Part shown: positions 1 to 64,000 of the stretch, in pieces | Position numbering within the stretch: the stretch's first letter is position 1 | Layout of the letters: each line of letters begins with the position of its first letter | Origin: Nigrospora sphaerica | Taxonomy: Eukaryota; Ascomycota; Sordariomycetes; Amphisphaeriales; Apiosporaceae | Length of the DNA stretch: 64,000 nucleotides | Reading direction: 5' to 3' | Assembly (NCBI GenBank): GCA_018287875.1 | Contig: JAGVVL010000002.1 | Span: 6,200,001 to 6,264,000 of the forward strand | Program-made: the position numbers and the translations under genes | Notes under the pieces: generated by a model | Database searches by the model: none | The model's input: only the letters and a program-made list of their open reading frames with translations | Told to the model about the DNA's origin: nothing

Positions 1-1076
1 TCGCCGCGGATCACGGACCGTCAATTACGCCCGAGACGACCAAAGGGTGCAGAGAGATAAGACGCCGCGGGGAAAAGCCGTCGCTCATTTATTCCGAGGA
101 CACATCACGGATTCATAATCCTTCATCACTGGCGAATAGGAGGTAAATAGGACGGCACCCTTCGCCCAACAATCTAGTGTTCACCATTTGACCTTGACTT
201 GCTGCAAGGGCTAGTTATCAAGCTGCCGTGCTGCGCCCAATCGATAAAGCTGTTATCAGCACGTTGGCGGCCTCGTACCGCTCCGTGGCGTAATGCCGTG
301 AGCAGGAACTCGTTGGCGTCAATTTCCTACTCATGTGGAGGGCGGTAAGGTCGCGGAAGGGGGCTCGTCGACGGCGACGCGATCCCTAGCAGATGGGATG
401 GAATGTGTGACAATCCTGGTAGATGGATTGTGTGACGATCCTCTACTCACCTTTCGTTGCCCCTCCCCCGCGATTATGGGCGCAAAACACGTCAACTTAT
501 CCATTCATGGGCGTAGCTCGATTTCCACCCAGCCCTTTGGGATTGGAACCTTCAGAAGCTGCCTAATCGCCTCCCAGGTGGTAGACACCATCCTTCCCCA
601 TCCTCAGGGTTTTACATAAAGTATGCACCTACGACTCGTATGTATATCTTTGTACAGGCAAGTACTTATTTACTGATTTAGTACTTATATGTATTTAAGT
701 AGGTACTCAACAAGAAATCTCAAATAAGACACGCATTGGAAACGCGGTCGCGTCAGCATTACCGAGAGCCCCAGTGTTGCACGCGTTGTCTTTCCGAAAT
801 TTTTGCGTCTAAGCGCTTTCTACTGCGTACACTAGGCGCCTGGTCTGACCCTCCCGGCCCATTAGAGAGAAAGCCGCCGCAAACTTACCTTCAGCCTTGC
901 GCGTGCAACTATTGGAAACCTCAAGGATCTCCAATACGGTTCGCCTGCCATTGCCGCTGAACACCTCGGGTCGAACCTCAGTAGAACCTCAGGACCCATC
1001 GGCCCAGGTCTTCATCCTCGCCAACGAAGAAAAATGGTTTAACCATCACCTCATTGCCCCGATACTGCTATACACG
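1..1076. other. Intergenic region upstream of the RNA-binding protein gene
   Basis: No coding exon is supported here. An imperfect tandem duplication lies at about 391-442, where the unit agatgg..tgtgtgac.atcct occurs twice with a small deletion. Positions 656-711 are AT-rich and carry three copies of the word AGTACTTA/TAGGTACT, which recurs in other intergenic regions of this window. The promoter and 5' leader of the downstream gene must lie in the last few hundred bases, but I see no clear core element. Confidence 0.5.
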
Positions 1077-3490
1077 ATGTTGTTCGCCGAGGAGGACAAG
1101 GACCATTTGAAGGCCTGGATCGTCCAGCGCCTAGCTAATACGTAAGTCTGACCCGTGGTTTCCCGTCGCGTCTTCGCGCTCACGACAGTCTCTGTCCTCC
1201 AGATCCGATGCCGATTCCGACGTCCTCGCCGACTACGTTCTCGCACTTCTTCGCCACGAGGGTGATACCCACACTATCCGAAAGCTGTTTGAGGATGAGA
1301 TTCCCGATTTCCTTCGGGAAGACTCGGCCGCCTTCACCGACGATGTCTTTCAGGCTATAAAGTACAAGTCCTACTTGCCTGGTGCGGCCCCCGCCCCGCC
1401 TATATCGCGTCACCCTTCCTCGTCGGCGCATCCCGCACCCCAGGCCTCTTCGGCGCAGCAGCAGTCGCTGGAAATTTTCCCGCATGTCCCCTACGCCGAG
1501 ACGCCCTCTGCTTTCTCCGGCCCGGCCTTTCGCAATGGCGGCAAGAAGCGCGCGTATCGCGACCTGGACACGCCGGAGGGTCAATCTATCAGCTGGGGCA
1601 CCTACGCAGGAGCGCCTGGGGGTGGCTTCCCTCCGCACAAGCAAGCCCGGAGAGGGGGCCCTCTGGGGCCCCGGGGTGGACGGTTCGATGATCTGTACGC
1701 GCCTCGGGGGGGCGGAGGACATGGAAGCTACCGTGGGGGGTCTTTCGCGGTACCCGGCGATGGCTTCGGCACGACCCAAAACCCCGGGATGCCCTCCATC
1801 GATGCCGCCACCATCATGGAAAACATGCGTCAACTGCAGGAATTGGGCGAGCAAATGGGCATTTATATGCCTTCAGCCATGCAGCTGCCCCAGCCCGTAT
1901 ATTCGGGCTCTGCGCCTATGCCGGGCACGCACCAGCGGAAGCGTCAGCCGTGCCGGGACTATGAGAAGAAGGGGTTCTGCTCCAGAGGCAACAAGTGTAA
2001 CTTTGCACATGGGCCAGATAATGTCTACCTCCCTTCCTTTACACCCCCGGCCGGGGACGAGTACGACCCAAACAATGCAGCCATGCCCATGCTCATCGAC
2101 CCGAACCAGCCCTCTGCCATGGGCTCCTTTGCCGTGCCCCCAACGCACCACCGTGATTTTAAGAAGCCCAAGCGGAAAGGCGGCCGGTCGGATTTGTCCG
2201 CCGAAGGTCCGAACACGGACAGGACCAAGACTCAGCTGGTGGTGGAAAACATACCCGAGGCCAACTTCACCGAGGAGCAGGTCCGCGACTTCTTTAGCCA
2301 ATTTGGGGCCATAGAAGATGTCTCGCTACGGCACGTGCAGAAGCGCATAGCTGTCATCAAGTTTGATAATTGGGCCTCGGCCAACGCCGCTTGGAAATCT
2401 CCCAAGGTGGTGTTTGACAACCGCTTTGTGAAGATATACTGGTACAAGGACGAGGCGGCAGATGGCAAGTCCGCGAACGGGGTCGGTTCCGCGTCGCTGA
2501 ATGGCGAACCGGCCTCGGCCGAACCCGACTTTGACCTGGAAGAGTTCAAGCGCAAGCAGGAGGAGGCGCAGAAGGCACATCTGGAGAGGGCCCAGAAGCG
2601 GGACACCATACGTCAACAGATGCTGGAGGTCGTCCAGAAGCAGCAGGCATTAGACGCCCAGAGGCAGGAGGAGAAACGCAAGCTGGAGGCCAGGTTGGCG
2701 GCTAACGGCGAGCGGGTTGACTCCCTGTCGCCCGTACTGAGGGCGCGGCCGACTCCAGACGGGGCCAAACCGACACAAGCCGAGGCTTTAAAGGCCAAAT
2801 TGGCCGAGTTGGAGGCCGAGGCCAGTTTGCTGGGCCTGGATCCCAACGCAGCCGGGGACGAGACCACGCCCTGGTACTCGCGGGGCCGAGGAAGAGGCGG
2901 ACGGCCGTACCGAGGACGCGGCAGCTTCCCTCCAAGCGCACACCGAGGTGGCTACGGCTACCGAGGTCGTGGAGGGGTGGCAGCCGATGTCCATACTGCC
3001 TACGCGGCGTACTCGCTTGACAACCGGCCCAAGATCGTTGCTGTGACGGGCGTGGACTTCACTGACGCAGCGAAGGATGAAGCGCTCCGCCATTATCTCC
3101 TTGTAAGTTTGTCTTGCCTTCGGTCCCGCTTGTTTCTCGCGCTAATCATAGCAGGGGATCGGCGAGTTTACTGCCATTCACAGCGACCCAAACACAACGC
3201 ACATCACATTCAAGGACCGCAAAACTGCCGAGCAGTTCTTCTTTGGTGTCTCGGCCAACAAGAAAATCCCCTCGGTGGAGGGCACTGTCGAGCTATCGTG
3301 GGCCAGCTCGGCTCCGAAGGCGGCTGGGGCTAATAGCGATATCCCCATGGCTAGTGGCCTAGACGACGAGCAGGCCGCCAACAAGGCCGTGGACAATGCC
3401 GATGATGCAGAAAGCTTCGGTGGGGGTGGGGAGGAGGCTCGGGACCAAGGCGACATGGACTACGAGGGTGGCGACTGGGACATCTCTTAG
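1077..3490 (+). CDS. CCCH zinc-finger and RRM RNA-binding protein (RBM26/27, Rmn1-like)
   Basis: Three exons, 1077-1141, 1203-3102 and 3155-3490, joined by GT-AG introns of 61 and 52 nt, encode 766 aa. The order of parts is: an N-terminal PWI-like helical region (about 1-80), a Pro-rich linker, a CCCH finger C272-x8-C281-x5-C287-x3-H291, an RRM (about 364-440), a charged coiled coil (about 463-525), an RGG/RG-rich stretch (about 581-615), a second, divergent RRM (about 629-695) and an acidic tail. This order is that of human RBM26/RBM27 and fission yeast Rmn1, which are known to act with nuclear exosome adaptors in RNA turnover; the role here is inferred from that. The start was chosen because it gives the family's typical beginning MLFAEED; the codon split by intron 1 (AC|A, Thr) closes in phase. 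The second RRM is interrupted by intron 2. Confidence 0.88.
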
Positions 3491-6072
3491 CACTCCCGGC
3501 ACATGCTGACCCGGCGGGGACACGAGCCGTAAGTTTTCTTGTATGGAACCACACCAATGATACCACTTGCATGTCTATCGTCAGTTGGTTTGAGTGTCAA
3601 TGGGCCTTCAACTGATACTATGGTAATAATGCTAACGAGGGGCCTGGGCTGGGTTTATCCATCGCCATGCCCACGATCCTTACATGCCGCCACCCAATCG
3701 ATCCCTATTGCGAGATTCCCAGTTGCCGTCGTTGTCTGGTCGCTGTAGGCCGGGGATCGGCCGCTGTCCTTGAAAGAGTGCAGTGCATTTTAGATGTGTG
3801 GCGGTCAAAGTAAGAGCAGAAAAACACTACCGACTCGCACATTCTACTAGGCTCATTTCGGGGTTGGAAAACGGTTCTAATCGTTGAGACGTGAGTAGCT
3901 TGTTACTATCTGTGGAGCAAGATGTGAGAAATGGGTCTATATTCATTGTTGTTTGCCTCTAATGGAAGCAATGCCTTGGAGTGTCTGTAAGCAGATCTGA
4001 ATTCAATCCCGAAGCAACGCAAGTGCGGAGACTCGCGGCGAAGACCCCAGTGCTATCAACCCGGAACTATCGCCCGACCCAAGTTGTGGTTTTTACTACG
4101 AAGTTTTTCTCTATCTTATACCATTGCCATGAGGTGGCGAAGTGCTTACGTTCCTCTGGTCTTTCAAGTCCATAGCTTGAGAAATAAGGTCTTCCAAGCA
4201 TCCTGGTCCTTGGTACCGTCGGGCGAATTACGAATGTTCGCAGCGTCTTGATCGTTTGGAACGCCTTGGTTTTTTCATCACATCCAGACCAGCAGCGGCA
4301 CTTTCGTCTTCTTCGCGTCTTGTCGCTGTCGGCCTCCCAGTCAGAATCGCTTTCGAAGTTGAGTTTGCGGCGATCTTTCCACAGTTCTGCCCTTCGCACG
4401 AAAGAGAAGAAGGAGGAAAGCAAGTCTGGGGATCCTTACCCTTTGTATCGAAGTCCCAACAGGAATTCTCACTACATTTTGAATTCGTGACGTTCACTGT
4501 TATGTAAATGCCATAATGTACGTTAATGGTGACAATGAACAACATCAGACCGCATCTCAATGGTGAGGCGTAAAGCGTTTGGAAGATAACATCAGCTCGT
4601 TATTGAACGGCTGGAAAGTGAATTGCGAAATGTACGGGGTTATTGTGATAGGCCGTAGTGGGATGATAGAATGATCCAGTTTCATACATATAAAGCAAAG
4701 ATAGAAATAATATCGAATCACGTCCGGACAGCAATATACTGAATTTAGAGGATGACTAAACGACTAACATCTGGCAGAGAGCCGAGGCGAGTGTCCGGAT
4801 TAATGCCAATAGTCACCGTAAATAAGACCAACTGGTGCTGATACCAAGGAGCTTGATCATTGCAGACCGGCCTGCCGGAATGCTTGACGCTGAATTTTTC
4901 ACTTATGATTACAAGTCTAGATTCAGAGACTCTGCGGTACCAGGCAGCTGTCTCGCGAGCAGACCGACCGATACAGATGGTGCCTGTGTCCCAAAGCAGC
5001 CAAGTATCAAGACGTCTCAGGGGTCCCCAGGTCAAGAAAAGTGCCTCGTCACTTTGCAGGATGACGGATGGACTTTTACTCTGGATTGGACCCCGATTGT
5101 ACAGCACGGCCGGGCACCCAGACTCCCAGCCGGACGCAGCATTTGTGCGAGGAATAAGGCATCATGTATCAAGACCATGACTACCGGAAGAAACACTGCT
5201 AGGCCGGCTCACAGAAGCCTAAGCATCGACTACCGCGCGTTTGGGACCTGTCCCAAGAGCGGGACTATTAGCAGCAGCATTTTCAAGTCGGCCCGGTGAA
5301 GTACCCAAGCATCAGCTTCCTGGATTTAGTTGGTGAAGCTTCTGATTGTATGTAGCTCGAAACATGGGATTATGGTATGGGCACCTAGTGCGGTTCCTCT
5401 TGGTGGTGAAATTCCTGTCGATATCCCCCATTCACTATTGCTGCCGTGGCACCTCAAGCCGGTCGACCTAATCGTGGTGCTAGCAGTACTATTGACGTTG
5501 CTTCCTGAACGGGTTGCTACTCCGAAATAACAGTGACCCACGGACGCGTGAGGTGACTGGGAAATACCGACATGGTCAACAGAATACAGAAACTTGGACC
5601 TTTTCCTCCTCAATGCTTTGACTCGGATAGCAATGGTGATGGCTATGATGATGACGGTGCCTGTAATGGTGCTGACAAACGTGATGGCGTTGCTTCCACC
5701 CACGAGTTTTTTTTTCGGTTTTATTTTTCCCTGGTCGGTGTTGCAGTGAGATGTCCGACCCCGATCGCCTAACCACGGATCCAGCTGGTGCCCGAGCTGC
5801 CTAACCTTATGCTGCGACTGAATGATGGTGGTGTGATCCGAGGATGACTCAGCAGCGGGAGTAACTTACGCCCCGCCCAATGCTGCCTGCAGTGGCGTAA
5901 AGCCATTTTGCCTGCGGGCCCTGGCGGGGCGCTTCGACCGACCCCGCACCAGCGAAAATCAAGCAATTTTTCGCGTCCAGCGGGAAATTCTTCTCTTCCC
6001 TCCTCAACCACCACAACCACCAACACTCCCATCGTCACCACCAGAGCGTCGCGCTCTGAAGAATCGCCCAAG
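3491..6072. other. Intergenic region; 3' side of the RNA-binding gene, promoter side of EF-2
   Basis: I find no convincing coding exon in these 2.6 kb. The middle part (about 3.8-5.8 kb) is visibly richer in A and T than the flanking genes. An open frame at 5326-5703 (-) looks like a membrane helix but comes from a low-complexity GATGGT-type stretch. The EF-2 promoter and leader occupy the right end and are listed separately. Confidence 0.5.
5890..6072 (+). promoter_or_regulatory. EF-2 promoter-proximal region and 5' leader
   Basis: The stretch just before the EF-2 start shifts from a GC-rich block (about 5900-5950) to an A/T-containing element and then a pyrimidine- and ACC/CAA-rich tract at about 5985-6040 with almost no G. 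Such CT-rich and CA-rich leaders are common before highly expressed translation genes of filamentous fungi. The start of transcription is not resolved from sequence. Confidence 0.45.
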
Positions 6073-9006
6073 ATGGTCAACTTCACAGTATGTCTCCCAT
6101 ATCCCATTCCTGCACGATTCACGCTATCCGATTCCCGCGGCTCGCTTTCCCCCTCCGCTGCCATTCCTTGCCACCGCGACCCCTCCATAGCTTCACGAAC
6201 ATCGACACAATAACATCCGACGACAACCACCATGCGATTTTCTGAGCTTTACATACTAATATCTCTATAGGTCGACGAGATCAGATTGTTGATGGACAAG
6301 CCGCACAATGTGCGCAACATGTCCGTCATTGTGAGTATCTCATTCCATCATGAAGAAGACGAAGACTAACAGATCTCAAGGCCCATGTTGACCATGATAT
6401 GTACACCCTTTTCTTTGTTTTAAGCTTCCTATGATTTCTAGAATACCATCACCGTGTACTAGAGTGAGGGGGTGTGAGTTGGTCGGACGTATCGCTAACA
6501 TTTTTCCACGCAAATCCACCCTGACCGACTCTCTGCTGGCCAAGTGCGGTATCATCTCGACGGCCAAGGCTGGAGATGCCCGTGCCACGGATACCCGTGC
6601 CGACGAGCAGGAGCGTGGTATCACGATCAAGTCGACGGCTATCTCGCTGTACGGTGAGCTGCCGACCGAGGAGGACCTGAAGGACATTGTTGTGCCCAAG
6701 GCTGAGGGCAACGGCTTCCTGATCAACCTCATCGACTCGCCTGGTCACGTTGATTTCTCGTCCGAGGTCACCGCTGCCCTGCGTGTTACTGATGGTGCCC
6801 TGGTCGTCGTCGATACCGTCGAGGGTGTCTGTGTGCAGACGGAGACTGTGCTGCGTCAGTCCCTGGCGGAGCGCATCAAGCCCGTTGTCATCATCAACAA
6901 GGTCGACCGTGCTCTGCTTGAGCTCCAGGTCAGCAAGGAGGACCTTTACCAGTCGTTCTCGCGTACCATCGAGTCCGTGAACGTCATCATCTCGACCTAC
7001 CTCGACAAGTCGATGGGTGACCTCCAGGTCTACCCCTACAAGGGCACCGTTGCCTTCGGTTCCGGTCTGCACGGCTGGGCCTTCACCGTCCGCCAGTTCG
7101 CCACCCGCTACGCCAAGAAGTTCGGTGTCGACCGCAACAAGATGATGGAGCGTCTCTGGGGCGACAACTACTTCAACCCCCACACCAAGAAGTGGACGAC
7201 CAAGAGCACGCACGAGGGCAAGGAGCTGGAGCGTGCCTTCAACCAGTTCATCCTCGACCCCATCTTCAAGATCTTCAGCGCTGTCATGAACTTCAAGAAG
7301 GACGAGGTCGAGACCCTCCTCGCCAAGCTGGACCTCAAGCTCGCCGCTGAGGACAAGGACAAGGAGGGCAAGCAGCTGCTCAAGGTGGTCATGCGCACCT
7401 TCCTGCCCGCTGCCGACTCCCTGATGGAGATGATGATTCTCCACCTGCCCTCGCCCCCGACGGCCCAGAAGTACCGTGTCGAGACGCTGTACGAGGGTCC
7501 CATGGACGACGAGGCCGCCATTGCCGTCCGTGACTGCGACCCCAAGGGTCCCCTCATGTTGTACGTGTCTAAGATGGTGCCCACTTCGGACAAGGGTCGC
7601 TTCTACGCCTTCGGCCGTGTCTTCTCGGGTACCGTCCGCTCCGGTCTCAAGGTCCGCATTCAGGGCCCCAACTACGTCCCCGGCAAGAAGGAGGACCTGT
7701 CCATCAAGGCCATCCAGCGTACCGTCCTGATGATGGGTGGCAAGGTTGACCCCATTGACGACATGCCCGCCGGTAACATCATTGGTCTGGTCGGTATCGA
7801 CCAGTTCCTCCTCAAGTCGGGTACCCTCACCACCAGCGAGACTGCCCACAACCTCAAGGTCATGAAGTTCTCCGTCTCGCCCGTCGTGCAGCGGTCCGTC
7901 CAGGTCAAGAACGCCCAGGATCTGCCCAAGCTGGTCGAGGGTCTCAAGCGTCTGTCGAAGTCGGATCCTTGCGTCCTGACCATGTCCAACGAGTCCGGTG
8001 AGCACGTCGTTGCCGGTGCCGGTGAGCTCCACCTCGAGATTTGCCTGAACGATCTCGAGAACGACCACGCTGGTGTGCCCCTCATCATCTCCGACCCCGT
8101 CGTCGGTTACCGTGAGTCGATTGCCGGCAAGTCTAGCATGACCGCTCTGTCCAAGTCGCCCAACAAGCACAACCGTATCTACATGACGGCTGAGCCCATG
8201 GACGAGGAGCTCTCCCTGGCCATCGAGGCCGGCAAGATCTCGCCCCGCGACGATTTCAAGGCCCGTGCCCGCACCCTGGCTGACGACTTCGGCTGGGATG
8301 TCACCGACGCCCGCAAGATTTGGTGCTTCGGTCCCGACACCAACGGTCCCAACCTGCTCGTTGACCAGACCAAGGCTGTTCAGTACCTGAACGAAATCAA
8401 GGACTCGGTCGTCTCCGGTTTCCAGTGGGCCACCCGCGAGGGTCCCGTCGCCGAGGAGCCCGTCCGTTCCGTCCGCTGGAACATCATGGATGTCACCCTC
8501 CACGCCGATGCCATTCACCGTGGTGGTGGTCAGATCATCCCCACCTCGCGTCGTGTCCTGTACGCCGCTGCCCTCCTGGCCGAGCCCGCTCTCCAGGAGC
8601 CCGTCTTCCTGGTGGAGATTCAGGTGCCCGAGCAGGCCATGGGTGGTGTCTACGGTGTCCTGACCCGCCGCCGTGGTCACGTCTTCGCTGAGGAGCAGCG
8701 CCCCGGTACTCCTCTGTTCACCATTAAGGCCTACCTGCCCGTTATGGAGTCCTTCGGCTTCAACGGCGACCTGCGCCAGGCTACCTCCGGCCAGGCCTTC
8801 CCCCAGATGGTGTTCGACCACTGGCAGGTCCTGCCCGGTGGCTCGCCGCTCGACGGTACCTCCAAGGTCGGTGCCATCGTCCAGGGCATCCGTAAGCGCA
8901 AGGGTCTCAAGATCGAGGTTCCCGACTACACCAACGTAAGTTACTTGACATACCTGATGGCCAGTTGGATTCTAACGAGTTATTGCAGTACTACGACAAG
9001 CTGTAA
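6073..9006 (+). CDS. Translation elongation factor 2 (EF-2)
   Basis: Five exons, 6073-6087, 6271-6330, 6381-6396, 6510-8935 and 8989-9006, encode 844 aa, the usual EF-2 length. EF-2 is the cytosolic GTPase that moves the ribosome after peptide transfer. All G motifs are present: AHVDHGKST (26-34), [15 protein letters not shown] and NKVD. The diphthamide histidine is H700 in [10 protein letters not shown]. The last exon encodes YYDKL. Three exons are tiny (15, 16 and 18 nt). Introns 1, 2 and 4 are GT-AG. Intron 3 (6397-6509) runs from AT to AC and splits the codon of P-loop Gly31; only this junction gives HVDHGKST. Codon choice is strongly biased toward C-ending codons, as expected of an abundant protein. 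Confidence 0.97.
6397..6509 (+). other. Non-canonical AT-AC intron in the EF-2 gene
   Basis: The intron is 113 nt long. Its donor reads ATATGT, which is the common fungal donor GTATGT with A for G at the first base. Its 3' end reads GCTAAC-ATTTTTCCAC, that is, a standard fungal branch site followed by a short pyrimidine tract and terminal AC. Exon 3 ends CAT-G and exon 4 begins GC-AAA-TCC-ACC, so the join gives His-Gly-Lys-Ser-Thr. The donor does not match the U12 consensus ATATCCTT, so I infer a U2-type AT-AC intron. Confidence 0.9.
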
Positions 9007-10459
9007 ACGGCCCCTTGGCCATGTGGTTACGGACTACAGTCTCGAGATGGACTTCACGACGCTTATGAGGCTACTACTCGCATTCATTGGTTTGGCCCGG
9101 GCCGTTCTGATGCTGCGAACCCTTGAAGGACAAGGAACGGCGCGACCGCGAAGACGAAAAAGCTATACCAGATACGGGGCGTGGCATCGCCCCCAGCTTT
9201 GGCTACTCTGGTCTGCCCTGTATCTATGAAACAACAGAATTGATGAAAGACAAGCTTTGCGACGACTTTTGATGATGCTCTTCGTAGCGTGATTTCCATA
9301 TAATCAAGAGCGGCATGTCCAGGTGTAAAATGATTGGTTGGCCTTGCCTCGGTTCCTCTTCTACCTCAGCAGTTGCTTTCGCGGTCATGTTACCTCGGGG
9401 CCTACATGGAGACTTCCCACACGAAATATCCTTAGCCCCTAGCAATGTAAGCGCCATGGGGTAAACCGGTAACCCGGTTGTAGGACCACGATGGGCAACA
9501 GTCAACTCACGTCTGGCAAATCAAAACGTTCGTCTTCATCATAGCTCGTCCAGACGGGCAACGAAGAAAGTAATCCATTTTGGAAGAGTGCGTCGACTCA
9601 GTCTTACGGGTTGCTACAGGCTCAACGTCATAACATGGGCACTGGCAGGCACTGTAAGCTTCAGCAATGGCAGCAACAGCAAGGGTGGCCTCATCGGCCT
9701 CGCCACGTGCTTAATCAACACAGCGGAAACGGGAAAGAACCATAGGGACGGGGGGTAAACGTGGCAGCAGACCGGATAGCCCAGGCGGTCGTATCGGTGC
9801 CGTATTTGATCCTGCATTCCCGTCTCGGCACCGGGGACCAAGTTTCTTATGCTTGCAGTGATGGGTGGGCCCCCTATTCTCAAATACTAAGCCCCCCTAC
9901 CCTAAAGTGAGGCCGTTACCACAAGTATTTTGAGTTGGACGGAAGGCAGGCTAAGTGGTGGAGGGATACACGTCAGGGGGTGTCTCACTTTGGTGGAGTA
10001 GTTCGTAGTCTGGGGTCGCACGGCATGTGCCGATGACACCTCCACGTCGACGGTGCGGGAGCCGGCCTCGGGTCCAGCGCATCTTGGACTGCTCCAAAGC
10101 GGAATCCGTACGGGATACCCCGGGAAATAAAGGCTTCTTAGTCACACGTCACAGCAAATCATAGGGCGGGCACGGGAAGCAGCGATTCACGAGCGAGAAG
10201 AGCAAGCTGGGCTTGCAAATCCTTGTTCATCTGCCGAGCCCGCGGGCCCCAGATATCGGGGGACTGCACAGAGCTCGGCCATCATAGCAGGCCCACCACC
10301 GTGCCAGCCGCTGTAAGCCATGCCTGGCATCCATCCAGCAAGCCATTCGTTGCCATGTTTTTCCGTGTTCCCAGGATTTGCGTACGCCGGTAGCAAAACG
10401 CCAGCCCGTGCCGCGCGGGGCCCGGGAGATCCGTGAGCGAAGGACGACGACGTCGCGGT
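9007..10459. other. Convergent intergenic region between EF-2 and NOT2
   Basis: This region holds the 3' ends of two genes that face each other. None of the short open frames here shows a domain, coding bias or splice continuity. I see no RNA gene. Confidence 0.5.
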
Positions 10460-13441
10460 TTAGGACGCGGCGGCACCATTGACGTTGTCGAGATCCGAGT
10501 AGTACAGAACCAGCTCGCGCTAGAGCACGTATCAGTCAAACAAGTCCACGGTAGGGAGAGCGCATCTGGGAGGGACCCACCCTAGTCTTCTGCCAGTTAA
10601 CAGTGTCCCAGATGATGTAGTAGCCCTGCTCGTGCGCGTGGCTCAGAAGACGCGGTGTCATAATATCGTCCTTGGTCAACCATATCTGCAGCTTTTTATG
10701 CCATCGCCAGTTGCGGGTGTTGCTGTTGAAACGTCAGCGAAGTCGCACGCACCGGCAGACAAGAACCTTACAGTTCCATGGCTGCCTGATGTTGCTTAAT
10801 GTCACCAGGACAGCTGTAGAAAATCCACATCAACGTCTCCTCGTTGAAACTCTGGATTTTGTTCTCCAAAGGTTGCACATTTGTGACATTGTAGCATTCC
10901 GGGAGGCGGAAGTTCGGGATGGCCGGTCTTGGCGGGTTGTCGTTGAACAGGGACAAGACTTGACTGGATATCGGCCTGCAAGTGTGTAAGCGTCAAGAGG
11001 CACGGCAGCATGGTATCGCACGCTGGGCAACGACATACTCGGACGACTGCAGGTTAAGGCCAAATTGCTGAGGGTCCATGCCCGTAACGGCAGCCTGGTA
11101 ATCCGGGTAGTTGCTCATCAAGGTACGCAAACCCTTAATGCCCCATTTGTCGATGGGCGCCATGCCGGCCAGGGGGTCGTTGACCTCGGGCGACTGGTCG
11201 TCTTTCTCATCCTTGGCCTTGCCGCCGGCCGGCAGATCGTTACCGATGGCACCAAGCGGATTGCGGCCCTCGGAGGACGAGGCGGCCGCGTTGTCCTGCG
11301 CCGAAGTTTGGGATGCCAAGGAATCGTCCCGGAAGCCTGGTGGTTTCTGTCGCTGTTCTTCGCCGATGGCACCTCGCACGTCTTGCGGCCGGGAAGAACC
11401 TGCGACACAACGGTCAGAAGGGGGAGCGGTACTAGTGGAGGAAAGGGGCAATGGAGAATTACCAGGGGTGCTGGATGCGTCGGGCGATCGTACCTCGCCC
11501 GCTCTCGAGTCGGTCAGGGCGTTGAGAAGTCCGTTGCCGGCACGGTTGCCCGGCAGGCCGGGGGCAGGGCTCCGCGGCGTCGCGCCGAAGCCGAGAGTGG
11601 TCATCAAGCTGGAGCCGCGCTCCTGGCCAATGTCACCACTGCTGTTGCGAAAGCCGCCGCCATTGTTGTTCAGCGGCGGGAAGTCATCGATGCTGCTTGG
11701 TGGCTGGGCTTGCGACGCCTGCGATTGGCTGCCGAAGCGGAATGATCCCTGGGCGGAGCCCATGCGAGACGAGGAGCCGAATATATCGTCCTGCTGGCCC
11801 TGCTGCGAAAGCGGCGTGCCCTGGTTCCTCTGGATGGGCGCCATGTTTCTACTTCCGGCTGTTGACCACAGTGAAGACTGGTTGGCAGAAGATAGTTGCG
11901 AGTTGTTTGACAACGAGGGGAATTCCCTGCGAGGAGAGAGGCACGAATCAGTATACCGTAAGAGATGGGTGGACCGAAAGGGGGGGGTGTGAGAATTGGA
12001 AGATGAGATGATGGTGGGTTCTTTGCGTTGGTGGGGTATATGGGGAACAGCGGTTGCAAGAAATATGGATGAAGGGCCGGCTTGTCCCCCACGCGCAAAG
12101 CAACCAAAAGCGAGGTATGTATGTGAATGGTAGGGAGGGGTGTGCAAACGGGGCAGCCCAGCTGAGGTATGAAACACCGTCGCCGGTTCTCGACTCTGTG
12201 ATGATGGATTTCAGCCTGCATCCAGGGCTTCTCAGGCTGCGCCTGCGCCTACGCCCGCCACCGCCGCTTGTACTTGCCGCAGCGTCACGCTCGCGCGCAA
12301 GTCTGAACATCTTCGCCCGCCGCCGCCGCGGAAGTTGCAGCGCCAGCCTCGCCCAACCCGGAACCACGTTTGGAATGTGGGCATCCAGCATCAGAAATCG
12401 GGCTCTTCAGCCCCCTCACGTTCCTGTGGGCTGGAGGCAAAGAAGTGTAGAAACACCCCGCACGCATGGGCATAGTCGAGGCGTACACGGTTCTGCAGCC
12501 CACCACCCCAGCGGCCACCGAGACAGCAGGCACAACCGTGTTTCTCCCGCGGGCGGTGCCCCCAGGGCGCGACTGCCCTCCATTGGCAGACAGAGGGGTG
12601 TGGCAGTGGCAACAAAAAAGAAATCCACCTACGACAGATCCAACGGCGTTGCGGGCTGCGAGCCGCTTAGACTCTGAGCAAAGCTCAGGTTCCCTCCTAG
12701 TTGCCTTGATGAGTTCTGGAGCCCGGCACCGTTCATGGGCACGCCGGCTCCAAAGGCCCATCCGTTGCTGTTGTTCGCTACATTCGGGACGAAGCATCGC
12801 GGATCAGTCCATGGCAGCCAGCTAAAGGGGGGGCGGCGGCGGCTACGGCGTCGCCCTGTCCCATACCTATTTTCCCGTTTGGTAACCTGTTCGATGACGC
12901 TCTTCCGGGTTGTTGGGGCTGCTGCGGCTGCTGTTGCTGCTGCTGCTGGCCTCCAAATCCCGCCGGCATCCCTCGTAGGGATTGTTGCATGGCTCCTGAT
13001 GGAAGGCATGTACAATTAGCCAAAAGAGTCGACAAGAGCAGCCGTCACGCTCGTCCCACGACGTCATCACGGCGCCCGGCGGCCTCCCGCCCTCTTATCC
13101 GGCACCCCTTGCGCTTGCGCCCCCGGCGCCCGGTGGGTAGCCCCCGCCGGCGCCCCATCGCCGCTGTTGCTGCCAGGCTGGCATCGCGAGGTCGACAGGG
13201 CGGGCGAAATCGGGCGTGGCGGGCCAGGGCCGGGCCGGTAACGGACAGCGACAATGGCAGGCCGCGAGGATCGCATCGCTATCCGTGGCGCATCGGTATT
13301 CCCGAGGGCGCAAGGGCGGCGGCGGGCACGGGGGATGCGCGAGGAGGGACCAGGTCGTCGTCGAGGCTCGTGAAGGGCAAACAGCGGGGCACGCGAGGCT
13401 TGAAAACAGAAGGGCATAGGCTCTCTACCTGGTCGATTCAT
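10460..13441 (-). CDS. CCR4-NOT complex subunit NOT2
   Basis: Seven exons on the minus strand, in order of translation: 13441-13429, 12995-12867, 12777-12633, 11926-11039, 10975-10772, 10722-10581 and 10519-10460. They give 526 aa with every phase closing. The protein is a scaffold of the CCR4-NOT deadenylase, which shortens mRNA poly(A) tails. The C-terminal half is the NOT2/3/5 domain, from DKWGIKGL through FYSCPGDIKQHQAAMEL to LVLYYSDLDNVNG. The N-terminus begins MNRPGAMQQSLRGMP, followed by a Gln/Pro-rich run and the block SFAQSLSGSQPATPLDL-SEFPSLSNN, which is typical of filamentous fungal NOT2. The first coding exon is only 13 nt. The first and third introns are very long (433 and 706 nt). 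A 63-nt segment, 11462-11400, has GT and CAG ends and no stop, so it may be an extra, phase-neutral intron (505 aa if removed). Confidence 0.93.
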
Positions 13442-14283
13442 GGCTACTCCTGGGAGGTCGGGCGCGGGGGATCGCGTGGTGGGGGAAGCGCTCGTACGAT
13501 TACAGTCGAGGTCGGTCTCGTGGGTTTCGGGCCGGGGGGGTAGCTCGTTGGATGGGTTGCTATGGTATGGAATTGCTCGCAATGCGGCGGCTAGACGATA
13601 GATGGACATGTGTGAAGCTCGCCTTCGCCCAGCCTACATAAGCCTGTTGCATGGCGAGTGAAATTCCACCACCCACTGGCGCATGGTCCGAGCGCAGCCT
13701 TGCCATCCATCCTATCCATTCTCTATCCATTTTATGTGGGCTCTCCTCACTGTCTCCCCCACAGACTGGTACATACTGATGTCCACAGCCCTTACAATCA
13801 TTCCCTCTCCCTTGGCTCATATGGATTCCAGCAGCCCTGCTGCCCTGGTTGCTGAGGATTGGGCGCGTGAAAAAGGTCACCCATCCGGGTATCTGCATAC
13901 ATCTTTACTTCGTACATCCTAGGCAGCACCGAGTGGTTATCCCTGAGAACTGTCGTGACACCCGCTTCATCAATACACTCTCGCTTCCCACCCCTCGATC
14001 ACCCCTTTCTCATTACCGAGCATATGAGTGTGTAATGCAACTGCCTACCTCTTACGTCCTTTTATATTTGCTAGTTTATAAAACCCCTCCTTAGCAAAGC
14101 CGTTTGGAGTCGTCTTTATAGGTACTACACACTAGCATGTTGCTCGTCTTCCGCGAGTACATGCGCACGTTCAGCAGGCCCGTTCCCAGACCACGACTCC
14201 AGATTGCGTCTCCAACCGAGATACCGTACCACGTGGTGGTAACCCTACCGCGCTGCATCCCTCTATGCCTGTATTCCCGTGGT
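13442..14283. other. Region upstream of NOT2 and downstream of the CobW gene
   Basis: Both flanking genes lie on the minus strand, so this stretch holds the NOT2 promoter and leader and the 3' end zone of the GTPase gene. Bases 13860-14100 are comparatively AT-rich. No exon or RNA gene is evident. Confidence 0.45.
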
Positions 14284-15681
14284 CTACTGCCCGAGAGCCT
14301 GCAGGAAGCTGCGCTGTAAATCCATCACCTGTACACGCCGGCCGATGAGGACCAGCTTGCCCGTTTGCGGAGGGCTCGCGGCCCCGGCCTCATTGGTCGT
14401 GGTCGGTGCGTCAAATATTTCAAACACCTCCCTGACTCCCTGCACCATTTTCACCTCGCCGTTTTGAAAGACGAGACGTGCCTTGAGACGATGAATTTCC
14501 AGCCCCTGCGCCTCGCCCGCTCCCGCTCCCGGCACCTCGTTTTCCCACAAAACCGATCTCAGCCACTTGTCAACCATGGGCAGCTGAGCGGGTGCCAGCG
14601 GCGGCACACTGATCGAGACTGTGGCAATGGTCTGGTCTGGTATCAGCAGGGGTGTCCGCCACGGACGGAGGGTACTGGACGAACGGGATCAAGATGGCTA
14701 TGGCCCTTGGCCGCGGAGTCCAAAGCATCGACCTTGTCGTAGGCATGAAGGTCCAAAAGGAAGCCCTCGAGCTCCGGGACGGCGCTCTGCTTGGTTACGT
14801 GAATCTTGGCAAGGCCGTTAATGGCTTGGATGCGGGCCTTAACCTGATCGAGCTGCGCTGCGTCAACCAGATCCGACTTGTTGATCACTACCACGTCGGC
14901 ATGGGAAATCTGCACGTGGGCCGTCGTCATGAGGGGACCGTGGCCATCCTCGTGGTCGTCGTGGCCCTCGACCTTGCCGGACGGGTCATCCAGGCTCTTC
15001 AGGATGTTCTTGGCGTCGACGAGGGTGACGATGCCGTCGAGGTAGATGGTGCTGCCAAGCCCGTCGTCGACCCAGAACAGCGGTGCCAGGTTGCCGGGGT
15101 CGGCCAGGCCGGTGGTCTCGAGGAGAATGTAGTCAAAAGCGCCCTTCTTCTCCATCAGCGACTCAATGGCATTCACGCCAGAATCTCTGCCGAAGGGTTA
15201 GTGGCGTCGGCCGGAACTAGGGAGGAGAGCCGTGGGGTTACTTGACGGAGCAGCATATGCAGCCGTTGCCGACCTCAAGCCACTCTTCGACCTGCTCACC
15301 GCCCTTGTTGACCGTCAGGGACTTCTCGATGTCCAGAGCTGTCGCGGCCATGAGTTGGTTATCACGCTGCCAGCCAGGATGAGGATGGGAGGGCTGTGCC
15401 CGTCCGACTCACAGTCGCCAAACTCATTCATGATGACGGCGATTTTCTTGCCATGCTGGGCCGTTAGGATGTAGTTGAGCAGGGTGGTCTTGCCGGCGCC
15501 CAGGTAGCCTGGCTGGGGCATGCGGTATCAGCGGTTCACCCGTCCGGCGGGAGGAAGGGTAGGGGGACGGCGCACCCGTGACGATGGTGATGGGGACCTT
15601 GATCTGGCTGCCAGGCTCTACCCCACCATCGTCGGGTGAGGTTTCCACGAGCTCGGGCGGCATGTCGGAGTCGGGATCCAT
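14284..15681 (-). CDS. CobW/COG0523 GTPase, ZNG1-like metal chaperone
   Basis: Five exons, 15681-15576, 15508-15413, 15338-15242, 15186-14685 and 14631-14284, encode 382 aa. Introns are 67, 74, 55 and 53 nt. The P-loop is GYLGAGKTT (36-44). The family's metal site C-x-C-C is at 94-97 in GNGCICCS. The switch block [10 protein letters not shown] and base-recognition block NKSDL are present. A His/Asp-rich loop ([10 protein letters not shown]) follows, and a CobW C-terminal domain ends the protein. The closest known relatives (yeast Zng1, human CBWD/ZNG1) pass zinc to methionine aminopeptidase 1 in the cytosol; this role is inferred here. The N-terminus reads MPPELVE where vertebrate ZNG1 has CPELV, so the cysteine of that docking motif is missing. 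The fourth intron has a weak donor (GTTCGT), but it is the only join that restores [12 protein letters not shown]. The gene is divergent from MOB3. Confidence 0.92.
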
Positions 15682-16750
15682 GGAGCTGGGCAGTGCCGGT
15701 CTGGCGGAACGCTCTCTGTCGATGTGGGTGGTAGTGCAGTTGTTTCGGGCTGTACGCTCGCTGAATTACACGAACACAATACTGCGCCTATGTGCGGTGG
15801 AATGCCACCGGCGGCACCATCTCGTTCTAAGGGCCTCCAGCCCGGGAGCCGATCCGGCCAAAAACCAGGCTACGCAGAGTCCCCGTCATATACGGTGGGT
15901 ACCTCGCGCCCAACCTGCGAGAGCTCCTACTGCCCGGTAAGGCTCTTATTACCTTAGGTACGACGTACCACCACATGTACTCCGCACCTCGCAGTCCGGA
16001 GCGCGCGCGCACGAGGCGCAAGCCAGAATAGTGGATAAGTGCATGTGCCCCGTCGCAATGGGAGCTCCCAAAGTCCACTCACTTCCTTGGCTGGCAAGAC
16101 TCAGCTCAGGTACGGAGGGCGGGTTACGGGGCAGGATAAATACGTGCAGCAGCAGGGCACAGCAGGCAGGGGTCGTTATTCGCCCGCAGGCATTTTGCCC
16201 GCCGTTATTGGTGTACTGGGCTGATCAGGGCCAGTCGTGCCGCTACTTCGCACTGCTGGGCCCGATGAGGGTCGCCGCGCTGTTGGCCGGACAGACCTCG
16301 TTGTTTTGTTTGTACCTCCGTCCCTCGCGCCGTTGACGCCGTGCACCACCCTCCTCTTCGTGTAACTCGCGTCCTATTGGAGTCCCTCACGAGAGGACAT
16401 ACCTCGGGTCCATACCTGAGGAGCTCCCCAGTCGCATTCCATCCCACGTCCAAACCCCCATACCGCACACGTCGCCTGATAGGACTGGTGCCGGGCCTAA
16501 TAACCGCCGAAGCTGCTGCTCCTTCACCTTCGCGCCCGCGTCATTGGTGCACCATCGGCATACCAACGTCAAACGCCCACGTCGCCAACGTCGCCTCCTG
16601 CTCCCTTGCACTCTTCCCCCTCGCCCTGTGACGCCCCCTGTCGTTGTCGTCGTCGCCCACGCCCTACCGCCGCGCTCGCGCAGCAACAGAAAAGCCTCTT
16701 GACGTGGTCTCGTCCCCTTCGAGGCTGCTGGCCTCTTCCGCTCCTTCGCC
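15682..16750. promoter_or_regulatory. Divergent promoter region between CobW GTPase and MOB3 genes
   Basis: These 1.07 kb separate two divergently transcribed genes. The centre (about 15950-15970) carries TACCTTAGGTACGACGTACC, a variant of the intergenic TAGGTACT word. From about 16560 to 16750 the plus strand is C- and CT-rich, as expected of a MOB3 leader. I see no coding exon. Confidence 0.45.
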
Positions 16751-18404
16751 ATGTCTGCTTCTGCTACCCTCCCGCCCAGCTCGCCGCGGTTACCCAGCCC
16801 CCCGCCTCCGGCCGAGATACAGCTTGGGCCCAAATCCCCCGGACTGGGAAACACGACCGCGAGCCGTCATGCCCAAGAGATGGAACAGACGATAGCCGAT
16901 GCCAATGCGCGCCGGCGCATACATCCCGGCACCAAGGCTGAGGACATGGCCGCCGGCCCGCCCCTGGTGCCCCTGGCTGAGGTACGCTCCGTGTCCCCCT
17001 CGAGCTCCCCCCCCCTTTCCCCGTGCCGACTCCCCCTTGTGACATGGCGACATGTCGAGGGGTGCGTGCTCTTCTGGATGCTGGCTAACCCGCTTGTGCC
17101 CGCCCCCATAGCTCGACTCGCCGTTCCAGCTCCAGGAGCACCTTGCGGCCCTGCATTACCACCTCACCGCGTCCAACACCCAGCCCGTATCGCGCCGGAC
17201 GGCCGACCAGATGGCCACGCCGCCCCCCGGTATTGACCGCACGCTGTGGCTGTACGAGCTGTGCCGCTTTCTCGTCTCCCAGTGCAATAGCTTGATCGTG
17301 GGCTTCCTTTTCGACTCGCCCCCTTGCTCTCAGGCCACATGCCCCGAGATGCGCGCGTCCGAGTGGCAGTTCCTATGCGCCGTGCATGAGACGCCCAAGA
17401 GCTGCTGCGCCATCGATTACTGCTGCCATACCCTGGACTGGGCTGCCAATATTGTCACCAACCCGAAGATATTCCCTTCGCGCTTTGTGCTCGTGCAGTC
17501 CGACGGCCACGAGAAGAACCAAGTGGTTAAGAATCTGATCAACATCTTCCGTCGTCTGCATCGCATCTTCGCCCACGCCTGGTTCCAGCACCGGAGCGTC
17601 TTTTGGAGCGTCGAGGCCCAGACGGGCCTTTACGTCTTCTTCAAGACGGTCTGCGATATGTACGAGCTGCTGCCCGCTGAGAACTACAAGCTGCCGCCCG
17701 AGGCCGAGGGGCTGGAGCCGCCCCAGCCTGACAAGGAGGACCCCAAGCCCAAAGTGACGGTCATTGCCAAAGCTCCGAGCAAAGACGGCGAAGGCGACGC
17801 TCATGACGACGACCAGCCTCTCCATGCCCGCCGCAGCAATACGGCCAGGCACTCCAGCCGACCCTCGACAGGCAAGGCGATAACAACCGTCATGGAGGAG
17901 CGCGAAGACGAGAACTCGGAGCTTAACAACCGCATGAGGAACATGCAGCTTGCCACCCATCCTGAGACTGTTGTAGAGGATGAATCCGAGCTGGAGGTTC
18001 CCGTCATGGTGGGGGAGGACATCTTACAAGAGTCGTCGCCCAGAACGTCCGAGGACTCGGAGCCGCAAAATCAAGCAGACCTTGCCGAAACGGCCAGTGA
18101 CACGGAGGTGACCACTGCAGACGGGAAAGCTGCGAGCCCCTCCACGCCCGATGACGCGCAGACTGTGGTAAACGAAGCAACCGATGCTGGCCCGGCGGCC
18201 CAGGAGGCTACGAAGGAGAGTGCTGCCGATGGTGCACCGGAATTGGACGAGAAGTCAGAGGGACTGGGGGAGAAGGACGCGCAAGAGCCGTCTTCTCCCA
18301 CAGTTACCGAGATCGAAGTCGGCCGGGCCGAGTCGCCCGAGGCGAAGGAGCAACCTACGGAAACCATCGAACCGACACCTTCCTCCTCGTCCGATGGCAC
18401 ATAG
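16751..18404 (+). CDS. mob3: MOB family protein, MOB3/phocein type (STRIPAK subunit)
   Basis: Two exons, 16751-16981 and 17112-18404, with a 130-nt GT-AG intron, encode 507 aa. The MOB fold spans about residues 78-260. Its zinc ligands are C149-x4-C154 (PPCSQATCPEM) and H232-x4-H237 (AHAWFQH). The spacing and surrounding residues fit phocein/MOB4 (fungal MOB3) rather than MOB1 or MOB2. In Sordaria and Neurospora MOB3 is a STRIPAK component needed for hyphal fusion and fruiting-body formation; the same role is inferred here. After the fold comes a long acidic, disordered tail (EDESELEVP, repeated Glu/Ala/Thr), longer than in animal phocein. The ORF ends in TAG at 18402-18404, but the same frame stays open for 95 more codons, described separately. 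Confidence 0.9.
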
Positions 18405-18692
18405 GAGTGCTCGCGGCAGGAGGTGGCAAGCATGAACGATCTTTCTGATGGGGATCGCCGGCCCACGATGCCGATACTGCAGATACAAAGGAGAAGCGGG
18501 GACAGTAGCGCCCCACAGTGGTCGAGAAGCAGGCGGCAACAGCGCCGAGAGTCCATGTCCGCCGCCGATGACGGTCACGAGGCCGTGAACGGGGGCTCCG
18601 CCGCCGACGAGGCCGAGATTCGCGATATCCTCGAGCACACACGCCGGGTGACGGACTCGCTGCGGCGTCCCCGGTCTCGCCGGAGCTTCTGA
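18405..18692 (+). other. In-frame coding-like extension after the MOB3 stop codon
   Basis: Directly after the MOB3 TAG the same frame runs for 95 codons to TGA at 18690-18692. It begins ECSRQEVASMNDLS and ends with a predicted amphipathic helix (DEAEIRDILEHTRRV) and a basic tail (RRPRSRRSF). In the last 34 codons, 29 end in G or C, similar to the genes here. It could be reached by stop-codon readthrough, by a stop-spanning intron (18389-18490 would keep the phase but has weak splice sites), or it may be a former C-terminus cut off by a mutation. I cannot choose from sequence alone. Confidence 0.5.
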
Positions 18693-19950
18693 GGCGGAGC
18701 GCCACCACTGGAGACACCAGGGCTGGCATGCGCAATATGCCCGTGTATGAAGGAGATTGCCTAATACTTTGATGTTTCGAACGAAGGGGGTGACGCGAGG
18801 CAGCAGCATAGCAAGAAAGGGTTTAACCAAGCTAAGTACGAAGCGGCAGCTCAACACATGTACTTTATGCCTAGGAGGAGAGACGTCATTACCGTGCCCC
18901 CCAAAATGTACAGTGATCGGTCCCGGTACCCCTTAACCCCCCTTAACCCCTTTTCTTCCCTCTTCGGATGCAGCTGGGGACCCCGCTGGCGGGCCACGGT
19001 GCGAAGAAGGTCTTTCGGGGAATAGCCAGGGGGGAAGGGGGATGCCGGGTGAAAGGGAAGAATAAAGAAAGAAAGCGAGTACATAGTTCGAGCGGATCAA
19101 GCTAATGGGATAACGGACCATGGGCGCGCAAGGAACCTGACCTCCCAACGTACGTGTACTCTTTGGGCAGGGTGGCGCGTCCTGGCTGTATCTGTAGATA
19201 TCACTGCTCCTGAGGGTGTTGTTTTTTGCGCCTCTGGCCTGTAGTCGTCTTGTAATCCTGCTGCTACTCGGCAGCCGCCGCACTTCGGGTATTTTCCTTT
19301 CCCTCGTCTCATTCTTCCCTCCTTCTCTCCGAGCCCGCTTCCCTTCCTTCGGCCCTGCCAAACGCCCGCCAAGCCCTGCGCCTTTTCGCCCGGATTTTTC
19401 GCCGCGGTAGTATGGTGTAATTGTAATGGTAGTGGTAGTAGTACATATTAGTTGGCGCGTCGAGACCGGGGGGGAGGTTGTCGGGTCCGCGTGTATCGCG
19501 ACGTATGCGCTCCACCCTCTTTCCCCCTCCCTTCCCCCGCTCCCTTTTCTCTCTTCCTCGCTCCTGTTTTGGACGGCGGGTCGCTCGCGGCGCACGTCCC
19601 CACCCCGTCCACTCCATCCGGACGGACGTTGGCTGTCCAAAGCCGGCCGGCGCCGAAAAGCTCGGACCCCTGGCTCCTCCCGCCTCCGATCTCAGTCCCT
19701 CTCCAGACGGGCGGAGGGGGCGGCGCACCGTCAGGTGAGGGGGCCGTCGGCTCCGTAATGGCGGAATCAAGACAGTGGGCATAAATTCTTCATTCGGTCG
19801 GGCCCACAGTCCATAGCACGCCGGAAATTGGTTGTCGGCTCACCAGCGGTCATGGGTATGGAGTGTCATGCCATTGCCCAGGATGGCGGTGGCTTTTTCG
19901 GTTGGTGTCCGCCCCTAAGCTGCGACATAGGGCGCTGTCCACGAGACCGT
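18693..19950. other. Convergent intergenic region between MOB3 and the first Zn2Cys6 gene
   Basis: This holds the 3' ends of two converging genes. Positions 19300-19620 are strongly pyrimidine-rich on the plus strand. The open frames here are explained by that bias and show no domain or splice continuity. Confidence 0.45.
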
Positions 19951-22287
19951 TTACCCCTGCTGCTGGTGCGCGCCCGTATCTGCGGCGTCCACCTTCAACT
20001 TGGCAAAGACGGAAGCCATCTCGCGCAGATCCTCGGTCTGTCTAGAGACAGGGTTTCCGTTGCGCTCGTCGGCGAAGGCCCGCACGTCTCGGAGGCTCGG
20101 GGTGAACCCCTCGTCGTTGGGGAGCCACCAGTCGATGCAGGACGGGTCGCGGAAGACTTGGGCCATCCGGCTCCGGACGGTGAGGGGACAGATGTACCTG
20201 CAACACGGCCATGGTCAGCACTGCGTCTTGAATCCTGGGCCGACGGACGACGTACCCGTTTTGCTCGATGAGAACGTATTTGCGGCGCATCCACATCTGG
20301 TAGCGCTCCTCCTTCGGTATGAAGAGGGCGGCTATGACCAAGCAGGGGTGAAGCATGACTAGGGTCCCGTTGGGTCGTGCCGGCCATCGCTCCACCGACG
20401 CGACGATCTGGCAGATGTTCACGGCCAGGCTCCGCATCTCCGGCGTGGGTTCCTGCTGCAGCCGCCCGGGTTCCTGGCTCAGATGCATAACAGTGACCGA
20501 GTTCCACTCACCCATCAAAAGCGTCATGGGGAACATGGACCCCTTGTACAAGAAGCCGGGACGGTAGGGGTCGAAAACGTCATCCTCCCCCAACGGCGCC
20601 CTCCACTCAAAGTCGGTCACGTGGTGGTCGGAGCTGGTCAAGGCAGGGTCCAGGTCCCGTAGCCACTGGTACAGCGCCGTCGTGAGCCGTTCGTACTCAG
20701 CCGCAAAGACATCGCCGGCCAAGTCGCCTCGACCGGCCTTGGCGTAGAGGTTCGCCATGTCGACCGAAATGAGCCGCAGCGAGGCCGAGGCGGCTTCCAT
20801 CTTCAGGACCAAATCGCTCTCGCTTTCCCAGGCCTGCCTTTCCCAGTACTCCACCGTCGCCGAGAACCACTCGCGGGGCAGCCTTGTCTCGAAGCCGCCC
20901 AGCATGCCGACGAAGACGTCGAAGCGGACGTACCACGTCAGCACCATCCGGCCCACAAACGACTGCAGAACGGTCTGCGGCGTGTAGAGTTGCGTCAAAA
21001 TCTGCAGCGCGGCCTTTTGATGCCCCATGAGGCTCACCCAGTCGCCCAGGTATTCCTGCTCGCCCTGTCAGTCAAGGGACTCTTTCCTCTAAGCCAGGCG
21101 CCGTGTTTCCCTACCTCGATGGTGGCTAGTTGTAGGATGGTCAGCAGTGTTGCCGTATTCTGCCTGTCCCGTCTCTTGAACGACTCCAGCAAAAGAGTGA
21201 CGCCCTTATTGTAGTACTGAAGGAAGTCGTTCATTTGCCCATGCTGGTTTTGCATGGTGTAGTGGTAGGCCGCGAAACCCACCAACGCGTGGAGGAGAGC
21301 TTCGTTCCCGCTTTTCAAGGCGACACTGGGGAGGAACCGCCGGTAAAAGTCTTCCGAGTCGAAAAGAACACAGTAGCTAAAGTGCGTCATCTGCTCGCAG
21401 TAGTACCCGAGATAGAATTGCATGTCCGCCGGGAGGTGGGACCAGTCCAGAGGCCCCGGCTGAATCGACGGGTCCAACTGCTGTATGGTCGCAAAGCTCA
21501 CACTCGTGCTGGTGGAAACCGAGGGCGATGACCGGTTTGTTCCATCAAACGAGGGGGTCTCCGAATTCTGGCGCGTCCCAGGCTTCTGAAAGTTGTGCGT
21601 GGAGTTGGTGCTCACGGTCCGCAGGGATGTCAACGATTGCCGCGCCTGAACAGTGTGGTCTTCTTCGGGTTCTTCATCGTCCAAAATGGTGCCGAGTTTT
21701 GAATCCCTCACGCCGCCCTCGTCATCCACCTCGTCCGGTGACGAAGCGCCAGGGCTGTCGGTGACAACCCCCTCCTTTGACGTACCCCCACCGGCCGGGT
21801 TCTTTCCCGAAGGGGTTTCTGGGTAGTTGCACTCTCTGTTTCCCTTGCGGCATCCTGATCACCTTTGGTCAATACAGTTGACTCCCGGGAGGCCGGCGGT
21901 GGTTTGCTTACTTTCACATATGGGGCGTGACTCGTCGCACTGTTCGGCAGGTCAGTCGTGGGCGTGGGAAACCGCACACATGCGTCTCACCTTGACTCGT
22001 CTGCTTCGGCACGTATAACAACCAGACCGGGTGCGGCGGTGTTTGACGTGATCCAAGCCGGGCGTGGACTTTTTACGACTCCGGCTATTTGCCGGCTTCG
22101 GGGCCTGGAATATGATGGGATCTGGGAATCCAGGAAAGTACCCAACTCCTTGGAAGGGGGGTCCTGTGGGCGAGGGCCCGGAGCCCATGGGCATGGCCGT
22201 GCTGTGGGTTTGTAAAGCGTCCTGAATATTGCCGTCGGGACTCTCTCCGGCTCCGGACGAAGCCATGTACTGGAGGTACTCCTCCAT
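19951..22287 (-). CDS. Zn2Cys6 transcription factor with Fungal_trans_2-like body
   Basis: Five exons, 22287-21991, 21939-21912, 21854-21115, 21055-20256 and 20197-19951, encode 703 aa. Introns are 51, 57, 59 and 58 nt. The binuclear zinc cluster is C90-x2-C93-x6-C100-x6-C107-x2-C110-x6-C117. It is built from three exons, and the middle one (28 nt) carries only CDESRPICE. A basic stretch HVKHRRTRSG precedes it. A Ser/Thr- and acid-rich linker (about 125-230) follows. The rest is a long helical regulatory region, with blocks such as MQFYLGYYCEQMTHFSYC and WLPNDEGFTP, as in Fungal_trans_2 (DUF3468) proteins. Target genes cannot be told from sequence. The gene faces away from the 10.6-kb gene-free interval, which would hold its promoter. 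Confidence 0.9.
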
Positions 22288-22484
22288 GGTTTGGGCTGGT
22301 GGTATGGATCTTGCGGACAGTGGAAGTCGTGGGGGGTGCGTTCCGTCACCACGTCCGGCTCAGGAAGAAACGAAGGGTACAGGAAGCACGAGATATCGGC
22401 TTAGTTTTGTAATAGATGCTAAGTGGGGTGGGGGGTGTGTCCGGATATCCCATGGGTGTGCCGGCACGGGGTGGATGTGCTCTT

Positions 22485-22496
22485 GGGGGGGGGGGG
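22485..22496. repeat. G12 homopolymer
   Basis: A run of twelve G on the plus strand, about 200 bases upstream of the Zn2Cys6 start codon. It is part of a wider G-rich stretch (about 22420-22500) that could form a four-stranded structure. Confidence 0.85.
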
Positions 22497-24023
22497 TGTG
22501 ATAGGAACGGGTAACGCCAGAAGGGCTCCAGAGATTTCGGGTGTCTAGGAAGGTCGATAGATTAGGCAAATAAGATCAAAGATCTGGTCCCAGGATACCG
22601 GGCTGGTGAACTGCTCCAGGCATGAGGTGTTCGGAGCCGGGCAGCCAATGAAGTCCCGTTGGGCCGGCGGGCGCTGGAGGAACGCTTGAAGGCGGCGAGG
22701 GAACTAGAAACCCTTGTGTGGACGGATGAGAGTGTTCGGCCTTGTCCAGTACCCCGCTCAAGGGAACAAAAAAGCTCTTAGAGGGCGGGATAGATGTTAT
22801 CCTTGGTGGCCAACCCTATATGTCTAATGCTTGAGATTCAATCTGGGCGGTATTGCCAATAATGCGTGGACCCGCAAGGCGAAGGCTGAGCACAGTTCTC
22901 GAGAGGGCCTTGGGTCGTATGTCTGCCGTGCTGGGTCGAAACTTGCACGTGAAGGGGTCGTATCCGGGCGAGGATCTACAGATATTGTAGCGGGGCCGTA
23001 CGTGTACGAGACCGGACGTCCTCTCATACCCTATGCGTGTCAAAGAAGAGGCGACCCTGGCACGCCAGCCCGGGTAGGGATGTCGAAGAGTTCTCAGGTA
23101 GGAAGACGCCGATGGGGTCGATGAGGACCTGGGTTGACTGGCAAGGGGCGGGTGGGACCGCGCAGGTGGTGGGTGATTGTCGTTTGATGGCGTGGCATGT
23201 ACTGTATGTACTTCTGGGCTAACTGTAACAGCCGGAGAGGGTGATGACAAGTGGCAAAGCAGATTCACGCAAACCCACGCCCCCCGGCCTAGGTTTCGCG
23301 GCCCGAGTATAGGGGAGCTTGCTCGGCGTGGTGGTAGCGCCCTGGGGAGAAGCCAGGGAGGGCGTGTGTCCCAAAATTCTCTAGATGCCCTGGTGCCCGA
23401 TACCAGATCCCGCGCCTAACCCAGGAACCGGAAATGGAGGGGGGGCCGGACGACGCGTAGACTCGCGCCAGATCCTACCCAAGATTCCCCCGAACAATGT
23501 CGTCAAGTCTCGTGGGTTCTCGCTCGAGGAAAGCTGGCCTCGATGAACAGGACGCCTGCCCAGAAGCTGTCTGCTAGGGCTAACTGGGCTAATACTAGGG
23601 CCCATCTAGCTAGCCAGGCAGCTGGCGCCGAGAGGATACGTAGGGCGTGGATAGGCGCGCGCCGGGAAGGGGATCTCAAGTCTTTCGGGCCTAGTAACAC
23701 CCGGCGAAGCAGGTATACTATGGTTTCGACATATGGCTCAAAGGAGACGGCATGTTGCGTATGGGATGTATCATGAAGATCATGGAACACCCCTCCTTAG
23801 TGGCAACGATGGGAGCGGCGTTCTCGACATCTATGCCCCCGCGAGTGAAAGCCGGCATCCGACTGCTAAGGGAGCAACGAACGCAATAAGAGTTGATCCG
23901 CCAATGTTGTCCCGTCCTGATTTGCTGCAGGGAAAAGCACACACCCCTCGGCCGACACCCTTGACCCTGGCACGAGCTGGACGGCCTGGCTGGGACTTTC
24001 GGCGGCCAGGAATAGACGGAAAC

Positions 24024-24039
24024 GGGGGGGGGGGGAGGG
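24024..24039. repeat. G-run (twelve G, A, four G)
   Basis: Homopolymeric G tract interrupted by one A, inside the gene-free interval. Confidence 0.8.
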
Positions 24040-25045
24040 GGCAGGTCTTCGCACTAAGGGCGCCCACCCATGTGGGTGGGATATGGGATGATGTTGCTCT
24101 CAGGCTAGCCAGTCAGCTATTACTGAGCAGACTCCCAGCAACGAAAATCCCTGGACCCGGACTGGGTCGAGAGGGTTCCCCAGCACGGCAAGACACGAAC
24201 CAGCGCTGCCGCCAACCGTGCTGCCAACATTGTGATAAGACGGCGGCAGGGCAAAAAGACCGGGGCCTCTTGGTTAGAGCATCCACAAGTTTTGGTGGTG
24301 GGGAGCTGGGGGTGTTCACGACAGGGATGGCAGACATTGTCACCCGCCGCCCGCGTCAGCGGTTTGATATTCTGCAACCAGAAGTGCGGGAGCGCTGAGG
24401 GCCTGGGGGGCAGCATGAACGATGGGACCTCAGGGCAATGCAGATCAACATGAGGCCAGACGGCCAGGGACGGGCGGGCAGGGAGACGTTTGCGCCGTAG
24501 AAGAAGACTTGGAGGCGGGCGAGGCAGACGGCTCCTCAACCCTTGCTACCGGGCGAGCCAATGCGACGTCCCACCAGGTAGGTGGTGCCGGGGGCGCATC
24601 TTCGGCAGCCGGTCAGAACCGCCGTGCATGACCTGTCACGCCGTGGCACAGCGGACGCTCAGCACCGGCGGCGACATGCGAGACAAGCGCTTGGGGGGCC
24701 GAGGTTCGCACGCGAGTCTTGACGCTAAGTGAGGCTGGCCGAAGACTACTTTCCAGTATTCACCGCACATTTCGTCTGGACTTGCGCCAGACGGTGTCCA
24801 GAAATGAGCATCGTGACTTCCCTGGTGTTTCCAGGTCATGTGAAATACGGATGGGCAGAACTCGACCGGCCTTTTGCGTTCCAGAGCCGCGGTGCCGCAA
24901 AACACAATCCCGTCACCGCAGGAAGCCGGAAGAAGCGCTAAGCTGGGCCTAGACGCGAGCGGAAGGGCACAGACTGGATGCAACAATGGCTAATTACCGC
25001 CCCCTGCCCGGAAAGCCATGAACCCAGGCCGGCATGGTGGGATGG

Positions 25046-25113
25046 GACTGCTAGAGATGGGATGGGGAATGTGAGGAGCGGGATGAGGATGGGATGAGGA
25101 TGGGATGGGATGG
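25046..25113. repeat. GGGAT(GAGGAT) minisatellite-like stretch
   Basis: Degenerate repeats of GGGATG and GATGAGGATGG fill this purine-rich segment. It lies about 40 bases before a (CTG)n microsatellite. Confidence 0.75.
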
Positions 25114-25154
25114 CGTGGATAGCACTGCTCACCCGTGGGTCAGCGTGCGTGTGC

Positions 25155-25183
25155 CTGCTGCTGCTGCTGCTGCTGCTGCTGCT
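25155..25183. repeat. (CTG)n trinucleotide microsatellite
   Basis: Nine to ten uninterrupted CTG units. The glutamine run in the minus-strand open frame across it is a by-product of this repeat, not evidence for a gene. Confidence 0.9.
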
Positions 25184-27743
25184 TGGGTCCAGATCCATCG
25201 ATCTCGTTGCAAGGATGGGGGGTTTGGACTGCCGCAGATAGCGACTTGCTACCCAGCCGGCTTGGTCGGGATAGGGACCTACTTGCCAGGTCCGGCGGCG
25301 GCTCCAGAGCCTCGGTCCACGAAAGAAGACGTCTGACGGTGGGAGGGACGACGTGCGTGCGTGGATGGGCTTCGGCGCCAAGGAGCGTCCGTTCGGACCG
25401 CTGTTCCTGTATACAGTGGCCTCCAGGTACACGGGCAGCCGGGCAAATTAAGGGAGCGACCGGCCTGGCCTGATGCAATCCACCAGTCAGGTAGCGCTGC
25501 GTTGGGCCCTGGGCCAGAAGAGTTTCAGCGGCCACTTGCCCTTTTCTTCTTCCATCCCATTGCGCTACACACTTCTGTGGGTTAGTAGGCCCTGTAGGTA
25601 TCCCGTGTTCACGGCACAGCCAGGAGGGTACGGGGTAGGTCGAGTACGTACCGCAGCAGAATTGGGAGACACATGCAGGCAGGCTGAATGGGAAAGACAA
25701 GGGTCGGCATCCAGCTGGCCCGTAGGCAACTGATCCGACGGGCGGGCACTCACACCTTGCATAAACTGGTCGCATCGAGCATGTCGAGCATGGGCCGGCG
25801 TGAGAGGGGATAGGTGGAGGTGGTGACGGCGTTCTGGCTCTTGTGGCGCCGACGTCGCCGCCGACGCCACCGCCGCTGTTCTGGGATGGAGGCCCCCCTT
25901 ATGGATGGGTGGGTGGACGGCCGGATGGATGGGCTGCGAGGCCGCTCAACGGGCAGGGCAGCAGCTCCAGCAGCCCTGGACCCCAGACAGACTGGCAGGC
26001 AACCGCGCATGCATCCTGCCCGGCCAGCCGGGCGTGCAGTATATAGCGCGGGGCAGCTGAAGAAAGTAGCTCTCGCACCAGTGCTAGTCAAGAACGGTCT
26101 CGGGTGACACGAAGATGGCGGCCTTTCCCCCCTCGACCGGGGGCTATCCCAGCCGTGGCAGGATCCTTGCGAGCCCGTTCGGCTTCGTGCAGCAACGGAG
26201 CCGTTGGCGGTGGTCGAGACGTCATGTCGTCCGAAAGCAGATGAGATGGACGGGGGCGTGTCTGTGTGTTCGCGCTGGTCAATGCCAGGACATGGTATCC
26301 CGAGTACCTAAGTGAACGGGTATGTTAGGACATCCACCGGCGGCCCTGGGGAGTCCGTATGGGGGTCGGCCGCCGTCCCCCGTCCCCCTCATGGATCCGT
26401 TGGCGAATGAGATAAATGTAGTATGGTAGGTAGGTGGTAGTCGTGTCTCGTGGGTCGGTAGCCCTGGACGATTGTCCCGGTATGCAGGCCGCATGCATCA
26501 GGTAGTTGTAGGTAAGGGTGCTGGTATCCCCCTTCCAACCTACCTCTCCCAGGTGGGTGGGTAAAGACAGCTACGGAGTATACAAACCCCCTGTACCCCG
26601 TGAGGAACTTTTCCGGCCGTCCAGTCGCAGACGGGCCAGGGCACCCGGCATGGCCGCCGAGCGGCTTGAGACTGAAGGGAGGAGGGGGGGGGGGCCCTAA
26701 GGTGGACGAAGGGAGGAAGATGGGTAATGGATGTGGGCTGGTGGGCCAACCATTGGAAATGGATCCCATTTGATGGGATGGAGACAGGGTCAGAAACATG
26801 GGACGAAAAGGAAAAAAAAGAGCGGGCAGTGGGAAAGCCAGCGCGCTGGAACACCAGCTGAACCCACTCCCACTCCCCGTCCCCACCTGTCCCCCGGTAA
26901 CCGCTGCTTCCGTGTACTCGATAGAGCCAAGCGAATCATGGTCCATTTTCCACCTGTGCCATGGTGGAGGGGATGGCAGCATGGATCACGGATGGGGTGG
27001 GCATCCTGCAGTCCGACACCAACTTCTCCACCATCACTGGGAGCTGCCAAGATCCGCTGTAGGCTAAGTAGGTAATCAACTGGGTCGCCGTCTAGGCCCG
27101 ATTGGCACTTGCCCTTACTCATCATGTTTGTAAATCGTGCCTCTCCGTGCGTACTGGCCACGGAGATCGAGAAAGAACAGCGTCCCATGATGAGTAGTAG
27201 ATACCTTATTCGTAGATGGCCCACACTCCCGTGTGCGAGCGCGTGAGGCACCCCCTTCCACCAGCAGGCCGCCCTCGCTGCAGGGCTCCCCATTCGCTAC
27301 CGGACCAGCAGCGGTACAGTGTCTTACCGTTTCATGACCATAACAGGAGCGCCACCGAGTTCCAGGAGGGAATCTGGCAGGGCCAACGGGCCCGACGGTT
27401 TTCGGCAGATGGTTTTTTGTGGCTAGTCGGGCTAACCACCTGCACCGCTTCCGGTCTCTGTCGGCTACTGTCAGCTCACGCGGAACTCAACTGCCTCAAC
27501 GAGTGCCTGAGGGGGTCCTAAAGCAGCTACTTAGGTAATAAGGTCGGCGAGACCATGCCATTGTAGTGCCAGCCCGTACTACCAAGGAACGGCTCCCCGG
27601 CCACCAAGTCTAGTGCTGAACCGTTCGTGAACATCTTCTAGAAAGGGCGGCTCTCGGACAACCAGCAACTCGCACTACCAACACCGGCGCCAACGTTGAG
27701 CTCCATCATTGGCGCTTACTCGCACACATGCCTACTTGAGTAA

Positions 27744-27765
27744 AGTACCTAGATATATAGGTACT
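27744..27765. repeat. Perfect inverted repeat AGTACCTA-6-TAGGTACT
   Basis: Two 8-base arms are exact reverse complements around a GATATA spacer. This is the most symmetric example of the TAGGTACT word family seen in the intergenic DNA of this window. Confidence 0.85.
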
Positions 27766-28405
27766 CGCATCCGTTGGTATGGAGTACCTCGGCCTGCTGA
27801 AGATAACCTTCCAAAGTAGAGTGCCAGACTTACTCGACTAGTTCCCGGCTGGAGCTTCCCTGCTCACAGCTTTTCACCCTTTGCCATTCCATAGCACGAG
27901 CCTCATTACGGGAAAGACTAGCAGAGCCGGGCTCCATTTTCCCGTCGAGCTTAAACCTTTGGCCCCAGCAGTCGTGGTCGGCGATGTTGTCGGAGTCGGG
28001 GTTGCGGCTCTCCCTCGTGACCTGTACTACGCTCCCAAGTCCGCCCGAAGCTGAAAAGACGGTTTCCGAGGCTTCGGACATGACGTCCATGCAAGTGCTC
28101 GCCGCTGCAGAGGTAGCTCCTATCGCTTCATCTCGACCATTTTTCATGCGGGAAATGGCATAGCCTCATTGTGGCCACAGCATACCTAGCGCGCAAGAAG
28201 GTAGGTTTACTAGGGCATTTATCGAGCTGCCCGGGCATCCATTTTACGGCCACACGCGTGGCCCCACAAGCTGATGCTTTACTATGTACACACCTCATAG
28301 AGGAATGTGTGGGATGGGAACGTGGCGATTGTGACGGAATGCTGTGTAAGCCATCCGGCACGATGGAATGTATGGCCCCCCTGGCCCTACCCTGGCCTAC
28401 CTTTG

Positions 28406-28435
28406 CCCTGCCCTGCCCTGCCCTGCCCTGCCCTG
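28406..28435. repeat. (CCCTG)6 pentanucleotide microsatellite
   Basis: Six exact CCCTG units followed by degenerate ones to about 28465. The minus-strand frame reads as a Gly-Gln-Gly-Arg-Ala pattern only because of this repeat. Confidence 0.9.
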
Positions 28436-29310
28436 TCTTGCCTTGTTTAGCCCTGCCCTGCCTTGAACTCTCCTCCCATTGCCCCATGTTTACCATGTGC
28501 ACAGGTACTGCACACTATGTAGGGACAGGCCTTTGGCACCAATATCGGACCTTTTTCCCTTCGTGCCCTTTAAGCTGCCGGAACGTAGTCATGACCCGGC
28601 AGGACGGGTTAGGTAGTTAGTGGTGGCTCATCTGTAGGATGAGGTAGTCCATACTTTACAAAGTTAGCTGTTAATGAGAAACAGCCCGTCGCCTAGTGTG
28701 CGTCCGCCCCATCCGATTTTCTTTTTTGCTTTTTTTTCCCCTCTTACGCTCCCTTGCCACCATGAACGAGTCGCAACGTGCCGAGACGGTCCGCAAAACC
28801 ACTACTACACTTTATTTGCCCAAGGTGCCAATTGCGGATACAGTGTACTTTCTAGAGTAGGAGCAGAAACATGTACCCCATCAAGCCTCAAGGCTGATCC
28901 CCCCGAAGAAGCGCGCTGGTGGTGGAGATCAAGCAAGGGACTGCCTGCGTGTGGAATCTTTTCGGGCGGCATGAACCAAGGGAACCCCCACAAAGCCAAG
29001 TGGATGACGATGAACGGCCTCACTCACCAGCCAAACTATGGCTCTTCTGCCCGCCCCGCGTGTCGGCCAGCGGGCGTATACTCGGTACACGCGGGCAGTA
29101 GTGCAGAATAACCCGCCGGGAGAAAGCGCGCTCGAGTCGGCACACGACGAGCCGAGTCTGGGAAAACGGGCGCGAAGAATGGCGGCGGCGGGACAGGATG
29201 AGGAGAAGCCACCCGACCTGGCTAGTTCGTGGAAAGGGGAGGAGGAGAGGGGGGGGTTGCTGGGGCTCCCACGAACGACCACGGCAAAGAGGAGCATTGG
29301 TGAGGGTGGT

Positions 29311-29374
29311 CAAGTAGGTACTTTTTAGATGAGGGTACTGCCACAGGTACGCTGAGTAAAGTAGGTACTTAGCC
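29311..29374. repeat. Cluster of TAGGTACT words
   Basis: The segment contains AAGTAGGTACTTTTT and AAAGTAGGTACTTAG about 35 bases apart, with a GGTAC between them. The same word occurs in at least eight other intergenic places in the window. Confidence 0.7.
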
Positions 29375-32300
29375 AGCAGTCAAAGTGATTTCCAACAAAT
29401 TGTGGAGCGTATACCGCATCTATACGACCCTCCGGTCAGCCTGCCTGGTGAGGTCGTGATGAACATTCCTTTTCCCGTTCCTCCGCCGATCTCATGTCCG
29501 ACATTTGGCACTACTTACCATCCGCGGCTGGCGCTACCATCAGCGTACAGAACCTGAAACATATTTCGTCTTTGCAAAGAGGGCAAGATCGGCGCGTTTA
29601 GCATCTGTAGCCCCCTTCCGGTCGGATATCGGGCCTACGTCAAGCCTACGTCGCGGGTGCAACCCGGAGGGAGCGATCAGCCAAAAAGGCGCCAAGCGCC
29701 GGGCTCTCGGCGAAATCATCGCAGCTCCGGGCGAAACTGACAGGTCTATGGGGCTTTTCTCCTCTCCTAGACCATCCCGTCTGCGCCTTAGTCGCCCAGA
29801 CTATCCGACGCAGCTTCACAGCTGGGACCGGCAAGTCCCGTCAACGGGGTGGGCAGTGCCTTGGGCTCTATATTGCCTAATACTCTTGCCTACCGGTAAT
29901 ACGACTGCGCACCATGCTACTAATCAGGCGTGGACACGGTCCAAGGTGTCTAGCCTCATGCTGCTGTGGCCCATCCTGCTGCTACTGTCCCCGTTTCTCC
30001 CCGTGGGCTACGCTTTGCTTCAACAGGTAATTGCCCTCCAAAAAGTACATCTGCACAACGTGCGAAATCAGGGCCTCGTTGTTGAAGCTCGTGGGTGGAT
30101 GGTTCAGCGTCGGCTGGCCGCTACTCGTACGTGTAATGGTCCATGGCCCTTGTTAAGGAGGGCAAGGATCAGCAAGACGGCGTGATGAGGCTGATTCGGT
30201 GCGGACCCGGGACGGGCTGGCGTCGTCGACTGTACGTGGCAACCGGGCGGGCAGCGTGCGTTGGTGCAGACCCCTCGCAGCCGCTTGGGTGTTGCCTGGC
30301 TATACCGCGTACCTAGGTAGACGGAGCACAAGCGCATATGCCGATTGCATTTACGGCGACGGGCAGTTCCCGCGGGCCGTGTGCGTAGAGCAGGAGTGGT
30401 TGCCGCTGGAGAGGCGGTAGCCAATCGGCCCCCCATACCGGTGAGCATCGTCGAGCTGCGGATTTGACTCGCCCGTCTCGCGTCCGACCCTCCGGGCTTG
30501 GTACATGCCATCACAAGCATGGGATCGAAGAAGCAAGCAGCGGGCTGAGCGGAGCGTTGCAACGGCTGTTTGTGCAAGGACCGGTTTTCGTGGGACAAGA
30601 AGAAAAGGCCTGCATATCCGCAGGCACCCTGCGGCCTCATTTTCGTTTCCCCTCCCCACCTAATCAACGGACGGGAGGGCTTAGGCCTTGGGATGTGGTC
30701 GGTATGTAGACCGCAGGAATCCCTGCTGCATGGGATGGGGATTGGAAATATGCCATGGTACACACGTCCCTGGCATTAGTTCCCACAGCCCCAGGGAGAG
30801 CGCCCGGTTGGTAAGCCGCCATGGGCTGATGACTGTGATGTGCGCCACCCAGTCGGAAGGACCTGGAGGTCTCACAGTCAGAGTGTTTTGGGTCCGCAAC
30901 CTTGAGGTGGAGAGCAGCGGCGGAAAAGGTAACGTCAGGTCGCACTCGCCAGACGTTTGAAGGATTACTTGGGCCACTACGACATCTGCACGTGTGCGCC
31001 CGCCCGCGGCCAATGGCACGTCTGGTCCGCCTGGCTTGATTTGTTGTAACTGCGCGATCGTCCTTCATTAACCCATTCTCCATTGGGCGCATTCTATGCC
31101 TGTCTGTCGAGGGGAGGTTAAGATGGATGCAACGTCCGCAGGCCCCCCTCTTCGAAGAAAAGAGCTTCCTTCGTGGCTCCGGGCGCGCCAGGACCGCGAC
31201 GACGACGGGCTTTCCTGTCGCACCCCCAAGTTAGATGACGACGGAAACCGCCCCCCTTTTTCGGGTTTGCGCCTCGCAACTACCGTTGCAAGTGCCGGGG
31301 CAGGCAGCCCCATGGATCCTCGACAAGAGCCATCGGAAGTTGTCCGCAAGCAAGCAACCTTGTAGCTGAAGGCCCCCGTCGCATGCCCAGGCGCAGATCA
31401 AGGGACGAAAAAACAGGTGCAGTCTGGGAGTGCGCGCCCAATACCCCTAGTTGTGGGCACTCGCTGAGGTTTCACGGCATGAATCTTGCCTCCCTCTGCG
31501 TTGAACCTCGTGACCCCGGCCCTGGCTAATTGCCCACTTCTTCCGTCCTCCGCAGCTCCGCGCCAGGCTCCTGCTAGCCAGTCACTAGGTGTAGTTGGTC
31601 ATGTACGTACATAGCCATGGCGCTCGCATTATCTCGAAACGGCAGTTGAGCGGCTGCTCAGCCGGGGCCGGGCGCGATCATGGGTCCGGCAGGTTTCACT
31701 GACGCGGCATCCATGACGTCCGCCTGGCACTAATTGACGGATCTGGGCGCCACCATCTACCATTCTGAAGGGCTGCCGGTCCTGATGGGTCCTACTGGGG
31801 TGCGCTCACAGCGTCCTATATGCCTAGTACAAGTTCCCAGGCGGGCGGCTGCGTCCGCAGCGTGCGACCAGGCACGCAGTTGGATCGGTGATGGGCGAAG
31901 AAGGAGATCGATTCCGGTTCAGGGCTGAATTGCACGGCTGGGAGCAGCGCCAGGGCCTCACGTAGCAATGTGGCTTGCTTGCTACCCTTGGTAAGCTTGC
32001 TGGGCATCCCCGGTTGCCCGACCAGAGGGCGCGTTCTTTATCCTGGTCCTGCGTCAACGGTTTGGTTGCGCCATCCTCTCCGACTTCCTGGGCTGGTCGC
32101 CCGTTGATAGCCCCCCAAACCCCAATCGCACGTCCTGTGCCCACTGCATTGGCCTGCACGCGTGGCCCGAGATACCCAATAACGCGACGGAATGCGAACT
32201 TGCGATTGGTGGCGCGCCGTCGACGGGGAGGCATAGCACACGAACAGGAGGTCCATCCGAGAGCTTATTTGCTAGCACGGCGGCCTCTTCTTCGCACGGA

Positions 32301-32839
32301 TACCACAGGCGCATTTCCCATGGATCTTCCTCCCTGCACGCCTGCGGGCACCCGCACGCTGTCTATCGGTAAGGCTCCTAAGAGCGATCTCGACAGCGTC
32401 GGAATCGGCTCGGGATGGGCCTGCACCCGTCTCGATTGACTCCCATGCCATTCACAGCCTCCTGATATCACGTGATCCCGCGTTTCGGACGACCATGGTC
32501 GTTTCGTGGGATAGCTGGCCAGGCGCAAAAAAGGTCAAGGGGCCGCGCGCAAGCACCTGTGGAGTAATCCCGCCGCGTTCGGACTTCCCCAGTCGTTTCA
32601 GAGAGCGACTCCTTGCGACTGCTGTCCCGAGCCTCGAGCTGCAATCGCTTTGGAACATCTGTCCCGTGCAGTTCGTCCACCCAAACGACAGCATCGCCAT
32701 GCTGGCCGTCGATCAGCCACTGCCGTAGTTTCAATTCTTTCTCGCCGTTTCTATATTCGTGCATCACCCGCGCCCTGTCGGAGCGCATCCCGACTGCTGG
32801 CTTTCATTGAGACCGCACGCAGCATACAGACACACACCC

Positions 32840-32864
32840 TCCCCCCCCCCCCACACACACACCG
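32840..32864. repeat. Poly-C and (CA)n tract in the MOSC gene leader
   Basis: About thirteen C are followed by five CA units, ending roughly 26 bases before the start codon of the MOSC gene. If transcribed, it is part of the 5' leader. Confidence 0.8.
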
Positions 32865-32889
32865 ACCAAGGGTTGGGAGATCCGTCCCC

Positions 32890-34370
32890 ATGGCCGAGGC
32901 ACCAGCACTGCCTGCCGCCGCCGCCGCCGGCTGGTGGACGACGGACGCCATGGTGATGCTCGGCATCACTCTCATCGGCTTCTTGGTCCCGTTCATGTAC
33001 ATTCTGCCGCCTGTTCCCTTGCGGAAGAGCGACGCCCTGCTGCAGACCCATAACCTGGCCGCCCTCATCCCGTCCAAGAGCAACCTGAAGAAGCAGCATG
33101 CCGCCGCCGAGCACGCCCCCAAGGACAGCAAACCTGCACGCGTCCAGGGCCTGATGATCTACCCGGTCAAGTCCTGCAGGGGCATCGAGGTGGGCCGGAG
33201 CAAGGTGCTGCCGCAGGGCCTGGAATACGATCGGCTGTTCACCTTTGCCCAGCTCAAGAGCCCCTTTCCCCTGGCCGTAGCCGACGCTGGCGCCGACACC
33301 GCCCAGGGCGCCGACACCTGGGACGTCATCACGCAGCGCCAGTTTCCGCGCCTTGCCAACGTCTCGGTCGAGCTCTGGCTGCCCGACGAGATGAAGCTGC
33401 GCCGGCAGGGCCTCTCGGGTGACGAGCCCTTCCTGATCCTCAAGTTCCCCTGGAAGGAGCGTGGCTGGCGCGGCGCGCTGGCCACGGTCCAGGCCAAGCT
33501 GGCGAACGGCTTCCGCGCCGAGCCGGAACGGGAGGTACTGCTGCCCGTTAATTTCCCGTCTCATCGCGAGATTGACGAACGCGGCTATGTTTATGAAGAC
33601 GTCAAAATCTGGTCCCAGCCGGTCCGCGCGCTGAATCTCGCCACCGACCTCCCCGAGGAACTGCGCTTGTACATAGGCGTCAGCAACAAGCTGGGTCTGT
33701 TCCGTATCGACCCGGCGACGTTGAGAGAAGTTTATGGTTGCGCGCCCCCTAAAGAAAAGGCCGGGTACCAGCCCGTGGTTAGCTTTCAAGATGCTGTAAG
33801 AATGCGCCATTGCCCCTACTCCCCCGGGTGAGCAAAAGACTAAGAGAAGATCGAACAGTACCCCGTTAATGTCATGAACCTGAGCAGCGTCCACAAGTTT
33901 CAGTCGGAAATCCCCCAGGAAGCCGAGCTGCCCCGGTTGGATGTTCTGCGGTTCCGACCAAACATTATTCGTAAGTGGCGTCCTCTCGTGCGGCCCGGCA
34001 CGACCCAGCTAACGCGCCCGCAGTGTCCGGCGCGCCCGCCTACGCTGAGGAAACATGGAAGCAGGTGTGCCTGCACCAAGGCAGCTCGGGCCTGTACAAC
34101 GACGCGCGCCTCGCCATATCGTGCCGAACGACGCGCTGCAAGCTGCCCAACGTCGACCCGGCCAACGGCGAGCGCCACCCCACGGAGCCGGACCGGTCGC
34201 TGCGGAAGCACCGCGCCGTCGACCCCGGCGCGCCCCTCAAGGGGTGCCTCGGCATGCAGGCCACGCCGCTTTTCGACCGGGCCCTGGGCGCCGACGACCG
34301 CGAGAGCTGGATCGGCGTCGGCATGGAGGTCGAGGTCGAGGAGACGGGCGAGCACATGGTCGTGAAATGA
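32890..34370 (+). CDS. Membrane-anchored MOSC-domain protein (mARC-like)
   Basis: Three exons, 32890-33795, 33859-33970 and 34024-34370, with introns of 63 and 53 nt, encode 454 aa. Residues about 15-41 (WWTTDAMVMLGITLIGFLVP) form one membrane helix. Next comes an N-terminal MOSC_N domain (about 83-280: GLMIYPVKSCRGIEV, LEYDRLF, FLILKFPW) and a C-terminal MOSC domain containing TRCKLPNVDP, whose C378 matches the cysteine that binds molybdenum in mammalian mARC. It ends with KGCLGMQ and a hydrophilic tail. By family it should carry molybdenum cofactor and reduce N-hydroxylated compounds at an organelle membrane; the substrate is unknown. The start codon chosen is the first ATG that includes the membrane anchor. 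The gene converges on SMC2. Confidence 0.88.
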
Positions 34371-34919
34371 AAAGACGGGCAGACGGCAGAAGCGGAGCGA
34401 GCGGTTATTTCGCCCCGACAGAGACAGCTGCTTAAAATAAACAAACGTGAATTTTTGTAAGGATTGAGAGTGCGTCGTCACCAGGTGAATGACTGTATCA
34501 TTTCAGAGCATAGCTTTGACCAAATACCTTAGAGATCAGCCGACGATGCGCACATCATGTGCACAGGTCGCTCGTGTCCCACACATCGCACACCGCGCAC
34601 CGCACAACAAAACTCTGGTACCAAGACAGCACAGCACTAGTCGACGCACAAATAGCAGAGCAATTTTATACCGACCCAGAACACCTGGTGTTCTATTTGA
34701 ACTCCGATTGTGAGGTGTCCCAAATGCGTCCCGCAACCTTTACCCGCCCCCTGGACAGGGGAAAACCTAACAGCGCTATCAAGAATACCTCCTGCTTGTT
34801 GAAACGGTGTGGAAGCCCTTAAAAGTAGACAAGTCTGCCCACCCCAACCGCGACCATTGATATTACACGTCATACACTCATCAACTCATTACAGGCCAAG
34901 GCACGCCCGCAGAGGAGCG
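34371..34919. other. Convergent 3' region between MOSC gene and SMC2
   Basis: These 549 bases hold the two transcription ends. The MOSC side contains AATAAA-like sequence (AAAATAAACAAA, about 34433-34444), a plausible polyadenylation signal. No gene is seen. Confidence 0.5.
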
Positions 34920-37900
34920 TTACTTGAAATCAGCAGCCGTTAGCGCCTGTACCATACTCGTTCCCTCCGAGAACCGAGTCCGGAAGATGCGGTTGGCGTT
35001 CTGGAACATGCCGTCCTTCAGACTGACAACGATGAACTGCGAGCCCTTGAAGCGTGTCTTGATCAGACGCCCAATGTTTTGCGTATGCGATAGATCCAGC
35101 GCGGCGTCCACCTCGTCCAGGATATACATGGGCGCAGGCTTGAATTGGAGCAGGGCCATGATGAGGGACAGAGCTACCAGTGACCTAGAGGGATGCTCAG
35201 CGGACGGAGACAATGGAAAGAGGGGGGGGGCACAACACACCTTTGACCACCACTGAGCTCTGTCAGACTTTGCTTCCACACCTTTCCGAGGCACACCTTG
35301 ACCTCGAGGCCTTCGTTGATAGTTTTGTTTTCTGGTGGGTCGAGCTTTGCAAAACTGCCACCGGGCAGAAGTTCCGAAAAGATGTTGCCGAAGTCGGCAT
35401 TGACCTTCTCCCACGTCTGCAGAAGAGCCTTCTTCTTGTAGTCGTCGAGACTGACGATGGTCTCTTCGATCTTCCGCTTGTCGCGCACGACCGTCTTCAT
35501 CATGTGCTTGAGGGAAACCTCTTTCTTCTCGACACTGTCGATCATGTTCATGACCTTGGGGTTGATCTTCTTCTTCATCCCCTGGAAGCGATCCGTGAGC
35601 GTCTTGAGGGTGGCTTTGCACTCGGCAATGTTTTGGCCTTTGAAATCGTAGGGCGTGCCATTGCGTCCGAAGTTTTCTTTCTCCTCTGCAATCCATTCGT
35701 GCTCCTTCTCCATGTGTGCGACGGCCTGTACTGCAGTCTGTTGCTCCTTGTGGAACTTCTCGACAGTGTGGCCAAGCTTCTGCATTTCGAGGCCTTCTTC
35801 GGCAATGCGCGCGTTCTTGGACCTCACCGCGTCTTCCAGAGCCCGGAGCTCATCGTCGAATAGGGTGAGCTTCGCTCGCTCCTCATCGAGTGCAGCTTGC
35901 GCCTCATCGTGCGTCTCCTGGAGCGCTGATTGTTTTCGTATAAGCTCCTCGATCTCCTCCTGTTGTGATTTTATGGCCAGCTGAACCTCTTGGAGCTGCT
36001 CCCTTGCAGCGGCTAGATCGCCAGATACCTGCTCCGAGTCGAGCTGGGCACTCTGCACCTCTTTCTGGAGTGTTTTCAGAGCGCTTGAATTCTTGGCCAG
36101 ATTGGCGCGCAGCTTGTCGAGCGATGTTTGCAGTTCGACAAGTTTGGAGTCTTTGTTATTCTCAAAGTCCTTCATGTCCTTCTCAATCCGCTTGACGTCT
36201 GCGGTGGCTTCGGCCTGCCGCTTCTTGGCGGCTTCACTGTCTATTTTCAGCTGAGCGATCGTCTCCTTCATGTTCTGCACCTCCTGGATAATTGACGATG
36301 AAGAGTTGCCGCTGATCTGCTCCTCCGCCAATTTGATCTCGTGCGTCTTGAGATCCAGGTCCTGTTTGATCTTGCGGGCCTGGTCAAGTTTTGACTTCTC
36401 TTTCGCGATCATAGCTTGTAGTTGGGTGAGAGAGTTCTGTGCGTCTCGTAGTTGACGGTTGATCTCGTTGAGCTTTTGCATAGTGACCAAGACGCCGCTT
36501 GAATTTGGTGCGCTGCCACCTGACAGGGTTCCTGAGGGGTCGTAAGAGTCGCCTTGGAGGGTGATGCTCCGCATCCGCACATTCGGGTCGAACGTAACCT
36601 TCTTGGCTGTTTCCGCGTCTTGACAAATCAACGTGTTTCCAAACACGTATTCCATCGCGGCAGAGACCTCGTCGTCGAAGCCCACCAAGGTTAGCGCCAA
36701 GTCGACCTTGCCAGGCGCAATCTTCTGGGCCGTAGCAATAGTCTGCGCAGACGCCTTAAAGGCAGATATCTTGTTCAAGGGGATGATCGTGACACGCTTC
36801 CGCAACTTTCCTCCCTGGAGGAGTTGGGTACCGGTTTCTGAGCTGTCCACGACCACGTTGTACAAACGGCCGCCGGCGCAGATCTCCAGAGCCGTTCCGG
36901 CGCGCGTGTGGTCCTTGTCGAGGGTGAAAAGCTGAGCAACGAGACCCTTGACCTTGGAGCGATCGAAGTTGGGTGTGGGATCAGCATAATTGAAGTCGAT
37001 GTTGGCAACCTTGCGCTTGAGCGCATCAGCTTCCTGCCGCAGGTTGCGAATCGACTGCTGCAGAACAGTCTCTTGTTTGTACATCTCCTCTTCCTGACCG
37101 GGCTCAAACCCCAATTTGGAGAGTTGCGCCTCGAGTTTTTGCGACTGGGCTTTGAGGCCTTCAATGTCCTTCAGCAAGCCGGCATTCTGCTCCTTGGCTT
37201 TCTTGGCGCGTGGCTCCTCCTCCTTGATGCGCTTTTCAAGATGCGTGATTTTGAGCTTCGCTTGTTCTTGTTCCGTAGCCGCGTTCGCGGCGCGAGTTCG
37301 GGCATCTTGCACCTGGCCCTGGTAGCCGCTCTCCTGTCCCTCCTTCGAGGCCACACCCGTCTGTAACGATTGAAGGAGCTCCTCTTTCGACTCTGCTTCT
37401 GCGTTCTGGCGTTCGCTCTCTTCTCTGGCGGCCTCGTATCTGGCCTTGATGGTCTCGTACGCTTGGGTTTTCTCCCGTAGCGTCGCCTCCAACTCGGCGA
37501 CGTTCCTTTGCACAGAGGTTTCGCGCTCCTCTTCCTCTGCCTTGCTGGACTTCTTCAGATCCATGACGGTCGCAAGTCGAACGAGCTCATTGGAGTGTTT
37601 CTTGACAGCATCCTCAAGGGCCTGAGCCTTGCCACCTTTCTTCAGCTCCTTGTCTCTGTCTGATTTCACTCTCTTGACGTCCTCCTCGAGATGGGTGATT
37701 TCGCTCTTGAGTCGCGCCGCCGATTCCTCGAGAGTTCTCTTCCGCGTTTTCTTGTCCTCTAGGTCGGTGGCTGACTGTTGGAGCTTCTCTTGGTATTTCA
37801 CATAGTCGTGGGCCACCACCACCCTTGTTAATCGTTCGAGATCGTTCTGTGTCTGTTGGAAGTCTAAGAAGGCTCGCTTCTCCGTCCGTAGCTTTTCCAA

Positions 37901-38641
37901 TTTGGGCTCGATCTCCTCACTCAGGAGCTCGGCGATTTCCTGCAGCTTCATGTCCTTTTTGGCCATGGTCTTCAGCGCCTTATCCCTTCGGTCCTCGAAC
38001 ATGCGTGTACCGGCAGCTTCCTCAATCATGGCAAGGATCTCGACGGCCTTCATGTTCAGCACTTTGGTGATCCGTCCCTGCATAATCAGGAAGTTGGGGT
38101 TGTTGATATTCAATTGGACCGACTGGAAAAGGTTCTGGACAGTCTGTTGCTGCGCACGATGGCCGTTGATCAGGTATTTGGACGTTCCGCCGAGCACGAT
38201 CTGCCGGGTGACGCTGATTGTCGCATATTCCTCGAATCCGATGGGTGACTTGCTCTTGTCCTTGTTGTCGAAGACTATTGTGACGCTTGCTTTGGTGACG
38301 CCGGCTTGGCCTCTCTTGTAGATGAGATCCTGCGAGCGTACGCGGTTAGCTGCAAGCGCATTCCATCCGGACCCGCGTGCGCCATCGTACCTGTAGGTTC
38401 TGCGCTCGCACAGTCGTCATGTTGGTGATTCCGAGGACGAAGCATATCGCGTCGAGGATGTTGGACTTTCCACTACCGTTCAATCCGGTAATGGAGTTGA
38501 AACTCTCGTCCCTGGGCGCAGCTGTCAGTATGGCCGTACGTAGCCGCTGCGAGGGGCGTAGAATGCGCTCTACCATCCTGAAATGACGGTTCTCACCGCA
38601 TACGACTTGAAGCCGTCTATGATGACCTCGATCACCCTCAT
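34920..38641 (-). CDS. smc2: Structural maintenance of chromosomes protein 2 (condensin SMC2)
   Basis: Four exons, 38641-38574, 38511-38391, 38329-35241 and 35184-34920, encode 1180 aa, the standard SMC2 length. The N-terminal head begins [15 protein letters not shown] with Walker A GLNGSGKS (32-39). A long coiled coil follows. The hinge (about 520-655) contains [13 protein letters not shown] and [11 protein letters not shown]. The second coiled coil leads to the signature LSGGQR (about 1088-1093, split by intron 3) and Walker [13 protein letters not shown] (about 1112-1123). SMC2 pairs with SMC4 in condensin and compacts chromosomes in mitosis. The introns (62, 61 and 56 nt) sit in the conserved head-coding parts, while the coiled coils are encoded by one exon of 3.1 kb. 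The initiation site is supported by the invariant SMC2 N-terminus. Confidence 0.97.
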
Positions 38642-41095
38642 CGTGGTGTGCGTGCGCTCGAAAGGCACGGAGTAAACGTCGCGGTCGGGCGGGATATTAT
38701 CATGACATGGACACGCCTGGTTCAAGAGTAGTCTACGGGCGGGAGCCCCTCCAAAATGGCAAAACATCGCGTTGTTGATTCAACAGCCCGATGCAGTCTA
38801 GTGCAGAGCGTGGTCCGTGCATGGTTACATATCTCAGTACTCGATTGCGCCACGAGCTACTCACTGCCAGGGTCCAGTCCAGTCGTGAATATGCAGGGAG
38901 GTGGGCGGCAGTACGAAGTATTCCGTACCTAAGCTTCTTCCAGCGTGTGCATGCTTCTCCTTTTACACACGCCATTCATCGACCTCCGTCCCGTTCCAGC
39001 AGCGCACACACGGAATGGTAGCCACGGTGCTAGCAGACATTTGGAAACACATCGTGCTTGTCCGCGGCTGGCCTGTTGGCACCATACATAGCTGCATACC
39101 TCAAGTGGATGTGCTGTTGGCGCGTCAAATTCCGGATTGCGAATATCGGGTTGTCAGGCAGAAACTCCCAGAGGACCGCTCGTACAAATGCACCGTCAAG
39201 CCCTTCGGCGGCTCAGCTAAGCTTGAATTTGACACACGTGTATCTTTAAACTGTGGTATTTGATCAAAAGAATGCCGTTCTGTTGAAAGCATCTGCTGCG
39301 GTTGTGAGCGAGCCCAGCGTGCCATGGCTGTTCGTCAGAAGTGTTGCATCAAGACTTCCAAGACATCTAGGTCACCGGAAGAGAAGTATCGACGACCATT
39401 TGGGATATCTGTAGTCATTAGAGTTCGGTGGATCATTAATCTTGATGCCAGCACTCCGCCAAGTGGCAAAAAGTGCAGTGAGCATGACCGACATGCAAAC
39501 GGTGTTTAGTGGCACCTGGTCATGTACAACTGATGCACGTATGTATGGATATTTCAAAATAAGTCACGTATTCAATGTCTCGATCAGAAAGAGACCTAGT
39601 CAGTTCGTTTGTGTAAGTTGGACAGCCACTTCGGAGCAAAAGTCAGCGATAACTGCTCCTGCACCGGGGATGATGCACACCAATAACACGACGGCCAGAT
39701 ATGAGCTGATCGTCGAAGATACCAGTTGAAGCTCTATATCCCGCCATTCCGAAAAACGCACCAGTCCATTCGGAGTAGGTAGGCAGGTACGGGTTATTAG
39801 AGGAAAGAACAACAAAAACTTGGCAATTTCCAAACGCAGTGCGAACGAGGTGGCAAGTCCGCAGTTGAGGGGTACGCGCAAACGGGAAAAGAAGAGCCAA
39901 GGTACCTAGGAACAGGCAAGTGCGCAATCAGTAACTGTTTTTCGGCATTCCAAGAAATCATCATAAGTATCTGCCCTTACCTCCCCTCTGTCTGCTTTTC
40001 TTCTTCCTTCTTCAGCTCTGTCAGTGCTCCCCATCAGACCCCTCTCCCTGCCACCGTCCGAGCCGCCTGCTAACCATTCCCAAAGTCTTTGCCTTTTGGC
40101 TTAGATCAAGTGTAGTAACTTTTCTTTTCAGCTTAATCTCTGAAAGAGTCCAACAGGACTCGATCGTGATTCGTCGTATTTTTACCCACCAGGCCGGTGC
40201 CCACTGGGCTTGCCCATGGCGTCGGTCACCGTGTCCCTGGTACTACACTGCCTCCGGGTGATGCGAATATACATGTCTTTCATCATGATTCCCAAATCAG
40301 CTGGGGCTCACGAAGAAGGACTGCCGACATCACGATTGGGCGATGCATGTTACTCGTCATATCTGCGGTAACATACATCCAAGGGCAAACGTCGTTATTT
40401 TGGAATTGCGTACTCCAGCGATGCCAACTCGCGACGATAAACAGTTTTACAATCACTTTTGTGCTTGGCCTCGTGACTCTCCCCCGAAATCATCACCATG
40501 TGGCACAATGCCCGTGACCTAGAATACAATGACCACAAAATATACCTCGAATATCGCGCCTCAGTTTTGCCATTGGGGACTTCACGTCACCTAGGTGCCA
40601 ATTAGCCCTAGCAGCCTGTCACGTACCCGGAGCATATACCGAAAGGGTGTTTCCCGACTCTCTTCATCTGCACCTCTACGGTCCGTGTTTCTTTACGTCC
40701 GGGTGTTACATACGCTCGGAATTCCGAAGAGACACATCCTTCGCTCATTCACCAAGACGAGAGCCTTTTTCTATGACATTTTACTACCTAAAGTAACGCG
40801 GCAACCGCACACAAGCCAAGGCGGGGGTGCTAGCTAAACCCCAATGCATTAAACACTTCAGGTAATGAGTATCCCACATGGTCCAGAGATAGGGTGTTTC
40901 CTTGCTGAATTCTTCTAGAAGTGACGAAATCACATGGTCTACTAACTAACAAACAGCAGAAAGCACCCATCCGTGGAAGTAGCGCCAGTGGTATCCCCCG
41001 TAGACATGCAAGTATGCTTGAAGACAATCATCTAGGTGCCCAGTGCCAGTACGTACTAGGTAAGAACGAATTTCTGTCGCTCCGGGGCCAGTATC
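38642..41095. other. Intergenic region upstream of SMC2 and downstream of the AFG1-like gene
   Basis: Most of this 2.45-kb stretch (about 39.0-41.0 kb) is clearly richer in A and T than the neighbouring genes. It includes TAGGTACT-type words near 38925, 39780 and 39905. No open frame shows a domain or spliced continuity. The SMC2 promoter should lie at the left end. Confidence 0.5.
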
Positions 41096-42742
41096 TCACA
41101 TGCTGTCTTCCATCTGCCTACTCCGGACTCGAGCCCAGTCGTCTTTATCCTTCTTGCCGCCCTGGCTCTCCAGGCCCATGCCCCGCTCGACCCATTGTTT
41201 GCTGCCCATCTCGCTCAGTCGGGACAGCGCTCGCGCAAAAGCAAAGCGCTCTTCGTCGCCCGAGAACAAACTGGAGTGCTTCAGCTGGTCGATGTTGCTG
41301 TTCACATCCTCCAGCATGTGTTGCATGACTTCGACTGGCTCGTCGGCGTCCTCATCCGCTCCTTGGTTGCCGTCCTTCTTGATCGACTCCTGCATCTCCT
41401 CGGCAGATATGAACAGCTGTGTCAATGGCACGGCTGTGGTTAAGACGAGCTTCGCGTGCGACTCGTACACGGCGTCGATGAAGGTGATGAAGCGCCGCGC
41501 GAGGTCACGTTCCCGGAACGTCATCCCCGGTATGTCGGTCACAATGAAGGCATCGTAGCTGCGCATGAGCTCTATGTAGTCGGCGGCGCCCGTGGGTGTC
41601 CCGATCAGCTCTTTGAAGGTAAACCAAGCACATCGTCCGCTGACGCGCGGGACGAAAATCTCGCGACCCCATACCGTTTGTACTTCGGAGTGCGGCTCGG
41701 GGTTCTCCGGATCGCCCAAGAAGCGGAACCACTTCTCGGCGTGGGATGCGGCGTGGGCGTCGAGCGGGCAGTGGTACACTCCCGACGGCGGCCGGGGAAT
41801 CTTGCGGTAGTCGGTGGGCGAGTCCAGGTTAATGACGTGCAGTTTGGCCTTCAGCAGGTTGATAGCGGGGATGAAGGACTCCCGCTGGATGCCGTTCTTG
41901 TACAGTTCGTCGGGATGGCGGTTCGAAGTTGTCACCAAAACCACACCGTGGGACATGAGGGACTCCAACAGCCTCCTCAGAATCATGGCATCGGCCACGT
42001 CGGTACACTGGAACTCGTCGAAACACAGCACGTTTGCTTGCTCGGCAATATCGGCCGCCACAAATGGCACGGCGTCAATGTCGTTGCCGTACTCCATCTT
42101 CATCTTGTGGAGTCGCTTGTGCACGTCCTGCATGAAGTTGTGGAAGTGTATCCTCGTCTTGGACATGACTGCCTTGGGGAGAGTTTCGTAGAACAGGTCC
42201 ATGAGCATAGTCTTGCCGCTCCCGACGTCGCCATACAAATAGAGACCCCGCGGCAAGTTGGCGGGTATTTCCTGGATCGGACCCTTGTTCTTTTTCGACC
42301 CAAGCCAACCGAACAACGACTTGGAGGGTTGGAGAGACTCCGGCGTCGGGTGGACGACCGGCGGCGCCTGGTAGTTAACGAGCTCGTCGTGGAGATGCTG
42401 CAGACTTTGTATTATGCCCCTTTGGTGTTCGTCCTCGCGCAGCCGTCCCTCGGCGACGCGCCTATCGTACTCCATGATCGGACCGACATGGCTGGGGGTT
42501 TCGGGCTTCTCGACCACGGCCTCGGCGATGGTCGCGTACAACCTGGGCTGGGCGGTGCGGCGTAGCTCGTTTACACTGAGCAGGGTCTTCGTCGTCGCGG
42601 TGGCAAGGGGCGCTATGCTGTGATGGAGCGTCGTCTTGCGGTCCCGACGTTGCGTGCATACGGAACGTCGAGCCTCGGCGCGGGGGAGAGGCCGCGGCGA
42701 CAGCAATCGCAGGGGAGGGGCTGACGCCGGGCGGACTCGCAT
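41096..42742 (-). CDS. afg1: AFG1/LACE1-family mitochondrial AAA-type ATPase
   Basis: One uninterrupted exon encodes 548 aa. The N-terminus (MRVRPASAPPLRLLSPRPL) is rich in Arg, Ser and Pro and poor in acidic residues, as in a mitochondrial targeting sequence. Walker A is GDVGSGKTML (about 171-180) and Walker B lies in VLCFDEFQCTDVADAM (about 237-252). Further family blocks are VVLVTTSNRHPDELYKNG and FIDAVYESHAKLVLTTAVP. AFG1 proteins help remove misassembled inner-membrane respiratory proteins; the role here is inferred. The frame is open upstream of the chosen start for 80 codons but has no ATG, which supports the start at 42742. The C-terminal region has an acidic insert (GADEDADEPVEV) of the kind seen in fungal homologues. 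Confidence 0.93.
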   Translation of the reverse strand: MRVRPASAPPLRLLSPRPLPRAEARRSVCTQRRDRKTTLHHSIAPLATATTKTLLSVNELRRTAQPRLYATIAEAVVEKPETPSHVGPIMEYDRRVAEGRLREDEHQRGIIQSLQHLHDELVNYQAPPVVHPTPESLQPSKSLFGWLGSKKNKGPIQEIPANLPRGLYLYGDVGSGKTMLMDLFYETLPKAVMSKTRIHFHNFMQDVHKRLHKMKMEYGNDIDAVPFVAADIAEQANVLCFDEFQCTDVADAMILRRLLESLMSHGVVLVTTSNRHPDELYKNGIQRESFIPAINLLKAKLHVINLDSPTDYRKIPRPPSGVYHCPLDAHAASHAEKWFRFLGDPENPEPHSEVQTVWGREIFVPRVSGRCAWFTFKELIGTPTGAADYIELMRSYDAFIVTDIPGMTFRERDLARRFITFIDAVYESHAKLVLTTAVPLTQLFISAEEMQESIKKDGNQGADEDADEPVEVMQHMLEDVNSNIDQLKHSSLFSGDEERFAFARALSRLSEMGSKQWVERGMGLESQGGKKDKDDWARVRSRQMEDSM

Positions 42743-44586
42743 CTTGACGACCAAAATGGGCCTGTGTATGCGCGCGCGCAAGTCACGGACAGATAGTGAC
42801 TCGATGTTGGTGATGCAGCACCGGGCGAAACAAATACACGAAGATTGGGCCCTCGAGGAGGTTTCCAACAGCAGGGCGCGAGGGCGAAACAGTGCCGTCA
42901 GGAGCACGAGGCTTTGCCGGGATGCGCGCGACTGTCGGCGTGGGCTACTGAGTACAATACGTACGTCAAGACACAAGGGCCACAAGGTTTCGCATGGTCT
43001 ACGGAACCTTAGTCTCCTCTTAGGTTCAAACGTCCTTTAGGGCCCGCCCCCCTGCTACAAGTGGCACATGGCATGTGGCATGTGGAGCGGCTTTGGCTTT
43101 GCCCTGGGGATCCTCAGGGGAGATAGATCACTTCCATCCATCCATCCCACCATCGCTCCCGTTCAACCGATGGCGTCAGCGCGGCGGGACCGGTCCCAGG
43201 TTGGACCAAGTGCCTGCCGGTCATATGCGTACGGCTAGACACGCGGCACGACAGAGACGGAAGAATCCGCATCCCAAAGGGAGAGAAAGAGAGAAAGAGA
43301 GAGAGACTGGGACTGGAAGAGAGTTGGCGGCGCCTCGGTAATCGCCGGCATCGGGCTTCCAAGTTTCAATATGAGGAATGGACGCCAAGAAACGTGACAC
43401 CTGACATCTGACGCCTGACCCGTCTTCTACTGTATATCTCCCACATTCCACCCGCCCTACCTTAGTTTCGGCCGACCCGTGTGCCGATGTGGAGGATTGA
43501 TCTCGTGTCGACTGGCACTCGTCCGCGCCGTCGCTGAGGTTGCCGCCGTGGGCATGGGGCCGATGCGAAAAACATCCGACGGTAGTCGTACAAGAGACGA
43601 AGGTCACCACCGGACGAACACACACGGCACGCTGTCACCATGAGTCAAACCGGCCGAGATCCGAGTCGACGCCCCGAGGCCCCGTCCAATACCATTGGCC
43701 GGCGTCATATATCGCGGGATGGAAGGGAGCGGCTGTTATGGATACCTATACATACTTCTTCCTGTCCTATTGCCCATCATACCGAATGGGCAAGGTTTGG
43801 GATGTGCACCCGGCAGGCACAAGGCACGCGGGTCCCTCCTCGATCCAGAGAAGAGATTTGGCGTTTGTTCCTGGCCTGTCGAACGATCCACGGCCCGGTT
43901 GCCTCTCGTCCCGGCATGTCCTGAGGGCCGCGCCGGTCACTCTCGCGGCTACGCCAAGTTCACCCGAGCTCGCCGGGCACGCCGGATGCTCCCGGTCCAC
44001 CATCCCCCCACCTGCCTGGGCGAGCTGGGCTCCCACCCCCAGACGTGCACGGCGACACAGAAAAGCATAGGCGCCATGCACCGCCCCCAAAGCTTATCGA
44101 CTACGGCTGGGCGATCTCAGCTCTGTGATCCGTCGCTTTACTCTAGTTCATGCGTGTGGGTCTGCGAGTTCGCACTACCGTCCGGCTTTGGGCAGGGGTT
44201 GGCGCCTACAACGCGAATAGCACTACGGCTGAAACTCAAGGCGATGGCGGTAATATCCCTTCATTTGCTCCTATAGCGAATGGTACGCCCACTATGGAAA
44301 GCGATGCACGTAACACCCGCGCGCGTCAGGCGGGTCGGCAGCCCGTCGCGTCCCAATCTTGGCATAGAACAGAACAGAAGCCGGACGGGTGAGGTGGAGC
44401 GGACAAGGGATCGTCCCGTTGCAGGACTGTTAAGACTGTGATGCTGGCCAGCTCGCCTCGATGCCGGCTGACTGCTTCGTTTTGGCCGTCTGTTCTGAAC
44501 CACTCTCCTTCGACTTCGCCACGAGGCGATGGGCTTTTTTTTCTTCCACAGCGGTCTGGTTACTGCTGCCCGTGTAGGGCTCGATC
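42743..44586. promoter_or_regulatory. Divergent upstream region between AFG1-like and four-TM protein genes
   Basis: The two flanking genes point away from this 1.84-kb interval. A purine-rich (GA)n-like stretch lies at about 43280-43325. No exon is supported. Open frames at 43540-44276 lack domains or coding bias. Confidence 0.45.
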
Positions 44587-46047
44587 ATGTCGCTGCCACA
44601 GCCACCCCGGAAGGATCAGAGCCACTGGTCGACCACGTCTTCCGACTATGGCGTCGACGGAAAGCGCGCGGCGATGGACATGCTCAAGGGGCAGTTGAAG
44701 CGGCCCTTGATCCGTGCAAACGGACCTCCATCGCCGCCCAAGCCGAAGCCGAAGCCCGGCACTCTTGGTTACAATGGCGATATCGTCATTACCATCGTCC
44801 GGCTGCTTCAGTCGCTTCCCATCGCTATCGCCTGCGCCGTCCACGTCGGCTCCCCCATCATGGACCTGAATCGACTGCGGCCATTCGACATAGCCGCCAT
44901 CGCCCTCTCCGGGGTCTCGCTACTGTGGGTGCTCATCACCGTCTTCCTGAGACACGTATGGTCCTGGTGGGTAGTGGCCATGGACTTCCTCATGGTACCT
45001 GGCTGGGTGACCATCTACCTCCTCGGCCGCCTTATGAAATTCGACGAGGAGCTGGGAACGTTGATGGACCTTGCGTCTTGGGCCTCCATTGCCGCGGTGG
45101 TCATCGCCGGGCTGGTTGTTATCTTGCAGTTGGTGCGCTTCATGATCATGAGATCGAGGCCTTACCGTTATGGACTTCCGCCCCGGAAACCGGTTGGTGA
45201 ATTCAAGTGTACGTGAAAGAAACTCGGCTAATGACATATCCAGCTCGACCGTGATAGCATCATTTCAAATTCAGGCGACAGGTTTCAGCCTTCCACTCGT
45301 TTACCTACCCGAAGCATTTTATTATCTCTGCCGGCACTACATCGTCAAGTGTCGGGCGACAACGATTGGCTGGGACCCGTCGGCATGGCCCGAAGCCCCG
45401 TGCTACCGACAGCAATGAAGGGCGATAGCAACGTCACGGCGCCAACAGGGGCGAAATCCGAGAGACGTGGGGCGCCATCCGCCGCAAATTCACCGGTCAT
45501 GGCCGACATGAGAGACTTGGCGGTCGGCGAGATCCGACCCGCCAGGGCCCGAATGGTGGAGTCGATGGGTCAACCAATCCAGCCATCCGGGCGAGAAGGA
45601 AGCCGGCAACAACCCGGACTGGAAGGACGACGGCAGCAGCCCGGATGGAAAGGACATCGACAACAGCCCGGATGGGGAGGACAACAGCAGCAGCCAAGGT
45701 GGAAAGGCGTGGCAGTGGGCGAGATACGGTCGGTAAGAGGTCATGTGGTCGAGTCCATGGCCTCAACCGTCCCGGAGTCTCTTCAAGTCGGAAGGGGTCG
45801 GGTCACCGTGAACCAAGCCCGCATGACGGGTGATACCGTGATGTCGGAAATTTATGGCGCCTATACCAACCTGCCCAATAAACCGGTGCCGCCGACACCG
45901 GTATTACCGGCAAAGAACCCTGCCAGGAGACTGCGGGACTTGGGGCAGCGAGTGAGCCGAGTATACATGGGCCAACCCCCCAGGCAGCCCCAATTTGTCA
46001 CTGCAGAGCCTCGACGGCCGATACGTAGACCCCAAGGATTTATCTGA
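44587..46047 (+). CDS. Four-helix membrane protein with a Gln/Pro-rich repeat tail
   Basis: Two proposed exons, 44587-45208 and 45350-46047, encode 439 aa. The first (207 codons) contains four hydrophobic segments, at about 64-82, 100-120, 124-147 and 165-187, with short loops. This resembles a MARVEL-like layout, but I do not recognise the family with certainty. The second gives a hydrophilic tail with four tandem 9-residue units (REGSRQQPG, LEGRRQQPG, WKGHRQQPG, WGGQQQQPR), flanked by two copies of VGEIR-x2-R-x3-VESM. The 141-nt intron has a GTACGT donor and closes the phase (T|TG), but its acceptor (TCAAG) is weak. If it is not spliced, the protein ends at 45216 (209 aa) and the downstream frame is separate. 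Confidence 0.6.
45590..45706 (+). repeat. 27-bp coding tandem repeat, about four units
   Basis: Units of 27 bases (GG-A/G-A-GGACA/G-x-CGGCAACAGCCCGGAT type) encode the 9-residue motif x-x-G-x-R-Q-Q-P-G. The frame is kept through all units, which suggests a translated repeat. Confidence 0.75.
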
Positions 46048-47537
46048 ATAGAGCACTTCGACCGACCACATCTCATATTCTGTGCTGGATGTTGCTGCGG
46101 ACTGAGCTGATCTACCGGGACCGGCCTCCCAAACTGCCGGTTGTAAAAAAGAAATGGGCGGCGGTCTCTCGAACATGGCGAGACGGGAGAAGGGTACTTT
46201 TTGGTCACAGGACGACTGAGCCCGCAAGACGAGGCTTTGGCAGCTTTGCTTCGGGGTTTGGGTTATAACAGCCTACACAGTCTCGGGGTCCGCTGGTGTA
46301 TCGGGGTCTGCTGGTGTATCGGGGTCTGGGCTGCGAGAGGACCCCACGAGCACTCCCGCAGGACAACCAAAGTCAGCACGTCACTGGGTCACGGGCAACA
46401 AGGTATGCGGTGTACTATACAACTGTACCATACAACGACAGGAACAATGCCGATGCATAGAGTCATCGACCAGCCGAATGTGAAGAAGCTACATGAAATG
46501 TTTCCAACGGCAGTCAAGCGGTCCATTCGAGCGCAAGGCGCCTACAACCATGGGACCAAAGGCGATTCGTGTTTGTGGGGAGGCCGGAGAGGGGCTGGCG
46601 GAATATTTTCTTCTGCAGCCCAGTCACGAACAGGCCGCAGGCAGCAAAAAACCACCGACGGCCGCTCCACGGGCAGCTGGCAGGCTCACGGGTCAAACCG
46701 TCAACTGGTAAGGAAGGCGCCGGGCAGCGTCCCAGCATGTGTGCCCTGTCTCGGGCAACGCAAAAGCGGTCGAGACGGGGACGGTGTCGGGCGGGGAGGA
46801 ACAGCGGCTCCTTCGGCAGATACACAGGAGTCGGGAAAAACGAGAGGGGCCTGGTGTTCCCTCGGTTTGACGGGCCAGGGACTCGGCCGACTGATCCGGC
46901 ACTCGCGAGCCAGCGCGCGACGGCTGTCGTCAAGCTCGAGGTCTTGGAAGAGAGGCGAGACCAATGGCGATTGCAGCTGCGCGCCCCCCCCAACGGTTGC
47001 CACTTAGTCGCGGGCCCTTTCCTCGAACGACCCGATGGGACGCCTTTGACTCCACTTTGGCCGATTATCCCGTCCACCTGCACCCAGCCAGGAGTCCATA
47101 ACTGGATGGAGTCCAGGCCTGTCTACTGTGTACAGCCCTGGCTAGGTCACTGGAGAGGCCCGGGGCCGAGCCTTTGCTCTCTCTCCCAAAGCATCCTCCG
47201 CGCCAGCAGCAACCTGTTCGGTGACTAGGCTGACCACCCATCTCTTTGCATGTCTTCCCAGCCGCGCCCTGGACGACACCCTACGATACGTCGCCTGCGA
47301 CTCCGACGTTGACGAGACTCCCCAACGTGCCGGTCCGCGTACCCACTTCGGCATTTGAACGCGCTTTTGCAGTCGCCGTGCCTTGCTCGGGCTGACCGTC
47401 TGGCTGACACTGCCTGTCGCGCCTGTCTGTCCGGCCGCAGCCCTGTGCTGCTTGAGAGAGCGCGGATTCGCGCGTCGTCCGCCCGGAACCGCTCCGGCGC
47501 GCCCACTGTACGCCGACACCGGTGCCGCCCTGTCACC
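46048..47537. other. Intergenic region before the second Zn2Cys6 gene
   Basis: No supported exon. Two direct copies of GGGGTCTGCTGGTGTATC (first copy with one C-for-T change) lie at about 46286-46325. The right end (about 47230-47537) is C/G-rich and probably contains the promoter and leader of the downstream regulator. Confidence 0.45.
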
Positions 47538-50245
47538 ATGACGGAAGCCGATGGTGCTCACAAGCCGGCCTCCTCGCGCCGGAAGTTCGCCGTCCCGCCT
47601 GTCAAGGTTGCCTGTCTGGCCTGGTACGCCCCGCCCCCGCCCTTGCCCTCTCTCGTTCCGTTTTCTTGCCCACCGATCCCGAGGCCCCTCACACGCGCTT
47701 GGCGTCACGACCCCCGGGTGCCTGTCGTTCGGCTGCCGCTTTTCCGCTGCCCATGGCGGCGCCCGTGCCGGCATTGCTTGCCGCCACTGTCGCTTGGGTG
47801 CTGACCCCGTCTTAGTCGAGCATCACGTACAAGATGCAATGGTGAACGTCCGGCCTGTGCCAGTGTACGTCCCTCTCTCGCTGAGCAAATCTGCCACTTG
47901 CCCCCTCCCCTTTGGCGCTGAAGCATTGACCGAGGCGTCCAGTGTACCGCCAAAGATCGCCAATGCGTGTACAAGCCCAGCCGACGAGGTGGGCCTCGCT
48001 TTCGCAAAAAGGTCGAACCCGTCGAGGTCTTGCAGGGGCAGGAGCCTCCTTATCCCGTCACGGAACCCGAAGTCAAACCTCCCCGTGAGTCGATGCTTGT
48101 TCTTCACTCGCGCCATGCGAAAGCTAATGCAACGCTCAGTCACGTTGGAGAGGTACATCGAGCCCGGCGCTGGCCTCAAAAACCTAGGTGACGCTATGCA
48201 TGATAGCGATGCGCTCTTCGATAGCCTGTTCATGAGTGCTCCCTCCGACAGCTCAACGGCAGATGCTTCGCCGGCCCACGAGAATTCGGACGACCCTATG
48301 GTACGGACGTACAGCAACGATGCGGCCATGTAAGTCACCATGAGCTCCTACCCTAGGCAACCAACCTGAGTTAACCCGCCATGCAGCCTTAACGCTTACT
48401 ACATCTGGATACACCCCTTCTTTCCCATCTTGCCCCCACCAGCAGGCCCCTCAGCACCAGACGAGCCCATCCCCTACTTCCAGAACCGACCTGCAGACAT
48501 TGACGAGTCTTCGTCTCCTATTGCCTTGGCTCTCTCGGCCATTTTGGCTCTCATACCTTGTCCCCAGGACAGCAACTCGCTGGCAGAAAGCTCCACGGTC
48601 TTCCGCCGTAAATATGCTCAGTTTGTCGCCCAGGCTGCCATCGAAAGCATTGAGAATGAATCGGATCGACCCGAGTCTGCCGTGGAGCCTCGAAAGGCCC
48701 TTGACGAACCCGATGAGATGCCTCGTCGATCGCCGTTCCATGCCGCTGTACCCCTGGAATTGGAAGGCATTGTGGCTCTGGACCTCCTGAGTGTCTACGA
48801 ATACGCCCAGCGCGGCAACCTGAAGAAGATGAAAAACCGAGCCAGCACTGCCATGATGTATGCCATGAACCTGTCGCTACACGTTGATAACGAAGTGGAG
48901 GATGAGTATACAGAGGCCCGCCGCCGGGTGTGGTGGATGACCTACGTCTGCGTCTGCCAGAGTTCGATCGTCAGCAACACGGTAAGAAACTGCGGTCCTG
49001 GCAGGGCCCTGCCCACTTACTGACGCGGAGCAGCAGCCAAGCTTCGAAGTCTTTGTGTCGAGCTTTAGTACCAAATTCCCAACATTCAAATCCGATCGCG
49101 AGGTCCGAGCCCCTCCTCAATACTTTGGACATTTCTAACAGAGCAAAGGCGTGGCCGTGGTTCATCAAGTCACAGCAGGCGATTCTGTCTGCGACACAGT
49201 TCGTCATTGAACTCAACAAAGCCATGGCAAACAAAACGGACATGACACCATCGTACCGGCGGATGATGGAACTCGAGACCCTTTTCGAACCCCTTATTGA
49301 GGAGTCGGAGAAGTGGACTCTGAACTGCCCAATGACGCACCCAGTCGACAGTTTCGAGGCTGTCGCCGCACACTCGCTCCGGTGCATGACACGGATCAAG
49401 CTGAACAGGTTAGTGACGAACCTACTGGCATTGCGATACTGAACATCCACTGAACTATCGTGGCAGTGCGAGGATTAAGGTCCACCGTTACTGTGCCTTT
49501 TTTGATCTGCCGGTCAGTTTACCCCATTCATCCCGCTTCCCCCTGTTCTAACCCATGGTTGTCATCTAGATCTTTACGGGCAAATACTGCGACCTGAAGC
49601 CGGCTTCAGACCAGGAGGCGCGCTCGCCGACCCCCGATTTACGCGTCTGGCCTACCTGCTGCAGCTCTTTGCTTGGGAGCCCGCCGTGCAACTCGACGGC
49701 CACGCCGGCGTCCGCCGTTCTCTCGCACTCGTCGCCCAGATCCACGGGGGGGCAAGATCAACAGTCGCCTCTCGCTCTCATCTTCCCCTTCAGTAGCCAC
49801 CAGTCGGCTAAGATCTGCCTCAGATCTGCCTTGAACATTGCCCAGGCTTTCGACTCTCTACCTTACCCTAATCCGTCGGGCCAACCATGCGACCCCCCGT
49901 GCTTCCTGGGACCCAGGTCCAACGTGATAGCACCAAAGACCATGCCCTCGTTTGCCTGTTGCGCCATGCAATGCGCATACGTCCTGCTCTCTGTCTACAA
50001 CAAGACGCAGACGGCGTATCCGGAAGCGGGAGCGAGCCCTGGATCGGTGCTCGTCAGCGATTTGCTCAGCCGTCTCCAGCAAGGGCTTTTGTCTACGCTG
50101 GCGACTTTGGAGAACTATGGAACTGCATTTGAGGCTCTGGGTGGAATGCGAGGTCAGTCGGTCTACAAAACCACAAGGACAACAGCGTGCTCACAAGTTT
50201 CTAGATCAAATACGGGAGAAGGTCTACTCGTCGCTGCAATTTTGA
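47538..50245 (+). CDS. Zn2Cys6 transcription factor with fungal-specific middle homology region
   Basis: Ten exons: 47538-47623, 47816-47864, 47943-48084, 48140-48329, 48387-48981, 49034-49102, 49149-49408, 49467-49512, 49570-50152 and 50205-50245. They total 686 aa with all phases closing. The zinc cluster C26-x2-C29-x6-C36-x6-C43-x2-C46-x6-C53 spans the first three exons; C29 is itself split by intron 1. A basic stretch SRRGGPRFRKK follows. The middle homology domain starts at ILNAYYIWIHPFFPILPPP and includes EARRRVWWMTYV and QQAILSATQF. The C-terminal part has PSFACCAMQCAYVLLSV. Target genes are unknown. The exon 6 acceptor is ambiguous by one CAG (49031 or 49034). The start of exon 9 (about residues 480-515) reads poorly compared with the rest, so a missed intron or frame error is possible there. 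Confidence 0.85.
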
Positions 50246-51451
50246 CTGGAGGATGTTCATTGTCGGGGGGCACGCTCGAGAGCCTTACTCGACACGACCT
50301 TGCCCGGCCGTTGGACGCCAGGGGCACTTACGATTTGACGATGATGTACTCCCCTCGCCACCCGCGATCTTTCACCAATGAATAATCATGCCAATGCATC
50401 GTAGTATCGTTCGTGACTATTCTATACTGGCCTATGTCTGTAACTCAATGTAGACTTGCTTCAACCGTGAAGCATCATCAGTCGGATTGCACCATCTGTG
50501 CTCCAATTCGACGGTTCATCATCGCTTTGCTTTCCACGTTCCTTGCACCTCGTTCGAGTCCAGTAGGTGAGACATAAGTACCTGACGAGAGTGGCCATAT
50601 TTTCGTCTGTCGCTTCCTGCGAGCTATCGCTCCGTGGCCTCTCCTGGATGCAAATAGTGCCCACCAAGATCATGGTCGGATTCCAGCCACGCCGAGGCGG
50701 CCATACTTACCTACGTCCCTTCCTCTTCGTAGGTACTGATGGGTATCGGAATGTTTGTTGGTCAGCGCATCCAATCCACCCCTGCCTGGCGACCGACTAC
50801 TGGGAAGAATTTCTAGGGGATAAGGTCACCAGCTGCCCTGAATTCAAGTTTGCGCGTCGGTCGGGAATCCCGAGGCGAGAGCCAAACGTAAATAGAAGGG
50901 AAAAGTGAAAAGATGCTAGAAGCAACGGCACAGTCATGGAGACCGCGGCATTTCTGTTGGGAGAATGATACGAACATTGCAGAAGGAGCGTTACATGCCG
51001 AAGTAGGAGAACGGGCAGGCAAGGGGTCATTTTTTTATAACTTGGGAATAATTTTCTACACCGGGAATGACTCCTGTATGCTGCTTCGTGATATACGGCC
51101 TCTTAAGGAGCCAAATTTTCGTTATACTCACGATCCGCTTTCGAAACACGCGTATCCCGTAAATCCCGTGACGTGAAGTAAACCGTCGAATCTACCCCGT
51201 GCATTCTCTTTCAGTTGCGCTTGTTTTCCGAATATCGAGTATTCGCGCACTTTGTTCCAGATTCGGAACAGAGGCAGCGCGTTTTTATTACGCCAATATA
51301 CAATTAGAGGACACCTCAAAAGGACCAATCAAATCTTGTCAATTGAGTCGAGCAACGGTTTTCTCTGGGAATATAATTCCTTGTTGCGGGGAATGATTCC
51401 TTCCCTATGACAAATAATCTTGGACCGCTATGGTGGTCTCGCGTGCCGAGC
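50246..51451. other. Convergent intergenic region between the second regulator and the PhzF gene
   Basis: Comparatively AT-rich, above all at 50930-51420. It contains the 3' ends of both genes. No exon, RNA gene or repeat of note was found. Confidence 0.5.
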
Positions 51452-52627
51452 TCAATCCAGCGTAATTGTTCCCTTCTGCACCACGACGGCCTCGCCGCCC
51501 AACCAGACGTCCCGAATCTCGACGCGGCCCCGGGCATCCCTGGCGGCGGCCGTCTCGACCCGGATGACGCTCGGGCGGCCCATCTCGACGCCCTGCGTGA
51601 TGACGAAGCGGGCGCCGCCGGGAGCCTCGGTCATCGTCAGGTAGGCGGCGAGAGCGCTGGCGGCGCTGCCGGTGGCGGGGTCCTCGAGGTCGGCCTCGAC
51701 CATGCGGGTGCGCAGCCGCCGCGCGCCGGCACCGTCGTCCCCTCCCGCCTCGGCCTCGGCCTCGACGTAGTAGTAGCGACACAGGAAGCCCAGCGGCCAG
51801 TCGTCGTCTGTCAGCGCGGCAGGGAAGGCCAGCCGGGACCGCTGGACGCGCCCCAACTGCTTCAGCGACGCCAGCCGCACCAGCACGAACGACATGCCCG
51901 GGACGATGCTGAAGACGGGCGCCGCAAGCTCGGCCGCCCGTATCGCGGCGTCGTGGTGCGAGAGCCCCTCGTACGTGGCGTGCTCCGCTGGCGACACCAC
52001 GTCGCCCAGCGTACGGCAATGGTGACGTCTGCGACCGCCCCACACGTTGAGGTTAGCATTTACATGAAAGGGGGGTGGGGGCACCGAAGACTCCCTCCCC
52101 ATCGTGGGCCTTCTGGTAGCGAAGCCGAGCGCCAGGGGGAGTTCTTCTTCTTGTGCCCGGTGAGGGGAAGACGACGTAAGCCCCCTCCCCCCCGAAACAG
52201 CTCCGGCAACTTACACGTTGTGCGCGATGCGGGCGCGGACGGCGCGGCTCCCCGGCGGCGAGGGCGGCAGGAGGCTGATGGGCCCGGAGCGGGTGACGAG
52301 GGTGTCGACGGCCGGGTAGAGGTGGTGGCGGGCGAGGACGGCGGTGCCGATGGTGGGGTGGCCGGCGAAGGGCAGCTCCTGGTCGACGGTGAAGATGTCC
52401 ATCTCGAGCGCCGTCGCCGTCGCCGCCGCCGCCGCCGCCCCGCTGCCGTCGTCGGCCGGCTCGTGCAGGAAGACCGTCTCCGAGAGGTTGAACTCGCGCG
52501 CCACCGCCTGCTTCTGCGCCGTCGTGAGGGCGCTCCGCAGCGCCGCCGGGACGCGCACCACGGCGAGCGGGTTGCCCTTGAACCGTGTGCTCGTGAAGAC
52601 GTCGAGGGTCGTGAAGGACAGCTCCAT
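51452..52627 (-). CDS. PhzF-family isomerase/epimerase-like protein
   Basis: Two exons, 52627-52215 and 52028-51452, with a 186-nt intron (donor GTAAGT, branch GCTAAC, acceptor GCAG), encode 329 aa. Family landmarks are FTSTRFKGNPLAVV near the start, NLSETVFL with the likely catalytic Glu50, QELPFAGHPTIGTA, and DPATGSAASALAAYL in the second half. PhzF proteins are two-domain enzymes related to diaminopimelate epimerase. Bacterial PhzF isomerises a phenazine precursor, but most fungal members have no known substrate and there are no phenazine genes nearby. An Ala-rich insert (GAAAAAATATA) at about residues 60-72 comes from a GCC/GTC repeat in this very GC-rich exon. The gene stands between convergent neighbours and forms no visible cluster. 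Confidence 0.92.
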
Positions 52628-53252
52628 GGTTCGGCTTTGTGCTGTCTCGTAAGTTTTACGCGAGGGGCACGACGCGAGCACGCTGTAACAACAGGCCTAG
52701 ACGGTGGTGTGTATAAGTGACAATGGAGTGTTTAGAAGCTCCGGCGTCGTGGCTTAAGTGAGTCACAACAGTGCTCGATCGAAGCTCCGGGTCGGAGACG
52801 GCGAATTTGGGTACGTCGTGCCGGTTTGCCCAATCTCCAGAATTAGACAGGCAGATAAGTGTGCATCTAACTAGATTAAGTCCGCAGACACATTGTGCTT
52901 GCTACATCGATGCATCTGATATCGCTGTTTTTCATTTACGACTAGTCATCACTTCCCCACTTTACGCCCTGCCGAGTGCATGTGAGCTGCGATGCCGTGT
53001 ATGCAAGTCCCGTTTGACATTGGGGTAGGAAAAAAACCCCAGATCTAGACGGCTATGACACTGGTATACAAGACTAACAACCACGCACAGTAGCCACGCG
53101 TATTGAAACAAAAAGCCTCCTCTCGCATAATGCCGGCACGTGGAAATATTGCTACATCGTGACGTGCTGAACCGGTGTAACCACGTGATGAACTCGGCCG
53201 CCGGATCTCAGAGCCTCCCCGGCTCCATATACGTTTGCTCGCATTTACCAAA
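52628..53252. promoter_or_regulatory. Upstream region of the PhzF gene and 3' end of the channel gene
   Basis: Both flanking genes are on the minus strand, so this stretch combines the PhzF promoter with the channel gene terminator. It is AT-richer than the coding DNA on both sides. No exon is seen. Confidence 0.45.
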
Positions 53253-55840
53253 CTAAAAGCGCGTAGTTTCTACGCCCGCTCCAGGCTGCAAGGCGACCAC
53301 TAGCGAAGTCAGCCTGTCGATCTTGGCCGAAAGCTCGGCGATGCGGACGTCGACGTCGCTGGGCGCATCCATCTGGTCGTCTTCGCCGTCGTGCGACGAC
53401 GAGGGAGCGTAGAAGGGCCCTGGTCGGTGAATCGAAGTTCCCGTGGGCTGCGACGGCGCCATCCGGGGCCGGGACGCCGCCGAAGCCAGAGGAGGGGCTG
53501 GGTGCCGTTTCACCGCCGCCCTTCGCGGTCCGCGGAACGCGCTGAAGCCGTCGTTGGGCGAGGCCTTGCTTGTCAACCACTCATACACCACAATGACGGC
53601 CACGATGGGTGAGTGGGTGGCCTTGAGGAGGAGGATGCGTGCGTGGCGGAACTTGTGATCCGAGGGCAAAAAGAGCCGGAGGGGCCGGAAGATGCATAGG
53701 GCAATCAGATTGAACGGCGCTTCGTCCCCCAAGTCAGCACCTCCTCTTCCGAAGCCAGCAGAGCGGGAGTCGACTTACGGTAAAAGTGTGTGAGCCGATT
53801 ACTAGTCGAGGCCTCCAGCACATACACGCTGTACACATAGAGGTATTCTTCGCGGGCGTGCGAGATGACTCGGGAGAAACTATTGCTGAGCATACCGGTG
53901 AGGGAGCCCATAAGAAGGATGGAGCTCAACGTCACAAAAAGGAACATGAGGGGCGGCCCTGGCGACAGGTCAGCTGTCGTGTGTCACGTCGGGATATGTA
54001 CCGAGTTCTCCTTACCGAAAATAGGATCAATATCCCCCATGATGTCAAAGCCAACATAACTTGACCCAAAGAAGATTTTGGTGACGATCATGGCCATGCG
54101 CGGGAACGAATACAGCTCTCTTCCCACCAAAGAGAAGGTGGTTAGAAAGCCCATGTATATGATGGCCACGAGTACCATGAATTTCAGGAAATCCAAGCCC
54201 ATGGCCTTGAGGCAGGGGATCAAAGTCCCCCAGTAGGGGCTCAGACTCAAGATGGAGCAGACTCTGGGGACCATGAACAGTGCCTCCAGCGACAGCACGT
54301 TAAAGGCGGTATCGACCAGCTCGTAGTCCTGATAGTAGAAACCGACAAACCCTACAGTTCCGCGTTTAGCATGGTGGCTTCGGTTGGTCAGGCGTAGGGC
54401 TTCGAGACTCACTCATGATGGCGAACACCATACCGATAGCAATCATAATCATGTCAAAGAGATTCCAGACATCGGCAGCATAAAAGATGGACCCAGCGTC
54501 GATGTATTCGCTGACCTCGTCGTAGAAAAAGGCGGCAAACCAGAGGTACAGCATGACTTCCGTCGGGGTCACCGCATACCGGTTTTGTTCAATCAGCACC
54601 GAGTAGTAGATGCACAGGAAAACGCCAAAGAACAAGACTTCGAAGGCCTTGAGGTACTTGGGCACCCGAAGGCGGCAAAAAGGGTCGGCGGTGTGTTGGT
54701 TGTAAAACCGGGGTTTCTTGACCGAATGCACGGAAAGTCGGTCCCAGAAGATGATTTTCCCGTTCCAGATGCCATTGATGATCTTCTGAACCACGTGTTG
54801 GCTGAGGAATCTTTTGGCGTCGGCAATGGCGGCGATTTCGAGGGCGTTGAGGTTGATGAAGGGAGCCGTCGGATCCTCGTCCTCTTCCTCGTCGGCCGAA
54901 TCCCCATGGAAGCTCATGGTGAGCTTCGAGATGGAATGGAGCAGCTGGTTTCGTTTTTGCGACCCGTTTCGCCGCAGGTTCTCCTCCTGCTCCGCCTCTC
55001 CCGTAGGCGTGACTGACCCTCCCAGCAGCGCCGTACATTCGTTGCTCTCGCCTTGGTCCGCGGCGGCGGACGCAGAAGCGCCAGCGCGAGCCACCGGCTC
55101 GGGCCTGGGGATGTCATACAGACAGAACTCAACGGCTTCACGCTCCGATAGACGCGTCAGGAAACGCCAGGCCACAATCTCGCAGGCGTTGGCACGCGCC
55201 TCCCCGACACCGCGCTCATCGTCGCCGCCAGTGCCATAATGCCAGCGCAGAGCACTGGGTAACGAAGCGTCAGCGGGGCGTGTACGTAACAAGGGGGAGG
55301 AGGGTTCGCGATGGGCGGTAGGTAAGCGATGAGGTAATCACATCTCCCCGAAGCCCGTCCCGGCTGCATCTGCCCCGGGGGCTGCCGGCCACTGCTTGGC
55401 ACACAAATGTGGCGCAATTGCGCGGGTACAACGTTCGCCGCCGACAGAGGCGTTAGGGCCACCCCGGGCCGCGGGATGACACGGCTTGACTTACAGCAGG
55501 GCGTTAACGATGGCCGGGTTGGTCACGTGGGTGCCGAGGTGTTCGACGAGAGTGCGCAGGCTGTCACCGGCCGACGTGGTCCGAAGCTGTTCAAAGGTCG
55601 CTGGCATGCAGATGACATCGGCGATGTAGCTGTGCACGCGACGTCAGCGCCCACGCCCCCACGGTCTCGGCTCCTGCATACCGCCAACGCAAGCGCTTAC
55701 AGCGACAACTTCTTGACCACCTCGCGAAACGGGTCCTCGTAGCTGATATCAGGGAGCTCTGTCCGCCACTGCGGCGCCCAATGGGGAGAAGGGGCGCGGT
55801 CGCCGGCGGCCTTGAGATTGGCTTTGACGCGTATGGGCAT
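53253..55840 (-). CDS. yvc1: Vacuolar TRP-type cation channel (YVC1/TRPY-like)
   Basis: Six exons, 55840-55701, 55629-55495, 55254-54413, 54351-54016, 53958-53779 and 53719-53253, encode 699 aa; introns are 71, 240, 61, 57 and 59 nt. The soluble N-terminal region (about 1-290) is followed by several hydrophobic helices, including YLKAFEVLFFGVFLCIYYSV (about 295-315), MLYLWFAAFFYDEVSEY and WNLFDMIMIAIGMVFAIM. The pore-containing part lies in exon 4 (MAMIVTKIFFGSSYVGFDIM). A final helix, LFVTLSSILLMGSLTGML, leads to AREEYLYVYS. The cytosolic tail ends with an acidic patch (HDGEDDQMD) and a short coiled coil. YVC1 releases calcium from the vacuole under osmotic stress in yeast; the same role is inferred here. 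The N-terminal exons were placed from closing phases and MPIRVKANLKAAG; they are less certain than the rest. Confidence 0.88.
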
Positions 55841-57313
55841 GGTCGGTGGCTGGAGTTATCTCATGGCCTGCGTGCCGAGTCGATGCGGGCAGGCGAGCGC
55901 GTGGCACAGGCCGGGGGTCAGTCCGATCAGTCCGTCCGGCAGTGTGTATAATGTATGGGGAGATCGGGCGAGGCAGCGCAGGTGCAGGTGCAGGGACCGG
56001 TTAAATGGAATCGGCACGGCCTACTAAAAGGTCCCGTTCTGCACTCAAGGTAGGAAGTCAAGGCTGGGGCAGACAGACATCATGCCTTTAAGTTTTGGAG
56101 CGCTTGGTCCGGGCTTCCCCCCCCCCCCCGGGACCAACTGGCTAGGGTAGCTGATCTCGCTGGCCTACCGGCGCCAACAAGAGGGACGCCTCCAACGAGG
56201 GCTTGTCGGAAAACGGTCAAGATGAACCCATGGAATCCCCGGGGTTCCCCGGCCGGTCCAGACCCACGACTCGGGCGCTTCCCTGCCCGCGACTCAGGTT
56301 CACCTAGAGCGCTAGGTAGCCGACATCACCTGGCGCGGGCATTACGAGACCAAGAGAGAGGGGTGCCTCGGCCTTATGGTTGGACGCAAGAGACAAAAGG
56401 CTGGTCGTTTGGGTATTTGCTTGTTTCTCGAGCCGTCCTTCCCCTACTCCTGTTTGCGTACAGCACTCGCATATGACTGACGCAGGGCAGCATTGCTCTG
56501 CGTGGGGGTGGCCCCAGCTCATCGTCCAGCAAAACCCACACGTGGGCCAAGACATGGATGGAGCACCTGCGCCGTCCACCACTCAAGCCCCGCCAGTTTC
56601 GAGCCCAGAACCGAGACATCCAGTCACACAACTACACGCGCTGGCGTCAAAGTCATGGGATGCCAAATAATGAATGCCCATGACGACAGATATGGCCTGT
56701 TCTTCCTTTAGGCGCGTGCTTCTCGTCGACGACACAGCTGCTACTACCCCCGGCGGCGCCCTCTTTGTGAAACCACCAGCCAGGCACAGCTTTGTCCGCC
56801 GTCTCGCCCCCCCCGCCCATCGCCGCCTACCCGAAGTCGCACCACAGGCGCCTATGAGATTGGCGGGCTTTTTCGTGATGGCGACGTGCGCACCCAGCAG
56901 CCAATCAGGAAAGCGAGATGCCACCGCTCGCAGGCAGCTTTAGGGCGTCGACCAAACAGGCCTTCCCTCTTCTGGCCCCTCTGGCCCCTCCGACCCCTCA
57001 CGCTACGCGCCCACAGCGCGTCGAAACACTGCCCGCCTAACCGCGCCGTCCTGCTTAACTGCTTGCAGATACGGATACAGAACGTCGTGTCTGAATTAAT
57101 GCAGTTATCATATGCCTAAGCTTGGTATCTGTTAAGAAAAACCCCGCCCGCTACTAATACATGATATCATGTTGCGCCTCGCCCTCTGCGTATCGTCAAG
57201 TCCACCAAAAGTCATTGTCACATAGGAAAGCGCCCGCTTGGGCATCGGTGTCAGAAATCAAAAGTGACAAAGGAAACTGGAAGCAGGGAAGCTGGGCGGC
57301 GGCCGCCTGCCCT
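55841..57313. other. Upstream region of the channel gene and 3' side of the ankyrin gene
   Basis: Contains a C13 run (56117-56129). No coding exon is supported: open frames on both strands lack domains and coding-like continuity. Confidence 0.45.
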
Positions 57314-60300
57314 TCACCGGACCTTTCGTCCCTTGATCAGGATGTCGGATCCCTCATCCCATCCGCGGCTGTCGGAAATCTCGAGGATCGTCCTGCCGTC
57401 GTCGTCTCTGGCCTCGATATCGACGCCGCACATGTCTACCAGAAGCTGGAGCACGTGCGCGTCGCCGTTCTCAATGGCCTGGATGAAAGCCGAATGGCCC
57501 CGGTAGATTTTGTTCGCTGCCGCAACAGCTCGAGTCAGCAATCGCCCCGCCAGCACCCATGCAGCCATCACGGGACGGTAGACTTACGATCGGCCTTCTT
57601 GGCCAACAACATCTCGATAATCTCCGTGTCGTTATCTTCGTAGCGCCGGAGTGCCTTCACAATTGGCAGGTGCTCTCCCGGTGCGTTAGGGTCGGCGTTG
57701 GCCTGTTCTTCTCGTCAGTACCCGGCGCACGTCTCTCGGCTTGGATATGGCAAGTCTGGAGAAGGCAAGGGAAGGGATATCGACTTACCTCTTCAAGAAG
57801 GAACTTGACAATCTCCTTCCTCCGCTCCCGGATCGCCGTGGTGAGGGGCGAGAAGACGCCGCCGTTGCGGTCCTCGACGCTGACCCCCGCAGCGAGAAGA
57901 AGCTTAATGCTCTCGAGCTGGTTGGCCACCACAGCCATCTCCATGACGCCCTTGAACGCACGAGGCTCTGCAAGGGCGGGGAGGAGCCGACGGAGGATAG
58001 TCGGCTGCTTGACGGCCATGCAGACTGGCCAGTCTTGACCTCTGATGTTGGGGTCTGCTCCGTGCTTCAGGAGAACATCCACCATCTCCAGCCGGTCCTC
58101 GCGGATAGCTGTCGTCAACGCTGTCGCGCCTGTCTTCGGCACCTTGTCATTAGGTGACACACCGGCCTCGAGCAACCATTTGAGTGCTTCCATGTTATTG
58201 AACTGTACTGCAGTCTCGATGATGCCCTTCGGCGAGCTAAGGTCGGCCCCCGCGGCTTTTAGGGCCGGGAGGAAGTGGGTTCGGCGGTGCGTAACGCACT
58301 TGAAAGCCGGGTACTCGGACGCTGGGCAGTTGGGGTCGGCCTTGCTCGCCAGCAGCAGCTGGAAAATCTCGGTGCGGTTGTCACGGATGGACGAGCACAG
58401 AGGGGTGTACACGCCGTCTTTCTTCGCATTGGGGTCAACACCGGCGTTCAGGAGCACCCGGACAGATTCGATGTTGTTGACCGAGACTGCGAGTTCCATG
58501 ATGCCGGGAGCCTTCTTGGTGTCGGCCCCACGCTGCAGCAGAATCTTGAGACAAGGTGTCTGGTAAGTGGAAGGCCAAAGCATGTGTTTGGGCCCCGGCA
58601 GGTTAGGATCGGCTCCGCCGTCGAGAAGAGCCGCAACGATGTCGGCTCGACCCGACGTGATCGCCTCAAAGAGAGCCGTCTTGCCCTCCCGGTTCTTCAG
58701 ATTGGCTGCAAGGCGAATGTTAGAAAAGGCCCACAAAGTGGTGAGAGGACTGGACAACATACTGTCTGCACCGTACGCAAGCAACACTTTAACAAACTTG
58801 GACGCCTTCGTCTTGGATATGCTTTTGATCAAAATGGTGTCGCCGCAGCTGGTTATGTGGTTCACATCGCCCCCATAGGTCAGAAGAAGCTTGATGAGGT
58901 TATACTTCTCCTCGAGGACCGCAAGTCCCAGCGGCGTTTCAAGCTCTGCGCCCGCTGCCAGGTTTGGTTCTGCTCCATACTGAGGAAAGGTCAGACGCGT
59001 CTATGCAAAACCTCCGATGGGCGTTAAGGGGGTGCTGGTTCCTTACCTTGAGCAACATGGCTGCTCCGTCCAGGAAAGATTCCTCCACGCACGAGAACAA
59101 CGGGGTGATGCCGCTCTTGTCCGTTGCGTTCGGATCGGCCCCAAACAACAGGAGAATGCGTAACGTCTCCAAATCCTGACGCAGCGCTGCCTCTCGAAGA
59201 GCACTGTAGTCTGGGCCGGTGTCTGCCGAAACACCCCGATCGAGCAACTGCTCCACCATCTTGCTGTTTCTCTCGTGGATGGCTGATACCAGCGCAGCTT
59301 TCATGGCGGGGGTGTTGGAAGCCATGGTGCTGCGAGGGCTCCACCGCGGCATTGTGTACGGGTCGGCCTTGATATGGACGGCCTTGATGGGGCCCTGCTC
59401 GAACAACTCCTGGTCCTCCACCGAGGTCGCACTGTGGGCGCCCGAGTCTTGCGTCGACCTCCTTCCCGCGTGATCGCTCTGCGAGAACAAACGCTCTCTC
59501 TGTCCGTTAGCAGACGAGATGGTTTGGTTGGACATGGAGGTCCGGCGTATGGGGAAGTGGAAACTGCTGTCGTCCCGCGTCTGGAAAGGCGAGAGGTCCG
59601 TGGCCGATCCTCGGTCCAGTTGCAGTATCGGCGGCATGGGAGGGATGGGCGATTGCGAATAAGAGAGGTTGGGTGACTGAGTCTGCGAGTGGAGTTGCTG
59701 ATGCGAGTGGTGGGAATGGGTTTGCGAGTGGTGCAGCGATGAGGCGGTATCGATGGCGGAAATATCGTCGGCGACCTGATGCATGTGAGGCTCGATGGAC
59801 TTCAGCTTGGCAATGTTGGTGACCGAACGCCCCTTGTCAAGCCGGTCGAGGGCAGCGGCGAGGCCGGTGTAGCCAATGCCCACCGAGTCGTCGATCTTGC
59901 TATCTCCCAGAGACCACTGGAAGACCAAGGCACTCATCCGCAGGGCTTCCCGGGTCCTCGAAAGGTTCTCCCTCATCTTGCCAATATCGTTATCGGCAAA
60001 CATCTTGCGCCAACCCCTCTGGATCTTCCCGACGGTACCACGCCTCTCGTACTCCAAGAAGCGAGTGAGCCAGGTGTCGAGGCTCTGGAAATCAGTAAAG
60101 GTGATCCTGAATTTCTTATCCATCTCCTGGATCATGTCAGGCGGGAAGTGCTGGTTCGTGGTGGATAGATGGGTGAGCCCCGCCTCGATGGACCACATGA
60201 TTCGGCACGTATCCAAGAAGTCGTGGGAAAGCTCGATGAAGCCATGGGGATGGACCTTGACGGTGCTGAGAAACTCGAGAAAGTGTATCGAGATTCTGTT

Positions 60301-60360
60301 TCCGAGTTCGGTCGCCTTGTGGCAGTGGCTCAGAGCGGCTTCGCTCTTAACAGAGGCCAT
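57314..60360 (-). CDS. Ankyrin-repeat protein with helical N-terminal domain
   Basis: Five exons, 60360-59047, 58979-58763, 58705-57789, 57712-57598 and 57516-57314, encode 921 aa; introns are 67, 57, 76 and 81 nt. The first 170 residues are helical (ATELGNRISIHFLEFLSTV, FQSLDTWLTRFLEYERR) and resemble the N-terminal domains that fungi place in front of ankyrin or NACHT modules; I cannot assign the subfamily. A low-complexity His/Gln/Ser linker (HHSQTHSHHSHQQLHSQTQS, about 213-240) and a Ser-rich region follow. At least ten ankyrin repeats run from about residue 375 to 890, with typical units such as LLDRGVSADTG, LLLFGADPNATDKSGITPL and LLKHGADPN. No enzyme domain is present, so it is likely a binding or scaffold protein of unknown partner. 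Exon 2 and 3 junctions interrupt repeats without breaking the pattern. Confidence 0.87.
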
Positions 60361-61309
60361 GTTTGCGGGATGCGCACGCCCTGCGGTGTCCGTCGTCACA
60401 AAAGGGCGGCGGCGGTTCGGCCTCGAATTCGGCTCCTGGACGGCTGGTACCTCTCAGTCGTTGGGAGGGTGGAAGAGAAGCAGCAGCTCGGGCTTCCCAG
60501 AGGTCAGGAGGGGGTGGACGGGATAAGACGTTGCGGCGGACCGGCGCCATGGCAAAGGCTGCCAGCAGGTTTTTATTCCCCCTCGACAGTAGTGTCTAGG
60601 CAAGCACCGCATCGACAGCCGTCCAGCCAGCACTCAAGATGCATGGATTCCTGGGTACCGGGGAGCTGGCCAGGGCAGCTCGGCCGCGGGGTGGGCTACT
60701 CCATCACGAACAACGACTAGGTATGCAAGGGTCGTAGCATGGGACAAACAGCCGGGGCCCCAATTTCGCATTTTCAGCTCTCCTGCCGGCAGACATATGT
60801 CCGCCGCGGTCCCGAGCACTACACCCCCGGCCGGCTCCTCATGCCTGTTCATGGCAGTTTCGACCGGGACTACTGGACAAGCCAGGTGCATCTGGGTTAA
60901 CCCCCTCTCCCCCTGGAGCCCCTTGGAGTGCACGGTAGCTAGCAGCTTTTGATGAAGGGGGAGGGGGGCGCTTTTGGTATTGCTTGCCTGCCCTTTGGCC
61001 GTATTGGGCCGTAGTTGCCCCCTTCGGTCCATTGGGCCGTCTCGTTTCGCTAGTGCTATGACCTGGGCTTTGACGCGGCCCCGTTTATGCATCTGTCTGA
61101 CGGCTTAGTTGAAGTTTATTGCGAGTCCAAGCGGCGGGCGCTGCTCCGCACGCACGTATCTTCAGTTAGAGGCCCCGTACATGGGGTCGATGGGTCTTGG
61201 ACCGAGGGGGGAAAGTACAGCGTAGCGGTTTGTACCGCATTTGAGAACCTGCAAGGCCAGGAACCGAGTTACGGACCCGTCAGCGTCCTCGGTTAAGGCA
61301 CTGCGGGCC

Positions 61310-61345
<36 letters not shown>

Positions 61346-64000
61346 TCGCGCGCGCCTCTTTCGCGTTAAACCGCAGTATACAGCCCTTCCGGGACCCGGA
61401 GCACGACGTCCACGGAGGTACCTCCTGGGCGGCTCCACCGTTGCGCTGCGGCAATCTGCCGGCAGTGCCTTTGTCTAGGACGAGCCCTGTACCACGATTC
61501 ACTTCGTTACCTGCGTGCTTAGGGGTGGACAAATACCGGCTGTCACTCTCCCCCACATTGCCTTTCAGCTATCGCCAAATTTTCACTCACTTGCCCCCCC
61601 CCGGTCTCGATGCTGTTGCACCCAAGGGTCAGAGCACGCCAATGCTTAGTAGATCTCTGCCCGGCTAAGACAAGGTCGCCGGGGCTCGGCTGCAGTGGAT
61701 AACAGGCCCCGCCGCCCAGGGCCTCAGTCTCATCCAGGCAAGAGGTCGAGGGAAAAGCTGGTTTGCTAGCCCATCACGAGCTGCTAACTCACAAGAGCAG
61801 ACGCTTGGCGACCGGCGCCGTGTAGTCGCGTTGGCTATCTGCCTGCCATCGGGCCTGGGCCGGCCCACCCGGCCAGATAACGGCACTAGGGACGGGGCAC
61901 GCGCTCCTCGTGTATTTCCCATCCAAGGCCGCGGCCAAGATGCCTGCCTGTCGAGGCGTCCGAGCGAAGTGCACCCGTCGCCTCTCCGCTCCCGCCAACG
62001 GGGCCTCGGGGGCTCGCAGATTACACAGCGCAGCTGGTGGCCCACGTTGGGCCGTAGTCGTCGCGAGCCAGTGCCTAGTGCGCCGCACCGCAGATCCGCC
62101 TGGACTGTGTGCCCTTCAGCCTGCTACCGGTTTGTCTCTGTTGGCTGATGGCTGCAGACGCAGGCCAGCTGAAGCGCCAGCAGGTTCCGTCACGGGGTAT
62201 GCGGAAAGCGCGCATTTCGTCATGACCGGTTCCTCCGTGATCGCATGGCGTGGGCGCGCCTATCTGGTCGCCGGATCGATGCGAAGCTTTCAGGTCGGAC
62301 CCGATCTGGCCCAGGCGCAGGTTCCCCTTGCTGACTCTCGTTGGGCCCACGCGCCCACAGTCAAGACTGGGACCAGACTCCCCTGTTCCCCTGTCAACGC
62401 GGCCCCCCAGGCGAAGCTGCCTTCGGCAAGGTGACGAGCATGCAAGCAATGCCCCTGGGACGTTACAACGAGCCCGCCTGCATTGTTTGCCGCCGGCGAC
62501 CCGCGACCCCCCCTTGAACCACCGACTGTTGTTGAGTCGGGTTCGCCAGGGCCCTTGTTCATAAGCGAGCAACTCAATCAGGGGCGGATCTTGGTTGCTA
62601 GCGACCCAGTTCTACCGGGCTGACAGGCGGACAACCTAAGCAATCAGGTTCTTCCATTGCCTAGGCCAGGGACAGGCCCATATAACTAGACCCAAGCCCA
62701 GCATTTGACAGCACATGGGAGGATTTCCCAGGTTACATTGGAACGGGCTGTTGTCCGGGCCGACAAAAGGAAAGAAGATGAAGGAATACAGATCGCACTC
62801 GGTCCCGACCCCGAAAAGCCCCAGCCTAGCCCCGGGGGCTAATACAACCTGGGGCCGAATCAGCTGCTTCATCGCCCGTATACCCCAAAGCACTCATCAA
62901 GCGCCATCCATCTTCATCATTTCCGCGTTTGTTGATGGCCACTAAGGGATGCGACGCCGCAAATTTCTCTGCTGCGCTTGTTTGCTTCGGCCGAGGCAGA
63001 TGGGCAACAGAAACGGGCCAATGGCGGCGACGCCGTGGCGCCTTTTTCCAGTCGGGGCAATGCCAGTCGCCGGCGGCGCAAACATTTTATCCCGTACCTC
63101 CTGATTGCAAAGCTCTTTTCCGGTGGCGATGCGGAAGCGGGCCAGCTGAATCAGCCAGTATGGAATTCAGTGCTTACGACGAGGTGGTCGTAATGATTTG
63201 TGGCCGCTAATAAGAGACGGCCAAGAAGACCTACACAAGCTGGAGGGACTAACTTTGGGCTGTCTGCAGGGCACGTGGCTGACTGCTCATCCACTGCACT
63301 CATCTAAAATCTATGGAATCATCCCACTGCTTGACTATGTACTCTCTGAGTCGCCTGCCTACACGTTGCCAAAGGCAGGCATAGATGAATCTGGGGTGTC
63401 TGATAATTACCATTGGGCCTGCCTGGTAGATCAATACCCAGAAAGAAGAGGTAGGCAAAACTTTCAACCTTCCCGGCCAGGGTCCAAATATAAACCGCCT
63501 GGGCTGCGCGTCATCTTCATCGCCTGGAAACCACACCACCCGGCCGGCGCCCTTGGGTGTGAGCAAAAGATGGGATCCATGGTCTTCATGGAAGAGCCAC
63601 TTTTTGGCTCTCAATGCTTACGAGATGGATCGGCCGGGTACTGCGAATCCCCCCCAAGGTCCAGCCGGGTTCGCTATGCCGCGCCGCGAACCATTCGAGC
63701 GGAACAGCCTTCAGACCATGGAAGGCGGGGATCCCCGGTCCTCCCGCATCCGCCATTTGGCGTGGCGCACAACGATCCGTCCGACAGCAGAGCCTTGGGC
63801 ACGGAGAGACCCTCCCCACACGGAAGGAGCCACGTCTCCCCGATGTCTCGATGGCAAGACGGGTTCCCTTCCTCTTCGTCGGACCTGTGTCGTGATCAGC
63901 TTTGCCGGGCGTTTGGCACATGTGGCTAGGGGACGCGGGGGTTTCGCCATGGCTCCAAGGGCCCGGCGGTTGGTCTTTGGCCCCGGGCGCGCATGGCGCT
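60361..64000. other. Right-end region with no recognisable gene
   Basis: I found no domain, splice chain or coding bias in these 3.6 kb. A gene could start beyond the window. The left end should contain the ankyrin gene promoter. A (GA)n microsatellite is listed separately. No tRNA B-box or 5S rRNA sequence was noticed. Confidence 0.45.
61312..61342. repeat. (GA)15 dinucleotide microsatellite
   Basis: About fifteen uninterrupted AG units in intergenic DNA. The Ser-Leu run in the minus-strand frame results from it. Confidence 0.92.

Follow-up and report, generated by a model that had tools for sequence, protein, structure and literature searches.

The gene for EF-2 lies on the forward strand of the analysed window, a stretch of DNA of 64,000 nucleotides. 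It is split into five exons by four introns, of which the third is predicted to have AT-AC ends. The features of the gene are as follows:

6073..6087, + strand: EF-2 exon 1 (MVNFT), from the joined coding sequence
6088..6270, + strand: EF-2 intron 1, 183 nt, GTATGT...TAG, with a CTAAT branch whose A is 11 nt before the end
6271..6330, + strand: EF-2 exon 2, from the joined coding sequence
6331..6380, + strand: EF-2 intron 2, 50 nt, GTGAGT...AAG, with a CTAAC branch whose A is 11 nt before the end
6381..6396, + strand: EF-2 exon 3, a micro-exon of 16 nt whose last base is base 1 of the P-loop Gly codon
6397..6509, + strand: predicted EF-2 AT-AC intron 3, 113 nt (no multiple of three), from the sequence and an enumeration of joins
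6397..6402, + strand: 5' splice site of intron 3, ATATGT, equal to GTATGT with A at +1
6494..6499, + strand: putative branch site of intron 3, GCTAAC, with the branch A at 6498, 11 nt before the intron end
6507..6509, + strand: 3' splice site of intron 3, CAC, as read from the sequence; the intron tail is CCAC
6510..8935, + strand: EF-2 exon 4, opening with GC, bases 2 and 3 of the Gly codon, and then AAA TCC ACC (KST)
8936..8988, + strand: EF-2 intron 4, 53 nt, GTAAGT...CAG, with a CTAAC branch whose A is 13 nt before the end
8989..9006, + strand: EF-2 exon 5 (YYDKL and the stop), from the joined coding sequence

The five exons joined encode 844 amino acids, from MVNFTVDEIR to YYDKL, with a single terminal stop. 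Among the matches listed the best by score was the EF-2 of Apiospora arundinis, with 92.7% identity over 844 residues. The product was classed as EF-2 on its full length, the AHVDHGKST P-loop and an identity of up to 93% to Apiospora-type EF-2. Exon 3 (6381-6396) reads GCCCATGTTGACCATG and its last bases are GACCATG. Intron 3 (6397-6509) reads ATATGTACACCC...GTATCGCTAACATTTTTCCAC and exon 4 reads GCAAATCC / GCAAATCCACC from 6510. Joining 6396 to 6510 gave NMSVIAHVDHGKSTLTDS, with AHVDHGKST in place. The preliminary description had placed an AT-AC intron at 6397..6509 within the P-loop Gly codon, and the bases it gave were found there letter for letter. The 16-nt exon 3 is sandwiched between the 50-nt intron 2 on one side and the AT-AC intron 3 on the other.

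Single joins were enumerated with the last exon base at 6382-6499, the next exon start at up to 6599 and a minimum intron length of about 20 nt. Joins were retained if the frame was open into KSTLTDS. There were 23 open pairs with GT-AG, GC-AG or AT-AC ends (seven GT-AG/GC-AG and 16 AT-AC). All seven GT-AG or GC-AG joins gave RKST, which bears out the earlier claim that GT-AG alternatives would swap the P-loop Gly for another residue. GKST resulted from one of the 16 AT-AC pairs, the 113-nt 6396/6510 join. This join excises a segment with AT...AC termini and was alone among the single-intron joins tested in keeping AHVDHGKST. Two-intron micro-exon models with GT/GC-AG ends were examined between 6382 and 6514 and none saved the P-loop Gly. 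Canonical re-splicing (GT-AG/GC-AG) was rejected, as Gly was lost in every single or micro-exon model tested. The N-terminus of EF-2 is thus likely to be mis-annotated by gene callers limited to those ends. One further join retained HGKST; it lost VDH, had TT-AC ends and was also rejected. Retention of intron 3 led to an in-frame stop 12 codons beyond VDH. Because the protein demands exactly the 6396/6510 join, the boundaries of intron 3 are fixed independently.

Gly preceded KSTL in 143 of 143 distinct proteins, drawn from the best 120 of 7,994 matches and the best 120 of 732 matches. One of these proteins reads KSTLTTS. In a third set (the best 120 of 274 matches) Gly was present in 118 of 120; P0205 starts past the site and P0245 had no match to the motif. 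Gene calls with RKST, as read-through of an AC-ended intron would give, were sought in a protein database clustered at 90% and none was present among the best 120 of 732 and the best 120 of 274 matches. When genome contigs were scanned for the DNA of relatives, the only matches were two archaeal loci and a weak one in a bacterial bin. A scan of viral contigs gave no match.

The donor of intron 3, ATATGT, matches GTATGT at five of six positions and has the core of a U2-type 5' splice site (G at +5, no CC at +5/+6). The U12 donor consensus is RTATCCTTT, which intron 3 matches at four of nine positions, with GT at +5/+6. In introns 1 to 4 the branch A precedes the 3' end by 11, 11, 11 and 13 nt, and both the branch site and the spacing of intron 3 resemble those of the ordinary introns of the gene. 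A GCTAAC eleven bases before the end and the lack of an AG within 30 bases of the acceptor had both been described before. Both were confirmed, with the branch A at 6498 and the nearest intron-internal AG leaving 31 nt to the end. The best U12-like branch site, TCGCTAAC, matches six of eight positions of TCCTTAAC, which is presumably the U12 branch consensus (TTCCTTRAC). Spacing cannot separate U2 from U12 in this gene since the GT-AG introns 1 and 2 share the 11 nt. The U12 donor is given as RTATCCTT in the available text of PMC2846911, and the optimum U12 branch spacing as 11-13 nt in that of PMC3584512.

To gauge chance occurrence, every interval of 113 nt in the window was examined on either strand, 127,774 in all. 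A donor with at least 5/6 matches to GTATGT was found in 436 intervals and a CTAAC with its A 8-16 nt before the end in 417. Donor and branch site occurred together in three intervals, and together with AT...AC ends in one; intron 3 has all of these features. A special RNA fold in intron 3 was unsupported (z = -0.43).

Spliceosomal snRNA genes were searched for in the whole genome using Rfam families. The control genomes were 14 prokaryotes, which gave some weak matches, none over cut-off. A search for U11/U12 and U4atac/U6atac had been proposed in the preliminary description. None of these four minor families was over cut-off in the whole genome, in a search run without a positive control: the best U6atac match scored 16.7 bits where the cut-off is 33, and U12, U11 and U4atac had no match at E <= 10. 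The genes for U2 and U1 were located as follows:

40080..40273 of the window, + strand: U2 snRNA gene (RF00004, 122.7 bits), with the GTAGTA branch-pairing motif
G000:C7:2174492-2174655: U1 snRNA gene (L026), from the Rfam search
G000:C12:7852681-7852838: U1 snRNA gene (L027), from the Rfam search

The U2 gene is over cut-off and lies in this window too, some 31 kb downstream of EF-2. The two U1 genes scored 48.4 and 45.5 bits, below the Rfam gathering score of 69.5, and both start with the standard ATACTTACCT. Judged by these scores, U1 is apparently divergent outside its 5' end. As U1 itself was below cut-off, divergent minor snRNAs could likewise be missed. With the standard bases at the start, neither of the two U1 genes looks adapted to A(+1).

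Two U6 genes were over cut-off and a third match was below it. The two genes, L017 (G000:C12:3548700-3549100) and L018 (G000:C9:780850-781250), each contain an mRNA-type intron. These introns read GTGAGT...CTAAC...TACAG or TGTAG, and joining across them gave ATACAGAGAAGATTAGC. The box that they split is presumably ACAGAGA. Fungal U6 genes with introns are known, and a search of the open-access literature for U6 introns pointed to fission yeast only. With such introns the spliceosome's own catalytic core would depend on splicing.

When 6331-7100 was used to search the DNA of the 51.6-Mb assembly for a second copy of EF-2, it matched this locus only. A search of the genome with PF00009 listed 28 matches. 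ORFs were read at seven of these places besides EF-2 and resemble other translational GTPases; the one with GHLHHGKTAL is presumably Snu114. At locus L025 (G000:C19:620000-629999), an EF-G ORF of 708 amino acids and an EF-Tu ORF of 400 amino acids lie in a row with two further ORFs, presumably pieces of rpoC. With rpoC-like, EF-G and EF-Tu ORFs in a row, C19 (836,366 bases) is probably bacterial and would derive from an endohyphal bacterium or a contaminant.

From its bases and the conservation of the protein, the interval 6397-6509, which interrupts the codon of the P-loop Gly, a key residue for GTP binding, is very probably a U2-type AT-AC intron, and it is predicted to be removed by the major spliceosome. 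In the proposed mechanism base pairs with U1 would form at exon G(-1) and at intron positions +2, +3, +5, +6 and +7, leaving mismatches at A(+1) and U(+4). Positions +4 to +6 (UGU) would be paired to the ACA of U6, and GCTAAC to U2. The usual G-G contact of the second step would give way to one between A(+1) and the final C. An unspliced EF-2 message could yield no EF-2, since retention leads to the in-frame stop, and would probably be degraded.

Other readings of the interval were considered. It may be an ordinary GT-AG intron in which A6397 and C6509 are assembly or sequencing errors. Such errors would fit a donor that is otherwise exactly GTATGT, two bases that are read from one assembly, and an AT-AC pattern that is not enriched genome-wide. 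This reading is nevertheless very improbable: two independent errors would be needed at exactly the two compatible A-C positions, a single error would give GT-AC or AT-AG, neither of which is present, and the assembly is contiguous (C12 has 9.07 Mb). It is scarcely more credible, and if anything less so, that a minor spliceosome survives in this fungus and removes a U12-type AT-AC intron. The AT-AC ends, the 6/8 branch match of TCGCTAAC and a spacing inside the U12 optimum agree with it, but the donor has no CC at +5/+6 and the same spacing is seen in GT-AG introns 1 and 2. The preliminary description had also preferred the U2 type, and this choice is upheld by the donor (5/6 for the U2 type against 4/9 for U12) and by U11, U12, U4atac and U6atac having no match over cut-off in the search without a positive control. 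U12 splicing is listed as missing in Ascomycota in the available text of PMC2846911, and that of PMC10639083 reports no convincing minor introns in the group. U12-type RNA genes were found in only one surveyed fungus according to the part of PMC7072748 available, which draws no conclusion from this.

If another gene supplied the protein, a decaying copy of EF-2 could be expected to have non-canonical splice sites. The chance that the odd splice sites are such decay is minimal, as genome DNA searches with the locus match the locus only, the ORFs at seven of the 28 PF00009 places look like other translational GTPases, and the 844-amino acid frame runs unbroken between exact N- and C-termini. An equally slight chance is given to the interval being removed after translation, or being decoded without removal as an insert that the protein tolerates. 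The frame of exon 4 is indeed open back to 6398, but it reads RKST for GKST and has no AHVDH, read-through from exon 3 frameshifts into a stop, and Gly is present in every EF-2 readable at this position among the matches listed. The U2-type AT-AC intron is therefore retained as the best explanation, as a prediction from the genome.

The genome was searched for further introns of this kind. The pattern ATATGT...CTAAC...YAC had 54 matches genome-wide with a gap of 25-55 against 82 in the reversed control, and 57 matches (intron 3 included) with a gap of 70-100 against 62; neither was enriched. The GT...AG pattern was enriched genome-wide, with 245 matches against 79 in the control. A frame test was applied to 30 loci of the gap 25-55 set, some of them overlapping, with at least 35 open codons required on each side; the other 24 matches of this set and all 57 of the second set lay outside it. 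At the 30 loci 24 candidate joins passed. These were judged by eye without a homology search and none was convincing as a second coding AT-AC intron. At L041/L042, L045 and L058 the listed frame was open without splicing. Given the lack of enrichment, nothing shows that AT-AC introns are used as a class in this genome. Intron 3 appears as an isolated case with no visible class, and the counts could conceal a small number of real AT-AC introns.

The preliminary description had proposed a comparison with the EF-2 genes of related fungi. The gene models of named relatives cannot reveal introns and raw genomic ORFs were used instead. Seven proteins among the best 120 of 7,994 matches (P0007, P0018, P0043, P0049, P0075, P0110 and P0118) were taken as raw ORFs because they read past the last exon junction and have no YYDKL end. 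Left out were P0100, a possible but less clear eighth, and the annotated models with odd C-termini P0003, P0004, P0005, P0019, P0054 and P0104. MSVIAHVDHGKST was uninterrupted in seven of the seven raw ORFs, so introns 2 and 3 are both absent from them, and the position of intron 3 is empty in all seven genomic ORFs compared. In a tree of 38 EF-2 proteins the EF-2 of the window was the sister of a clade that holds P0007 and five species of Apiospora, with support of 100/99 at both forks. The tree left the order within the clade of Apiospora and P0007 unresolved. Among the models left out, P0004 (Apiospora rasikravindrae) and P0005 (A. saccharicola) are EF-2 models of 1093 and 1050 amino acids with PF03069 and no YYDKL end. 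They are probably gene-model fusions across the last EF-2 intron.

Intron 3 is absent from the seven ORFs, one of which groups with Apiospora, and is therefore probably young. The simplest history is that this lineage acquired introns 2 and 3, which would have created the 16-nt exon 3. A less simple alternative is that they arose at the base and that the lineage of P0007 later lost them. Copying from another genomic site was not supported as the origin of introns 2 and 3: in a DNA search of the genome they matched only themselves. Three families of direct repeats were found nearby, none touching intron 3. A more specific and rather doubtful proposal is that intron 3 was born AT-AC, with no conversion from GT-AG, after this lineage and Apiospora had separated, together with the GT-AG intron 2 located 16 nt upstream. 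The codon it entered would be the most sensitive one of an essential and highly expressed gene. If so, U2-type AT-AC ends would be a direct route to new introns. It would also mean that the major spliceosome copes with such ends at the full flux of EF-2, or that slow removal throttles EF-2. The near relatives without intron 3 allow the question of whether AT-AC introns arise directly to be asked.

If the intron is as predicted, EF-2 in this fungus relies on a spliceosome built for GT-AG introns using AT-AC ends correctly. The supply of EF-2 might then respond to the state of the splicing machinery, as the preliminary description had suggested. Contact between the first and last intron bases has been studied mostly with mutated reporters, and intron 3 would be a natural high-flux substrate for it.

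Intron 21 of human SCN4A has G at +5 in a 5' splice site whose core is U2-like. Its termini are AT-AC, yet it requires the major spliceosome (Dietrich et al. 1997, as given in the available part of PMC2831892). U2-dependent AT-AC introns are also attributed to Wu and Krainer 1997 in the available text of PMC6726248. EF-2 intron 3 shares the AT-AC termini and the need for the major spliceosome, shown for SCN4A and predicted here. It differs in its fungal donor ATATGT, its strong CTAAC branch and its place inside the EF-2 P-loop codon. With U12-type AT-AC introns it shares the termini and the branch-to-end spacing, but it does not have their 5' splice site core and no minor snRNA was over cut-off. 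The section of PMC2831892 available argues that U2-type AT-AC introns can become trapped, since switching type would take changes at both ends at once. Tolerance of the A-C pair is documented for yeast, an organism without a minor spliceosome, where AT-AC came next to GT-AG in efficiency among the junctions of a mutated intron (Parker and Siliciano 1993, as cited in the portion of PMC6726248 available).

The preliminary description held AT-AC introns to be rare. This is correct, though ascomycete AT-AC junctions have already been published, as the available text of three reports makes clear. In Trichoderma longibrachiatum AT-AC was found in 69 of 14,305 junctions (PMC4324775). AT-AC is among the non-canonical introns of Fusarium graminearum, for which seven shown genes were Sanger-confirmed, the AT-AC gene not being specified among them (PMC3577648). 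In SnowyOwl gene models AT-AC made up 0.03% of introns (PMC4084796). These have the same dinucleotide pair, in fungal groups reported to be without U12 splicing. The Trichoderma and Fusarium junctions are RNA-supported, whereas EF-2 intron 3 is a deduction from a single genome and from the conservation of the protein. None of the three reports names an EF-2 intron in the text available, and no published report of an AT-AC intron in EF-2 was found in the open-access literature, to which the search was confined. The AT-AC protointron of SUT635 is removed in yeast without a minor spliceosome, and protointrons are not conserved in all close relatives (PMC6726248, available part). In SUT635 it is one of two junctions in a non-coding RNA, whereas in EF-2 intron 3 the join appears obligatory and the gene is an essential coding one. 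As U2-type AT-AC introns are known and AT-AC has been reported in ascomycetes, intron 3 is not novel in mechanism. It is notable for its host gene, its codon, the 16-nt neighboring exon and its apparent youth.
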